A stretch of 55,623 nucleotides of DNA from NCBI GenBank assembly GCA_023700245.1, contig JAJPRE010000008.1, forward strand, positions 1-55,623, written 5' to 3'. The DNA comes from Candidatus Thalassarchaeaceae archaeon (GTDB lineage Archaea; Thermoplasmatota; Poseidoniia; Poseidoniales; Thalassarchaeaceae). The position numbers were made by a program, and so were the translations under genes. The notes below the pieces were generated by a model. That model had not been told where the DNA came from. It worked only from the letters and a program-made list of their open reading frames with translations, and ran no database searches. Shown here in pieces: positions 1-55,623 of the stretch (position 1 is its first letter; the number at the start of each line of letters is the position of its first letter).

Positions 1-248
1 AAATTTATAGAAGAATTTCTATAAAATATGATACTTTGATACTGATCTCTGAACTTAGATTTACTCAGATCCAATTGTTTATTTTTTGGCCAAAACTCAG
101 TTTTTGATGAAAAAAGAATTGTATTCTCCATATTAAAGTCTATTTTAATTTTGGACTGAAGTTTTTTAGGTAAATCATTCATTTGGTAATAACTCGCCAC
201 CGGTTCACTGCCAAGTTTCCAATCTACTGGGCGCGTGGAGAAGACCAT
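1..248 (-). CDS. Partial hypothetical protein, 3' part cut off by window edge
   Basis: An uninterrupted minus-strand frame runs from an ATG at 248 to the window edge, giving 82 residues beginning MVFSTRPVDWKLGSEPVASY. In-frame stops lie just upstream of this ATG, so the N-terminus is fixed here and the C-terminus is missing. It follows the PP2C phosphatase on the same strand after about 33 bases, so the two may be co-transcribed. The visible part is hydrophilic and rich in Lys, Ser and Asn, with no signal peptide or membrane segment. I do not recognise the family and assign no function. Confidence 0.5.
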   Translation of the reverse strand, partial: MVFSTRPVDWKLGSEPVASYYQMNDLPKKLQSKIKIDFNMENTILFSSKTEFWPKNKQLDLSKSKFRDQYQSIIFYRNSSIN

Positions 249-281
249 GTCAGGCCATAATCATCATTATATTTTAATTCT

Positions 282-1070
282 TCAAGATAAAAGATTTACC
301 ACTAACGCACTACAATTGTCAGTACTACCTCTAATTATTGCTTCATTGACTATCATATCGACATAATTCTGACTATTACAATCTACGTTTGGTGTCCAAA
401 AACCTTCTTCTTTATGTAATGGATCCCAAACTCCATCACAACATATTAGATAAAAATAATTTGAATCAATTTCTAATGTCATTATATCTGCTGATGATTT
501 ATTTTCATCCCCTATATTTCTCGTTAAACTATTATTTCCAGGAGTTTCTGCAATTTCATGAATTTCTATATATTTCGCCCTTAACATATCTCCAGTTACT
601 GAGTGATCAGATGTCAATAATTCAGCATTATTTCCTTTGACTTTATAGCATCTGGAATCTCCAATGTGGATAAGATCTAAAGATACTGGAATTTTTTTAT
701 CATATGTAGTTACCAATGCTGTAAGCGTGGTCCCAGACTCACCAGATTTCCCTGTAATTGATGCGACTTTATTGTGACAAATGTCAATTAATTTTTTGTA
801 ACGAGAATGCCTATATTTTTTTGAAACCCATCGATCACTATATTTTTTACGAATCATTTTAATTCCTCTAATAAAAGCCTGTGATGCTTCCTGTGATGCT
901 AATTCTCCATTTTTGGTTCCCCCCATTCCATCACATAATATTGCAATTTGAACATCTTTAATCGCAGTACAATGAATATAGTCTTCATCCTTGTCTCTTT
1001 TGCCAGTAAGTGATGCGCCAAACATGCCTGATGTGCCTTGAATGATTACTCTGTTCTCATCCTCAGTCAC
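282..1070 (-). CDS. PP2C-family serine/threonine protein phosphatase
   Basis: A 262-residue soluble protein with the PP2C (PPM) motifs in order: GKRDKDEDYI near residue 23, the metal-binding AILCDGMGG around residue 47, a GESGTTLTALV segment, IGDSRCYKV, LTSDHSVTG, LTRNIGDE and the late LICCDGVWD. The aspartates of the bimetal centre are all present, so it should be an active Mn/Mg-dependent phosphoserine/phosphothreonine phosphatase. The length fits a stand-alone catalytic domain. The start is a GTG at 1070. It overlaps the stop of a possible small upstream ORF by four bases (GTGA), which suggests translational coupling. No partner kinase is visible here, though the truncated gene downstream could belong to the same unit. 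Family certain, target unknown. Confidence 0.88.
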   Translation of the reverse strand: MTEDENRVIIQGTSGMFGASLTGKRDKDEDYIHCTAIKDVQIAILCDGMGGTKNGELASQEASQAFIRGIKMIRKKYSDRWVSKKYRHSRYKKLIDICHNKVASITGKSGESGTTLTALVTTYDKKIPVSLDLIHIGDSRCYKVKGNNAELLTSDHSVTGDMLRAKYIEIHEIAETPGNNSLTRNIGDENKSSADIMTLEIDSNYFYLICCDGVWDPLHKEEGFWTPNVDCNSQNYVDMIVNEAIIRGSTDNCSALVVNLLS

Positions 1071-1192
1071 TTTTTCTCACCTAAATTTTCTAATAATAAT
1101 CTAAACTCAAATACAGATTCAAAACCATCTATGTATTCTTTTGAACCATCATTGGAGAGAACTCTATTCTCTCCTAAATTCATTGTCGGCAT
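1067..1192 (-). CDS. Possible small protein (41 aa) upstream of the PP2C gene
   Basis: A minus-strand frame from an ATG at 1192 encodes 41 residues, beginning MPTMNLGENRVLSNDGSKEY and ending LLLENLGEKK. Its TGA overlaps the GTG of the phosphatase as GTGA, the arrangement seen at coupled operon genes elsewhere in this window. Composition is ordinary for a soluble protein. A perfect 8-bp inverted repeat (1154-1161 with 1167-1174) lies inside the frame, so the region could instead be a structured leader. I do not recognise the peptide. Confidence 0.4.
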   Translation of the reverse strand: MPTMNLGENRVLSNDGSKEYIDGFESVFEFRLLLENLGEKK

Positions 1193-1209
1193 TATTCGTT
1201 GTACGAATA
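1193..1209. promoter_or_regulatory. Perfect 7-bp inverted repeat upstream of the PP2C unit
   Basis: TATTCGT and ACGAATA form a perfect inverted repeat around a 3-base spacer (TGT), immediately upstream of the ATG at 1192. The position suits an operator or a start-proximal hairpin. Function is inferred from position only. Confidence 0.3.
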
Positions 1210-1312
1210 TTTTGATTTAACTGTTACATAGATTTATTGATTTTCGTATAAATTCATAATAGTTTTAACCAATATGTTCAGTAAGCACCACCTGTACGGA
1301 GTAATGAGTTAG

Positions 1313-2278
1313 ATGACAGACTACATTCAAGATTTTAAATCAAAAATTGATGAAGGATCTGTAAGAAAAGACTTTCCAGAGATAACAGATACTGAAATTC
1401 CTGTCTGGCAAGGCAACCCTTCATTCCTTTCGATGGCTGATAAATATATTTTAGCCCTACTAGTCTTTGGTTTACATATTTTATTTTTCATTGCAGAACA
1501 ATTTGATTCTCCCGAAGGAGATGGCCAGCTTAATGCAATAGTTAGTTTAATGAGGGCCATAATTGATATTTCTGGAACTATGGGCTTTGTTATTGCAGTC
1601 TTTTTTCTCGCAAAAATAAATCATTATGCAAATTTCTCTACTTCTGGTAGGTGGACAACAACTTGGTTAGTCATAACCGGATTAGTTCCATTTACGTGGT
1701 ATGCAATGGATGTTGCTTCAATGATTGGAGGTTTCGTTGGTTCCGATTTTGATAATCCATTACCAGCCTGGAATAACCTGTGGTTCCTACCTTTAGGAAT
1801 CATTTCTAGTTCTATGATGATAATTCTGACTTTAATATATCAACATGCATTCCAATATGCAATAACTGATCGTAGAATTCATATTCGTAAAAGCTTTTTA
1901 ATTGTAAATTCAAGTGTTCATGGGATTGCCTTTGATAAAGTAGAGAATTTGAAAGCCAATCCTCCAATACTTGGGCGAATATTTGGTTTCGGTAATGTGC
2001 ATATTCTAACAGCATCAGGACTTGGACTTCAACAAGATTCCTTTGGCTCAAGTGTAGGTGTTGGCCAAGAATTAACCAATGGAGCCCCAGGTATTGTGAA
2101 AAAAATATTTTCATTAATGTTTGGATGGGTTACTAAACAACGTCAAAGAACTACAGTGGCACAGGATCCTGCCGATTGCCTTTATGGGGTTAGAAACCCA
2201 ATGAAAATTTACAGATTAATTAATGAACTCATGGATGTTAACAACACTCTTGCTCAAAATAATGGTGATTCAGAATAA
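1313..2278 (+). CDS. Membrane protein with bacterial PH-like (bPH2/YdbS-type) domain
   Basis: A 321-residue protein. A hydrophilic N-terminus of about 40 residues is followed by hydrophobic stretches near residues 43-62, 83-104, 118-140 and 158-178. Next comes a soluble segment beginning AITDRRIHIRKSFL with IAFDKVENLKANPP and IFGFGNVHILTAS. This is the pattern of the bPH2 (YdbS/YdbT) domain, which usually sits beside membrane helices: a TDRRI strand, a hydrophobic ligand-facing segment and a final GNVxI strand. A GGAG lies about 13 bases before the ATG. The TPR-like protein and TruA follow on the same strand. Membrane-associated function is likely but the ligand is unknown. Confidence 0.7.
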   Translation: MTDYIQDFKSKIDEGSVRKDFPEITDTEIPVWQGNPSFLSMADKYILALLVFGLHILFFIAEQFDSPEGDGQLNAIVSLMRAIIDISGTMGFVIAVFFLAKINHYANFSTSGRWTTTWLVITGLVPFTWYAMDVASMIGGFVGSDFDNPLPAWNNLWFLPLGIISSSMMIILTLIYQHAFQYAITDRRIHIRKSFLIVNSSVHGIAFDKVENLKANPPILGRIFGFGNVHILTASGLGLQQDSFGSSVGVGQELTNGAPGIVKKIFSLMFGWVTKQRQRTTVAQDPADCLYGVRNPMKIYRLINELMDVNNTLAQNNGDSE

Positions 2279-2339
2279 TCACAAAAAGCGTATCGTTCAT
2301 AACCTAATGTCTTCCGACATGGAGACAAGGGGTATCCAA

Positions 2340-2888
2340 ATGACCGAAGAAGACATATTAACGCAAGCAGCACAATGCATAACACAAGGCAATTTTATGG
2401 GCGCTATGGAGATTTTTGAATCTTATATAGCTGCAAATTCAAATGATCCTTCCGGATACCACGGATGGGCTGAAGCAGCAATGTTTGAAATCCAAGAAAA
2501 TGGTAACATGGATGATAAAGGAAATGATAGAATCAATGAAGGTAAGATTCAATCATACCTTAGAAAAGCAGCTGGACTTGATTCAGATAATGCAGAATAT
2601 TTAGCATCTTATGCAAATGCACTCATTGAATTCGACAGAGTTCCAATGGCAATAAGGGAATTTCAAAAACTAAGGGCACTGGGTGAAAAATCTGATGATG
2701 TAGATGTTTCATTCCATCTTTATGAAGCCGCTAGGATGTTAATCGATTCTATCAATCTTAAAACAAATTTCGATCGTAGCGAACAATTCGCTAGGCAATA
2801 TACCCCTATTGCAATTGAATTTGCTATTCTGGGATTAGGATTCACTTCAATTGAAGAAGCAATGGAATACATCGCAACTGAGGAATAA
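2340..2888 (+). CDS. TPR-like repeat protein
   Basis: I start this at the ATG at 2340 (MTEEDILTQAAQCIT, 182 aa). The longer frame from 2223 overlaps the preceding gene and its extra residues look non-coding. The protein is helical and acidic with repeat-like units: FMGAMEIFESYIAANSNDPSGYHGWAEA, then RKAAGLDSDNAEYLASYANA and LIEFDRVPMAIREFQKL. These match the spacing and small/aromatic pattern of tetratricopeptide repeats. It has no signal peptide. It sits between the bPH2 membrane protein and TruA on the same strand and probably acts as a protein-interaction scaffold. The repeat call is by eye and moderate. Confidence 0.55.
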   Translation: MTEEDILTQAAQCITQGNFMGAMEIFESYIAANSNDPSGYHGWAEAAMFEIQENGNMDDKGNDRINEGKIQSYLRKAAGLDSDNAEYLASYANALIEFDRVPMAIREFQKLRALGEKSDDVDVSFHLYEAARMLIDSINLKTNFDRSEQFARQYTPIAIEFAILGLGFTSIEEAMEYIATEE

Positions 2889-2901
2889 GGGGGAGACATT
2901 T

Positions 2902-3783
2902 TTGTCCAGCGGCCGTGTTATGGTCGCATTTGGGTATCATGGAGATTCATTCCATGGTTCTCAAATCCAACCAGATATTAGGACTGTTGAAGGCTCTCTA
3001 CAAAAAGCACTCAAAAGATTGACTTGGTGGTCAGAAGGCTGTTTAGAAATTTGTAGCCGCACTGACGCAGGCGTTAGCGTAAGGATGAATTTAGCCTGCA
3101 TTAGCCTACCAAGTTCAGTGTCTGAAAAAGTAAGTCATAAATCTATGGTGAGGGCAATTAATGATCAATTACCTGTTGGTATGGTAATTTGGCATATGCA
3201 CAATGTACCTAAATTAACTAGGAGTAGAAAAGCAAACTCTAGGCATTATATTTATCGTTTAGGAACTATAGAAGAATGGCCGTTAAATCCAGATTTGGAA
3301 TTAATGAAGTCAGCATGTTCAATAATTGAAGGGAGAAATAATTTTACAAACTTGTGTAAATTAGAGGGCGACCTCAATCCGGATAGAATCATTGATGAAT
3401 GTTCTCCCTGGATTGACTCAAATGGAAAAATAATCGGAATTTCTGTAAAAGCAAGGGCATTTTTGTGGAATCAAGTTAGGAGAATAGCATCTGCAATAGC
3501 AGGTGTGGTTTCAGGTCGTGTTTCTTTGGATGAATTACAATCTGCGCTCTCCAATCCTCATATTCCTGTAGACTTAGGTAGGGCTAATTCTGATGGTTTG
3601 ATATTATGGGCTATTTCACATGATGAAATTGATAATTTAGTTGTATCAGATTTTCCAGAAAATATGTATTTCACCCCTAGGCCAGAAGACCATAGGGAGT
3701 ATTTTCGCTGGTTGTCTTTACTAAAATATGAGACTGCAGCATTTTTAGAGAGGCAATGGTTAGTCAGAATTAAATTAGATTAA
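2902..3783 (+). CDS. truA: tRNA pseudouridine synthase TruA
   Basis: TruA converts uridines in the tRNA anticodon stem-loop (positions 38-40 in characterised enzymes) to pseudouridine. The N-terminal VAFGYHGDSFHGSQIQP and the catalytic ICSRTDAGVSV, with its essential Asp, are characteristic. Further motifs are KANSRHYIYRLG, the FTNLCK region and FLWNQVRRIASAIAGVV near the C-terminus. I choose a TTG at 2902 because GGGGGAG at 2889-2895 lies six bases upstream. This gives 293 residues, and the next in-frame ATG is 2920. The gene begins 13 bases after the TPR-like gene. Its 3' end overlaps the convergent riboflavin kinase gene by 14 bases. Confidence 0.9.
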   Translation: MSSGRVMVAFGYHGDSFHGSQIQPDIRTVEGSLQKALKRLTWWSEGCLEICSRTDAGVSVRMNLACISLPSSVSEKVSHKSMVRAINDQLPVGMVIWHMHNVPKLTRSRKANSRHYIYRLGTIEEWPLNPDLELMKSACSIIEGRNNFTNLCKLEGDLNPDRIIDECSPWIDSNGKIIGISVKARAFLWNQVRRIASAIAGVVSGRVSLDELQSALSNPHIPVDLGRANSDGLILWAISHDEIDNLVVSDFPENMYFTPRPEDHREYFRWLSLLKYETAAFLERQWLVRIKLD

Positions 3784-4252
3784 TATGGATCTCGTCACCA
3801 TCTTTACAAGGAAGACTTTCCCTTAGGAAAGAGGTCGATATTATTTCAGCAGTTTTTATATGTCTTGTTAAATCCGGAATCAAAATTGCACAATCAATCC
3901 ATTTTACTTTATCTTTAGAAATTTTGGCACGAAATGCCGTGGCACCTCCAAATGATTTACCATCTCTTTCAAAACCATTTATTCTATGGGATTCAGGTCC
4001 GTTTTTGGATTCACCTTCGTCTAATCCAGAAATTATTCTTAATGTCTTGTAATCCAATATACTATCTTGAAAAAGATCAACATTCAAAGTCCCTGGCCAT
4101 GCGCTATTTTCTAATACTGATTTAAATTGATTTTGATAATGTTGTTGAGCCATAAAAATGTGGGCCCTACCAAGTCCACTAGAAACCTCGCCCCGTAGCT
4201 TCATGGGCTTCTCAGAGAAATCTCCCTCATAAGGTTCGGCATTATTATTCAT
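3770..4252 (-). CDS. ribK: CTP-dependent riboflavin kinase (archaeal RibK)
   Basis: A 160-residue protein of the DUF120/RibK family. This archaeal enzyme phosphorylates riboflavin to FMN with CTP rather than ATP. Visible motifs are LRGEVSSGLGRAHIFM, the PGTLNVDL strand, FGGATAFRAKI and the C-terminal LPCKDGDEIHINLI. The stand-alone length is normal; an N-terminal HTH domain present in some archaeal homologues is absent. The ATG at 4252 overlaps the upstream stop as ATGA, so the two genes are coupled. The longer frame reaching 4288 is not needed. FMN would serve flavoenzymes such as the luciferase-like monooxygenase of this window, although the two are not linked. Confidence 0.9.
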   Translation of the reverse strand: MNNNAEPYEGDFSEKPMKLRGEVSSGLGRAHIFMAQQHYQNQFKSVLENSAWPGTLNVDLFQDSILDYKTLRIISGLDEGESKNGPESHRINGFERDGKSFGGATAFRAKISKDKVKWIDCAILIPDLTRHIKTAEIISTSFLRESLPCKDGDEIHINLI

Positions 4253-5127
4253 AATGAGAACACTTGTTGTTCTGTCAGTACTTTCCATCCTAATGCGCTT
4301 ATGGTCGATGCTTCTTTTGAAGATGTGTTTAATGCTGGGTTAGTATGATTCAGGTGAAAGAAAAATATTTCTACATCATTTTTAACTCGTTTTCCTAATC
4401 TATTCAAAGTTTCAACAATTGTGGGGTGAGGTATTTCTGTCATGTCTCTGCCACCAAGTTCATTTTTATCCCAAAATGTACCATCAATCAATGCATAATC
4501 AATTTTTAATTTTACAAACCATTCCCTTATTGTATTGCATTCATGCATTTCTAGTGTTTCTATCCAATTATCATGATCGGGTAAGAATAGTAAGGAACGA
4601 TGCTTCCCTCTTATTATAATCGCATGAGTATCTGAATAATCATCCCTATGAGGCACCTTTATGAATTCTAATTTAAATCCACACCCGATTGAAGGATAAA
4701 ATAAATTGTTCGAATCGATCTCTAAAGCATCAAAAGGTGATAATAATTCTCTTTTCTCCAAATTTTTAATTGAAGCTTTACTGGCATAAAATGGCATTCT
4801 TCTGACGTCCATAACCTCTTTACCAAATTGTCCCAATCCATCAATATGGCCAAGATGGACATGTGTTATGCTAACTGTATCAGGAATTCTTATCTCTTTA
4901 CTATCCATTTTATTCGACCAAAGATTGAGTTGTTCGGCAATATTTCTTCCAACTTCGATAAGATGTAGACTATCATCGATACCCCTTACTCCACAAGATA
5001 CAGCGCTTCTTCGTAATGTGTGATTGATATGCGCAGAAATACAATTTTCACATGAGCATCCTGTTTGAGGAACTCCTCCATCCTGTGCAATTCCAAGAAT
5101 TGTCACCTCTATAAATTCACTTTTCAT
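4249..5127 (-). CDS. PqqB-like metallo-beta-lactamase-fold hydrolase
   Basis: A 292-residue protein that opens with VTILGIAQDGGVPQTGCSCENC, typical of PqqB-like MBL-fold proteins; the CxCxxC cluster may bind a structural metal. The metal motif reads THVHLGHIDGLG, so the usual Asp of HxHxDH is Gly. Later candidate ligands are VPHRDDYSDTHA, LLFLPDHDNW and FFHLNHTNP. From memory this Gly variant recurs in a PqqB-like subgroup outside true PQQ clusters, and no other pqq gene is present. A PQQ role is therefore unsupported, and a hydrolase or oxidoreductase of unknown substrate is likelier. It is upstream of and coupled to ribK. Confidence 0.75.
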   Translation of the reverse strand: MKSEFIEVTILGIAQDGGVPQTGCSCENCISAHINHTLRRSAVSCGVRGIDDSLHLIEVGRNIAEQLNLWSNKMDSKEIRIPDTVSITHVHLGHIDGLGQFGKEVMDVRRMPFYASKASIKNLEKRELLSPFDALEIDSNNLFYPSIGCGFKLEFIKVPHRDDYSDTHAIIIRGKHRSLLFLPDHDNWIETLEMHECNTIREWFVKLKIDYALIDGTFWDKNELGGRDMTEIPHPTIVETLNRLGKRVKNDVEIFFFHLNHTNPALNTSSKEASTISALGWKVLTEQQVFSL

Positions 5128-5220
5128 AAAATGGGGAAAGGCTATCGGAAATTAAATTCATTCATTATTTTGTAAGAATTCTTCCGATGGAGCAAAAAAC
5201 AGTAACCATGTTTGGGCATC

Positions 5221-6399
5221 ATGGTAGCGGACATGTCGTGGATGCGCGAAAGGTATGAGCAACTTCAATCACAGGGCCTGAATTGGAATCCTCCAACGTT
5301 AGAATCTGCTAGCGAATCAAGATGCATGATGGATGGAAAAGAAATAATTATGCTATCATCAAACAATTATCTTAACTTGACAACACATCCTAAAGTCATA
5401 CAAGCTTCAATAGAAGCAACAAAAAAATATGGCGTAGGTTCTGGTTCAGTGAGGGCTATAGCAGGCACCTTGGATCTGCACTTAGAAGCTGAGAAAATTT
5501 GTGCAGAATTCAAAGAAGTCGAGGCAGCGTTAATTTATTCTGCAGGATATACGGCTAATGTCGGCCTCATTCCTACACTTGTTAAAGGATCTGATGATGT
5601 CATAATATCCGATGAATTAAATCATGGCTCGATCATCGATGGTGTAAGATTGACTAAAGCATCTAGGGCAGTTTATTCTCACAATGACATGGGCGCACTT
5701 GAAAATGTTCTAAATAATCATAAGGATTCAGATAGAAAATTGATAATAACTGATGGAGTTTTCAGTATGGATGGAGATATTGCTCCTCTTGATGAAATAA
5801 CCAACTTAGCGGAAGAGCATGATGCTATGATATTCGTCGATGATTGTCATGGTGAAGGCGTTCTTGGAGGAGGGAGGGGAATTGTCTCTCATTTTGGCCT
5901 TCAAGGTAGGGTGAATTTTGAAGTTGGCTCATATTCCAAAGCTTTAGGAGTCCAAGGCGGAATTCTAGCAGGAAGTGAAGATGTTCGTAATCATGCTCTG
6001 AATCATAGCAGATCATGGTTACTCTCTGGAAGTCAACCTCCTGGAGTAGCGGCTGCACAAAAAGCATCCATTGAAGTATTAATGTCTGAACCAGAACATG
6101 TTGAAAAACTTTGGAAAAATACTAATTATTTCCGTAAAGAATTAACGTCACTAGGTTTTGATACAGGGGTAAGTACGACCCCCATCATTCCTGTTATGTG
6201 TGGTGAAAGTATCACTGCTCAGAATCTATCTAAAGAATTACGTAAAGAAGGAGTCATGGTTGGTGCTATTGTTTTTCCCATGGTTGCAGCCAATAAAGCT
6301 AGAGTCAGAACTCAAATGTCATCAGGCATTTCTCGTAATGATCTTGACTTGGTGTTATCCGCTTTTGAAAAATGTGGGAAGAAAATTGGATTAATTTAA
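5221..6399 (+). CDS. kbl: Glycine C-acetyltransferase (2-amino-3-ketobutyrate CoA ligase)
   Basis: A PLP-dependent alpha-oxoamine synthase. It interconverts glycine plus acetyl-CoA with 2-amino-3-ketobutyrate in threonine catabolism. Motifs: SSNNYLNLTTHPKV, VRAIAGTLDLHLEAE, DELNHGSIIDGVRLTKA, IITDGVFSMDGDIAPLDEI, FVDDCHGEGVLGGGRG and the PLP-lysine segment VGSYSKALGVQGG. The pattern resembles the KBL/AONS-like enzyme known from Thermus, including the C-terminal KKIGLI. The paralogue 8-amino-7-oxononanoate synthase cannot be excluded, but no biotin gene is nearby, nor is a threonine dehydrogenase. An in-frame TTG lies at 5212 and an ATG at 5233; I use the ATG at 5221. A T-rich stretch follows the stop and could terminate transcription. 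Confidence 0.82.
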   Translation: MVADMSWMRERYEQLQSQGLNWNPPTLESASESRCMMDGKEIIMLSSNNYLNLTTHPKVIQASIEATKKYGVGSGSVRAIAGTLDLHLEAEKICAEFKEVEAALIYSAGYTANVGLIPTLVKGSDDVIISDELNHGSIIDGVRLTKASRAVYSHNDMGALENVLNNHKDSDRKLIITDGVFSMDGDIAPLDEITNLAEEHDAMIFVDDCHGEGVLGGGRGIVSHFGLQGRVNFEVGSYSKALGVQGGILAGSEDVRNHALNHSRSWLLSGSQPPGVAAAQKASIEVLMSEPEHVEKLWKNTNYFRKELTSLGFDTGVSTTPIIPVMCGESITAQNLSKELRKEGVMVGAIVFPMVAANKARVRTQMSSGISRNDLDLVLSAFEKCGKKIGLI

Positions 6400-6478
6400 T
6401 TATTTTTCTTATAATTTTATGTAATTACTATCGGAGATATTATCACCCAATCTCTTTCAGAGATGAATCTGAGATTAC

Positions 6479-7645
6479 ATGGCCGATGAAGAAGACTTGT
6501 TCACAATTACAAAAAATCATCTTGATTCAGGTATGAGGGGCATACCTGTTGGGACTTGCCAAACCTCTTACGTGGATCCTATAGAAGGAGTACACTATGT
6601 CGGATATCCAGTTGGAGATTTAGCAAATTTAGAAGAAGAAGATGTTATATATTTACTTCTTAACAAGCATTTACCTAATCCTGAAGAATCTGCAGCATTC
6701 CGTGCAGAACTTACTCATAGGGCTGAAGAAATTCCAACTGGGGCGCTTAGAGTATTGGAGTCTTTAACTCCAGGGAGCGGGCATCCAATGGATTGGCTTT
6801 CTATTGGAATTATGGCCCTTGGGGCGGCCGATACTACTGGTGATGTAAGGATAGATTCTATGAATCTAATAGCTAGAATGCCAGAACTTATGGCAAGAAT
6901 ATTTCTATTAAGGGGGGGTAAGAAGCAAGAACTCAAGCCGCGAAAACCAGAACTTGGTTTAGTCGAAAACTTCGTTCATATGTTAGGTGTTGATGGTGAA
7001 GAAGCAGAAAAGATGACCCGAGTCCTAAAATTCTTCTTTATACTACATATGGATCATGGTGGAGGAAATTTATCTACCTTTTCAGGAAAAGCAGTTGCAT
7101 CAGGCAGAGCATCCGTATATGCTTCACTCGCAAGTGCAATGAATGCTTTATCAGGGCCACTTCATGGCAGGGCTAACCAATCTTGTCTGGAATTTGTACA
7201 ACGAATTGGAACATCGGATCACAAAGAAATTGAGGATTTCGTACGTGCAGAGTTAGCAGCCCGTAGGCCGATTTACGGATTTGGGCATGGAGTATTGAGG
7301 GCAGAAGATCCACGAGCAAGATTACTGATTGAATTGGGATCTGAAATTTGCCCCGATGATTCAAACTTTAAAATTGCTAAGTCACTAAGAGAAGTAGTCC
7401 CTAATATATTAAAAGAAATACCAAAAATTAGTAATCCTTATCCTAATGTAGATTTAGCAAGCGGTAGCTTATTACATTCTGTTGGATTTAGAAAGCCAGA
7501 TTACTATACTACATTTTTTGGTTGGGCAAGGGTAGCTGGAATATCTGCTCAAATAATGGATGAAAGAAATGCAAGAGGCGGCCGTGGTACGCCAATTTAT
7601 CGACCAAAATATATTGCTAAAAACCAACCAGAAAGAAGAATTTAA
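6479..7645 (+). CDS. gltA: Citrate synthase
   Basis: Condenses oxaloacetate and acetyl-CoA to citrate, the entry step of the TCA cycle. The 388-residue length fits prokaryotic citrate synthases. Active-site segments: FFILHMDHGGGNLSTF, the catalytic His region SGPLHGRANQ, RPIYGFGHGVLRAEDPRA and the catalytic Asp in NPYPNVDLASG. The Arg-rich C-terminus DERNARGGRGTPIYRP contains the usual citrate-binding region. The ATG at 6479 is preceded by GAGATT. A short inverted repeat (AATCTC/GAGATT-like) lies in the 79-base leader. Only two bases separate its stop from the convergent glycerophosphodiesterase gene. Methylcitrate synthase is an alternative but no prp genes are present. Confidence 0.9.
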   Translation: MADEEDLFTITKNHLDSGMRGIPVGTCQTSYVDPIEGVHYVGYPVGDLANLEEEDVIYLLLNKHLPNPEESAAFRAELTHRAEEIPTGALRVLESLTPGSGHPMDWLSIGIMALGAADTTGDVRIDSMNLIARMPELMARIFLLRGGKKQELKPRKPELGLVENFVHMLGVDGEEAEKMTRVLKFFFILHMDHGGGNLSTFSGKAVASGRASVYASLASAMNALSGPLHGRANQSCLEFVQRIGTSDHKEIEDFVRAELAARRPIYGFGHGVLRAEDPRARLLIELGSEICPDDSNFKIAKSLREVVPNILKEIPKISNPYPNVDLASGSLLHSVGFRKPDYYTTFFGWARVAGISAQIMDERNARGGRGTPIYRPKYIAKNQPERRI

Positions 7646-7647
7646 TT

Positions 7648-8775
7648 TTATGCACTATGTGTTTTTCCTGCACCTCTATGTCCAATTAGCCTAGAAACTT
7701 CCCATGGCAAACTACTTTCAGTAGTTTCTTCTAGTAATGTATCTAAATCTCTTTCCCATGACCATTTACTTCTCCAAATTTTAATAAATGATTTTCTCTC
7801 AACATCTGACATTTCGTGCCAAGGTGTTACTTCACTCTTATATCTAGAAAGTACATTAGCATGTTGATCCTTTGGAATATTATCTAAGTCCGCTCTTTGT
7901 TCGTCAGTTATGGGTTTAGTAGCGGGTGTTGTCCATCGAATATCTCCGCCCTTTAAAGTAGTAGAATTAGGAGATAAATCATCAGTTATCCCAGTTAATC
8001 CAGCATCTAAGAGTAACCTTTCTACATCATCTCCACAAGGCCATACGTATACAGGATAACCTCTCCTATGCTTGTTTAATCTATCTAATTTTGAACCCTT
8101 AAGGCCAACTGATAATCCTAAGTTTATCCTACTTTCTATTCCTTTTAGGTATTGTAAAGTACAAGGTAACATGGGGGAACCCTCTTTACGTTGTTTATTC
8201 ATTAATCTAGGTAATGAACTCATCAGAAAAGAAGGTGCAGCCGCTATCCTTTGCGTTTTCCAAGTACCCCATTGACGGATATAAGGCCTCAATCTACTAA
8301 ATTGTAAATTGCTACTAATCTGTTTCGATGCAGGAATTAGTTTTGCTTCGAATGAATATATGATATTACTAGTTTTACTTAATTTCAATGGACTTATATG
8401 TTTCTCCAAATTTTCAATCATATTTATCATATGTTCTGTTCTTTTCTTACCTCCTATCCATCCTCCTGCCTTTCCACTTGATGGGTGTGGAGGTTTCAAT
8501 TCGATACAAGCAAATGCCCCTTCTTCAGTAATTCTTCTTATGAAATTTGAATTTGTCAATAAGTCTTCTAATGGTTCTATATATTCAGGCAATTCATCTA
8601 GATTCATGCATTCAGGATAATCTCCATATTCAGTCTTTGAATCATGATGGAAGATTAGCTGATCATCTTTCGTCAATCTTAAATCAAATTCTATCCCATC
8701 ACTAACCTGTATGCCATGTGATAATGCTTGTATGGTATTTTCTCTAGGTTGTAACCATTCCCGTCCTTCTACCAT
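7648..8775 (-). CDS. Glycerophosphodiester phosphodiesterase-like protein, motif order circularly permuted
   Basis: This 375-residue protein carries the GDPD active-site motifs in rotated order. The N-terminus starts directly at PRENTIQAL (residues 10-18). It continues with GIEFDLRLTKDDQLIFHHD (E29 and D31 metal ligands, H44 catalytic) and CIELKP (E92, K94), and closes the barrel with VYVWPCGDD and GLTGITDDL (to residue 267). The HRG motif that normally precedes PENT is absent from the N-terminus. It appears at the very C-terminus as LIGHRGAGKTHSA (H366-R367-G368), after a helical Trp-rich linker of about 97 residues. Joining C-terminus to N-terminus restores HRG-17 residues-ENT, a spacing I recall from eukaryotic GPCPD1/Gde1 enzymes. 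A stop (TGA) lies two codons before the ATG. Activity is inferred. Confidence 0.72.
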   Translation of the reverse strand: MVEGREWLQPRENTIQALSHGIQVSDGIEFDLRLTKDDQLIFHHDSKTEYGDYPECMNLDELPEYIEPLEDLLTNSNFIRRITEEGAFACIELKPPHPSSGKAGGWIGGKKRTEHMINMIENLEKHISPLKLSKTSNIIYSFEAKLIPASKQISSNLQFSRLRPYIRQWGTWKTQRIAAAPSFLMSSLPRLMNKQRKEGSPMLPCTLQYLKGIESRINLGLSVGLKGSKLDRLNKHRRGYPVYVWPCGDDVERLLLDAGLTGITDDLSPNSTTLKGGDIRWTTPATKPITDEQRADLDNIPKDQHANVLSRYKSEVTPWHEMSDVERKSFIKIWRSKWSWERDLDTLLEETTESSLPWEVSRLIGHRGAGKTHSA

Positions 8776-8877
8776 ATCTCAACGCATGTTGTCTTTACAC
8801 ATAAATTTCATCATTATATGGCTAAATAAGCCCCAATACTAAAACCCTAGTAAGCCGACCGAGCGATAGGTATTGAC

Positions 8878-10668
8878 ATGTCAGAGACAATTCAACTAGA
8901 CCGGAAATCAAATCCTCAAGAAGTAAAAGGTTACGCAGTTTATGACTGGGCGAAGTCCGCATTCGAAACATCAGTAACTGTAGCAGTCTTACCTGCTTGG
9001 TATGCGTATCTTTTCCTAAAAGCGAATGGTTTGACTACTTCCATTGGTTCAATTGAAATGGGAGGCGATGCAGTTTGGTCCTTTGCAGTTGCTTTTGGAA
9101 CTTTATTCGTAGCAATTATAAGCCCTTCTTTTGGAGTAATTGCAGATAGAAGAAGAATTAAGATGCGGTGGTTAAGAATTCTTACATATGTCGGAGCAGG
9201 ATCCACTTTCCTTCTGGCATTTGCACCATTAATGCCGGTAGATACTCAATGGATTTGGCTAATGGTTTTCTTTATGCTTGCAAATGTAGGATTAAATGGT
9301 GCAGGAGTATTCTACAATGCTCTTCTTCCACATATGGGTTCCGATGATGAAATGGATCGAATCTCAAACCTAGCTTTCTCAGCAGGTTATCTTGGTGGAG
9401 GAATATTACTTCTTGTTCACCTCATCATGGTCTTATCTTTGTCAGGAGATTGGGTAATTCCATTCGTAATGGCATCTTCTGGAATATGGTGGTATGGATT
9501 TGCTTTATTGACATTTAAATGGGTCCCTGAACCACCTATCGAGAATGAAATGCCTAATCTTGGCTTTATTGAATCTGCGAAATTAGCTATTTCCGAAATA
9601 AGAAAAACTCTTGGAGAAGTGGATAAATTTAGAACCCTCTTCATTTATATGGTTGCATACTTTTTCTTTATTGATGGGATAAACAGCGTAACTGCATTGG
9701 GAGGGGTATTTGGCTCAACAGTTCTGGGAATTACAACTGTTGATTTGATAGTAACGATATTGGCAATTCAATTCGTAGCATGGCCATCTGCACTTATGTT
9801 TACTCGGCTAGCAAGTAAAATAGGGACTAAATCTGCACTAAATATTTCTCTGGTAGGGTGGGTTGTACTATGTTTTGCAGCCCTTTCTTTCGCTCCACTT
9901 GAATTTGCTAATCACGATGAGTACCAAGTACAGATAGAAGAGGTCGATGGTGAATGGTTCTATACGCCACATGCTAACTTAGCAGAGACGCCTATTGCAT
10001 TAGTAGAAAGCGGTGATGAACAGTTATGGGCCGAATCTACGTTACTCCCCTTTGGTATAGTACAGCAGGATGCGGATATTAACGATGCCCAAATTTTTCA
10101 ATGGGCAGGCTTTGATGATGACGGTGAGGTAATTACTATCAACATGGGATCTCTTGATTTGGAAACTCAAACATCTTTGCTAGATTCATTTGAAGATACA
10201 AGGTTTTCAATTAGTGCCAAAGCTGGAATTTTAGAATCAAATATGGTCGGAATAGACCATCCGACAAGCCTTGGTGATGGCGTTATTGATGTTATTCCGG
10301 ATACTGTAAGAACTTTAGTTTGGGGCCCGTTGGGAATTTCTGTAGGTATACAATTTTTACTATTGGGTTGTGCAATGGGGACACTTCTAGGCGGATCTCA
10401 AGGATTAGCAAGAAGTATGTTTGGGCAAATGGTACCTGAAACAAGAAGTGCAGAATTCTTTGGATTCTTTGGATTCTTTGGTAAAGTTGCAGCATTCATT
10501 GGGCCATTATTGTATGGATTTATGACCGTAATGTATGATAGTCGAATGGGGATATTATCTATCGCCGTACTAATCTTAATTGGTGCATTGATGATGAGAA
10601 TGGTCGATCTCGAAGAAGGTAGGGAAGATGCAAAAGCCGAAGATGCTCGTAATCGAGGGATGGCTTAA
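8878..10668 (+). CDS. UMF1/Atg22-like MFS permease with inserted extramembrane domain
   Basis: A 596-residue major facilitator. The N-terminal YAVYDWAKSAFETSVTVAV is the hallmark of the UMF1 (Atg22-like/BtlA) branch. Repeated hydrophobic helices span the protein, and the C-terminal MVPETRSAEFFGFFGFFGK segment followed by AAFIGPLLYG is also typical. Between about residues 342 and 476 lies a hydrophilic, Asp/Glu-rich insert with little helix-forming hydrophobicity (for example FQWAGFDDDGEVITINMGS). This insert breaks the usual 12-helix layout and explains the excess over the usual length of about 420-450 residues. Substrate unknown; Atg22-type proteins export amino acids from vacuoles. The ATG at 8878 is supported by the conserved N-terminus. 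The stop overlaps convergent tatC by four bases. Confidence 0.82.
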   Translation: MSETIQLDRKSNPQEVKGYAVYDWAKSAFETSVTVAVLPAWYAYLFLKANGLTTSIGSIEMGGDAVWSFAVAFGTLFVAIISPSFGVIADRRRIKMRWLRILTYVGAGSTFLLAFAPLMPVDTQWIWLMVFFMLANVGLNGAGVFYNALLPHMGSDDEMDRISNLAFSAGYLGGGILLLVHLIMVLSLSGDWVIPFVMASSGIWWYGFALLTFKWVPEPPIENEMPNLGFIESAKLAISEIRKTLGEVDKFRTLFIYMVAYFFFIDGINSVTALGGVFGSTVLGITTVDLIVTILAIQFVAWPSALMFTRLASKIGTKSALNISLVGWVVLCFAALSFAPLEFANHDEYQVQIEEVDGEWFYTPHANLAETPIALVESGDEQLWAESTLLPFGIVQQDADINDAQIFQWAGFDDDGEVITINMGSLDLETQTSLLDSFEDTRFSISAKAGILESNMVGIDHPTSLGDGVIDVIPDTVRTLVWGPLGISVGIQFLLLGCAMGTLLGGSQGLARSMFGQMVPETRSAEFFGFFGFFGKVAAFIGPLLYGFMTVMYDSRMGILSIAVLILIGALMMRMVDLEEGREDAKAEDARNRGMA

Positions 10669-11435
10669 ACATCATTTTTCAAAATGATTTTATCAACTAT
10701 CAGAGTTAATTCAAGTAGAATTAATATTGGGCCACCGACTAAAAATAATGATAGTGGATCAGGAGGAGATACCAATGCCCCGAATAATAAACATATAAAC
10801 CATAAAAATCTTCTATTTTCAATTACATTATCTCGGCTCACAATTCCACTTCTTAGGAAAAGAATGACAATTAGAGGTATCTGAAAACCGACAATAGATG
10901 AAAAATATAGTCCTGAAATGAATCCAATCCAAGATTTTAACCTCCAAGTTGATACAAGTCCGGAAGTAGTCGCATCTCTAGCCAGGTAATCTAATAGCAT
11001 AGGAATTAGAATTTCATGGGAATAAATTATCCCCAAGAGTCCCAAAAATATTGAAAATATAATTGAATATGATATTGTACCAAGATTATATGCCCTAGTA
11101 CTTTCAATATTTCTTTTGGCTTCGTCAATTATGCCTTTGCCATTCCATGCCATATCTAGAATAAACGCAATCAAAAGAAGCAAGAAACCTATTTTTACTG
11201 ACATGCTAAGCTTTAGTAAAATTACTTCCATTGGCTGTAATATGATTATTTCAACTTCATCCGGCTTAAATCCATCAGATTCAAGAAACCAGTTTATTAT
11301 TTCTTCACTTAGTGGGTATCCAAATATGAATCCCAAAGTAAAGATTCCAGTAAAAATATATATTCTATTTCTAATGTGATTAAGAAAACCTCTTAATTCC
11401 GCGCGTGGAATTAAATCTACGGTTTCACTTTTCAT
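10665..11435 (-). CDS. tatC: Sec-independent protein translocase subunit TatC
   Basis: TatC recognises twin-arginine signal peptides and, with TatA, exports folded proteins. The start ELRGFLNHIRNRIYIF matches the conserved N-terminal amphipathic segment. About six membrane helices follow. The signature late loops are present: SWIGFISGLYFSSIVGFQIP, LRSGIVSRDNVIENRRFLWF and SPPDPLSLFLVGGPILILLE. Length (256 aa) is normal. I choose the ATG at 11435 because GTGAT, a Shine-Dalgarno match, lies five bases upstream; the longer frame starts at a GTG inside that site. It follows the DRG gene by 22 bases. No tatA was seen in the window. None of the exported proteins here shows an obvious twin-arginine signal. 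Confidence 0.85.
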   Translation of the reverse strand: MKSETVDLIPRAELRGFLNHIRNRIYIFTGIFTLGFIFGYPLSEEIINWFLESDGFKPDEVEIIILQPMEVILLKLSMSVKIGFLLLLIAFILDMAWNGKGIIDEAKRNIESTRAYNLGTISYSIIFSIFLGLLGIIYSHEILIPMLLDYLARDATTSGLVSTWRLKSWIGFISGLYFSSIVGFQIPLIVILFLRSGIVSRDNVIENRRFLWFICLLFGALVSPPDPLSLFLVGGPILILLELTLIVDKIILKNDV

Positions 11436-11457
11436 GCTTATCACTTTTCTATTTTTT

Positions 11458-12582
11458 TTATCTTCTCGTTATAACTGATAGAAGATCTCCGTCTTTAAGA
11501 GTATGATCTAGGCCAACTCTCTGCCAATCAAATTTGGCGCTAGGCCCAAGTACTCTGGCATATCTGAATTTTCTAACAAAGTCCCGATGTAATTTTATAC
11601 ATACTTCTCTAACTGTACATGTATCTTTAACTATCAATGGCTCAACTAAATCAGCTTCTTGGCCCTGTGGTTTTAGATAGATCGACATAAAATGTAAATT
11701 ATTATAGATGAAATCTTTCATTGTATCTATTCCTTGACCAGTTTTTGCAGAGACTTCTAGGACTGGCCATCCTTCTGGCAAACTGTCTTTGGCCTTTTGT
11801 ATGTCCTTTTCTGATGCCAAATCAACCTTGTTTAATACAACTACTGCTCTACTGTAAACTCTATTTCCGGCCAATGTATCTACTATATTATCATCGGTCA
11901 CATTCGTCCTTAATGTTACTGTGGCAGATACTATTCCAAAACTTCTAACTATATCTTGAATTTCTACATCAGTTAAATTAGTCTGTTTGACAGTTGATCT
12001 AACAACTATTCCTCCTCTATTAGTTCTAGTTATGAATACCTGAGGGGTGTTCTGATTCAATCTCAAACCTCCTCTCCAAAGTTCATAATCGAGAATATCG
12101 AAATGCGAATCTTGAAATGGATCGACGACATAAAGAACCATGTCTGAACCTCTTATGACATTAAGAATCTCTCTGCCCCTTCCTTTTCCATCAGACGCTC
12201 CTTTTATCAATCCCGGTAAATCTAAGATTTGTATTTTTGCACCTCTATGTTCCATTAATCCTGGAATACATGTTAATGTAGTGAATGCAAAATTACCAAT
12301 ATCTGACTCAACTTCAGTAAGCTGCGATATTAAACTAGATTTACCTACACTGGGGAATCCAACTAATGCAACAGATGCGTCACCGGATTTTTTAACTTCA
12401 AAACCAGGGCCACCTCCACTTGCCTTTGAGTGCGCCTGAGCCTTCTCTTTACGCTCCCTAAGTGCAGCAATTTTTGCTTTTAATTTACCAAGATGGCCTT
12501 GAGTGGCTTTATTCGATTTTGTTTTTGTAATTTCATCCTCTAGGGATTTGATTTGCTCCTCAATAGTTGCCAAATCTTTCAT
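11458..12582 (-). CDS. DRG-family (Obg-related) GTPase with TGS domain
   Basis: A 374-residue translation-associated GTPase of the developmentally regulated GTP-binding family shared by Archaea and Eukarya. A charged coiled-coil/HTH-like N-terminus (LEDEITKTKSNKATQGHL) is followed by ASVALVGFPSVGKSSLI (G1), the FTTLTCIPG switch, ILDLPGLIKGASDGKGRG (G3), VVLNKVDLAS (G4) and VSAKTGQG (G5). The C-terminal TGS domain includes CTVREVCIKLHRDFVRKFRYA and ends HTLKDGDLLSVITRR. All nucleotide-binding motifs are intact. Ribosome association is known for eukaryotic DRGs and inferred here. The ATG at 12582 is close to GGGAG. It probably heads a two-gene unit with tatC. Confidence 0.9.
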   Translation of the reverse strand: MKDLATIEEQIKSLEDEITKTKSNKATQGHLGKLKAKIAALRERKEKAQAHSKASGGGPGFEVKKSGDASVALVGFPSVGKSSLISQLTEVESDIGNFAFTTLTCIPGLMEHRGAKIQILDLPGLIKGASDGKGRGREILNVIRGSDMVLYVVDPFQDSHFDILDYELWRGGLRLNQNTPQVFITRTNRGGIVVRSTVKQTNLTDVEIQDIVRSFGIVSATVTLRTNVTDDNIVDTLAGNRVYSRAVVVLNKVDLASEKDIQKAKDSLPEGWPVLEVSAKTGQGIDTMKDFIYNNLHFMSIYLKPQGQEADLVEPLIVKDTCTVREVCIKLHRDFVRKFRYARVLGPSAKFDWQRVGLDHTLKDGDLLSVITRR

Positions 12583-12720
12583 CTCCCTGAATTAAAAGCC
12601 CATTCCATTCTACCGCTTTTTATCGTTAACGCTTAGCCTTAGGTTATTGAATCCGGTGGCTTCTTATGCTCATATCGTAGTAAGCAAGACTTATTTTACT
12701 TACACGGAGGCGTTGATGAT

Positions 12721-13401
12721 ATGGTAGAAGTAATTTTGTACATCGCCGATCGACATTATCTTTCTTCTTTACTAAATACTCCAATTTCTCAACTAATAGT
12801 TATGCTAAACAATGGCGAATTAAGAAAAAATAGGCCTTCATCATATAGCGATTTTCATAGAGATTTTGATGTAGATTTAGAGGGAGAATTATTGGAACTA
12901 TTTGATAGAAATTTAGAATTATTTGACGCTGATAAAAATATCTTAATCCAACACTCAGAACTAAATAATGACATTTATTTAATATTGGCAAAATGGGCTT
13001 CAATAGCACAATGGAGTTGCTGGGATGCCCGATTATTCCTTTATGTCGAGCCATATATTGATTCTTCAATTACTGGAGTTTCAGATTTTTTAAGGCCAAG
13101 TATATGGAATCAATTTCAAGATGCAGTATCGAAATTAGATCAAAAAACGTTTACTGAATCAGTCATTCTCGATTGGATGAATAGGAGAGAAAAATTAGAT
13201 GAAACAATGGAGCCATCTGAAGATCCAATGATTTTACCAACTATGAATTCTCACAATAACTTAAGCAAGTCTTTATTTAATTTTATTAAATATTCTAAAA
13301 ATCATAACTTTGATTTATTATTAGGCAGGGAATATCTAGATTCAGAATTATGGCATATAGGGCAAAAATCTTTACAGGAATTACAGGAGGAAAGTACTTG
13401 A
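12721..13401 (+). CDS. Conserved-looking hypothetical protein coupled to nadM
   Basis: A 226-residue soluble, acidic protein of unrecognised family. The N-terminus is VEVILYIADRHYLSSLLNTP. A helical, Asp/Glu- and Leu-rich middle (DVDLEGELLELFDRNLELFD) is followed by the Trp-rich stretch LAKWASIAQWSCWDARLFLY. It has no signal peptide, membrane segment or metal cluster. GGAGG at about 12706 precedes the ATG at 12721. Its TGA overlaps the TTG start of nadM (TTGA), so the two are translationally coupled and may act in the same process. The Shine-Dalgarno site of nadM lies in its last codons. No function is proposed. Confidence 0.7.
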   Translation: MVEVILYIADRHYLSSLLNTPISQLIVMLNNGELRKNRPSSYSDFHRDFDVDLEGELLELFDRNLELFDADKNILIQHSELNNDIYLILAKWASIAQWSCWDARLFLYVEPYIDSSITGVSDFLRPSIWNQFQDAVSKLDQKTFTESVILDWMNRREKLDETMEPSEDPMILPTMNSHNNLSKSLFNFIKYSKNHNFDLLLGREYLDSELWHIGQKSLQELQEEST

Positions 13402-14015
13402 AGAAATTACCGATGTTGCCAAAACCACCAGATTTAGTAGTAAATGGTGGAGTAGTAGTATTGGGAAGATTCCAGCCATTTCATAATGGGCATATCGATT
13501 TAATCTTCAAAGCGGAATCATGGCGCTTACAAAACTCTCCAAATTCAAAACTAATATTAGCTATCGGTTCTTCAAATAGGCCCGAATCTATGGATAATCC
13601 TTGGTCGTATGAAGAAAGAAAAGAAATGATAAAATCGTGGATTGATGTTCAAGACGGATTCAATGAAATAATAATCGTTGCAATTCCGGATATTGAAGAT
13701 CCACCTAAATGGGTATCGCATGCAGAAAAATATCATGGAAAAGATGGAATATTTTTTACCAGTGATGATTATTCTGCTGATTTATATCAAAAGTCTAATT
13801 GGAAAGTTATCTTATCTCCACTAAAAGATAGGGAAAAATATCAGGGCTGGAGAGTTAGAGCAACTGCTCATATGTTGTCAACAATTAGTGATGACGAAGC
13901 AATCCGTACCGTACTTACTCCGTCAATGTCAGTAGATGTCATAAATTATTTAATAGAAAATGATGGATTTAGGAGACTAGCATTCCTTGGACAAGGTGGC
14001 GAACCAGTTGGCTAA
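13398..14015 (+). CDS. nadM: Nicotinamide-nucleotide adenylyltransferase (archaeal NadM)
   Basis: Transfers AMP from ATP to NMN to make NAD+. The nucleotidyltransferase HxGH signature appears as VVLGRFQPFHNGHIDLIF. It is followed by LILAIGSSNRPESMDNPWSY and EERKEMIKSW, typical of archaeal NadM; the late YQGWRVRATAHM contributes ATP-binding residues. I place the start at a TTG at 13398 (LKKLPMLPKPPD, 205 aa). A perfect AGGAGG at 13385-13390 lies seven bases upstream, and the TTG overlaps the preceding stop. The longer frame from 13350 lies inside the upstream gene. It converges on fabH with an 11-base gap. The C-terminal tail GFRRLAFLGQGGEPVG extends slightly beyond the usual end. Confidence 0.88.
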   Translation: MKKLPMLPKPPDLVVNGGVVVLGRFQPFHNGHIDLIFKAESWRLQNSPNSKLILAIGSSNRPESMDNPWSYEERKEMIKSWIDVQDGFNEIIIVAIPDIEDPPKWVSHAEKYHGKDGIFFTSDDYSADLYQKSNWKVILSPLKDREKYQGWRVRATAHMLSTISDDEAIRTVLTPSMSVDVINYLIENDGFRRLAFLGQGGEPVG

Positions 14016-14026
14016 TTTTCTAATTA

Positions 14027-15007
14027 CTACCATATCATTGCATTTGCGCCCCATGCAAGGCCTCCTCCAAATGCAACAGTAACTACCAAATCTCCAGATT
14101 TTATTTTTCCTTCAGAAACTGCTTCAGATAATGCAATCGGGACGCTCGCACCTGCAGTATTTCCATATTTTTGTAAATTAATAAAAGTTTTTTTCATTGG
14201 TAAATTTAATTTTTTCATTCCTTCTTTTATTATGTTGAGATTGGCTTGATGTGGTATTATCATATCTACCTCGGATAAATCTCTATTCACCCTTTTGAGT
14301 ACATTAATCACTGCTTCCGGCATTGCATCTATTGCAAAATCCCATACTGCCCTTCCATTCATTTGAAAATATTGCTCACCTTCTACAAATCTGTCTGATG
14401 ATAATGATTTACGTACTCCTCCTGCTGGAATTTGTATTACATTCGCACCACTCCCATCTGATTTAATCCATGTTCCAAGTATCCCCTTTCCATCTTCTAC
14501 CTTTTGCAAGACTGCAGCTCCTGCCCCATCTCCAAATAATACGCAAGTGGATCTATCCTTCCAGTTCACAATTCTACTATAGGTCTCAGCACCGATTACA
14601 AGTATATTTTCATAATTATTATCTGCTGTAAATTTTGTTCCAATTTCTAGGGCATGAATCCATCCTGCACAAACAGCATTTATATCAAAAGCACTGGCAT
14701 TGATACAACCCAATTTATTCTGCGTAATTCCCGCAGTAGAAGAAAGTGGAACATCGGGACTACTGGTAGCAAGAATTATCATATCTATGTCTTCAGGTTT
14801 TATTTTAGCCATCTTCATTGCTTTTATAGCAGCAAATACTGCTAAATCACTAGTGCAAACATCGGGTTCAGAAATTCTTCTTTCAATTATTCCAGTTTTC
14901 TCTACTATCCATTTATTGCTTGTATCAACTATATTTTCCAAATCTTCATTTGTCATAATCTTCGGCGGGACATAGGATCCAATTCCGACAATTCCAACTC
15001 CGACCAT
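14027..15007 (-). CDS. fabH: Beta-ketoacyl-ACP synthase III (FabH-type)
   Basis: A thiolase-fold condensing enzyme with a full FabH catalytic triad: Cys in INAVCAGWIHA, His in MIIPHQANLNII and Asn in KYGNTAGASVPIAL. Other family signatures are VDTSNKWIVEKTGIIERR, ILATSSPDVPLS and the C-terminal GDLVVTVAFGGGLAWGANAM. Length (326 aa) is standard. FabH starts fatty-acid synthesis in bacteria; in an archaeon it is unexpected and the acyl substrate is unknown. It is the last of six minus-strand genes, 46 bases after an aldehyde dehydrogenase, so it could condense a catabolic acyl-CoA rather than serve lipid synthesis. Archaeal HMG-CoA synthase is related but lacks this triad context. The ATG at 15007 is preferred over the TTG at 15010. 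Confidence 0.85.
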   Translation of the reverse strand: MVGVGIVGIGSYVPPKIMTNEDLENIVDTSNKWIVEKTGIIERRISEPDVCTSDLAVFAAIKAMKMAKIKPEDIDMIILATSSPDVPLSSTAGITQNKLGCINASAFDINAVCAGWIHALEIGTKFTADNNYENILVIGAETYSRIVNWKDRSTCVLFGDGAGAAVLQKVEDGKGILGTWIKSDGSGANVIQIPAGGVRKSLSSDRFVEGEQYFQMNGRAVWDFAIDAMPEAVINVLKRVNRDLSEVDMIIPHQANLNIIKEGMKKLNLPMKKTFINLQKYGNTAGASVPIALSEAVSEGKIKSGDLVVTVAFGGGLAWGANAMIW

Positions 15008-15053
15008 CAATATCGTTACGTACAGAAATCCAATAGGATTTCAGACTTACTAA

Positions 15054-16490
15054 TTATTTATCTTTTATACAGACATTCATGACCTCTGAGAAAAAATTCA
15101 AGCTCCATTTACCACCTTCTCTTCCAACACCACTATCTTTGACTCCTCCGAAAGGAACTCTCAAATCTCTATGAAGCCATGTATTTACCCAAATCATTCC
15201 TGTGTGTATCGATTCTGCAATTCTTCTCCCTTTGACTAAATCTTCTGTCCAAATACTGCCAGCTAGGCCATACCTTGTATTATTTACCATTTTCAATAAT
15301 TTATCTTCATTCGTGAATTTATGTAGAGTTACTAATGGCCCAAATATTTCCTCAGTTGAACACCTAGAGTCATGGCTCAAACCTTCAACAACAACGGGGG
15401 CCATCCAATTTCCTTGTAGGAATTCAGTAGGCAAACAAGGGTCTCCGCCGGTAAGTAATATCCCTCCTTCTTTAATGGCCAAATCAGAATAATATTGTAC
15501 TTTTTGTAAATGTTCCTTTGAAATTAATGCACCTAAATTTGTATTTTCATCCAACGGGTCTCCTATTTTCATGGATTCAACTTCTTCAACTAATTTTTGT
15601 TTAAAAATATCATATATTCCTTCTTCAACAAATATTCTTGAACCGCAAAGACAAACTTGCCCTTGATTCAAAAAACCTGATCTCACAACTCCAGAAACTG
15701 TCTTATCTAAATCACAATCTGAAAAAACTATTGTTGAGTTTTTCCCTCCTAATTCGAGGCTCAGTTTTTTGAAAGCAGGCGCTGCAGAAGCAGCCACTTT
15801 AGACCCCGTAACGGTACCTCCAGTGAAAGATACAAAATCAATATCATCATTTTCGACTAGAGGTGCTCCGGTTTCTATTCCGTTTCCATGGACTAAATTT
15901 ACTACGCCTTCAGGTAATCCAATTTCATTTATTGCACGCATCAGTAAGTCTGCAGTCATAGGTGTCAATTCACTCGGTTTACATACTACAGTATTTCCCA
16001 TTCCTATTGCTGGAGCAACTTTCCAAGATAGTAGATATAGTGGTAAATTCCAAGGAGTAATTAATGCCCCAACTCCAACTGGTTTGTGTATTACATAATT
16101 CATAGCATCAGGCATTTCAAATGTTTCAACATCCAACTCTCTTATTATTTTAGCAAAGAATCTAAAATTAGAAATGGATCTGGCTGCATCAACAGCCCTT
16201 GATAATGAAATTGGTTTACCAGTATCTCTACTCTCTAATTCTGCAATTTCTTCACTCCATTCTTCTAGTTTATCTGCAATTCTGTCTAGCCAAATAGATC
16301 TCTCGATGTGTGATAAATTCCCCCAATCTTTTTGAGCATCCTTAGCAGATTTTATCGCCCTTTGAACATCTTCTGAGTTTGATATAGGTATTCTACAAAT
16401 TATTTTCCCTGTTGCAGGTTCTAGGTTAGTAATCCATTCATTACCAGTTTGATTAGAAAAATTTCCACCAATGTAGTTCTTCAGGTCCAT
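15054..16490 (-). CDS. Aldehyde dehydrogenase, 2-aminomuconate/2-hydroxymuconate semialdehyde type
   Basis: An NAD(P)-dependent ALDH of 478 residues. Landmarks are ITPWNLPLYLLSWKVAPAIG, GNTVVCKPSELTPMTA, FTGGTVTGSKV, the glutamate in LSLELGGKNS and the catalytic Cys in NQGQVCLCGSRIFVE. The combination PWNLPLYLL plus NQGQVCLCGSRIFV matches the ALDH8A1/AmnC/XylG branch, whose members oxidise 2-aminomuconate or 2-hydroxymuconate semialdehyde. A start at the ATG at 16490 is supported by GGGTGAT upstream. It begins nine bases after the asparaginase-like gene, inside a compact operon. The branch suggests breakdown of an amino- or hydroxy-muconate-like product, but the true substrate is not shown. 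Confidence 0.82.
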   Translation of the reverse strand: MDLKNYIGGNFSNQTGNEWITNLEPATGKIICRIPISNSEDVQRAIKSAKDAQKDWGNLSHIERSIWLDRIADKLEEWSEEIAELESRDTGKPISLSRAVDAARSISNFRFFAKIIRELDVETFEMPDAMNYVIHKPVGVGALITPWNLPLYLLSWKVAPAIGMGNTVVCKPSELTPMTADLLMRAINEIGLPEGVVNLVHGNGIETGAPLVENDDIDFVSFTGGTVTGSKVAASAAPAFKKLSLELGGKNSTIVFSDCDLDKTVSGVVRSGFLNQGQVCLCGSRIFVEEGIYDIFKQKLVEEVESMKIGDPLDENTNLGALISKEHLQKVQYYSDLAIKEGGILLTGGDPCLPTEFLQGNWMAPVVVEGLSHDSRCSTEEIFGPLVTLHKFTNEDKLLKMVNNTRYGLAGSIWTEDLVKGRRIAESIHTGMIWVNTWLHRDLRVPFGGVKDSGVGREGGKWSLNFFSEVMNVCIKDK

Positions 16491-16499
16491 CAAATCACC

Positions 16500-17681
16500 C
16501 TAAATATCTATGCCTTCATTTTTAAAAGGGTCAGATTTAGTAGTTTTAGCCGAATATTCTTTCCAATCTAAGGAAAAACTATCTTGATTAGGATCCCATT
16601 CATCCCATGTTACTACTTCTTCTAATTTATCTAGATACTTCGGAGGGACAATTCCCGGAACAATGAATGCCTTTTGCCGATGTAACGGGTAAGGATTTCT
16701 GAGTTCTATCCCCAATACTCCTAACACTGCTCTAGTCACGTACCAAGTAGCCTGAGAGTTCCATCCATGCGCAATTTTTATTACTATGCCTAATCCTTTT
16801 GGCCAATCTGGATGTATTACTGATAGCCCTAATAATCCATCAGCACCCTCTTTAGCGATCAAAGTACCTTTTCCAGCTTTAATGCATGTAGAATCTAGTC
16901 TATTAAATCCGCCAATTAAATCAGGATGACGATTCATAGATTCCCAAATCCAATCATCGTCTTTTTCTACTGCTAGTCCTGCAAACATTACTGCTAATTC
17001 ATCAACAGTGTTGGATACTGTAGGTAATCCGCAACCATCTTTTGCTACTCTTACTGGTTCCCAATTAGGATCATCCATCATCCTTCTAAGAACATCTAGA
17101 AATTTAGGAAACCATGTAGCACTTGGTAATGTATAGCCCGCTCTGCTCATGCCCATTCTACGCATACCTCGAAGCATAGCTGCATGTTCGCCAGAACAAG
17201 TATGAAACCACCTACGAGGGCGCCTTACCTGCCTTCCAAACTGTATTAATGGTACATCTAAAGGACATTGCATTAACCCCCATTCAGATTCAGTAAGTAA
17301 TGATTGAGCAGCAGATACGTGTTCCGTATCCCCATTATGGGAAGAGCAACCAATTGCTTTTTGTTCCCATGTCAAATTTTCTTTATCTAATGCCTCAGCA
17401 AATGTTTTCATCATCAAAGGCTTCATCATAGAGCGGCCATAAACAAGGACATTACCTCCAAATGAATGAATTATTTCATTACCATGGGCCCATGCTATGG
17501 CACCATGAATGGTATTCTCGGATATATCCATCCTACGAAAATCAACCAAAGGCTCCCATTCAACATCTCTTCCTGTGGCTATGCCTGCAAATTTTTCTCC
17601 AAGTGGTGTTGTCGGATATATGGCAGAACCTGGTCTACCTGGTGAAACACTCGAAGGATGATTATTTATTTCTTCAGTCAT
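16500..17681 (-). CDS. L-asparaginase II family protein (AnsII, PF06089-type)
   Basis: A 393-residue member of the Rhizobium-type asparaginase II family, which is unrelated to the classical Thr-dependent enzymes. Recognised segments: DISENTIHGAIAWAH, VYGRSMMKPLMMKTFAEA, IGCSSHNGDTEHVSAAQSLL, HTCSGEHAAMLRGM and VAKDGCGLPTVSNTV. These correspond to the ES.H, RS..KP, SHsGe..H, CSGkHa and DGCG motifs, so the Ser and Cys residues of the active site are present. It should hydrolyse a side-chain or related amide. In this operon the substrate may be a catabolic amide rather than asparagine. The ATG at 17681 has GGAG nine bases upstream and overlaps the LLM stop by eight bases; an ATG at 17696 is possible. 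Confidence 0.85.
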   Translation of the reverse strand: MTEEINNHPSSVSPGRPGSAIYPTTPLGEKFAGIATGRDVEWEPLVDFRRMDISENTIHGAIAWAHGNEIIHSFGGNVLVYGRSMMKPLMMKTFAEALDKENLTWEQKAIGCSSHNGDTEHVSAAQSLLTESEWGLMQCPLDVPLIQFGRQVRRPRRWFHTCSGEHAAMLRGMRRMGMSRAGYTLPSATWFPKFLDVLRRMMDDPNWEPVRVAKDGCGLPTVSNTVDELAVMFAGLAVEKDDDWIWESMNRHPDLIGGFNRLDSTCIKAGKGTLIAKEGADGLLGLSVIHPDWPKGLGIVIKIAHGWNSQATWYVTRAVLGVLGIELRNPYPLHRQKAFIVPGIVPPKYLDKLEEVVTWDEWDPNQDSFSLDWKEYSAKTTKSDPFKNEGIDI

Positions 17682-18924
17682 GTATATATTCTCCATTTAT
17701 TTTTGGTACTACTTTATTCATAAAAGCAGTCATATTTCTTTTTACTCGCTCATTATCATGATTGAAAAAGTCAAACCAACACATCAATCTATCATCAGGA
17801 TTAAATCTATTTTTTATCTGTTCAACTACTTCTTCTACATTTCCAATTACTGCATTATCAGTTGCCTTTTCCAATTTATTAGGGTCGATCGTACCTTCTA
17901 AAGCATTCCAATATATGGAAAGCGCATTTCTAGCCTCCTGCGTAGCTGCCAAACTTCTTTCTTTGGAGGTTAAACCATTTTCATCATTTAGGAATACCAT
18001 AATAGTTCTAGGCATCATACTTCTCTGCCATTCCCCTCCATCTTTGTGATAGTGCGCCCTGAAACGTTCATGCGTTTCTTCTATTATGTGTGGAGGGGTT
18101 ATGCTAAGGTTGAATACTTGGACGGGCATCCATTTATTTGCTTCAACCTGTAAATTTTTGTCATGACTTCCTATTGTGATACTCAATAAATCGCGCCTCC
18201 AATTTTGAGGTATTGTTTTTATTTTTTCAAATTTATATCTGTTTTCTATTTTAACTTCATTTGGAAGAGTAGAAAGGTGCCTAGATTCCTTTGCTATCTT
18301 TTGTACTTCTTCCCAGTCTTTGTTAGTGTAGAAATTTTCTCTTGTTAAAATTGTTTTTCTTATATCATTACTGGAAATTGTTTCCCCATTTAATAATCTT
18401 AGAAATATTTCACTTGCTTCAGCAAATATTTGTCCTCTGAGTGCAGGCCAAGCCTGTTCTTCAACAGGATCTCTAGGAATAATCCCATAAGGCCTAGCCA
18501 TAAATTCAAAACGACCTGCGGAATAACCTATGTGCAATCGCCTCTTTTCATTTTTATTCATCCCATGGAGGGTTAAGAAAGAACCTATTCTTTCAGCATG
18601 AGATATTGGTCCACCGCTTGCCAATATGCTCATAACAGCACTTCCAACTTCCATATTTTTAGTGATTGCAAACATCTTGTGGGCAACTTGGACAAAGTCT
18701 GTACATAATCCAACTTCTCCAGGGTAATGAGGTACTACTGGTTTATTATTTGTTTTTTGAACTTCAGTTGATAAGTGGGCCTGGGCCACCCATCCTACTC
18801 CAAAGCCTAAATCATCAGCAATTTTGACTTGATCAAAAAAGTTCGTGAACATTTTACTTTCGGATGGTGTATGGCCTGAGGAATCAGGTGTCTGCGAAAT
18901 AGAAAAAAATATGTCAAATTCCAT
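17674..18924 (-). CDS. Luciferase-like (LLM class) flavin-dependent monooxygenase
   Basis: A 416-residue TIM-barrel oxidoreductase of the bacterial luciferase superfamily, which uses reduced FMN and O2. Indicators are the N-terminal strand FDIFFSISQ, FDQVKIADDLGFGVGWVAQAH, MEVGSAVMSILASGGPISHAER, LHIGYSAGRFEF and the C-terminal DNAVIGNVEEVVEQI, followed by DRLMCWFDFF. It is about 50-70 residues longer than the minimal family length; the extra lies in the Lys-rich middle (near residues 175-235). The neighbouring SDR, asparaginase II and ALDH suggest it performs the oxygenating first step on an organic substrate. FMN reductase is not visible nearby. Substrate unknown. Confidence 0.8.
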   Translation of the reverse strand: MEFDIFFSISQTPDSSGHTPSESKMFTNFFDQVKIADDLGFGVGWVAQAHLSTEVQKTNNKPVVPHYPGEVGLCTDFVQVAHKMFAITKNMEVGSAVMSILASGGPISHAERIGSFLTLHGMNKNEKRRLHIGYSAGRFEFMARPYGIIPRDPVEEQAWPALRGQIFAEASEIFLRLLNGETISSNDIRKTILTRENFYTNKDWEEVQKIAKESRHLSTLPNEVKIENRYKFEKIKTIPQNWRRDLLSITIGSHDKNLQVEANKWMPVQVFNLSITPPHIIEETHERFRAHYHKDGGEWQRSMMPRTIMVFLNDENGLTSKERSLAATQEARNALSIYWNALEGTIDPNKLEKATDNAVIGNVEEVVEQIKNRFNPDDRLMCWFDFFNHDNERVKRNMTAFMNKVVPKINGEYIHD

Positions 18925-18933
18925 AATTTCGCC

Positions 18934-19743
18934 TCAAATTGACCTCATTCTTCCGCCATCGACTGGTAGACTTATTCCTCTTATTGATCCGCTACTTGGC
19001 AAACTCAGCCATGTTACAGCAGTAGCAGTTTCCAAAGGATCAATTAATCTCTTAATTGGCACACCATTCATCCAAGTTTCCTTTACATCTTCTACTGATT
19101 TACCAGTGCGTTCTGATATAGATTTAGAAAGTGAACCAAGTCTATCCGTATCAGTAAATCCAGGTAATATATTGTTGATAGTTATGCAAGTGGGCAACTC
19201 CCGGCTTAATGATTTAGACCATGATCCCATTGCTCCACGCAAAGTATTAGAAAGTCCAATATTATCAATAGGCTCTCTTACTGATGTTGAAATAATATTA
19301 ATTATTCTACCCATTTTACTTCTTTCCATCCCGGGCACTAAGGCCTTAGTAATGATGTGAGATGCGTACAGATGACGTCTAATTGGGCCATCAAAGTCTT
19401 CAATATTATTATCTAACAAAGGACCTCCGGGGGGCCCTCCAGAGTTATTAACAAGTATTTGTATATCTCCAATATCTTCAATTAATTTTGTAATACTATT
19501 TTCAATCGTATCAATATTTTCTAGATCCATTACTAAAAACTTATGATTTTTACCATCTAAATTACTAACTAGATCTTTCAAATCATTTTCATTTCTAGCA
19601 CACGCGATTATAGTCGCTCCAGCCCTAGCTAACATCTGTGCACTTGATCTGCCAATTCCCTTGGATGCACCACAAATTAATGCAGTATAGCCCTTTAAAA
19701 TATCTTGTGCAAATGGAAATTCATCCTTTAGTATATTATTCAT
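18934..19743 (-). CDS. SDR-family oxidoreductase lacking the canonical catalytic tyrosine
   Basis: A 269-residue Rossmann-fold protein. The cofactor motif is ALICGASKGIGRSSAQML, followed by ILVNNSGGPPGGPLL (NNaG motif) and GRIINIISTSVREP. Where classical SDRs have YxxxK, this one reads NIGLSNTLRGAMGSW, so Tyr is replaced by Ser and Lys by Arg. A subgroup with NxGGPPxG and LSNxxR motifs is known among FabG-like SDRs, so this looks like a family trait and not damage. The C-terminal NILPGFTDTDRL and the GISLPVDGG end are normal. The start has a good GGAGGATT upstream. It sits nine bases before the LLM gene and 11 after the formyltransferase-like gene. The reaction is uncertain. Confidence 0.8.
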   Translation of the reverse strand: MNNILKDEFPFAQDILKGYTALICGASKGIGRSSAQMLARAGATIIACARNENDLKDLVSNLDGKNHKFLVMDLENIDTIENSITKLIEDIGDIQILVNNSGGPPGGPLLDNNIEDFDGPIRRHLYASHIITKALVPGMERSKMGRIINIISTSVREPIDNIGLSNTLRGAMGSWSKSLSRELPTCITINNILPGFTDTDRLGSLSKSISERTGKSVEDVKETWMNGVPIKRLIDPLETATAVTWLSLPSSGSIRGISLPVDGGRMRSI

Positions 19744-19754
19744 TTTAATCCTCC

Positions 19755-20477
19755 TTAGTCGATGTAATGGGCATATGTTTCTTCACTTAACTTCTCTTTA
19801 ACGATATCCAGTATCTCTTCTGATGCATTTCTAAATGTCGGAAACTCACTTTCACCCTGTGGCCTTTTTAATTCATCCCATCTATTTTCATCGTATGCAA
19901 TTAATGCTTCTTTCATCAAGATACCTGCCAAAACTAATGTCTCAAAACATAGATCCTCGTATGTCATCCCTCTTTTGACTTTTACTTCTCTCCTCATTAA
20001 AAGGGCACCTGTATCAACTCCATTATCGCAAAAATGTGTTGATGACCCGATTGGAATGTCGTGATATACAGACCAAGCCGGAGATGCAGATCCTCTGCAT
20101 TCAGGTAATAATCCTGGATGGGAATTAATTACTCCATCTTTAGGATGATCAAGAATATCGCCTCTAATTATTCTAGTTCCGCCAAATACTATCAAATCTA
20201 AATCTAAATCTTCAATGAATGGCATTACTTCTTTTGAGTTATGAATTGGGACAGAGACTACCTTTATCTCATTTTTAATTGCTTGTTCTTCTATAGTCGG
20301 AGATATTGGATTTCCCTCAATCCTAGTTAGAAACTTTTCTCTTTCTTCATCAGCAATAATTGAATCTTCTTGAAGAATTATTTCGGGTATAAAGCCTTCA
20401 GAAAGTATTTGTTTTAACATTTCTCTACCATAAGGATGTTCTTTTAGGAGCAAGTAAGCAAATCTCGGCTTAGCCAT
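19755..20477 (-). CDS. Formyltransferase-fold protein (methionyl-tRNA formyltransferase-like)
   Basis: A 240-residue protein with the formyl_trans core: DLIVFGGTRIIRGDILDHP, then GVINSHPGLLPECRGSASPAW (equivalent to the N-x-HPs/gLLP-x-yRG active-site loop) and IGSSTHFCDNGVDTGALLMR with the catalytic-type Asp. It lacks the C-terminal tRNA-binding domain of bacterial Fmt, and archaea do not formylate initiator tRNA, so a small-molecule formyl transfer or a deformylase-like hydrolysis is likelier. The C-terminus is a helical extension of about 60 residues. It is first in the minus-strand cluster, 62 bases after aspS and 11 before the SDR gene. The substrate is unknown. Confidence 0.75.
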   Translation of the reverse strand: MAKPRFAYLLLKEHPYGREMLKQILSEGFIPEIILQEDSIIADEEREKFLTRIEGNPISPTIEEQAIKNEIKVVSVPIHNSKEVMPFIEDLDLDLIVFGGTRIIRGDILDHPKDGVINSHPGLLPECRGSASPAWSVYHDIPIGSSTHFCDNGVDTGALLMRREVKVKRGMTYEDLCFETLVLAGILMKEALIAYDENRWDELKRPQGESEFPTFRNASEEILDIVKEKLSEETYAHYID

Positions 20478-20539
20478 AATAACATATCTCGGAGAGGGTT
20501 AAGATACCCCTTCTTTTCGGTCCAATGTTCAATTAAATG

Positions 20540-21964
20540 TTAAGGTGTAACGCGACTTCTATCTCTGGGAAATAGGACAACTTCCCTTACATTTCCAGCA
20601 CCTGTCAATACCATTAATAATCTTGCAACTCCTAATCCCCAGCCTGCATGAGGGGGTGCTCCAAATCGAAAACCATCAGTATAAAATTTAAAATCATCGG
20701 GATTCAAATCCATTTCTCTTAGATTTTGTTCAAGAATTTCGACTCTGTGCTCTCTTTGTCCACCTGACGTCATCTCATCTCTTCCATAATTAAGATCAAA
20801 ACCTCTGCTTAATTGCCCTCCAGATGTACTTTTCTCATTTTCTTTGTGATGTATATAAAAAGGCTTCATTGCCATTGGCCACCTTGGTATGAAATGAAAT
20901 CCAGGGTACTTTGCAGCTATGATATCGCAGTGGTGACTTTCTATGTCATCCCCCCACTCAATCTCTGCCCCTCCAGATTTGACGATTTCAATTGCATCGC
21001 AATACGGTATACGTGGAAAAGGTATACTTGGAATTTCAACTTTTATGCTATCATTGCCTTGACTATTTCTATATACATTTATTGAATCTATTAGGTTTTG
21101 ATCATTTTGAGCTACACATGTCCAAATATGGTTAATCATTCTTTCTTGTACCCCCATTACATCTTCGTCATTCATCCAAGCCCCTTCAATATCAAAAGAA
21201 ATAAATTCATTTAAATGCCGATATGTGTCATGTTTTTCAGCTCTAAATGCGGGGCCAATCTCAAAAACTCGTTCCAATCCCCCTAATACTGCTAGTTGTT
21301 TGTATAATTGAGGAGATTGACTAAGAAAAGCAGGAGTATCAAAATACATCATAGGAAATAGATTAGTACCTCCTTCAGATGCGCTTGCAATTATTTTAGG
21401 GCTATTCATTTCCATAAATCCTTCTTTGATTAAATGTTCTCTTCCATATTGTAATACCTTACTTCGTAATTGAAACATTGCATTTACATGCGTTCTTCTC
21501 AAATCTAAGTGCCTGTTATCTAATCTTACATCTAATCCTACATTCACGTCATCTATGACTCCGACTGGTAGTGGAGTTTCAGAACTTGCTAGGATTTCTC
21601 CAGATGTCACATTTATTTCGTACTCTGGAGGGGGCAAAGCCTCTCCTTCTTTGACTTTAGGAGGTCGCTTTTCTGCAACAAAACCTGTCACCTTTATAGT
21701 AGATTCGCGTGTTGAAGATTGCATTGAATCGAATATATCTGATTCCATATTATCCTTTTTTAGAAACGCCTGAATTTTTCCAGTACCGTCTCTTAACATC
21801 AAAAAACATATCGCACCTCTGCCACGGACAGTCTCTGCATATCCAGCTATTGTAACTTCCTTTCCAATAATTTTAGCACCATTACTTACTACTTGGCCAA
21901 TAGTATGTGTTCTGTAAGCCGTTGGTTCCCAATCGCTACTGTCTCGCATATTATGCGGAGTCAT
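20540..21964 (-). CDS. aspS: Aspartyl-tRNA synthetase, archaeal type
   Basis: A class IIb aminoacyl-tRNA synthetase of 474 residues. The N-terminal OB-fold anticodon-binding domain includes [20 protein letters not shown]. Motif 2 lies in [20 protein letters not shown] followed by [13 protein letters not shown]. Motif 3 is [20 protein letters not shown] and the C-terminus ends [10 protein letters not shown], which favours AspRS over AsnRS. Whether it is discriminating or also charges tRNA-Asn cannot be told from the sequence alone. A further ATG six codons in (MRDSSDW) is possible. The catabolic cluster follows after 62 bases, so read-through is possible. Confidence 0.9.
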
Positions 21965-22031
21965 AGCATAGTTATGAAAGATATTGATTGAATTACTATT
22001 TAGGAAGAGAATATTTTGATATATTTACTGA

Positions 22032-22868
22032 TTATTCTTCTTCATCTGAGGCCACCTTAGCAGCTATTACAAGGAATGCAGTATGACCAATGGGAGTATT
22101 TCCCGGCCTCACTCCTCCTTTGCTTGCCTTGACCCATTTCCTTTCTATCATTTCACCAGCCCATTCAACATTCATGCCATTATTTTCGATGGAATCCCAT
22201 GCTTTTTCAAGTTGAATAGTCGTTGGGCAATAGCATGCTATCCGCCCCCCATATCTAAGTAATTTTCCGATTTCAGGAACTATTTCCCATGGCTGAGCAA
22301 CATCAATAATTATTGCATCAAAAGAATCGCAGATTTCTTTTATGGTCTCACTAACATTTTGAAATTCACCATCAATTAAATGCCATTTTGGAAATTCAGG
22401 TAAAATATGCTTCAATCTATCCATATTCTGCTTCCCGACTATTGCATGCTCAGGTCTCGCCTCAACAGAAATCAAAGTTCCCGCAGATCCCATTACACTT
22501 GCTAGATTCATTGCCAAGCCTGCAGATCCATGTCCTCCTTCCAAAACCTTGGATCCAACACCAATTCCTAACCAAGAGATAAGGAAACCAGAGTCCTTCA
22601 CTCCAATGACCTGGGCTCTTCTTGCCATATTTCGTCTAGCCTCAGGTAGTGCCGCTTTGACTATTGTGAGAGATTTGTGGCCAACAACAATCCTATCTCC
22701 TATATTATACCCTTCAAGTAATTCCGTGACATCAAACCTGCCAAGTCCTTTGACCTTAACTTCACCAGGTATTTTGTGAAGTAAGTATGCTCTGCCATCA
22801 TCTTCTCTAAGTGCCACCCAATCACTTTCTAATCCTACTTCCATAACTATCCGAAAACGCTTTGCCAT
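22032..22868 (-). CDS. trmI: tRNA (adenine-57/58-N1)-methyltransferase TrmI
   Basis: A 278-residue SAM-dependent methyltransferase of the GCD14/TrmI family. In archaea it methylates A57 and A58 of the T-loop. The N-terminal beta domain carries RAYLLHKIPGEVKVKGLGR. The SAM site is KVLEGGHGSAGLAMNLASVM (the E-x-G-x-G-S-G loop, here GGHGSAG), followed by GTLISVEARPEHAIVGKQNM. Catalytic-region motifs are IIIDVAQPWEIVPEIG and GRIACYCPTTIQLEKAW. The acidic C-terminal tail (ASDEEE) is short. The ATG follows GGGATT. It is divergent from the large surface-protein gene; no operon partner is evident. Confidence 0.88.
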   Translation of the reverse strand: MAKRFRIVMEVGLESDWVALREDDGRAYLLHKIPGEVKVKGLGRFDVTELLEGYNIGDRIVVGHKSLTIVKAALPEARRNMARRAQVIGVKDSGFLISWLGIGVGSKVLEGGHGSAGLAMNLASVMGSAGTLISVEARPEHAIVGKQNMDRLKHILPEFPKWHLIDGEFQNVSETIKEICDSFDAIIIDVAQPWEIVPEIGKLLRYGGRIACYCPTTIQLEKAWDSIENNGMNVEWAGEMIERKWVKASKGGVRPGNTPIGHTAFLVIAAKVASDEEE

Positions 22869-22970
22869 TCAATCCCTTCGTAGATAATTACATTTGATTA
22901 TATTGATTATACGTTGTTTTTAGTAATTATTACATATATAGTTATATCACAATACCTTTTCCAAGTTTTT

Positions 22971-25900
22971 ATGGTTAATTCTTATCATACTGTATTTAAC
23001 CCAGCATTTTACATTTCATTTATCTTAATATTGATGTCATTTTCAGGAATTTTAATCATTGAAGATGAATTCAAAGAGCCAGAAGAACTCTCTCAGATAA
23101 ATTTTCCACTTTATGCAGCAAGCCCCGGCCATGCAGTGTTTGGGGAATATGTGGGGGCGCATTGGTGCGGCCCATGCATGAGTAGTGCGTCTCCGTCTTT
23201 AGATAATCTGAAAACATCAAATCCTGAAGATTTTACATTTGTATCCTTCTTTGAATCCAACTCAGGTTGGCCATCTACTTCTCCAATTGATCGTGCAGAT
23301 CATATCATGGATTCTTCTACTGGATATCCAACTTTTGCGTTTGCTGACCAACAGTCAGGACAATGCTACAAAGTAGGTGCAAGTGGTACGAATTATTATG
23401 ATTCTACATTTTCTAATGGGGGATGCATGGATTCTAACTCAAACGATTTTAGTTTAGAACTATTGACCAGTCTAGATACTTCTACGGAACAAGTATCTGT
23501 TTCACTTAATGTAACTTATTTAGGCACACTATCTTCAATATCTGTTTATGTTTATGGGGCAATAACTGAGAAAATAGGTGCAGACGCATATGATAATGGC
23601 GCCAGGCCACATCATAACTGGAGAGAATGGCTATTAAATGATGACCAAGATGGATTTACTGAAATTTCATTATCTCCAAATAATTATGAAATTCTGACAT
23701 GGGAAGTTTCCTTAGATGTAGTCAGATCCGCAGGCGGTAATTCCCAGATAGAAAATTTCTGGCCCGTTTTCGCTATTATGGATGGACCTCATTCATCATT
23801 CAATTCATTCATAACAGCAGTAGATTTAGATATGGGTCCATTAATTGATTTAGGAGTATCGCAAATAGCTATTGTTAACGAGGAAGGTATCAGTGGTTTT
23901 CAATCCGGAGATATTTTGGATATTTCTGTGGAGATATTGAATCATGGCGTAGATTCTTATTCTCAGGGAGGATTGATATCCATTTACTTACTTGATGGTT
24001 CAGAGGAAATTAATTTAGGAAGTGTAAATATTGAAGACTTAAGCATCGGAGGAACTCAGGAATATGATTTACAATTCGATTCTTCAGATATCTCCATATC
24101 TGCCTCAGGATCTTCTGTATTTAGGGCTATAATATCTGATATGGAAGGTGATCGTGTAGCGTCTAATAATTATGCAGATTCTTCTATTTTTCATGATATG
24201 CCTCCAATTGCAATAAGGCCAACTTCGTTAGGTTCTTCAATTGTGGAAAGGGGCGATAATATTCTATTCGAATCTTCTGCCTTGTCCAATGATTTGGTTG
24301 ATGATATGTCTACCATGCAACCAATTCTTCAACATTCAGAATCATCTATTTCTGATTGGAGTGAAGATTGGGTAACTGATATTTACGTAATTGGAGAGGG
24401 GCAAAATTCTCGTTATGTTCATAATTTAAATTCAGATATGGAGGCAAACACAGGTAGTTATGATATCCGAATATCATGGCAAGATACTTCAGGCCAACTT
24501 AGTGAATGGCTAATAGTTGAGGATATTTTCGAATTAACAAACTCGCTCCCAAAGGTATTGGAAAATGATGATGAGGAATTTGTTGGAATACCTACTGTAA
24601 AAGTTGATATTATTGAAGAGATATCTATTATTGGATTAATTGGTGATGCTGAAACAGATTTGTCAGGACTGACGGTCAGCAGTACAGATAGTGAATTTAT
24701 TTCTTGGAATCCAAATACTCTCAAAATAAGTGTCAAATTTCATAGAGTAATTACCGATAATGGTAATCCTGTTCCTCAAGGAATTTTTGTTTCAATTGAT
24801 GATGGTGAAGATACAAATAATGGTATGTTAATGTTTAATGTTATAGAAAATGGAGCACCAAAATGGGCTCCTATTTCCACTAATGCAATCAATGAGGGGG
24901 GCTCAACAAGTTTTAGCCTAACTCAATATCTCTCCGATACCGATAACCAAGGCAATTATGTTTCAACATCAGATCTTGATATTTCAATCGTTTCGGTCTC
25001 TAATGATTCTCTTGTTGAAGCATCGATATCTGGTCAGTCAATAACGGTAAGTACTATTGATTTAGATTCATATGGCATTACAAATGTTACCATTAGGGCA
25101 AATGATGGAGAGCAATATTCGGATACCATCATTTCCTTTCATGTAATTAATATTAATGATCCGCCATCAATTAATTTATCAAAGTTTAATAATTTAGAAA
25201 TAAAAATAAATGAAATAACTACCATTAATATTCTTGATAGCTTATCAGATATTGATGATCCAGCTAAAGAAATATGGGCTTCTATTTCTAAAAATTCCGA
25301 AGGATCACTTAATCTAAATCCTGCATCTGGGGAATTGAGCCTTTTATGGAGTGAAATTGGAGAGAAAATAATAGAAATTACAGTAACTGATAGGCATGGA
25401 GCAAGCACTGCTTCCTCATTTACAATCGACGTATTGTCAAATAAAATAATCACATGGGAAGGTGATGGAGATATGGCTGATTTGTCCGTATCATATGATA
25501 CAATTGGATATAAAGAAAATCCTGTATTTCAAATAAATAATATTGGTAATTTACAATTATCCCAAATTAAAATTACTTGGACAATTTGCAATAGTATAAC
25601 CGGAATTTGTCATTCACATGGTATTGTTAATTCCTTTGGTTCATTCACTACTATGCCGCAAAATGGCGGCGGCTTGGTTAACGGAGATTACATAACATTG
25701 GAAGTAGCAGCGATAGATTCAGAAGGGTGGTTGAGAGAGTCTTCTGAAATATTAAAAATATTTGCTCAACAACCAGATTCCGATCGCGATGGAATACAAG
25801 ATTCAGATGACGAATTCCCAAATAACCCATCTGAATCAAAAGATTCTGATGGCGATGGTGTAGGAGATAATTCTGACGTGTTTCCCTTTGACTCATCTGA

Positions 25901-26036
25901 ATGGCAAGATATGGATGGTAATGGCGTCGGAGATAATATTCAGTATTCTGACGGGCAATCTTTACCCGGATTTTCAATCTCTTCTGTAATTATTTCTATT
26001 ATTTGTGCGTGTATGGTAGTAAGAAGAAAATTATAA
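22971..26036 (+). CDS. Large cell-surface protein: thioredoxin-like head, Ig/cadherin-like repeats, Ca-binding repeats, PGF-CTERM-like tail
   Basis: A secreted protein of about 1021 residues. The N-terminal hydrophobic stretch AFYISFILILMSFSGILII acts as signal or anchor. Next comes a thioredoxin-like region with GAHWCGPCMSSASPS (CxxC). Long Ser/Asp/Asn-rich beta-sandwich segments follow, resembling CARDB and cadherin-like folds (for example LPKVLENDDEEF and SINLSKFNNLEIKINE). The C-terminal part carries thrombospondin type-3-like calcium motifs (DSDRDGIQDSDD, DSDGDGVGDNSDVFP, DMDGNGVGDN). It ends LPGFSISSVIISIICACM plus VVRRKL: a PGF motif, a membrane helix and a basic tail, the layout of archaeosortase (PGF-CTERM) substrates. 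I prefer the ATG at 22971; the longer frame starts at a TTG at 22914. Likely anchored outside the cell. Confidence 0.75.
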   Translation: MVNSYHTVFNPAFYISFILILMSFSGILIIEDEFKEPEELSQINFPLYAASPGHAVFGEYVGAHWCGPCMSSASPSLDNLKTSNPEDFTFVSFFESNSGWPSTSPIDRADHIMDSSTGYPTFAFADQQSGQCYKVGASGTNYYDSTFSNGGCMDSNSNDFSLELLTSLDTSTEQVSVSLNVTYLGTLSSISVYVYGAITEKIGADAYDNGARPHHNWREWLLNDDQDGFTEISLSPNNYEILTWEVSLDVVRSAGGNSQIENFWPVFAIMDGPHSSFNSFITAVDLDMGPLIDLGVSQIAIVNEEGISGFQSGDILDISVEILNHGVDSYSQGGLISIYLLDGSEEINLGSVNIEDLSIGGTQEYDLQFDSSDISISASGSSVFRAIISDMEGDRVASNNYADSSIFHDMPPIAIRPTSLGSSIVERGDNILFESSALSNDLVDDMSTMQPILQHSESSISDWSEDWVTDIYVIGEGQNSRYVHNLNSDMEANTGSYDIRISWQDTSGQLSEWLIVEDIFELTNSLPKVLENDDEEFVGIPTVKVDIIEEISIIGLIGDAETDLSGLTVSSTDSEFISWNPNTLKISVKFHRVITDNGNPVPQGIFVSIDDGEDTNNGMLMFNVIENGAPKWAPISTNAINEGGSTSFSLTQYLSDTDNQGNYVSTSDLDISIVSVSNDSLVEASISGQSITVSTIDLDSYGITNVTIRANDGEQYSDTIISFHVININDPPSINLSKFNNLEIKINEITTINILDSLSDIDDPAKEIWASISKNSEGSLNLNPASGELSLLWSEIGEKIIEITVTDRHGASTASSFTIDVLSNKIITWEGDGDMADLSVSYDTIGYKENPVFQINNIGNLQLSQIKITWTICNSITGICHSHGIVNSFGSFTTMPQNGGGLVNGDYITLEVAAIDSEGWLRESSEILKIFAQQPDSDRDGIQDSDDEFPNNPSESKDSDGDGVGDNSDVFPFDSSEWQDMDGNGVGDNIQYSDGQSLPGFSISSVIISIICACMVVRRKL

Positions 26037-26148
26037 ATTTCCGAAAGAGATAATTTATTATCACTTTATTTATGGTTCCATAGTTTCTGATTATATTTAC
26101 ACAACTTCAAGAAGGTACTACGTATACGGACAGATAAGAGGGGTGTTT

Positions 26149-28200
26149 ATGGTTGAGGAAAATGAAATCTCAGATAATTTAGATTCTGCACCCGATCCAT
26201 TAGATTCATGGTCTGACGGTGCAGCATTCGGTGCTGCTGAAGATACGGATGAAATATGTGATATTCCAGTTGAAGAATGGATTAAAGATATAAAAATGGA
26301 ATCTACGCAAGATGTTCCAATTCCTACAAAGTTAGTCGATAGGGTAATTGGGCAAGAAGCAGCATCAATTGTCATTCGGAAGGCTGCAGAACAACGCAGG
26401 CACGTAATTATGGTTGGTGAACCAGGAACTGGTAAATCTATGCTCGCTAGATCAATGACAGAATTTCTGCCCAAGGAACACTTAGAAGATATTTTAGTTT
26501 ACAGGAATGTAGATGATGAAAATGAACCAAAAGTTCGAACAGTCCCAGCGGGCAGGGGCTCGACAATATTGTCAGAAAGAAAAGCACATATAAAAATCCA
26601 AAAAGAAAAAACAAACCGTACTTTATTATTCATCGTACTTGTGGTTGGCGCTGCACTTTTGTTAGCCACAATAAGTACGGGCGAAGTCATAACATTCATT
26701 TTTGGATCTTTTTTATTAATATTTGGCTATTTTTTCCTTAGAACTAGACTGACTTCTGGAGATGAATCTAACATACCAAAATTATTAATAAAACATGATT
26801 CAAGTGAATCTCCTCCATTTATTGATGCTACTGGGACACTAGCCGGAGCTTTGTTGGGTGATGTTAGGCATGACCCATTTCAATCTGGAGCGGATTTAGC
26901 TACGCCTGCTCACGAAAGGGTTGAACCAGGTGCCGTCCATAGGGCGAATAAAGGCGTTTTATACATTGATGAAATTCGAATGTTGAGGATGGAAGAACAA
27001 CAAGCCCTATTGGTGGCAATGCAGGAAAGAAAATTAGCAATCAGTGGACGTTCTGAAAGATCATCAGGAGCCCTAACTAAATCCGAACCAGTTCCCAGTG
27101 ATTTTATTCTAATAGCTGCAGGAAATTTGGATGGCATCAAACAAATGCATCCAGCATTAAGAAGTAGGATAAGGGGTTATGGGTATGAGGTTTACGTCAA
27201 TACGGATATGAGGGATACTGCACGTAATCGTCGTAGATTAATCCGTTTTATAGCCCAAGAAGTAACCAATGAACAATCCAAATCTTCAGGTAAAGATATA
27301 CCTCACTTCGATCGAGATTCTACTTCATTAATTCTAAAGGAAGCACAAAGGAGGAGCGGCAGGAGAGGAAAACTTTCTCTCCGTCTTCGTGAACTAGGTG
27401 GTTTGGTTAGAATTGCAGGGGACCTAGCAGCGGAAGAAGATGCACCATTAACTCGATCAGAACATGTTATCAGGGCGAGAATGATTGCAAAACCATTAGA
27501 ACAGCAGGTTGCAGACAGATATATCGAAAGACAAGCTGATTATTCGATGCTGGTCAATACGGGCAACAGAATAGGTAGGGTAAATGGCTTAGCCGTTTTA
27601 GGTGCCGATAGTGGCCTTTCGGATTATTCTGGCATAGTATTGCCTGTAGAGGCCATGGTTACTCCAACCCAAGGCAGATCCGGTCATGTAATAGCAACAG
27701 GGGGATTATCTGATCTTGCTAAGGAAAGTGTAGTAAATATTACTGCCGTTGTAAAAAAACTAACTGGCAAAGATATCAAAGATTATGACATACATGTACA
27801 ATTTCCAGGAACTCATAATGTCGATGGAGATAGCGCCTCTATAACAATGGCAACAGCAATAATAAGTGCATTTGAAGGAATCCCAATAGATCAAAATCTA
27901 GCAATGACAGGCTCGCTTTCTGTTAGGGGAGAAGTTCTTCCTATTGGTGGCGTTACGGCAAAAATTGAAGCTGCAGCCAAATCTGGCATCAGCAGGATAA
28001 TAATTCCAAGGTCAAACTTACAAGATGTACTAATAGATGAAAAATGGGAAAAGCAAATTCAAATTATTCCTGTAGACTCATTAGATGAGGTCTTACAAAA
28101 TGCACTTGTTGGTTCTGAAGAGAAAATAAGTCTAGTTGAAAGGTTGGCAAACGTCGTTGACACCATTTCGACAGGTAAGGAAACTCAGCCTTCTACATAA
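26149..28200 (+). CDS. lonB: Archaeal membrane-anchored Lon protease (LonB)
   Basis: An ATP-dependent protease that degrades misfolded and regulatory proteins at the membrane. The AAA+ module has Walker A (VMVGEPGTGKSMLA-type, here HVIMVGEPGTGKSMLAR) and, after an insert with two membrane helices (TLLFIVLVVGAALLLATIS and VITFIFGSFLLIFGYFF), Walker B as VLYIDEIRMLRMEEQQALL. The C-terminal Ser/Lys protease domain has the catalytic Ser in NVDGDSASITMATA and Lys in PIGGVTAKIEAAAKSG. The two helices between Walker A and B define the archaeal LonB type. The Asp/Glu-rich N-terminus of about 60 residues is longer than usual. The start is the ATG at 26149 with AGGGGTG upstream; the frame can be extended to a GTG at 26143. 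Confidence 0.93.
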   Translation: MVEENEISDNLDSAPDPLDSWSDGAAFGAAEDTDEICDIPVEEWIKDIKMESTQDVPIPTKLVDRVIGQEAASIVIRKAAEQRRHVIMVGEPGTGKSMLARSMTEFLPKEHLEDILVYRNVDDENEPKVRTVPAGRGSTILSERKAHIKIQKEKTNRTLLFIVLVVGAALLLATISTGEVITFIFGSFLLIFGYFFLRTRLTSGDESNIPKLLIKHDSSESPPFIDATGTLAGALLGDVRHDPFQSGADLATPAHERVEPGAVHRANKGVLYIDEIRMLRMEEQQALLVAMQERKLAISGRSERSSGALTKSEPVPSDFILIAAGNLDGIKQMHPALRSRIRGYGYEVYVNTDMRDTARNRRRLIRFIAQEVTNEQSKSSGKDIPHFDRDSTSLILKEAQRRSGRRGKLSLRLRELGGLVRIAGDLAAEEDAPLTRSEHVIRARMIAKPLEQQVADRYIERQADYSMLVNTGNRIGRVNGLAVLGADSGLSDYSGIVLPVEAMVTPTQGRSGHVIATGGLSDLAKESVVNITAVVKKLTGKDIKDYDIHVQFPGTHNVDGDSASITMATAIISAFEGIPIDQNLAMTGSLSVRGEVLPIGGVTAKIEAAAKSGISRIIIPRSNLQDVLIDEKWEKQIQIIPVDSLDEVLQNALVGSEEKISLVERLANVVDTISTGKETQPST

Positions 28201-28254
28201 GTAATTTATTTACTATCTATATCATAAGCGAATAACCTATCTCTGTAGACATAT

Positions 28255-29592
28255 ATGGGGCAGGTGTCACGCTCTCCAATGGGTATTTTATTTCTTGTCG
28301 TATTTGTAGATATGATTGGATTTACTATAGTAATTCCTTTTTTAACTTATTTTGTTCAGGATTTAGCCATATCTGATGGAATAAATAATGTCGGTAATCG
28401 TGATATTTGGGTTGGAATAATAATATCAATTTATTCATTTGCGCAGTTTTTATTTACTCCAATATTGGGTTCAATAAGTGATAGGATAGGTAGAAGGCCT
28501 ATTTTGCTATTTGGATTATTGATGAATACTATTTTCTTCACAGTATTTGGATTATCAGGAAGTCTAATGATGGCACTTTTAGCCCGCTTCCTTGCTGGTG
28601 CTGGCAATGGAAATATAGCAGTTGCAAGGGCATACATTGGAGATATTAGTGAACCAAATATGGTGGCCAGTAGAATGGGCGCCATTGGTGCAGCATTTGG
28701 ACTTGGATTTATGATAGGGCCATTTGTTGGTGGTCTATTATCAAATCCAGCATCGGGCATTGGGGGTCCGTTTGATAATGATTTTTGGATCAAATTTCCC
28801 TATCTTTTGCCATGTCTACTTTCAAGTCTTTTATCTTCAATCTCTTTCTTATTGGCAATAACATTGTTGCCAGAAAGCTTACCAAAAGAAAAAAGAGTAT
28901 CAGATTCTAGATCAGTTCTATATCGTTTAAGCGGGACATTTACTGATATAATAAAAGTAGTAAAGATTCCGGTTATATCAACACTAATATTTACTAATTT
29001 CTTATTCTTTTTTGGATTTAGTATGATGCATGGAATCTTTATATTATTCACTGCAATGAGCCCATCAGAAGGCGGATTAGGTTTTGATGCAATGCAAAAT
29101 GGATGGGTATTTGCTTTTATAGGATTAATGGGCGTAATAATTCAAGGAGGTTTAATTGGCAAATTAACAAAAATATTTGAAATGAGGAAACTAATGATTT
29201 TTGGGACTATTATTTGTGGTTTAGGAATTGCCAGTATCCCATATGTTCCAAGTGAATTGAGTTGGATGATATTTTTATCATCTGCGTTAATATCAATCGG
29301 TAATGGTTTGTTTTCTCCTACTCAATCATCATTACTAACTTTCGAATCTTCAAAACAAGGACATGAACTAGGAATGGTAATGGGGGCACAAGAAGGATAC
29401 GGTGCATTGGCTAGAATATTTGGGCCACTCTTAGCAGGATATATTTGGTCATTGACAGTAGAGGGATCAGGTTTTTGGACATATCATACATCGTTCAGAG
29501 TCGCTGGTATTATATTCATAATAGCTACACTTTTACAATTAAGGCTGACAAATATTTCAGAACTATCAAAAGCCCATACTGATGATGACTGA
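28255..29592 (+). CDS. MFS transporter, TetA/DHA1-like drug:proton antiporter
   Basis: A 445-residue permease with about 12 hydrophobic helices. The first helix is ILFLVVFVDMIGFTIVIPFL. The loop-2 motif is GSISDRIGRRPILLFGLLMN, the standard MFS motif A, and motif C-like glycines follow in RMGAIGAAFGLGFMIGPFVG, which places it with TetA-type 12-TM antiporters. The second half contains GALARIFGPLLAGYIW. Substrate cannot be assigned; multidrug efflux or a metabolite exporter are both possible. It is 54 bases after lonB and two bases before the Ntn asparaginase gene, so the permease and asparaginase are probably co-expressed. Confidence 0.82.
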   Translation: MGQVSRSPMGILFLVVFVDMIGFTIVIPFLTYFVQDLAISDGINNVGNRDIWVGIIISIYSFAQFLFTPILGSISDRIGRRPILLFGLLMNTIFFTVFGLSGSLMMALLARFLAGAGNGNIAVARAYIGDISEPNMVASRMGAIGAAFGLGFMIGPFVGGLLSNPASGIGGPFDNDFWIKFPYLLPCLLSSLLSSISFLLAITLLPESLPKEKRVSDSRSVLYRLSGTFTDIIKVVKIPVISTLIFTNFLFFFGFSMMHGIFILFTAMSPSEGGLGFDAMQNGWVFAFIGLMGVIIQGGLIGKLTKIFEMRKLMIFGTIICGLGIASIPYVPSELSWMIFLSSALISIGNGLFSPTQSSLLTFESSKQGHELGMVMGAQEGYGALARIFGPLLAGYIWSLTVEGSGFWTYHTSFRVAGIIFIIATLLQLRLTNISELSKAHTDDD

Positions 29593-29594
29593 GT

Positions 29595-30383
29595 ATGTAT
29601 ATACCAGCTGTTATTGCCCACGGGGGGGCCGGACCCGGGCCTAAAAGAAAAACTAACCTCGATATAGCAGTAAATAAGGCATCAATCATATTAAAATCCG
29701 GCGGCTCGGCAATAGATGCAGCGGTGGAAGCATGTGTAATTTTAGAAAACGATCCAGTTTTTAATGCAGGAACAGGAGGTGTATTCAGGATCGATGGTTC
29801 TGTACAGCTTGATGCATCAATTCAAACTTGTGATGGTAGAATCGGATTTATAATAGCCATTGAAAATACTCCTAATCCAATAAAAGTAGCTAAAGCACTT
29901 TTAGATGAAGAAATAAATGGACTTACTGGAGATGGAGCTAGGAAATGGGCTGATGAAAGAGGATTTGTTAACTCGCCAGTTGAAGGTAGGGAACCTGTTG
30001 AAGGAATGGGAGATACAATTGGAGTGATAGCGAGAGATAAAAATGGCTTATTCGCATGTGCAACAAGTACTGGAGGATGTTCATATCGGCCACCTGGGAG
30101 AGTTGGAGATGTACCTCTGCCTGGGTCAGGATTTTGGACTAAAAAAGGTATTTCTGTTGCAGCAACTGGTAATGGCGAAGAAATAACTAAGAAGCTTCTA
30201 AGCTATAGAGTATTAGAAAAAATTAGTAATTCTAACTTTTCTTTAATTGAAGGCATGAATTGGGGATTAGATGAATTAATTGATAATTCTAAATCTGTGG
30301 GTTTAATTGCACTAAAATTGGAAGGAGTTGGAATGGGGGTGGCTAATACTGATATGCCTTGGTCCTCTTGGATTGGTAGTTAG
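29595..30383 (+). CDS. Ntn-hydrolase isoaspartyl peptidase/L-asparaginase
   Basis: A 262-residue precursor of the plant-type asparaginase/isoaspartyl dipeptidase family. It should self-cleave before Thr141 in GMGDTIGVIA to give alpha (140 aa) and beta (122 aa) chains, with that Thr as nucleophile. Supporting motifs: VIAHGGAGPGPKRK at the N-terminus, NDPVFNAGTGGVFRIDG and the substrate loop TSTGGCSYRPPGRVGDVPLP. It is shorter than the usual 300-320 residues, mainly in the alpha/beta linker. Roles are repair of isoaspartyl peptides or Asn catabolism. The ATG is two bases after the MFS stop. A second, unrelated asparaginase family occurs at 16500-17681. Confidence 0.88.
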   Translation: MYIPAVIAHGGAGPGPKRKTNLDIAVNKASIILKSGGSAIDAAVEACVILENDPVFNAGTGGVFRIDGSVQLDASIQTCDGRIGFIIAIENTPNPIKVAKALLDEEINGLTGDGARKWADERGFVNSPVEGREPVEGMGDTIGVIARDKNGLFACATSTGGCSYRPPGRVGDVPLPGSGFWTKKGISVAATGNGEEITKKLLSYRVLEKISNSNFSLIEGMNWGLDELIDNSKSVGLIALKLEGVGMGVANTDMPWSSWIGS

Positions 30384-30447
30384 TGGTGCAAGAAAAAGGG
30401 ATGCGCTTAAGGATACATCTCTAGTCGCCGGCCTCAGAGATGATTGT

Positions 30448-30717
30448 ATGTCAGACCTCGAGACTCGTATTCAACAAATCGCTCAAGTACTAGGACAATT
30501 AGATGATACCCAAGTTCCTCGTAATATTCGATCAGCAGCAAAAGATGCTGTTGATAAATGGCTTTTGAATAAGAATAAAGATATGGACATCCGCCTTGGA
30601 ATGACGGCATCAACTTTAGATGATATTTTTAATGATCCAAATCTCCCTGGTCACTATGGTCCCCTTTGCCTTCAAATACAAACCGCTTTGGAAACATTAC
30701 TTACAGAAGTAAGATAA
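30448..30717 (+). CDS. UPF0147 family protein
   Basis: An 89-residue helical, acidic protein. MSDLETRIQQIAQVLGQLDD, VPRNIRSAAKDAV and the final segment GHYGPLCLQIQTALETLLTE match the archaeal UPF0147 family, whose members are 85-95 residues and of unknown function. I take the ATG at 30448; the open frame extends to 30328 but the extra 40 residues overlap the asparaginase gene and are not conserved-looking. It is separated by 64 bases from the asparaginase gene and by 63 from the next gene. Confidence 0.82.
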   Translation: MSDLETRIQQIAQVLGQLDDTQVPRNIRSAAKDAVDKWLLNKNKDMDIRLGMTASTLDDIFNDPNLPGHYGPLCLQIQTALETLLTEVR

Positions 30718-30780
30718 ACTCTATGATTACGAAATCATTAATAAATGGCTCAATATGAGTCATAATATTGAGGAATTAGA

Positions 30781-31914
30781 TTGAATGATAAAAAAGATAA
30801 ATGGGTTAATTTATCTTATGCTAATATAGCAACTACCGCTGAAGTAGCACATAAAGAAAATCTAGGATGGGCTAATTCCTTGGCCAGTTGCGGCGCTGCG
30901 GAATTTGATGCAAATTCGGAAAAAAATGCCATGATGCCTCTACGAAAATCTACAGCAAATTTATTAAATTGCGAAATAAGTGATATCTGCGTAGGATCAA
31001 GTGCTACTGAATTAATTTGTTCTATAGCATGGGCCTTAGCACCTAAAAATGGCTGTAATATTGTATCTACGCAAGCATCTTTCCCCTCAACTGTATATCC
31101 ATGGACCAGGGTCTCGATGGAATTTAACTCGGAAATAAGATTAGCCTCCTATGATGAAAATAATTATACTAATCCTGCTGATATACTAAAATTAATAGAT
31201 AAAAATACATCTATCCTGACATTATCTCATGTAGAATACTCTTCTGGTCAGCGTTATGATTTGAATTTATTTGCAAATGCAGCCCATGATGTAGGTGCTC
31301 TAATAGTAATCGATGCAACCCAATCCATGGGGGTATTCCCCATAGATGTCCAAGAGTCAGAATTAGATTTTATTGTAGCATCGGGATATAAATGGATGAG
31401 GGGCACCTTTGGAGCTGCTGTTGCATATATTAATCCAAAGTTGCACTCATCCTTGATGCCTGGATTATTAGGTTTTAGAAGTCATAATGATATCTGGGAT
31501 ATGCAAGCAAAAAGATTTGTATTACCTTTAGATGCAAGTCGTTTTGAATTTTCAACTATTAATTTTGGAGCCGCTTTAGGTCTGGCCAAATCTATTGATC
31601 AAATAAATCAAATGGGAATTAAAAATGTTTGGCAAAATAGTATAAAATTAACAGATATAATAATCAAGGAGTGTATTAAAAGTAATTTAACTATCATTTC
31701 TCCTTTGAAGGATTCGGAGAGAAGTGGAATTATATGTATTCAGATTCCTGATTATTTTGACCCAAAAGAAGTTGTTAGAAATCTCCAAGAAGATTACGGC
31801 ATTTTAGTAACTAGTCGCTCAGGATATATACGTATATCTCCTCATATAGATAATACTACGGATCAGATATTTTATTTTATAAATTCATTAAAAAAGATTT
31901 TACAATTAAAATAA
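30781..31914 (+). CDS. Class V aminotransferase (cysteine-desulfurase-like PLP enzyme)
   Basis: A 377-residue PLP enzyme of fold type I. The PLP-lysine segment is IVASGYKWMRGTFGAAVAYI. The cofactor Asp lies in VIDATQSMGVFPIDV, and a THxxYS/G-like motif is LSHVEYSSGQRYDL. It lacks the Cys-containing loop expected in IscS/SufS, so desulfurase activity is doubtful; kynureninase-like or epimerase-like branches are alternatives. The start is a TTG at 30781 with GAGGAAT upstream, because no in-frame ATG occurs until about residue 51. It converges with LysE and overlaps its 3' end by nine bases. Family confident, reaction unknown. Confidence 0.78.
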   Translation: MNDKKDKWVNLSYANIATTAEVAHKENLGWANSLASCGAAEFDANSEKNAMMPLRKSTANLLNCEISDICVGSSATELICSIAWALAPKNGCNIVSTQASFPSTVYPWTRVSMEFNSEIRLASYDENNYTNPADILKLIDKNTSILTLSHVEYSSGQRYDLNLFANAAHDVGALIVIDATQSMGVFPIDVQESELDFIVASGYKWMRGTFGAAVAYINPKLHSSLMPGLLGFRSHNDIWDMQAKRFVLPLDASRFEFSTINFGAALGLAKSIDQINQMGIKNVWQNSIKLTDIIIKECIKSNLTIISPLKDSERSGIICIQIPDYFDPKEVVRNLQEDYGILVTSRSGYIRISPHIDNTTDQIFYFINSLKKILQLK

Positions 31915-32523
31915 ATATGGCGAAATTATGAATCCAGCAATACTAAACATGATTACAGCAATAATGAGATCTATAATTCTCCATGATTTTGCATTATTTA
32001 ATATTGGAGACATAAGTTTAGCGCCATAACCTAATGAAAAGAAGAAAATAAATGATGCACTTGCGGCACCTAATCCAAAGAAAATTTGCTCATTTCCGAC
32101 ATATCTGCTTGAAGCACCCCCTATTAGGAGTAAAGTATCCACATATACATGCGGATTAAGGTATGTAAATGCCAAACCTGCCATTATGGTCGTTTTAACA
32201 CTTTTTGTCTCCTCTAAATTTACTTCCATTCCTATTGGATTTAATGCTGAATTTAATCTCATTACTCCGTACGTTGTTAGAAATAAACACGCAAATATTG
32301 AAATCCATATTTGAATCTCTTCAATTTCAGAAATGAATGCACCTACTCCTAGGACTCCAGCAGCAATTAATAAAGCATCAGAAAATGCACACACTAGGCA
32401 AGATATAAAAACATGATTTTTCATCAAACCTTGCCTTAAAATAAATACATTTTGTGGACCCAATGCAAATATCAAGGTTATGCTTATTGCGAAACCTTCG
32501 AGCCAAACAGACTCTATTGACAA
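31906..32523 (-). CDS. LysE/ArgO-family amino acid exporter
   Basis: A membrane protein of about 205 residues with six hydrophobic segments. The N-terminal helix with LIFALGPQNVFILRQGLMKN and the later FTYLNPHVYVDTLLLIGG are diagnostic of LysE/ArgO basic amino acid exporters. The conserved Asp of helix 2 lies in VCAFSDALLIAAG. It likely exports lysine, arginine or a related compound. The start is ambiguous: a TTG at 32523, one base after the eL40 stop, or a TTG at 32544 overlapping eL40. I use the former. It is therefore co-transcribed with the ribosomal protein gene. Confidence 0.85.
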   Translation of the reverse strand: MSIESVWLEGFAISITLIFALGPQNVFILRQGLMKNHVFISCLVCAFSDALLIAAGVLGVGAFISEIEEIQIWISIFACLFLTTYGVMRLNSALNPIGMEVNLEETKSVKTTIMAGLAFTYLNPHVYVDTLLLIGGASSRYVGNEQIFFGLGAASASFIFFFSLGYGAKLMSPILNNAKSWRIIDLIIAVIMFSIAGFIISPYLF

Positions 32524-32524
32524 A

Positions 32525-32680
32525 TCATGTAGACCTTCTTTCAACAGCCTTTGGTCTTAGTTTGTTATAGGAGCATTTTCTACAGCTTCGAGGTTTGCTT
32601 CCGCGATGCGTAGCTGAACAATTCATACAAATCCACTTCTTAAGTAGTCTTGCTTCTGCCACAGGATGTCTCGTAGCCAT
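32525..32680 (-). CDS. rpl40e: Ribosomal protein eL40
   Basis: A 51-residue basic zinc-ribbon protein of the large ribosomal subunit. It begins MATRHPVAEARLLKKWICMN and carries two CxxC pairs (C18/C21 and C33/C36), ending KLRPKAVERRST. The order W-I/V-C-x-x-C, 11 residues, C-x-x-C, then LRPK is that of archaeal and eukaryotic eL40. In eukaryotes this protein is made as a ubiquitin fusion; here it stands alone, as in other archaea. The ATG at 32680 is the only sensible start. lysE follows at once on the same strand. Confidence 0.88.
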   Translation of the reverse strand: MATRHPVAEARLLKKWICMNCSATHRGSKPRSCRKCSYNKLRPKAVERRST

Positions 32681-32733
32681 ATGTTAACCGGATTAGCAGT
32701 ACTTCATAATCACTTCCCTCGAAATGTGAATAT

Positions 32734-34869
32734 TTAATTGTAGACAATAGGCAGGAAAGCGTTGGCAGCATCCTCACAAGCGTTTGCTACATCATCTAAT
32801 CTTTGAAGAACTCTGTACATGTGTACGGCGGCCAAGGGATCATCACTTCCTGAACTGAATACAAAACCTGCTGCTCTACTTTCTACTAAATCTGTTTCAT
32901 GTTCTGCCACGTTTACTTTATGAATAAAATCACGTAATTTCTCTTTATCTGCTTTGGTATGTCCTGATAGCGACAAATTCTTCAGGTGAAGGACCGTATC
33001 TTCATATAATGATGTTGTCCTTTTTACTGATTCTGCCATCTCAAATACCATCCTACGCGCCTCTGCATTATCATATAATTCTCTAAATGAAAGTTGTTCA
33101 GCAACATTCTGTGCATAATCTGCTATCCTGTCCTGTCTTCCCAACATGTAAATGAACTCTCCACTATCAATTAGTAACTTCCATTTACTTTCTCCAATTT
33201 TAGTACGAAGAATATTCTTTAATTCGTCAGCCCTTAATTCTGATTCAATTGTAGCCTTTATTTCTTCAGATGGATCTTCACCATTAGTTGCTTTTTCAAC
33301 GGCTGTAAGCATGTGCTCTACGGTCTCTTCTACTATCACTGCATGGGAATGGAATAATTCAAAAACAGTAGGCATAATATCTTTATTTCCGCCTGCGTCA
33401 GCCAATGCATCTTCAATATTAATTTCGTCATCCTTGGTTTTCCACATTATATAGCCTACGATAAAAAATGCAATTGGCAATACTACGATTAATTTTAACG
33501 GGTCTGAACCCATCGCCATATAAATTGTGACAGAGCCAAACGCAGCAGCAGGCAAACTCGCAACCCATGAAGCAGCAATTTTACCAAATACTCTAAAATC
33601 AACATTTTTAGCTCCTCCTGCTAGGCCAACTCCTACTACTGAGCCAACCAGAGTATGTGTGGTGGAAACGGGAACTGCAAGGAATGGCATCGAAAATAGT
33701 AGAATCGTAGTTGCAGCACCAAATTCTGCAGCAAATCCACGAGTAGGAGTTATTTCTGTAATCTTGGTGCCTATTGTTTCCATAACTCTCCACCCCCATG
33801 TCATTACTCCAATCGCGATACCTGCAGAACCAAGAAGAACTAACCAAAGTGGTACATCTACTTGTGATGAAAGTTCACCTCCGCTTGAGAGAATATCGTA
33901 TACTGCCGCCATTGGCCCAATTGCATTTGACCTATCATTTGCCCCATGTGCAAATGCAACATAAGCAGCCGTAATTATTTGTAACCAAACAAATATTTTC
34001 TCCACTCCTTGAAAACTCTCTCCCTGGCGTTTAAATTCATAATTTCTAAGTACAAACCATAATATTGATGAGGCAATAATGCCGATTATAGCTGAAACCA
34101 TTAGGGAATTAATTGGGAACCAGGCATTTTCTGCAAACGGATTAAATACGCCATTTTCTTTAACAGGTAACCAATCATATTTATCTCCAATCCATCCATT
34201 TGTTTCAGCCTTGGCAATGAATCCTTTCAATGCTTTAAATTGAAGTGCCAAACCCAATGTGAAAAATGTTGGAAATGCCAATATTGGTGCCAACCATCTA
34301 GACCTTGCAATTGGATCATTTGATTCTAATATTAATAATCTAATTATAAAAAATGTCATGAAAGCTAAAATTCCTCCCATCAATGGACTTGCTATCCATG
34401 ACATTACAACTTTTCGAACTACGTCCCAATCTATTAGTGAAGTGCTATGTTGAATTTCAAGAACTAATCCAATTCCAACAATCCCACCTATTATTGAATG
34501 AGTTGTGGATACAGGTAGGCCAAATCTAGTTGCAACTGTCAACCAAACCGCTGCAGCCATCATAGCAGATATGAATCCATACATTAAATCATTTGCAAAT
34601 TCATCAGTGACGGTTTCAAAATCAACAGTCAGTATTCCTTTACGTACGGTGTCAGTGACAGCATCACCTGCGAAAAAAGCACCTAAAAATTCGAATATAG
34701 CGGCTATGACAACAGCCTGCTTAAGTGTCAACGCACGAGATCCTACTGATGTCCCCATTGCATTCGCAACATCATTTGCACCGATATTCCATGCCATGTA
34801 TGCGCAAACTGCAATTGAAAGTATCAATACTACAGTCATTATCGGCTCCATAGTTTCCATAGGATACAT
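32734..34869 (-). CDS. pit: PiT-family phosphate permease fused to a DUF47 (PhoU-like) domain
   Basis: A 711-residue fusion. The first ~490 residues form a PiT (Pho-4) transporter with the duplicated signature: AWNIGANDVANAMGTSVGSR and VSTTHSIIGGIVGIG in the first half, AFAHGANDRSNAIGPMA and VSTTHTLVGSVVGVG in the second. From about residue 495 a soluble helical domain (PTVFELFHSHAVIVEETVEH, then RIADYAQNVAEQLSFR and EHETDLVESRAAGFVF) matches DUF47, the Pit accessory protein usually encoded separately. Fusion would fix the stoichiometry of transporter and regulator. Alternative ATGs lie at 34860 and 34851. It is divergent from an AbrB-PhoU gene, forming a phosphate uptake module. Confidence 0.9.
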   Translation of the reverse strand: MYPMETMEPIMTVVLILSIAVCAYMAWNIGANDVANAMGTSVGSRALTLKQAVVIAAIFEFLGAFFAGDAVTDTVRKGILTVDFETVTDEFANDLMYGFISAMMAAAVWLTVATRFGLPVSTTHSIIGGIVGIGLVLEIQHSTSLIDWDVVRKVVMSWIASPLMGGILAFMTFFIIRLLILESNDPIARSRWLAPILAFPTFFTLGLALQFKALKGFIAKAETNGWIGDKYDWLPVKENGVFNPFAENAWFPINSLMVSAIIGIIASSILWFVLRNYEFKRQGESFQGVEKIFVWLQIITAAYVAFAHGANDRSNAIGPMAAVYDILSSGGELSSQVDVPLWLVLLGSAGIAIGVMTWGWRVMETIGTKITEITPTRGFAAEFGAATTILLFSMPFLAVPVSTTHTLVGSVVGVGLAGGAKNVDFRVFGKIAASWVASLPAAAFGSVTIYMAMGSDPLKLIVVLPIAFFIVGYIMWKTKDDEINIEDALADAGGNKDIMPTVFELFHSHAVIVEETVEHMLTAVEKATNGEDPSEEIKATIESELRADELKNILRTKIGESKWKLLIDSGEFIYMLGRQDRIADYAQNVAEQLSFRELYDNAEARRMVFEMAESVKRTTSLYEDTVLHLKNLSLSGHTKADKEKLRDFIHKVNVAEHETDLVESRAAGFVFSSGSDDPLAAVHMYRVLQRLDDVANACEDAANAFLPIVYN

Positions 34870-34890
34870 GTTAAGTATTTGATTACAATA

Positions 34891-34950
34891 ATATAGAATC
34901 TATATAGTTACAAACAAAAACGCTTTACTGCTAGTAATATACAAGTATAT
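34891..34950. promoter_or_regulatory. Divergent pit/phoU control region with two palindromes
   Basis: The 105 bases between the divergent genes contain two perfect inverted repeats. One is ATATAG-AAT-CTATAT at 34891-34905, 22 bases from the pit start. The other is ATATAC-AA-GTATAT at 34937-34950, 25 bases from the phoU start. The region is AT-rich and each repeat lies where a TATA element is expected for the nearer gene. Binding by the AbrB-PhoU protein is an inference from position. Confidence 0.4.
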
Positions 34951-34974
34951 ATCTAATGTAGTATTGGGATAAAT

Positions 34975-36021
34975 ATGTCAGATGCCAGTGCAAATCGCTC
35001 TGAAGTTAGAAAAATACAATTAACTGGGGGCTCTACATATATTGTCAGCCTACCCAAAAAATGGGTAACTGACCATGGATTATCTTCCAAAGATCAAGTT
35101 CGAATAGAATGGCGTCCATCAGGAACACTTCGAGTAATTGCAGATGCTTCTTCAATTAAAAGGCTAAGATTAGTAAATATAGAATGTAATGAAATCCCGG
35201 ATCATATGTTATTTGATCACTTGGTCGCTGCTTATCTAGCAGGCGCTCATAAGATAAATATAAAATCAAATAAGACCTTTTCGAGGGATCAAAAACGGAT
35301 ATTTCGTAAATTTGTTAGATCTACGAGTGGAATGGAAATTACAAATGAATTAGACTATGAGATCGAATTAATTAGTCTCTTAAATCCTACTGAAATGCCT
35401 TTTTTTTCCAGTATAAATAGAATGTATTTACTATTATCCAGCCAGATTAGAGACTTTTCTGAAATATTGAGAGGAGGCGATTTAGAAATATTAGATGATG
35501 CAGATGAAAGAGAAAATGAGGTTGATGCTTTAAGATTATTATTGGAAAGACAAGCAGGAGAAATATTGGAATCCGCAAGTATCGAAGATTCATTAGGTAC
35601 TTCAAGATGGGAAGCAGCAGAATTATGTAAACTAGTTAGAACATTAGAGAGAATGGGTGATCATAGTTATAATTTATGCGATTTAGCAAGGAATTATAAT
35701 GTCCCCGGAGGGATAAATATGAATTCTTTACCAGTTTCAGTAATACCTATTTGGCAAACCTCAATTAAATTATTAATGGCAAATTTAAGAAAGAGAAAAA
35801 TTTCGGAAATACACAAGGCAAAATCACAACTAATCGCTGCAAGAGCGGATTTAATGCAGTATGAAGAGGAACTCAGACGTAGCGATATTGCCCTCGAAGA
35901 TGCATTATTCATGGATAAGATGTCAGAGTCGTTAAGGCGTATTTGCTCTTATTCAATTAATGTTGCTGAAATCCTTATGAATATTCAAACTCATAGGGAC
36001 TCTAGGGAAGTTTATGCCTGA
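34975..36021 (+). CDS. phoU: Phosphate uptake regulator: AbrB-like DNA-binding domain plus PhoU
   Basis: A 348-residue archaeal regulator. The first ~58 residues (VRKIQLTGGSTYIVSLPKKW, then VRIEWRPSGTLRVIAD) form a SpoVT/AbrB-type swapped-hairpin DNA-binding domain. The remainder is PhoU-like and helical, with metal-site-like acidic motifs DDADERENEVDALRLLLERQ and LVRTLERMGDHSYNLCDLAR. In bacteria PhoU lacks the DNA-binding domain and signals through PhoR; the archaeal fusion could bind DNA itself. It is divergent from the PiT-DUF47 gene, a likely target. A non-coding gap of 144 bases, AT-rich with an oligo-T stretch near 36070, follows. Confidence 0.85.
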   Translation: MSDASANRSEVRKIQLTGGSTYIVSLPKKWVTDHGLSSKDQVRIEWRPSGTLRVIADASSIKRLRLVNIECNEIPDHMLFDHLVAAYLAGAHKINIKSNKTFSRDQKRIFRKFVRSTSGMEITNELDYEIELISLLNPTEMPFFSSINRMYLLLSSQIRDFSEILRGGDLEILDDADERENEVDALRLLLERQAGEILESASIEDSLGTSRWEAAELCKLVRTLERMGDHSYNLCDLARNYNVPGGINMNSLPVSVIPIWQTSIKLLMANLRKRKISEIHKAKSQLIAARADLMQYEEELRRSDIALEDALFMDKMSESLRRICSYSINVAEILMNIQTHRDSREVYA

Positions 36022-36165
36022 ATTATTCAAATATTTATATTTCAATATTTTGCTAATTTATGAAAAAAAGATTTTTTCTATTTTCAAATGACCTACAGTA
36101 TAATAGGCAATTATCGCTACCGATTACTACAACGATTGCCAATTACAAGCAAAGGAGAGAAAGAA

Positions 36166-36900
36166 ATGTCAAATAGGGGTATTCTAATAGCCGTTGAAGG
36201 CATGGATGGCTCTGGTAAAAGTACACAAGCAAAATTACTTTATCATTGGTTACGAGCTAAAGGATTACCCGTTTACCATACAGAATGGAACTCTAGTAAA
36301 ATCGTAAGACAGGCCACAAAATTAGGAAAAAATAATCGTAGACTTTTACCTTCTACATTTCATTTAATTCATGCAGCAGATTTTGCAGATCGATGGGCTC
36401 AACAGATAGAACCAGTACTAAAAATTGGGGGTATAGTAATTTGTGATCGTTATAAGTATACGGCTATGGCGAGAGATGGTTCAAGAGGCGTCCCCTTAGA
36501 GAGTATAGAAACCACCTATTCATTCGCTAGAGAACCAGATTTAACTATATATTTTGACGTTCCTGTAGATGTTAGTTATGATCGAATAGCAAATGGCCGC
36601 CCCACATTGAAGTATTATGAAGCAGGGATGGATATGAATTGGTCCAATGATCCATTTGAATCTTATCGTATCTTTCAAGAAAAAGTTTCTGAAATTTATG
36701 ATGAATTAGTCAAAAACGAACGAATATTGCGTTTAGATGCAACTGGAACTGTGCCTGAAGTACAAAAAAGAACTAGGAAAATATTTGAAGAAAATATCGA
36801 CTTATCAAATGTTGAAGTGATTGATTATGCAGATCGTTTAGCAGAGAATTTGAGCCAATCAGAAATCGATTGGTTAAGTTATAAGGAGGTAGTTGAATAA
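36166..36900 (+). CDS. tmk: Thymidylate kinase (first of a tandem pair)
   Basis: A 244-residue P-loop kinase. The Walker A is VEGMDGSGKSTQAKLL, the DRx motif is IVICDRYKYTAMARDGSRGV, and GRPTLKYYEAGMDMNWSNDP lies in the lid region. The expected reaction is dTMP to dTDP using ATP. I start at the ATG at 36166 because GGAGAG lies seven bases upstream; the longer frame from 36088 has no support. A C-terminal extension of about 30 residues beyond the usual Tmk end is helical. AAGGAGGT in its last codons serves as the Shine-Dalgarno site of the next gene, a shorter paralogue. A related deoxynucleoside-monophosphate specificity cannot be excluded. Confidence 0.85.
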   Translation: MSNRGILIAVEGMDGSGKSTQAKLLYHWLRAKGLPVYHTEWNSSKIVRQATKLGKNNRRLLPSTFHLIHAADFADRWAQQIEPVLKIGGIVICDRYKYTAMARDGSRGVPLESIETTYSFAREPDLTIYFDVPVDVSYDRIANGRPTLKYYEAGMDMNWSNDPFESYRIFQEKVSEIYDELVKNERILRLDATGTVPEVQKRTRKIFEENIDLSNVEVIDYADRLAENLSQSEIDWLSYKEVVE

Positions 36901-37575
36901 TTGACTTATCCAGGAAAATTGATTGTATTGGAAGGGCCTGACCAAGTTGGGCGTAGCCTTCATGCAAGGCTATTGGCCGCTAGATTAGAGGCGCATGGGG
37001 TCGCGACTCATACTATAGGACTTGCAAGATCAAAGTTAATGGGAGAATTATTAAAATCTCATAATGATGATATCCATCAACTAAATTGGAGGACGAGAGC
37101 TTTATTGTACGCAACAGACTTACATGATCAGATAAAGAATGATGTTGAACCATTACTACTCGCAGGTTTTGTGATAATCTCTGATAGGTATAATTTAACT
37201 CCAGAAATTAGAGAAAAAGTTAGGGGAGGAGATTCAAATTGGATTAAATCATTGTACTTGGATATACCCAAACCTGATGTAACAGTCATTTTACATTGCG
37301 GCCCTCGTAGACTTTTAAATCGAATAATGTTCGGAGAAAAATTAGAAACTTTGAACCATTTTGAATCTGGAATGGATTTAGCCTTATCTCCTTCAATAAC
37401 ATCGTCCTTCTTACAGTATCAAAAATTACTGAGAAAGGAATTTGAAAATTCATCAGAAGAATTAGGGGCTATTCTAATCCCAACAAGAGATACTGTTGAA
37501 AGTGTTCACAATAAGATATGGTCAAATATTCAACCTATAATAGGTGATTTAATACAGCCAATAAATAATTCTTAA
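36901..37575 (+). CDS. Thymidylate-kinase-like paralogue with degenerate P-loop
   Basis: A 224-residue protein with the Tmk fold order, but the P-loop reads LEGPDQVGRSLHARLL: the catalytic Lys is Arg and the following Ser is kept. The DRx motif (FVIISDRYNLTPE) and a lid-region FESGMDLALS remain and mirror YEAGMDMNWS in the preceding gene, so the pair arose by duplication. The TTG start directly abuts the upstream TAA and has AAGGAGGT (36883-36890) upstream. The frame is intact, so it is not a pseudogene. It could be a regulatory or heterodimer partner of Tmk, or use a modified nucleotide. The stop overlaps the convergent thioredoxin-CcdA gene by four bases. Confidence 0.8.
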   Translation: MTYPGKLIVLEGPDQVGRSLHARLLAARLEAHGVATHTIGLARSKLMGELLKSHNDDIHQLNWRTRALLYATDLHDQIKNDVEPLLLAGFVIISDRYNLTPEIREKVRGGDSNWIKSLYLDIPKPDVTVILHCGPRRLLNRIMFGEKLETLNHFESGMDLALSPSITSSFLQYQKLLRKEFENSSEELGAILIPTRDTVESVHNKIWSNIQPIIGDLIQPINNS

Positions 37576-39020
37576 CCAATCAATGACGCTATTTTTTCGG
37601 TTTGTGTCAGATAAATCATTAGTCCTATGCCGGCAAATATCATCATCCAAGACCCAATTCCCTTGATAATTACTGTTGAACTTCTGAGGAATTTAATAAT
37701 TGACTGTCTGCCAGAACTTACTAGTATCGTTACTAATATCATAAGAAAACTTACTGATATTATTAAACCTGCCATCCCTGAAATAAGTGCGCTGTTACCA
37801 ATTGTAATTAGCCATGCCATAAATGGAAAAACTGCTGCAGCCGTACAATCTACTGATGCCGCAGAATATCCTATTCCCCAAACATACATATTTCTTCTTG
37901 GAGTAAAAATATTATCATTTTCTGTATTTTGATATTTATCAATTATCCTTTGAATACTTACTAAGGCATTTGATGTCCATCCTAGCAGCATCAGCGTTCC
38001 AAGAATTATGAGTATAATCGCAATTATAAATGCAATATCATATAAAAATCCAGAGATATCTATTAAGCCATCAAGGCCATATAAAGCAAATCCAATTATG
38101 GAAAAAAATGTCAATTGACCCAATGCAGCAAAACTTCCAATTTCTAATGAATTAGGAATTCTTCCTATGAGCTTCCCACTTTCTCTTAATTCATCTTCTC
38201 TCATTCCTAAATTAAGATAATAAGTTATGTAAGATGGAAGTACTGGAAATGCGCATGGGCTGAAATATACTAAAAATCCTATAAATAATCCAATAAAAAA
38301 TACTCCAGATATTGAATTATCAGATTTTGAAATGCCAAATCTTAAATTGTCAGCTTCACCTTTGTTTGCCATTTCTATGGATGAATCAAAAGATTTCCAT
38401 TTATCTAATGGAAATCCTGTGTTTTCTCTAGCAATTGCATAACCTTCATGATCAATGACCAAAATATAAGGTATTGCTAATATATTGTAATATTCAAGTA
38501 AATCTCCGGCTCCATTTTCAGTTATGACCGTTTCACGGCCCCCATTTGCGACAGGCCATCTCATATATTTTGATGAATCTTCATTTCCAAATGTAGAATT
38601 TATATCTTCAAAACTTTCTATGGCGTACCATGATGCTATTGAAAGTACAATTATGGGATATTCGCCCTCTAAATTATTCCATTCATCTAAGTTTTGGTCA
38701 ATATGTTCCTGAACCAAATGACAATTACTACAATCAATTGCCATAAAATCTAATATTACGATTTTTCCCCTTAAATCTGATAGTTTTAGTATCCCATCTG
38801 AATCGACATCTGCTAAATTATCAATTCCTGTTCTATTCAATGTTGGAACCAAGAAATCAGGTGTAGTTTGAATGTCATCTGAAAGTCCATAAGCCGATGT
38901 TGATATTCCAAATAATGAAAGTGATGAATATCCTATTATGCTGAATAATATTACTGCAATACCAAATGACTTCCAAGTATCCCTATCCTTTAAGATACTG
39001 AAGTCGAGAGTATTTTCCAC
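37572..39020 (-). CDS. Thioredoxin-like domain fused to CcdA-type membrane disulfide carrier
   Basis: A 482-residue membrane protein. An N-terminal helix (about residues 19-40) is followed by an exported-side thioredoxin-like domain with CxxC in FMAIDCSNCHLVQEH (C97, C100) and IPYILVIDHEGYAIA. The C-terminal half is CcdA/DsbD-beta-like, with helices bearing FSPCAFPVLPSYITYYL and GYSAASVDCTAAAVFPFMAW, the paired transmembrane cysteines. This would move reducing equivalents across the membrane directly to its own thioredoxin domain, as in DsbD or cytochrome c maturation. The fusion removes the need for a separate partner. The surface protein at 22971 has its own CxxC and is a conceivable client. 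Confidence 0.85.
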   Translation of the reverse strand: MENTLDFSILKDRDTWKSFGIAVILFSIIGYSSLSLFGISTSAYGLSDDIQTTPDFLVPTLNRTGIDNLADVDSDGILKLSDLRGKIVILDFMAIDCSNCHLVQEHIDQNLDEWNNLEGEYPIIVLSIASWYAIESFEDINSTFGNEDSSKYMRWPVANGGRETVITENGAGDLLEYYNILAIPYILVIDHEGYAIARENTGFPLDKWKSFDSSIEMANKGEADNLRFGISKSDNSISGVFFIGLFIGFLVYFSPCAFPVLPSYITYYLNLGMREDELRESGKLIGRIPNSLEIGSFAALGQLTFFSIIGFALYGLDGLIDISGFLYDIAFIIAIILIILGTLMLLGWTSNALVSIQRIIDKYQNTENDNIFTPRRNMYVWGIGYSAASVDCTAAAVFPFMAWLITIGNSALISGMAGLIISVSFLMILVTILVSSGRQSIIKFLRSSTVIIKGIGSWMMIFAGIGLMIYLTQTEKIASLIG

Positions 39021-39063
39021 GTTAACCCGATAGCCTTCCTACTTTTGATTACTATGAAGGATA

Positions 39064-39849
39064 CTAAACCCATCCTGCATCGTTTGCTAATTTCTTTGCA
39101 CCTCTAACTGATATTTTTTCAAGTACGGGTTGATATAATTTCCATACTATTATTCCCACTATGCCCCCAGAAAATAAATCAAACATATAATGCTGCTTTG
39201 TTGTAAGTATGCTAATGCATAATAAAAACCACTCAATCCATAGTACTCCTAGGAAGATATTAGCAAATTTATTCTCTGAATAGTTATTTTTTACCCAATA
39301 AGTCATCAACCTAGCTAAAAAATATGAATGTACGATATGCAAGCTCGGCCATGCATTCCATGGTCTATCCGAAGTGTGAATAAATTCAAAAAATAGTAAT
39401 TCCAAATTATTCATAGAATTCCAATCTATTGCATCCCTCATATCTATTTCAGCAGGAAATAAAAGGAAAAACACAACGCAGAATATATTTGCCATAATTA
39501 ACATCTGCATTGCCGTAATCAATTCCATTCTGCCCTTATCATTTTTGGGCGCAAGTATTAATGTGGTTGGATAAAATAAATATAATACAGTATAGGGTAC
39601 AATCATCCAATTAATAACAGGTATTGATCTATCATATCTATTTTCAGGAAACATCTTAAAAGTATCTTCTAAATATATGCTAGCAATATTATTTGATAAA
39701 AAATATGGAATTGCAATAAATATTGCTCCAAATAAAAACATTTCTAGAATAAACCATTTTCCATTAAAAATATTTCTTCTCTTCCAAGTCCCGCCCCAGA
39801 GTTTATTCCATGGCATAACTAATTTTAATGGCGAGTTCCTAGCATCCAT
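39064..39849 (-). CDS. PAP2-superfamily membrane phosphatase/transferase (IPC synthase-like)
   Basis: A 261-residue protein with about six hydrophobic helices. Late motifs RPWNAWPSLHIVHSYF and LTTKQHYMFDLFSGGIVG correspond to the C2 (SxH) and C3 (HxxxD) catalytic elements of the PAP2/inositolphosphorylceramide-synthase group. The Lys-rich C1 motif of classical PAP2 phosphatases is not obvious, which favours the AUR1/IPC-synthase-like branch. It probably acts on a phospholipid or isoprenoid head group at the outer membrane face. It lies 47 bases beyond thiQ on the same strand, so it may be transcribed from the thiamine operon or alone. Substrate unknown. Confidence 0.72.
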   Translation of the reverse strand: MDARNSPLKLVMPWNKLWGGTWKRRNIFNGKWFILEMFLFGAIFIAIPYFLSNNIASIYLEDTFKMFPENRYDRSIPVINWMIVPYTVLYLFYPTTLILAPKNDKGRMELITAMQMLIMANIFCVVFFLLFPAEIDMRDAIDWNSMNNLELLFFEFIHTSDRPWNAWPSLHIVHSYFLARLMTYWVKNNYSENKFANIFLGVLWIEWFLLCISILTTKQHYMFDLFSGGIVGIIVWKLYQPVLEKISVRGAKKLANDAGWV

Positions 39850-39895
39850 ACATCTAACCCGAAGATAACATATATTATATTAGTTATTTAATTTA

Positions 39896-40507
39896 TTATT
39901 TTTTAGAGTCTAAATAAACAATCCTATCTGCTATTTTATTAGCAATACTCAAATCATGTGTCACATATATTGCTGCAATATTCAATTTTTTTAACAAGAT
40001 TTTTACTTCTTTTGCTAAAATTATTTTGATATCTGTATCGAGGCTTGAAAAAGGTTCATCTAATAATATCATTTTTGGTTTAGCAATCAATGATCTAGCC
40101 AATGCAACTCTTTGGGCCTCTCCGCCGGATAAAGTTTGGATTTTACGTTTTTCAAAACCCTTCAGCCCCAATAGATTCAACATTATGGATATTTCACTAA
40201 TATTCGATTCTTGAGGTAATCCAAATTTTATATTCCCATTAACATTAAGATGTGGAAATAGTGCGAGTTTTTGAAATACCATCCCTATCTCCCTTTTTTC
40301 GGGTAGAATATTTTCTAAATTTTGCCCATTGAAAATTATATCTCCGGAATCTAATTTCTCCAAGCCACATATTATTTTTAAAAGAGTAGATTTACCTGAC
40401 CCAGAGGGCCCAAGTAAAGCAACGATTTCACCAGGATCTACATTCAGATTAAAATTTGATAATATTTTTTGTGAATATGTTTTATTTATTTCTTTACATA
40501 TCAACAT
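39896..40507 (-). CDS. thiQ: ABC transporter ATPase, thiamine uptake (ThiQ-like)
   Basis: A 203-residue ATPase. Walker A is ALLGPSGSGKSTLLKI, the Q-loop segment is GMVFQKLALFPHLN, the signature is LSGGEAQRVALARSL, Walker B is MILLDEPFSSLD and the H-loop is YVTHDLS. Its short length without a regulatory C-terminal domain fits ThiQ. The ATG at 40507 shares its A with the TGA of thiP (TGATG), so translation is coupled. Specificity for thiamine is inferred from ThiB and ThiR in the same operon; ferric-ion or putrescine ATPases look similar in isolation. Confidence 0.85.
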   Translation of the reverse strand: MLICKEINKTYSQKILSNFNLNVDPGEIVALLGPSGSGKSTLLKIICGLEKLDSGDIIFNGQNLENILPEKREIGMVFQKLALFPHLNVNGNIKFGLPQESNISEISIMLNLLGLKGFEKRKIQTLSGGEAQRVALARSLIAKPKMILLDEPFSSLDTDIKIILAKEVKILLKKLNIAAIYVTHDLSIANKIADRIVYLDSKK

Positions 40508-42165
40508 CAAAATTCACCTCCGCTACCAACTGGCCTAAATTTCTCGACGCATATAAATAATATTAATGTCATTAACAACAATGTAGAGCCAGCCGCATTT
40601 GCTGCAGATCTAACTACTGGATCAAATCCTGGCCGACTAAGTATGTCTCCAATCATGACTGGAAGTGTTGTGAATTCTGTAAATCTTAGGACTACCCATG
40701 AGGATCCAAACTCGCCTAGAGAAATAGCGAATACTAAACTTGAAGAAACTATGATTGAAGGAGTTAGGATTGGTATCTTTATTTTAATTAGCCTTTTAAA
40801 ATATCCAGCCCCGAGTAATGCAGCAGAGAATTCCAGATCAGGATCAAGGTTTCGCATCGCAGGTAATAATACTCTTACTACAAAAGGTGTCGTTATCATG
40901 ATATGCCCATAAATTGGAATCCACCAAGACCGAGCTAATTCTGGATCTGTTCTTATTATTCCAACTAATACTCCAAGTCCAACCATAACTGCAGATAATG
41001 CAAGAGGGAGCATAACCACAATATCTAAGATAACTGCAAATATTGAATCCTTCCTTTCTAATTGATTAATAATGTCTGAAAGTATGAATCCAATTGGTAA
41101 AGAAATCAGTATAGATATTGTGGCATATTTAATTGATGAATATAATGCTTGATACATGTTGGTTGGAGAATGCGTCCCTCCAAATGCAGCACTCCATCCT
41201 TTGGTCGTCCAAGACATACTCCCTCCATTTCTAATTAAGAATGAGGATAAAATTAATGAAATTAATGGCAATATAATTACTATTAACATTGTTATTATGT
41301 AAAGGCCGCGTTTACTAAAAAAAGATACTTCTATTCGCTTATCGTCAAGACTCGAAAGTTGATGCCCAAAAGATTTTGATTGTAATTTTGATGATATCGC
41401 TAGAGCAATTATAATTGTCAGTAATTGAATACTCGATGAAGCAAGAATGATTTCTGAAGGCGTTTGTCCAAGTGCTGGAATATCTATTCCTGCCCATTCT
41501 GCCTGATTTGACATAACTATTTCTAAATTTCGTTTTGTAGGAATTATAAATTTTACTAATGCAAAAGACGTGAATGAAAAAATAAAAGTTAAAGATGCAG
41601 ATGCCAAAATATTTGGCCAAAGAAGGGGTAACCATAGATTTTTGAATCTTTTAAATTTACTATTTCCTCTTGGTAATAAAAATGCTGACTCTTCATATGA
41701 TGAATCAATAGTTGAAAGAACGGGCTCACATAATCTTACTACTAATGCCAAATTAAACCAAGCATGAGATAATAATAATAAATAAAATCTCAAATTTTCT
41801 GAATCATTAATTCCAAAAAATACTTCAAACCAATCTAAGAGTGATAGAAATCCCATAGCAACTAATATTGAAGGCATAACAAAAGGTACGGTGAATAAAC
41901 TTCGAAGAATGGTACCATACTTCCATTTATATCTGCCTAAATTCCATGCTAAAGGAACTCCTAATATTAGCGTTAATATTGTTGAATATGATGCAACTAA
42001 AAACGTAAACTCTATGGAATCACGTGTTTGAAATTTATTATCAAATTCAATTATAGTTTCGAATATATTTTTTTCTGCCACGATGTTAAGTTGTTGCCAA
42101 GCAATAATTGGTGGTCCAATTACAAGTATAGACCAAATAAGTACTATTATTATTTTTAATTTCAT
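40507..42165 (-). CDS. thiP: ABC transporter permease with two fused permease domains (ThiP-like)
   Basis: A 552-residue permease formed by two BPD-type domains in tandem, as in ThiP and FbpB. Each half has about six helices and an EAA-like coupling loop: ESAFLLPRGNSKFKRFKNLW in the first and FSAALLGAGYFKRLIKIKIP in the second. The N-terminus (LIWSILVIGPPIIAWQQLNI) is a membrane helix. It lies nine bases after thiB and overlaps thiQ by one base. The thiamine assignment rests on the co-encoded ThiB-like protein and ThiR-type regulator. Confidence 0.85.
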   Translation of the reverse strand: MKLKIIIVLIWSILVIGPPIIAWQQLNIVAEKNIFETIIEFDNKFQTRDSIEFTFLVASYSTILTLILGVPLAWNLGRYKWKYGTILRSLFTVPFVMPSILVAMGFLSLLDWFEVFFGINDSENLRFYLLLLSHAWFNLALVVRLCEPVLSTIDSSYEESAFLLPRGNSKFKRFKNLWLPLLWPNILASASLTFIFSFTSFALVKFIIPTKRNLEIVMSNQAEWAGIDIPALGQTPSEIILASSSIQLLTIIIALAISSKLQSKSFGHQLSSLDDKRIEVSFFSKRGLYIITMLIVIILPLISLILSSFLIRNGGSMSWTTKGWSAAFGGTHSPTNMYQALYSSIKYATISILISLPIGFILSDIINQLERKDSIFAVILDIVVMLPLALSAVMVGLGVLVGIIRTDPELARSWWIPIYGHIMITTPFVVRVLLPAMRNLDPDLEFSAALLGAGYFKRLIKIKIPILTPSIIVSSSLVFAISLGEFGSSWVVLRFTEFTTLPVMIGDILSRPGFDPVVRSAANAAGSTLLLMTLILFICVEKFRPVGSGGEF

Positions 42166-42174
42166 ATGATCTTC

Positions 42175-43281
42175 TCATGCCATTGTTATGTCCCATTCAT
42201 CAAGCCAATATGCGATATTGTCATCTATATCTGAAATTTCAATTTCACAATCAATTGGCACTACTGAATGCCACCGATATCCAGAAGTTTCAGTTAAATT
42301 TCCTCCAATTATGGAGGGGTACATCCAATTTATTGTAGACATCTGAGAATTTATTTCATATGATACCAACCAATCTACAAAGATATTGACAGAAGATTTT
42401 TTTTCCGTTCCTTTCAACATAGAAATATACTCTATCTGAGAAAATGATGCACCCTCTAAATCTAGGGCCACCGAAGTCGTCCAATTTTCACCATAATATG
42501 CCTCAACTCCAGGAGAATGACAATATGAAACTACTGCATATGCATCTCCAATGAAGCCTTCGCCCCATTGTCCATAGCCACCTGTATAATGTGTTTCATA
42601 TGCAGTGGTCCAACTATCTGTAATTATTACGTTATTATCTTTCATATTCTTCCACCAATTAATATAATTTGTCCCCTCATCTTCATCATTATCGAAATAA
42701 TCAATAGTTGATATAAAAAATGCTCGTCCCGGGCTACTTGTACGAGGATTTTCTATTGCAATCTTCCCATCCCAGTGTGATTCTGTGAAGTTCCATAAAG
42801 ATGTCGGTATAGTTATATTTTCCCCATCTACATAACTAGAATCATAATTGATGCACACACTTCCTAGGTCAAAAGGAATAGCTAAATTTCCATTATATGA
42901 TGATAATGCCCGCTCTGAAAAAATTTCTCTATCGGTGTCCAACGGTTCAAAAATATCTGCTACTAATGCAGTGCCGAGGTATGAATTGTCAATTCCTATG
43001 GAAACGTCAAATAATCCTGTATTCTTAGTTTGTATTGCCATTGATAAAACTCCTCCTGCATCTCCTGCCCTCGTTATCTCAATATTTATCCCACTATCAT
43101 TGGTAAACTGATCTAATAAATCTTGACTTATTCCTAATGCATCATATGAAACAATATTCAAAGTCACATTGGTATCATCGTCATTCTCGCTTAAACAACC
43201 TGATGACACTGAGGATATTATTATTAAAAATAACATCATAGTATTTATTAATTTTATATTATTTATATTTCTTTTTTTCAT
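42175..43281 (-). CDS. thiB: Thiamine-binding lipoprotein of an ABC transporter (ThiB-like)
   Basis: A 368-residue exported solute-binding protein. The N-terminal signal MLFLIIISSVSSGCLSEN ends in a lipobox-type Cys. The mature part follows the ThiB pattern: LNIVSYDALGIS at the start, FDVSIGIDNSYLGTAL, FDLGSVCINYDSSYV, IAIENPRTSSPGRAFFI, TDSWTTAYETHYTGG and AVVSYCHSPGVEAYY. These match the aDvvlGlDn, PyDyG, DPRTSSPG and vvSYtTSP signatures of thiamine-binding proteins. It would capture thiamine or a phosphate or precursor of it outside the cell. AGGGATT precedes the ATG, 14 bases after thiR. Confidence 0.85.
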   Translation of the reverse strand: MKKRNINNIKLINTMMLFLIIISSVSSGCLSENDDDTNVTLNIVSYDALGISQDLLDQFTNDSGINIEITRAGDAGGVLSMAIQTKNTGLFDVSIGIDNSYLGTALVADIFEPLDTDREIFSERALSSYNGNLAIPFDLGSVCINYDSSYVDGENITIPTSLWNFTESHWDGKIAIENPRTSSPGRAFFISTIDYFDNDEDEGTNYINWWKNMKDNNVIITDSWTTAYETHYTGGYGQWGEGFIGDAYAVVSYCHSPGVEAYYGENWTTSVALDLEGASFSQIEYISMLKGTEKKSSVNIFVDWLVSYEINSQMSTINWMYPSIIGGNLTETSGYRWHSVVPIDCEIEISDIDDNIAYWLDEWDITMA

Positions 43282-43295
43282 TTAATCCCTCAATC

Positions 43296-44102
43296 TTAAT
43301 CCTCTTTACATATTAATATTAATTCATTGACAATTTTTGGTATCTTATTTACTCCATTGGCTGCTATATAGAGGCTGGGCTCCCAACCAAAATCTCCATT
43401 GTCAATAAGAATTTCTCCATTTTTCTCAGAAATTCCCCTTGGAGCATTGCAAATTTCTAGATTTAATTTCTCTGATAATTTTCTAATAATTGCACTACTT
43501 GGTAATTTTAAATTAATTATAGCATTTGAATTTGATTCTTTGCTTCGTAATGATAATAATACTTCTGCAAGATGCTTGCTTGCACCGATTTGTGGTAAAA
43601 CTTGTTGTAAAAAATTACCTTCATACACCCTTAATCTACCTGGAAATGCTATGACTTCTGAAGTATTCTTGACATCTTTCGAGCAGGTTGCAATATTTAT
43701 TCCAACTGCTGGAATGAGTGATTTCGGCAATTTAAAGAACTCATTTATAATTCTAGACATCGAATTAATTAATCTATTATTTATTGAATTATGTCCTTCC
43801 TTTACTATTGTTAAGTTTAGCTTTGAAAATTCCTTACCGATTTTTATCTCAAGTGATACCTTATCTGGAACTCCATTTTTAGATAAATTAGAAGATATTA
43901 TTGATGCTAATTTATCAATTTCAAAATTATCATCCTCGGATGATAATTCAATTAATGGCCGGTCTTTCCATCTACTTACCGTACTTTGAGTTGTTCCAAG
44001 AATATTTGCTACTTGATTTTGTTGCCAACCATTATTTAATAATTCATTAGCGATTTTTGAATGTAAACGAATTTGCCATAATTGGGCATTAGCACCTAAC
44101 AC
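43296..44102 (-). CDS. thiR: ThiR: HTH transcriptional regulator fused to ThiN ligand domain
   Basis: A 268-residue protein. The first ~50 residues form a helix-turn-helix: IANELLNNGWQQNQVANILG followed by TTQSTVSRWKDRP. The C-terminal ~180 residues resemble the ThiN domain (thiamine-phosphate synthase type) with SLIPAVGINIATCSKD, VIAFPGRLRVYEG and LPQIGASKHLAEVLLS. HTH-ThiN fusions are the archaeal ThiR repressors that sense thiamine phosphates, so this gene is a regulator and not a biosynthetic enzyme. It starts at a GTG at 44102; the adjacent ATG one base upstream leads at once to a stop. It heads the operon thiR-thiB-thiP-thiQ, and a palindromic element lies 31 bases upstream. Confidence 0.85.
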   Translation of the reverse strand: MLGANAQLWQIRLHSKIANELLNNGWQQNQVANILGTTQSTVSRWKDRPLIELSSEDDNFEIDKLASIISSNLSKNGVPDKVSLEIKIGKEFSKLNLTIVKEGHNSINNRLINSMSRIINEFFKLPKSLIPAVGINIATCSKDVKNTSEVIAFPGRLRVYEGNFLQQVLPQIGASKHLAEVLLSLRSKESNSNAIINLKLPSSAIIRKLSEKLNLEICNAPRGISEKNGEILIDNGDFGWEPSLYIAANGVNKIPKIVNELILICKED

Positions 44103-44132
44103 ATTTTACCCTGGGGGGATTATTATATTAAT

Positions 44133-44157
44133 ATGCATATAAATATGCATTATGCAT
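44133..44157 (-). promoter_or_regulatory. Palindromic ATGCAT element over the thiR promoter
   Basis: A perfect inverted repeat ATGCATAT-AA-ATATGCAT occupies 44133-44150, followed by a third ATGCAT at 44152-44157. Read toward thiR, the element contains a TATA-like TTTATATG about 35-40 bases before the GTG start, so a bound protein would block promoter access. It also lies only two bases beyond the pruA stop. It is a good candidate for the ThiR operator and autoregulation (inference). Confidence 0.5.
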
Positions 44158-44159
44158 TT

Positions 44160-45794
44160 TTATTCCAAAAATGAATATTTCCAATCCTGTGCTATGTCCA
44201 ATGTTCGTTTAATTGACCGCGGACTAATCCATCTTAGAAGATTCAACGGCCCTCCTGCTTTATCGTTTGTTCCACTTGCTCTCGCCCCTCCAAATGGTTG
44301 CTGCGCAACTACTGCTCCAGTTGGTTTATCATTTATGTAAAAATTTCCAGCTGTAAATCTTAAATATTCAAATGCTTTCATAACATCTTCTTCTTGATTT
44401 GCAAATATGGATCCTGTAAGCGCATATGATGATGATTCATCACATATTTTTAGAACATCATCAAAATCTTCATCTTCATATACAAAAACAGTTAATACCG
44501 GCCCGAATATCTCTTCTATCATCGTTTCTGACAAGGGATCAGTCGTAACTATTACCGTGGGCTCTACAAACCATCCAACATCTTGATTATATTCTCCTCC
44601 GACGATTATTTCGCAATTTTTGGATTCTTTAGCCCTATCAATATATCCAGTAATTTTGGTAAATGATCGCTCATCTATTACTGCCGTCATAAAGTTAGAA
44701 AAATCTAATGCATCACCCATTTTTATTTTTCTTATTTCCGTACATAAATCTTCAGAAATTGAGTTCCAAACACTCTTTGGAATATATGCCCGACTAGCAG
44801 CAGAGCATTTTTGGCCTTGATACTCGAATGAACCTCGAAGTAATGCAACTAATAATCCATTTTTATCACAATCCATATGGGCAACTATGAAATCCTTTCC
44901 TCCTGTTTCTCCGACTATCCTTGGATATGAACGTAATTTTGGTAATGCATGTCCTATTTCTTGCCATAATCCTTGAAATGTGGCCGTGGAACCTGTGAAA
45001 TGTAGGCCAGCAAAATCTTCATTAGATAATGCAATTTCAGTTATTTCTGCACCAGATCCTGGAACAAAATTTATTACTCCAGGGGGTAATCCTGCTTCCA
45101 TCATTAATTCCATTAAGACGTAGTTGGAAAGATATGAATTACGACTAGGCTTCCATACAGATGTACAACCAACAATCGCAGGTGCACTTGGAAGATTAGC
45201 TGCAATACTTGAAAAATTAAATGGAGTTATCGAGAGTACAAATCCTTCTAATGGCCTAATTTCGGTTGAATTAACGACTCCAGGTGGAGATACTAATGGT
45301 TGTAAATAATCATGAAATCCGCGAGCATAATGGCAATTAAACCTCCAAAAATCAATCAATTCACATGCAGCATCTATTTCAGCCTGATAAACTGTTTTTG
45401 ATTGATTTAACATTGTAGCCGCATTTACTTTCATTCTCCAATCACCGGCTAATAATTCCGCACATTTCTCAAATATAGCACATCTGCCTTCCAATCCTAA
45501 TTCAATCCAATCTTTTTGAGATTCAACAGCAGATTTGCAAGCTGCTTTTATTTCTTTTTCTGTTGCTAAGTGAACTTTAGCAATGATATGCTTATGATTA
45601 TGTGGAATTACCTGATTGATAGTGATGCCCGTAAATATCTTCTCTCCGTTTATAATGCAAGGTATCTCAATTACTTCGCTCATCTGCCTTTCTAATTCGA
45701 CTTTAATCATATCACGTTCTGTTGAGCCAGGTGCATATGCAAGTATTGGTTCATTGAGAGGTTGTCTACTCATATCCAACCCGAAGAGACTCAT
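44160..45794 (-). CDS. pruA: L-glutamate gamma-semialdehyde (1-pyrroline-5-carboxylate) dehydrogenase
   Basis: An ALDH of about 544 residues, longer than generic ALDHs and typical of the P5C dehydrogenase (ALDH4) branch. Early NEPILAYAPGSTERDMIKVE is characteristic. The NAD site has VLSITPFNFSSIAANLP and GCTSVWKPSRNS, the catalytic Glu lies in RIVGETGGKDF, and the Cys in FEYQGQKCSAASRAYIP. The late NFYINDKPTGAVVAQQPFGG is also ALDH4-like. It oxidises glutamate semialdehyde to glutamate in proline catabolism. No proline dehydrogenase is present in the window. Starts at a GTG at 45812 or an ATG at 45773 are alternatives to 45794. Confidence 0.88.
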   Translation of the reverse strand: MSLFGLDMSRQPLNEPILAYAPGSTERDMIKVELERQMSEVIEIPCIINGEKIFTGITINQVIPHNHKHIIAKVHLATEKEIKAACKSAVESQKDWIELGLEGRCAIFEKCAELLAGDWRMKVNAATMLNQSKTVYQAEIDAACELIDFWRFNCHYARGFHDYLQPLVSPPGVVNSTEIRPLEGFVLSITPFNFSSIAANLPSAPAIVGCTSVWKPSRNSYLSNYVLMELMMEAGLPPGVINFVPGSGAEITEIALSNEDFAGLHFTGSTATFQGLWQEIGHALPKLRSYPRIVGETGGKDFIVAHMDCDKNGLLVALLRGSFEYQGQKCSAASRAYIPKSVWNSISEDLCTEIRKIKMGDALDFSNFMTAVIDERSFTKITGYIDRAKESKNCEIIVGGEYNQDVGWFVEPTVIVTTDPLSETMIEEIFGPVLTVFVYEDEDFDDVLKICDESSSYALTGSIFANQEEDVMKAFEYLRFTAGNFYINDKPTGAVVAQQPFGGARASGTNDKAGGPLNLLRWISPRSIKRTLDIAQDWKYSFLE

Positions 45795-45823
45795 CTCTAT
45801 ATTCTTACGCACAATTTATTCAT

Positions 45824-46126
45824 CTAAGACCAAGCATCTGGATCATCTTTCTTATGTTTTTTCCCAACTTTATAATGTGTCTTACATAGCGTCACTCTTC
45901 TTGAATCATTGGATATTCCGTTATCGCCCCACACATCAACTGCCCATTCATACGCCTTTCTCCGGCCTCCAATTTTTTTATCTGCCCAGTTGGAACATCC
46001 TGCTACATCGCACCTAGTTTCACCAACGTACTCTTCTTTTATTTTATTATCAGTTCCTGCCTTGGCAGCAGCGTCGTCTCTCTTCTTACGGGCCTTGGCC
46101 TTAAATCCCATATTATATCGGGCCAT
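45824..46126 (-). CDS. Small basic Cys/His protein of unknown function
   Basis: A 100-residue, strongly basic protein (MARYNMGFKAKARKKRDDAA at the start). A possible zinc site is formed by ETRCDVAGCSNWADKKIGGR and VTLCKTHYKVGKKHKKDD: CxxxxC followed about 40 residues later by CxxH. High Lys/Arg content suggests binding to RNA, the ribosome or DNA. It lies between purA (upstream, 23 bases) and pruA on the same strand. I do not recognise the family. The opposite-strand frame at 45909-46139 is less credible. Confidence 0.65.
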   Translation of the reverse strand: MARYNMGFKAKARKKRDDAAAKAGTDNKIKEEYVGETRCDVAGCSNWADKKIGGRRKAYEWAVDVWGDNGISNDSRRVTLCKTHYKVGKKHKKDDPDAWS

Positions 46127-46149
46127 GTTAATTGATTAGAACATTGTGC

Positions 46150-47484
46150 CTAATTATTTGATATATCGAATGGGCCATTAGTTGATGCAATGGATGCGCT
46201 TCTATCTGGGCCAACTCCTATACTAACAATTGGAACTCCTGCCAAATGTTCTATTCTTTTGATATAGTTATGCATTTCAGAACTTAATACATCAAATCCT
46301 ATATTTTCCTTTCTTGATCTATCTGCCATTGATATCCATTCCTTGTCCGATAAGGATTTAAATCCCGGATGGGTTTCGTATATTGGCTTACATTTTGCTA
46401 ATTCAATACTAGTGGTAGGAATCATTTGCAATAATTTTCCTTCCATTTCGTAACCAATGCATATTTTAATTTCATCTAATCCTCCTAGTACATCAAGTTT
46501 AGTTAGCACGAGTCCAGTATAGCCATTTAATCTATTACTTTCCTTAAGTGCCACTAAATCTAGCCATCCAGTTCTTCTGGGTCTTCCCGTAGTTGTTCCA
46601 AATTCATGACCAACTTTAGCCATATGCATGCCTGGCCCTCCCTCTAATGGCAATTCAGATGGAAATGGGCCATTACCTACTCTTGTTGTATACGCCTTCG
46701 TAATTCCGAAACATTGTTCGACATGGCCAGGATGTATACCAGCACCATGGGTTGCATTTGCTCTACATGTAACTGATGAAGTCACGAAAGGATATGTTCC
46801 TTGGTCAATATCTAACATGGCTCCCTGCGCTCCTTCTAGGAGTACATTTTCATTATTTCTTAATGCAAAATCAATCATCAATCCAGTTGGCTTTATACAT
46901 TCTCCATATCTCGATAAGATCCAGCGAAGGTCACTTTGTAATGCCTTTAGTTCAATTTTTGATTCCACTTTAACTGATTCTAATTGCGTATTCATTCTCT
47001 CAACAATTGTATTTAATTCTTCATTATCTTCTACAATATTTATGATATCTGCAAATCGTATTCCAACTCTTTCAATACGGTCACGGTATGCAGGCCCTAT
47101 TCCTCTACCTGTGGTTCCAACAATCTTATCTGCACTGTCATATAATCTATGGAATGGAAGTATTATCGAAGCCCTTTCACTAATAAATAACCTCTTCCCT
47201 TCTGGACGTTCTCCCGAGATATCAAACCATCTATCTAACTCTTGTTCCAGTACCCATGGATCAATTACCATGCCATCTCCAAGTATCATTGAGCAATGTA
47301 ATGATGAGACTCCTGATGGGATTTGATGTAATTTTAAAGTTGTGTCCCCGTATACCACCGTATGGCCTGCATTATTCCCTCCTTGAAACCTAACTGCCCA
47401 ACTAGAATCAGCCGCAAGCTGGTCAATTGCCTTTCCTTTTCCTTCATCTCCCCATTGGGCTCCAAGTACTACGGTAGCGGGCAC
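46150..47484 (-). CDS. purA: Adenylosuccinate synthetase
   Basis: Catalyses GTP-dependent ligation of IMP and aspartate, the first committed step to AMP. The 444-residue protein opens VVLGAQWGDEGKGKAIDQLA (P-loop-like catalytic Asp segment), followed by VRFQGGNNAGHTVVYG, GTTGRGIGPAYRDRIER, LLEGAQGAMLDIDQGTYPFV and TTTGRPRRTGWLDLVALK. All are canonical. The start is a GTG at 47484. It is upstream of the small Cys/His gene. An 83-base gap separates it from serC. Confidence 0.94.
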   Translation of the reverse strand: MPATVVLGAQWGDEGKGKAIDQLAADSSWAVRFQGGNNAGHTVVYGDTTLKLHQIPSGVSSLHCSMILGDGMVIDPWVLEQELDRWFDISGERPEGKRLFISERASIILPFHRLYDSADKIVGTTGRGIGPAYRDRIERVGIRFADIINIVEDNEELNTIVERMNTQLESVKVESKIELKALQSDLRWILSRYGECIKPTGLMIDFALRNNENVLLEGAQGAMLDIDQGTYPFVTSSVTCRANATHGAGIHPGHVEQCFGITKAYTTRVGNGPFPSELPLEGGPGMHMAKVGHEFGTTTGRPRRTGWLDLVALKESNRLNGYTGLVLTKLDVLGGLDEIKICIGYEMEGKLLQMIPTTSIELAKCKPIYETHPGFKSLSDKEWISMADRSRKENIGFDVLSSEMHNYIKRIEHLAGVPIVSIGVGPDRSASIASTNGPFDISNN

Positions 47485-47567
47485 GCTTCGACTGCCATGG
47501 CTGACAGTGTTTGAATACTTTGGACAGTATTCGGCAAAAATACTATACGTTACCCAATTCGTAGCAT

Positions 47568-48665
47568 TTATTTTTCAGAATATTTAAATTCAAATTTATT
47601 CATGAATTCAACCAATGCTTCAACACTTTCCTTAGGTAAATAATTATACATACTTGCCCTGATACCTCCAACGCTTCTATGGCCTTTTAGGCCTCCAAAA
47701 CCAGCCTCTAATGATTCCTCGATAAATTTTTCTTCTAATTCTTTATTTTTTAGATTCCAAGTTACATTCATCCTTGATCTTGAGTCCTTTGACGCATGCG
47801 GCCTCCAAAAATCTGTCCTATCTAGTTCTTCATAAATTATATTTGATTTCTCTAGATTTCTTTTAATTGAGCCATCCATTCCTCCATTCCTCTCTAACCA
47901 TGTTAATACTTTGCTTAGTACAAATATTCCAAAGGTATTTGGAGTATTGAACATTGACCCCTTTGAAGAATGGACTTGATAATTTAACATTGACGGAATA
48001 TTATCATCCACCTGAGAAATCGCCCAAGGTGATAAAATAACTAGAGTAACTCCACTGGGTCCTAAATTTTTCTGAGCGCCTGCATAAATTATGTCATGTT
48101 TAGATACATCTAAGGCTACTCCAGTAATATCTGAACTAGCATCTACAATTAATGGTTTACCTTTACTATCTGGAATATTATGGTACTGTGTGCCATATAA
48201 TGTATTATTTGAAGTATAATGGACATATTTTGTATCATCTCTGATCTCATATTCGCCATTACTCGGTACCATTTTGAAATTATTCCCTTCATCAGTCCAG
48301 ATAATTTCAGCATCACCTATTCTCTTTGCTTCTTTAAGGGCCTTTTGAGACCATCCGCCGGTAATCAAATAATCAGCCTTTTCACCCTTTTTCAAAATAT
48401 TCAAAGCTGACATATAAAACTGTAAAGAAGCACCACCTTGTAGTAATAATACTTCATATTCATCTGGAACTTTCAAAATTTTTCTTATACTATTTATTGC
48501 ATTATCCATTATTCCTTGAAAAATTTCACTTCTATGAGATATTTCTAATAAGCCAAATCCACTTCCTAGGATATTAGGCAGAGAAGCCGCCACTTCTTCG
48601 ACTACTTCTATTGGTAAAATGGCCGGCCCTGCACCAAAGTTATGTATTCTTTGATTATTCTCCAT
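47568..48665 (-). CDS. serC: Phosphoserine aminotransferase
   Basis: A PLP-dependent class V aminotransferase that converts 3-phosphohydroxypyruvate to phosphoserine in serine synthesis. MENNQRIHNFGAGPAILP at the start, LEISHRSEIFQGIMDNA, VLLLQGGASLQFYM, the PLP-lysine segment IIYAGAQKNLGPSG and GLKGHRSVGGIRASMYNYLP at the end are all SerC hallmarks. Length is normal (365 aa). An ATG at 48683 would add six residues; neither start has a clear Shine-Dalgarno sequence. It is divergent from pdxT, with a 91-base gap. Confidence 0.9.
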   Translation of the reverse strand: MENNQRIHNFGAGPAILPIEVVEEVAASLPNILGSGFGLLEISHRSEIFQGIMDNAINSIRKILKVPDEYEVLLLQGGASLQFYMSALNILKKGEKADYLITGGWSQKALKEAKRIGDAEIIWTDEGNNFKMVPSNGEYEIRDDTKYVHYTSNNTLYGTQYHNIPDSKGKPLIVDASSDITGVALDVSKHDIIYAGAQKNLGPSGVTLVILSPWAISQVDDNIPSMLNYQVHSSKGSMFNTPNTFGIFVLSKVLTWLERNGGMDGSIKRNLEKSNIIYEELDRTDFWRPHASKDSRSRMNVTWNLKNKELEEKFIEESLEAGFGGLKGHRSVGGIRASMYNYLPKESVEALVEFMNKFEFKYSEK

Positions 48666-48756
48666 AAGCCGTTGGAGGCGCATTAGGTCTTTGACTACAT
48701 CGGATAAATAATCTGATAGGGGTGAGGTTCATTTCATATTGGCTTGACCGGGGCTT

Positions 48757-49368
48757 ATGATACGTGTTGGCCTTGTTATGCTCCAAGGCGCTCGAAATGT
48801 TCATATGGTGGCTTTGGAAAAAGCCTCAAAAGAGTCAGGTATGGAAGTTGAAATCAAGGAGCTCAGAACATCAAATGATTTATTTTCTTCAAAAATTGAT
48901 GCTATAATAATTCCAGGAGGGGAATCTACAACTATGCGCCTGACTGGGAATTCATCAAAATCAGGCCTCATTCCATCATTATTAGAATTTATTAGGCAAA
49001 ATCCACAACTTCCTGTTTTAGGAACTTGCGCAGGAGCCATACTTTTGGCCGATCCGCGAGATGGTAAAAATTCCCTCGTAGGGTCATCTATCATCAGGAA
49101 TGGATACGGTAGGCAGAATGAATCATTTCAAGCCGAAATATATTCTAACCTTTTAATGAGAAATTATCCTGGAATATTTATCAGGGCGCCTAAATTTTCA
49201 TCCATTGAGGACTCCAATTCTGTAATAGCAACATTTGGTAAAGATGTTGTCGGTGTACGAAAATTCAATAGAATCGCACTATCGTTTCATCCAGAACTAT
49301 CTCATGATAACGGATTCCACCGCTGGCTTGTAGATCAGGCAATCATTTATTCGGAGATATTAGTATGA
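48757..49368 (+). CDS. pdxT: Pyridoxal 5'-phosphate synthase glutaminase subunit
   Basis: Class I glutaminase that supplies ammonia to PdxS for PLP synthesis. It starts RVGLVMLQGARNVHM and has IIIPGGESTTMRLTG, the nucleophile Cys in VLGTCAGAILLADP, YGRQNESFQAEI, GIFIRAPKFSSIED and the His/Glu of the triad in ALSFHPELSHDNGFHRW. The 203-residue length is typical. pdxS is not in this window. PLP would serve the four PLP enzymes seen here. Its stop overlaps the radical SAM start by four bases (ATGA), a coupling not typical of pdxT. Confidence 0.92.
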   Translation: MIRVGLVMLQGARNVHMVALEKASKESGMEVEIKELRTSNDLFSSKIDAIIIPGGESTTMRLTGNSSKSGLIPSLLEFIRQNPQLPVLGTCAGAILLADPRDGKNSLVGSSIIRNGYGRQNESFQAEIYSNLLMRNYPGIFIRAPKFSSIEDSNSVIATFGKDVVGVRKFNRIALSFHPELSHDNGFHRWLVDQAIIYSEILV

Positions 49369-50510
49369 TTCACCAACTTAGGCTCCCCCAAGTTCCAGAA
49401 TTACATGAAGCTCCCGATATTACTGATACTGAAGGTTGTTTGCAGTGTCAACTGGGGAGTAAATTGGTATTATTTATTACAGGGCATTGCCATTGGCAAT
49501 GTGACTATTGCCCACTTTCAGAAAATCGGAGAGAGATAGATTGGATGTATGCAAATGAGAGAAAATGTGAAAATTTTGATCAAGTTATAGAAGAAGCTCG
49601 TGCTATGCGTGCGACAGGTGCAGGCATAACAGGAGGAGATCCATTGATGGCTAGAAAGCGCACACTCGAAGGAATCAGGCGTCTTAAGAAAGAATTCGGA
49701 CCTTCTTTCCATCTTCATATGTACACTAGTATTCCATTTAACCCAGAGTGGGCGATTGATTTTGCCGACGCAGGCCTTGATGAAATTAGGTTTCATTTTT
49801 TAAAGTTAGATTCTTCAAAGTACAAAGATACCATTTCCGCCTGCCATAAATCGGGTATTTTGACAGGTGTTGAATTGCCTTGTGAGCCTGACAAAGAAGT
49901 AGAATTATTAGACTTATTAGAAGAATTAAGAGATTTTGATATTTCATTTATGAATGTAAATGAATTAGAAATTACGGTCGGTAATCATGGAAATATGGAA
50001 TTACGCGGATTTAATTTATCTTCGGGGATAACTGCTGGTGCAAACGGCTCTGCTGAATTGGCTATGGCAATGAGGGACAGAATAAATGCTGCAGAGATTG
50101 GTTTACCCGATCCCCTTGATAAAGTAATCCGAGATCCATTTGGATTTAGTCTAAAATTTTGTACTGCAGTATACAAAGATGCAGGGCAATTAAGGCGACG
50201 ATTTTTAAGAAGAGGCGAAGCAACCATTGCACCTCATGAGACTCTTACTGAAGATGGTACACTAATTTTTGGTGCAATATATTCTAACCCTGAAGATCAA
50301 GAATTTTGGATTCAAGAAATAATTAATGAAACTAATTTGCCAAGTCGCTTTCTATTCTGGGACGAAGCTAATCAAAGAATTGAATTACCTCTAGTGGTGG
50401 CTGAATCAATCGCAGATGAGGTAGATGCCCCAGTTTCACTTGTAGAAGTATTGCCTACATATGAAAGAATTGAAATGTCTCTCATTTGGTTGAATGAATA
50501 TCCTAAATAG
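49365..50510 (+). CDS. Radical SAM protein, archaeal COG2108-like
   Basis: A 381-residue radical SAM enzyme. The [4Fe-4S] cluster motif is FITGHCHWQCDYCPLSENRR (CxxxCxxC). The SAM-binding glycine-rich part is TGAGITGGDPLM, and HLHMYTSIPFNPEW, DEIRFHFLKLD and GVELPCEP follow strand by strand. An additional Cys pair, EGCLQCQLG, lies before the cluster, and a C-terminal domain of about 100 residues is not recognised. From memory the arrangement resembles the archaeal group related to pyruvate-formate-lyase activators (COG2108), whose substrate is unknown. It is translationally coupled to pdxT. Confidence 0.8.
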   Translation: MIHQLRLPQVPELHEAPDITDTEGCLQCQLGSKLVLFITGHCHWQCDYCPLSENRREIDWMYANERKCENFDQVIEEARAMRATGAGITGGDPLMARKRTLEGIRRLKKEFGPSFHLHMYTSIPFNPEWAIDFADAGLDEIRFHFLKLDSSKYKDTISACHKSGILTGVELPCEPDKEVELLDLLEELRDFDISFMNVNELEITVGNHGNMELRGFNLSSGITAGANGSAELAMAMRDRINAAEIGLPDPLDKVIRDPFGFSLKFCTAVYKDAGQLRRRFLRRGEATIAPHETLTEDGTLIFGAIYSNPEDQEFWIQEIINETNLPSRFLFWDEANQRIELPLVVAESIADEVDAPVSLVEVLPTYERIEMSLIWLNEYPK

Positions 50511-50548
50511 AAATATACTGAACACATTCATAGAGTTAAACACACACA

Positions 50549-52396
50549 GTGATAATAGTGCCAGTCAGAAAAGCCAACTTAGAGAATTCCTCAGTTAGTC
50601 CCTTTAGGCGTCTATCTGCTTCTCAGGTTATCGCATGGAGGAATTGCCCCCGATTATGGTATTATGGTTGGAGGGAGCGTCTAAAATCGCCACTTCCTCC
50701 CCAAATAATAAGAGGGAATGCCGTTGAAGAATGTATCTGTAGAGTATTACGGGACTCTCCTCTATACTTGCTCCCTGATTCTGACTACGATATGACTTCT
50801 CCAATTCTCGAAGACGGATCTCCAGCTTTAGACCAGCAAGAAGGGTGGATAGGCCCCAAATTGAAAATACTGCCTGAATCTAATTGGCCAAAAAATCGCT
50901 CTGAATTTGAAAATTGGGCCAAAAAACGCGCAATTCATTACTTTGATGATTGCTGGGAGAGGGCTACCAACGATTGGAAAAATAATCCAAACAGGAAAGG
51001 AAACTCGTCAGATATTGAATCTCAAGAAGGATTAGATATGGTCATATCAGGATTAAATCTACATTTTAATGAACTAGAAAGATGTATCGTCCAAAATGGT
51101 GGTAAAAATTTTGAAAATTGGAGAATTGCTCAGAATCGAGGACTCTGGCCATCTCCAGATGGATTCCCAAGAAATCGTCTGTGTATTAATCCTTCAATTA
51201 CTGAAGGTCAAATGACTTGGATTGAAGCTTGGGAATTTGCGAGACCTTGGTTTGTCGATCCGGATGCCAGGTCATTTTCACAAACTAGTTCACATCCAGA
51301 AGAATGGTTTCAAGGGGAGTATGATTTAGTTTATCGATGGTCAGGAAATATCAATATTGTAGACCTAAAAGCATCAATAGGTAAAGGCGATAGATCTGCA
51401 GGTTATTTGGAACAACTCCGACTTTATGCATGGCTATGGTGGGAAACGCATGATAGGCTGGACATAGTTTCGGAACTAGAAATTTGGTATCTGGGTACAG
51501 GAACTTCAAAGAAAGTCCCAGTACCTGATGTAAAAGAGATGGAATTATTAAGTATAGAATTAAAGGACTTATATGAATTAATTCATGCACATGATCCCGA
51601 TATTTCAGATTGCCCTACTAATCCAACACCCTTGAATATATTTGAAAATGGAGGCAATCCTGCAAATCCTTCAATCGATCAAGACCCTTTGTCTAGATGT
51701 AAGGTGTGCGATGTTCGAGCAATTTGTGAGGGTAGCGATTATGAAATTGAATTACCAATGATGGATAGGATAGAACGTTTTGGCCACGCTTGGCCCGTGA
51801 CTCCTTTAGGAAATCTGAAAACTAGGTTTACTGTCTCAGGGGAAGTCATAAACTTAATTGGTCCAGAAATATGTCCCAATGGAACTATAGATTTATCTTT
51901 TACTCTTCAAAATGGTTATGATCGTGCCAAGGTAAAAATACATCGAAATGGGGGCCCAAAGAAAGTATCGCGCTCTATAAATGAAGGCTCTTGGGTTAGA
52001 ATTGACAATTCTTTAGCTTCTTTATGGAAGGGGCAATTAGTACTGGATTTGGATAATCTTTCTCAGATTAGTACTATTGAAAAATCTTCTAATGATGCAA
52101 TAGTTGAAGTTGAAACTAGGGCATCTATTGTTGGTAGAGTTTGGTCCATTGATGCATTTCCCGATGGAAAAGGAATTCGTAGATGGTCAATAACTATTGT
52201 TGATAATTCTGGTTCTGGCGGTGCTGTTGCATTTAAACAATTTATTCCCAATTCTGCTGCTGCTATAGAAAGAGGTGATGAAATTGCAATTTTAAATGGG
52301 GAATCAGGTGAATTTGCAGGTAGATCGCAAATACGAATAGGCCCTGGAACTAGAGTTGTTATCTTAAAAAATTCTGAAGATCTTATTCCATTTTGA
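50549..52396 (+). CDS. PD-(D/E)XK nuclease with Fe-S cluster motif and C-terminal OB-like region
   Basis: A 615-residue protein with a Cas4/RecB-like nuclease core. RLSASQVIAWRNCPRLWYYG gives the N-terminal Cys, GEYDLVYRWSGNINIVDLKA provides Asp and the D-x-K element, and LEQLRLYAWLWW is the helix with the conserved Gln. CKVCDVRAICEGSDYE supplies the last cysteines of a probable [4Fe-4S] site. An insert of about 170 residues separates the Cys motif from the Asp motif. The last ~190 residues (FTVSGEVINLIGPEI, then ASIVGRVWSIDAF) look like two OB folds, as in replication or repair factors. The start is a GTG at 50549 or 50558; no ATG fits. A role in DNA repair is likely; a CRISPR role is unsupported because no cas genes are present. 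Confidence 0.75.
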   Translation: MIIVPVRKANLENSSVSPFRRLSASQVIAWRNCPRLWYYGWRERLKSPLPPQIIRGNAVEECICRVLRDSPLYLLPDSDYDMTSPILEDGSPALDQQEGWIGPKLKILPESNWPKNRSEFENWAKKRAIHYFDDCWERATNDWKNNPNRKGNSSDIESQEGLDMVISGLNLHFNELERCIVQNGGKNFENWRIAQNRGLWPSPDGFPRNRLCINPSITEGQMTWIEAWEFARPWFVDPDARSFSQTSSHPEEWFQGEYDLVYRWSGNINIVDLKASIGKGDRSAGYLEQLRLYAWLWWETHDRLDIVSELEIWYLGTGTSKKVPVPDVKEMELLSIELKDLYELIHAHDPDISDCPTNPTPLNIFENGGNPANPSIDQDPLSRCKVCDVRAICEGSDYEIELPMMDRIERFGHAWPVTPLGNLKTRFTVSGEVINLIGPEICPNGTIDLSFTLQNGYDRAKVKIHRNGGPKKVSRSINEGSWVRIDNSLASLWKGQLVLDLDNLSQISTIEKSSNDAIVEVETRASIVGRVWSIDAFPDGKGIRRWSITIVDNSGSGGAVAFKQFIPNSAAAIERGDEIAILNGESGEFAGRSQIRIGPGTRVVILKNSEDLIPF

Positions 52397-52404
52397 AGTT
52401 ACAT

Positions 52405-52490
52405 TGGCGCCGAGAGAGGGATTTGAACCCCCGAGTCCTAAGGACAATGGATTTCGAATCCATCGCAATACCGGGCTATGCGATCTCGGC
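52405..52490 (-). tRNA. tRNA-Ser (anticodon CGA)
   Basis: The acceptor stem GCCGAGA/TCTCGGC (52484-52490 with 52409-52415) pairs perfectly. The anticodon stem ATGGA/TCCAT encloses the loop TTCGAAA, anticodon CGA. A long variable arm and a GTTCAAATC T-loop identify a class II serine tRNA. The discriminator is G at 52408, followed by a genome-encoded CCA (52405-52407). No intron is seen. Confidence 0.92.
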
Positions 52491-52545
52491 TATATGTGGC
52501 CGAATCTTGGATTAGAAATAAGGCTGACTAGTGTTTCCGAGAGGC

Positions 52546-52746
52546 ATGAGGGTCGAGATTGAAAGCGATGGAAATATCTTATTTGTGGAATCTGAAAAAC
52601 CAATAACTGTTAATGAAGTATTACGAAAATTAGAAATTCAAACTTCCACCGTTCTTGTTGTTTATGATGGCACAATTGTTCCTCATACATCATTAATAGA
52701 ATCCGACATAAGATTGGAATTAGTTGTTGTATCTTCAGGTGGTTAA
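52546..52746 (+). CDS. Ubiquitin-like MoaD/ThiS-type small protein ending in Gly-Gly (SAMP-like)
   Basis: A 66-residue protein that starts MRVEIESDGNILFVESEKPI, has a beta-grasp alternation of strands and a helix (TVNEVLRKLEI), and ends IRLELVVVSSGG. The C-terminal Gly-Gly after a hydrophobic strand is the activatable tail of ThiS, MoaD and archaeal SAMP proteins. It could act as a sulfur carrier or as a protein modifier; no ThiF/MoeB-type activating enzyme is adjacent. I use the ATG at 52546 with GAG upstream. The frame can extend to a GTG at 52531. It is divergent from tRNA-Ser and ends three bases before the convergent beta-propeller gene. Confidence 0.72.
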   Translation: MRVEIESDGNILFVESEKPITVNEVLRKLEIQTSTVLVVYDGTIVPHTSLIESDIRLELVVVSSGG

Positions 52747-52749
52747 GTA

Positions 52750-54360
52750 CTAGATTAATAATTTACCCTTTACAAATTTGATGTATCTTTGCTCCTCATT
52801 TTCTTCAAATGGATGAATTCCTATGTTGACTTGATATGCTATCCCCATCCATGAACCGTCCTCGGAAATAACAGTTTCAAAAAAATCATGTAATGCATGA
52901 GTATCTCCTTCTATTTCTTCGTATGCTGTTACAATGTGCAAAGGTTCAGGATCGATAATTTTAAAATTCCACAAATCTCCTTCTTTTGGTTCTTTAATAG
53001 CTGCAGCATATGCATGCCATTTTTCTCCTTCGACATAATCTCCTTCTAGTTCATCATCATCAAAATCAATCCCATAAAATGCTATTGCTAATGTATTATC
53101 ATCACTTATACTTACGAATGGATACATGTGAATGCCATTCATATGAGTTATATCCCAAGTAGTCCAATTCACTCCATAGTCATATGATAGTGCAAGCTTC
53201 ATTTCCCATGCTCCCGTTCCACCATTTGGGCAATCCGACCAAACAACCGCTACAGTACCAATTTCATTAGTATTTACTACGGGATATCCTTCGGGGCAAT
53301 TTCCTTTACGTTCTCCAACGTCCTTTGGATCAGCCCAACTTCCATCTGTCAATCCCGTGCCTCTTCCGTAGTCATCGCTAATTCTAATTATTACACTACC
53401 CGATGCGGTATCTGCATCTTCTTGAGCAATGTATACGTATGGGCCGTGCTTTTGGCTAGCTATCGTACTCCATCCGCCAGGAACTGCATAACACTGTGTA
53501 AATGTCAAACCCGCATCCTCGGAATGGTAATACCAATATCTACCAACATCTCCCGTACATTCCAAAGGACTTACTCCAGAATTACCTAAATAATGTATGA
53601 TTCCTTCACCTTGAGCTGCGACCCACGGCCTATCATCTGCAGCCATTGTATTCATCCTTTGACAAGTTACAGTCTCATATTCAGTACCATTAGAAGATAA
53701 TATGTGCCACCAGTTATCTTCTAATGTTGTATCCAAGTAGTAAACATTATCTTCAGAATCTACTGAAATATCTCCCTCGTCCCCCAAGCATTCTGATCCT
53801 CCAGCAATATAATTTGCTGTAAATGAGTTCCCTGGAGTGGGTTCAAAACCATCTCCATGACCCCAAGTTGTGCCATTATCAAAAGATGCCCAAAGCCAGG
53901 ATGCCCAATAATCCCATGAAGTCTGTTGTCCACTTTGACATGCATACCAAGGCCCCGGTTCTCCTCCTAAAACAGGGAAAAATGGGTTACTTTCTCCACC
54001 CCATCGCAGATCTTTATGGGCTGTTATGAACATATTTCCATTACTTGTGATAGAAATACTCGGCTCGTATCCAATCCCATATTCGGGTAAATCTTGTCCA
54101 TTTGAATCGTCTATACATTCTTCATGCCTAGGCATAAATTGACTATCTTCCCAAATTATTTCGATTTTTTCAGAACTGGAATCATCTATTTTTGAATCTA
54201 TATTGTCATCGACAAATAATGAAATTAAACTACTCGTACTTGATATTAATATAACTGCTATCATGAATATAAGTGTAATTTTAGCACCCAACTTAATTCT
54301 AGATTTATTTACATGTTTATCAATTAGAAATTCAATAATCTCACTAAAAATGAAATTCAT
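52750..54360 (-). CDS. Secreted sialidase/BNR-like beta-propeller protein
   Basis: A 536-residue protein anchored by an N-terminal helix (ITLIFMIAVILISSTSSLIS) with the rest outside. Repeated Asp-box-like or propeller strands are visible: SASFDNGTTWGHGDG-type motifs as SFDNGTTWGHGDGF, YHSEDAGLTFTQCY, ISDDYGRGTGLTDGSW and LSYDYGVNWTTWD, each S-x-D-x-G-x-x-W/F like. Trp and Cys are abundant, the latter possibly in disulfides. A sialidase-type fold is likely; catalytic residues were not identified, so it may only bind glycans. No PGF tail is present. The gene is on the opposite strand to the ubiquitin-like gene. Confidence 0.65.
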   Translation of the reverse strand: MNFIFSEIIEFLIDKHVNKSRIKLGAKITLIFMIAVILISSTSSLISLFVDDNIDSKIDDSSSEKIEIIWEDSQFMPRHEECIDDSNGQDLPEYGIGYEPSISITSNGNMFITAHKDLRWGGESNPFFPVLGGEPGPWYACQSGQQTSWDYWASWLWASFDNGTTWGHGDGFEPTPGNSFTANYIAGGSECLGDEGDISVDSEDNVYYLDTTLEDNWWHILSSNGTEYETVTCQRMNTMAADDRPWVAAQGEGIIHYLGNSGVSPLECTGDVGRYWYYHSEDAGLTFTQCYAVPGGWSTIASQKHGPYVYIAQEDADTASGSVIIRISDDYGRGTGLTDGSWADPKDVGERKGNCPEGYPVVNTNEIGTVAVVWSDCPNGGTGAWEMKLALSYDYGVNWTTWDITHMNGIHMYPFVSISDDNTLAIAFYGIDFDDDELEGDYVEGEKWHAYAAAIKEPKEGDLWNFKIIDPEPLHIVTAYEEIEGDTHALHDFFETVISEDGSWMGIAYQVNIGIHPFEENEEQRYIKFVKGKLLI

Positions 54361-54447
54361 GTCCTCTGAAACTCCATTTCTTTAATCAATAGATGGCGTA
54401 AATAAGTAATTATTTTGATTACATTTTTCCAGAAATAATCAAAATAA

Positions 54448-54555
54448 TTACTGCTTAGCACGTTTTCTTGATGCTTTTCGTCGGCGGAGTTTCTTCTTTC
54501 TCCATTTCCAACGCTGCTGCCCCCGCTTCTTCCATGCACGGGAACCACGCTTCAT
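54448..54555 (-). CDS. rpl41e: Probable ribosomal protein eL41
   Basis: A 35-residue, extremely basic peptide: MKRGSRAWKKRGQQRWKWRK at the N-terminus, then a run of Lys/Arg (KKLRRRKASRKRAKQ). The core RWKWRKKKLRRRK matches the WRKKRMRRLKRK pattern of eL41, the shortest large-subunit protein (about 25 residues), with an N-terminal extension of about ten. GC content and codon use are higher than the flanking intergenic DNA, as for ribosomal genes. A frame on the opposite strand (54468-54653) is a shadow. Confidence 0.6.
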   Translation of the reverse strand: MKRGSRAWKKRGQQRWKWRKKKLRRRKASRKRAKQ

Positions 54556-54612
54556 TCGGGCCGCCGACCTACTGCCCCTATATGATAGATTCGTGTAAAG
54601 AAGATTTTTTTA

Positions 54613-54689
54613 TGGTGGGCAATACAGGATTCGAACCCGTGTCGCCGGCTTAGAAGGCCGGCATGATATCCAGACTACACTAATCGCCC
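54613..54689 (-). tRNA. tRNA-Arg (anticodon TCT)
   Basis: Acceptor GGGCGAT/ATTGCCC pairs with one G-T pair. The anticodon stem CCGGC/GCCGG encloses CTTCTAA, anticodon TCT (reads AGA/AGG). The T-loop is GGTTCGAATCC. The discriminator A at 54616 is followed by an encoded CCA (54613-54615). No intron. Confidence 0.92.
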
Positions 54690-54745
54690 TTAGCCTTTCG
54701 CGACGGTATCTCTTTCATGAACCTAACACATGGCCGTTACTATAT

Positions 54746-55273
54746 TTATTTCGTTTTGAAAGCCCTTGCACACTTCGGACACCTGAGGGGAGTGCTTACT
54801 CGCCTTCTTTCCCAAGTATGGCCACAATCTCCGCAAATCCATTGTCGTTCAGGTAATTTATCAAGGATTTGTTGCCTCAATTCTCTAAGGACTGCAGAAT
54901 CATTTAATTTAGGAGCGGGTGCAATTTTATCTACTAATTTTTTATGATTTTCATTATGTTCGATTAAACCGGCGGCATGCAATAATTCATGAGCAAGAGT
55001 ATGTTTGTATAGCATTGGATCCTGATGTAAAATTGAATTCAGTGCAATTGTAATTGCTCCAGGACTCACCTTTAGTCGCTTTCTTCTAAATATCTCATTA
55101 TGATCAATTTCAAATTTAGTATATCCCAAACGGGACTCTTCTTTATCGGCCCATTTTAGTTTAACCTGTGATTCTAAGTAATTTAAGAAAGGTGCCTTTT
55201 CATTCTTTAGTGATAATTTAATTGATTCAATCATGCCTTCTGGTATTTCAGGTTTTTTGGGTATATTAGTCAT
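54746..55273 (-). CDS. SprT-like zinc metallopeptidase with zinc ribbon
   Basis: A 175-residue soluble protein. The metallopeptidase signature is YKHTLAHELLHAAGLIEHNE (HExxH plus a downstream His), as in SprT/Spartan proteins. The C-terminus is a zinc ribbon: WICGDCGHTWERRRVS followed by LRCPKCARAFK. Spartan-type enzymes degrade DNA-protein crosslinks, and archaeal homologues may do likewise (inference). The ATG at 55273 gives the usual length. It lies between tRNA-Arg and tRNA-Ala. Confidence 0.85.
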   Translation of the reverse strand: MTNIPKKPEIPEGMIESIKLSLKNEKAPFLNYLESQVKLKWADKEESRLGYTKFEIDHNEIFRRKRLKVSPGAITIALNSILHQDPMLYKHTLAHELLHAAGLIEHNENHKKLVDKIAPAPKLNDSAVLRELRQQILDKLPERQWICGDCGHTWERRRVSTPLRCPKCARAFKTK

Positions 55274-55341
55274 GTACTCGCCACTCCATAGAACTCGTAC
55301 TACATTCTCCTTAAATGGGCACCGTCTGACGCAGTCACACA

Positions 55342-55418
55342 GGGCGTGTGGCGCAGCTTGGAAGCGCGCTTCCTTGGCATGGAAGAGGCCCCGAGTTCAA
55401 ATCTCGGCACGTCCACCA
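55342..55418 (+). tRNA. tRNA-Ala (anticodon GGC)
   Basis: Acceptor GGGCGTG/CACGTCC includes the G3-U70 pair that identifies alanine tRNAs. The anticodon stem CTTCC/GGAAG encloses TTGGCAT, anticodon GGC. The T-loop is GAGTTCAAATCTC. Discriminator A at 55415 is followed by encoded CCA (55416-55418). A T5 run directly after may terminate transcription. Confidence 0.92.
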
Positions 55419-55623
55419 TTTTTATTGATAATAATAAACTCATTTGCAATGGAAAGGTTACTATAATTAAATATAATTTAATGATTACTAGGATTTTACA
55501 AGTCCTTTTTAATTTTTTTCGAGAGCAAATAAAAATAAACTTATCGAACGTTCATATATATTGACAGTAATATATTTTTTAATCTCATTTGTTCATAAAA
55601 ATAATATATATGTAATCCTCTGT
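55419..55623. other. AT-rich end of window without a recognisable gene
   Basis: The last 205 bases are very AT-rich with oligo-T runs near 55419 and 55508. No frame with protein-like composition, no tRNA and no strong repeat was found on either strand. The T runs could terminate transcription of tRNA-Ala. Confidence 0.4.

Follow-up and report, generated by a model that had tools for sequence, protein, structure and literature searches.

What becomes of a glycerophosphodiesterase (GDPD) when the motif that should open its chain stands at the opposite end? The question is raised by an open reading frame on the minus strand at 7648–8775 of the window, the whole 55,623-nucleotide stretch of a Candidatus Thalassarchaeaceae archaeon analyzed here. 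The frame opens with ATG and encodes a protein of 375 aa that starts MVEGREWLQPRENT and ends SRLIGHRGAGKTHSA directly before the stop codon. Its only Pfam match is PF03009 GDPD (E 1.4e-8, 35.6 bits against a cut-off of 23.6), and this match covers profile positions 9–47 only, the HRG-bearing start of the profile being absent from the N-terminus. No signal peptide is evident by eye, so the protein is likely to be cytosolic.

Motif order and residue conservation

An earlier note on this DNA had described all GDPD motifs as present but rotated, and this is the order found, with strand β1 (GHRG) at the C-terminus, both in the 375-aa protein and in its relatives. The new N-terminus lies just before the ENT element (E12-N13-T14; 8734–8742, minus strand, as are all features of this gene), where helix α1 starts (residues 15–24 in the predicted structure). 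The element that the note called PENT-like reads RENT here and PENT in many relatives. Next come the ExD metal-ligand motif in strand β2 (E29 and D31; 8683–8691; strand 27–34), the HD motif in the GDPD insert with the putative second catalytic histidine (H44-D45; 8641–8646), and the ExK motif in strand β3 (E92 and K94; 8494–8502; strand 88–93). Residue W245 in strand β7 (8041–8043; strand 242–247) is the W of a motif resembling the WTxN of GDPDs. A normal GDPD domain nearly ends at TDDLSP (residues 264–269; 7969–7986), just past strand β8 (261–264). Here, a Trp-rich helical linker (residues 270–361; 7693–7968) continues from β8 to the relocated strand β1, RLIGHRGAG (residues 362–370; 7666–7692; strand 363–366), which carries H366 and R367. 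The linker had been recognized as joining the last and first strands, with a length of about 97 residues; measured from TD-P to HRG, the stretch is 100 residues here and 60–103 across the family.

The same arrangement recurs in related genomes of marine archaea, where the motif order could be followed in two sets of relatives. Among 59 genomes, comprising that of the window and those nearest to it, 55 have a homologue, and in 53 of these 55 the protein ends with GHRGxG and a tail no longer than about 15 residues. The two exceptions are L037, which is cut by a contig end, and L055, which ends about 40 residues early. A scan with one genome per species added 80 further loci, named Candidatus Poseidoniales, Poseidonia, Thalassarchaeum, Euryarchaeota or Marine Group II, with one titled Deltaproteobacteria, and all 80 end with HRG. 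The two sets overlap, their 135 loci corresponding to 117 distinct proteins. The rotated order is found in 133 of the 135, and an N-terminal HRG in none of the 80 and 55 relatives. The conservation of GHRGxG at about 5–15 residues from the C-terminus across these relatives rules out chance.

The short protein of L055 (also L199:1573–2604; genome G014) is encoded by a permuted GDPD gene that is missing its C-terminal part, including HRG, and that lies 7 bases from a convergent citrate synthase gene. Either strand β1 was lost naturally in this gene or the assembly carries a deletion.

The orthologues also decide whether the gene only looks rotated through a frameshift, a misassembly or a truncation. 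The start codon is preceded two codons upstream by an in-frame TGA (8779–8781), as the earlier note had pointed out. This stop, directly upstream of the start, is what a frameshifted gene could show, and it equally excludes an N-terminal extension here. The longer upstream open frames of some relatives (up to 592 aa) contain no HRG either, in keeping with what had been observed for the upstream frames in the window. Against a frameshift, the same order occurs in assemblies from many projects and in a one-contig genome, with neighbors conserved on both sides. An artifact of this kind, doubted from the start, is refuted by the orthologues and retains a negligible probability.

HR, ExD, HD and ExK, the residues expected of a GDPD, are present in the 375-aa protein and throughout the family. 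Of the 117 distinct sequences, 115 reach positions 13, 29, 31 and 44, and every one of these has N13, E29, D31 and H44; E92, K94 and D265 are constant in all 117. W245 is conserved in 116 of the 117. GHRGxG is nearly invariant, H366 being present in 116 and R367 in 115, with only gaps in the remainder, while the D45 position holds D in 110 sequences and N in 5. This pattern bears on the possibility of a non-catalytic GDPD-like protein whose permuted fold was kept for binding or regulation after activity was lost. The weak agreement with the GDPD profile outside α1-β2 would suit such a protein, but the catalytic and metal positions stay invariant wherever present among the 117 distinct sequences, at overall identities that fall to about 30%, which makes a loss of activity very unlikely.

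The letters of GHRGAGKT also fit the Walker A pattern GxxxxGK[ST], which would make the C-terminus a nucleotide-binding P-loop instead of the HRG of a GDPD. The K is found in 94 and the T in 86 of the 117 sequences, however, while H, R and both Gs are constant; no helix follows the motif, since the chain ends there, and the profile and fold matches are to GDPDs. The P-loop reading, rejected because K and T vary, has scarcely any probability left.

Predicted fold and rotated sequences

The structure of the window protein was predicted with AlphaFold2 as a monomer, using 58 relatives as input, with a pLDDT of 92.5 and a pTM of 0.92. The model places barrel strands at residues 27–34, 88–93, 137–141, 159–161, 203–206, 242–247, 261–264 and 363–366. 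If the small strand at 40–42, which belongs to the GDPD insert, is not counted, there are exactly eight barrel strands only if 363–366, the C-terminal LIGH strand, is counted as strand β1. The block 361–370 that contains it has a mean pLDDT of 97. The linker preceding it is modeled with high pLDDT as helices at 291–298, 302–315, 324–337 and 344–350. A second member of the family, whose linker is about 25 residues shorter, gave the same barrel strands (pLDDT 92.7, pTM 0.91). This eight-stranded barrel implies that H366 and R367 would lie near E29, D31, H44 and E92.

All PDB fold matches found by Foldseek with E ≤ 0.001 are GDPDs or GDPD-like proteins, so that model and matches agree on a GDPD-type TIM barrel. 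The TM score of 0.64, by target length, refers to the chain minus β1, as Foldseek aligns in sequence order. Fold, profile and catalytic residues are thus those of a GDPD, while the linear order, in which HRG should come first in the N-terminal strand, is not: every member whose end is intact has HRG at the C-terminus. The family is therefore best called a permuted GDPD variant.

A helical linker of 60–103 residues between TD-P and HRG would be long enough to permit another arrangement, in which a subunit lends its GHRG strand to the barrel of a neighboring subunit and the rotated chain is workable only as an oligomer. Closure of the barrel was predicted on the monomer only. Within that single chain, however, the barrel closes with a pLDDT of about 97 for 361–370, and it does so as well in the member with the shorter linker, which leaves a shared barrel improbable. 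The circular permutation of a TIM barrel suggested by the earlier note is instead well supported by the motif order of the orthologues together with the predicted fold.

Rotating the sequences provides a further comparison. Pfam GDPD matches in the family begin at profile position 7–11 in nearly all members; the one match of 2–69 belongs to a gene that is interrupted where its contig stops. When the 375-aa sequence is doubled, the match spans the junction, covering residues 366–423 from profile position 1. The rotated protein scores 43.6 bits from profile position 1, compared with 35.6 in its natural order, and rotation of five diverse members raised the score in every case and extended the Pfam match to position 1. 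A canonical profile was also made from 32 GDPDs of normal order, taken from this phylum alone. Against it, rotation raised the score in 49 of 52 members, with a mean of +2.6 bits, while the control in which the moved piece was shuffled gave a mean of +0.25 bits. Each sequence gains little, since the HRG-ENT loop formed on joining exceeds the length found in normal GDPDs. The spacing from HRG to EN after joining is 18 residues here and mostly 15–19 in the family, as against 5–7 in normal-order GDPDs of the phylum.

Distribution and descent

A search with the family profile (E below 1e-25, full-length or split) confines the family to one order, Poseidoniales, where it is present in about 289 of the 319 genomes of its two families. 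With the same profile, a third family from another order of the class, probably marine group III, and the rest of the phylum yield only weak matches to ordinary GDPDs. The ordinary GDPDs examined elsewhere in the phylum have the normal order and a Pfam match from position 1. Because the GDPDs examined in the rest of the phylum are ordinary ones, the sequences are most simply explained if the permutation arose once, on the stem of the order and before it diversified.

The gene neighborhood is kept across the order, with citrate synthase convergent on one side and an MFS or TatC gene on the other. The conserved order with citrate synthase is consistent with vertical inheritance. A tight operon function was considered and rejected: the citrate synthase (convergent) and ATG22-like MFS (divergent) genes are conserved yet lie on the opposite strand, which reflects shared ancestry and not a pathway. 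The product of the MFS gene at 8878–10668 is ATG22-like and 596 aa long, and about 100 of its residues form a soluble stretch that separates membrane segments. In some of the order this gene stands divergent to the GDPD gene; in the other part, TatC occupies the position beside GDPD.

The sole bacterial record, L151, is titled Deltaproteobacteria bacterium AH-558-G13 and is 92% identical along its length to the Poseidoniales contig L141, with the same gene order. It is probably contamination, and a bacterial occurrence was rejected. A scan of viral contigs found no relatives.

Other GDPD-like genes occur in these archaea. Genus g7 carries a normal-order GDPD of about 317 aa that is apparently secreted or membrane-anchored (L056:1357–2310 and L057), and one genome of this genus with the normal-order gene, G015, seems to be without the permuted one. 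A second conserved GDPD-like protein, of 191 aa and in normal order, is encoded in the window's own genome (L198:880–1455; G000:C15) and also at L072 and L084. It contains the motifs GHRLGASGT..ENT..EFDI..HDD..EIK and matches the GDPD profile only over about 2–141, and its second barrel half may be missing or strongly diverged. At L084:2655–3284, an acidic repeat protein built of DSDGDGIGDNSDMFPLDPLE units adjoins this short GDPD-like gene.

Duplication with truncation is the standard model for circular permutation (PMC3320104). No member with HRG at both ends, as a duplication intermediate would have, was found among the sequences examined; such forms would support this one route and need not exist for every permutant, and duplication followed by truncation is a possible route here.

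Proposed mechanism and relation to known barrels

Taken together, the protein is very probably a functional, cytosolic, metal-dependent GDPD with a TIM barrel that underwent circular permutation naturally, a change fixed before Poseidoniales diversified. The old ends, after β8 and before β1, would have been joined through the helical linker, and new ends opened in the catalytic β1-α1 loop, between HRG and ENT. The resulting chain order, α1-β2-...-β8-linker-β1, would still close the usual eight-stranded barrel. By position, catalysis would fall to two histidines, H366 of HRG and H44, with E29, D31 and E92 holding the metal. Glycerophosphodiesters would then be hydrolyzed to sn-glycerol-3-phosphate and an alcohol.

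The lysophosphatidylglycerol phospholipase D LpgD, which uses a dual-histidine metal mechanism of the GDPD type, is taken here as the model (PMC10404611). In LpgD, activation of the sn-2 hydroxyl depends on one histidine together with the metal. The other histidine, that of the HD motif in the GDPD insert, first gives a proton to the leaving group and afterwards serves to activate water (PMC10404611). In our own mapping, the hydroxyl-activating histidine would correspond to the HRG histidine, and H44 may, by analogy, act like LpgD His93 (PMC10404611). LpgD differs in its canonical order and its membrane lysolipid substrate.

A product of sn-glycerol-3-phosphate fits the metabolism of these archaea, as a G3P dehydrogenase domain is common (52 of 58 genomes, the window's own and 57 relatives) and none of the 58 has a G1P dehydrogenase family match over the cut-off. 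The same dehydrogenase pattern, without the classical archaeal enzyme for the lipid backbone, was reported earlier for marine group II (PMC6962369).

The best profile and fold matches of the family are the PF03009 GDPDs (for example PDB 2pz0, 3no3 and 1o1z), which share the eight-stranded TIM barrel and the HR, ENT, ExD, HD, ExK, W and TDxP motifs. In contrast to these, the permuted family has β1 with HRG moved to the C-terminus and an extra helical linker after β8, and has both chain ends in the β1-α1 loop, with HRG and ENT not covalently joined. A normal-order comparison is offered by L196, a GDPD of the sister order, which belongs to the same marine archaeal class (MSPRIISHRGK...PEN). Its strand β1, PRIISHRGKT, resembles PRIIGHRGAGKT of the permuted protein, but it has the canonical order, 228 aa and no linker.

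Natural circular permutation of a TIM barrel with retention of the catalytic motifs is also known from the GH70 glucansucrases, which are permuted relative to GH13 (PMC11046441). GH70 is an unrelated family that starts at α3, with strands 1–3 moved, whereas in the permuted GDPD only strand β1 is moved and the cut falls inside the catalytic loop. No description of a permuted GDPD was found in the literature, taken as open-licence papers, CIRPIN does not mention phosphodiesterases, and the arrangement appears to be new. It is probably the first natural circular permutation in the GDPD/PLC-like phosphodiesterase superfamily, fixed at the root of an archaeal order, with both ends in the catalytic β1-α1 loop of what would be the main GDPD of an archaeal group that ranks among the most abundant in the sea.

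Few TIM barrels have been documented as natural circular permutants, and the GDPD case is a clean one: the sister order supplies a normal-order relative, the permuted orthologues number in the hundreds, and their distribution is a single one that spans an order. It also means that what would be a key lipid-recycling enzyme of the uncultured archaea of marine group II, in which the glycerol-phosphate chemistry of the lipids is a question of its own, is only partly matched by profile searches. The permuted GDPD makes it possible to test directly how an enzyme can tolerate the transfer of its chain ends into its own catalytic loop.
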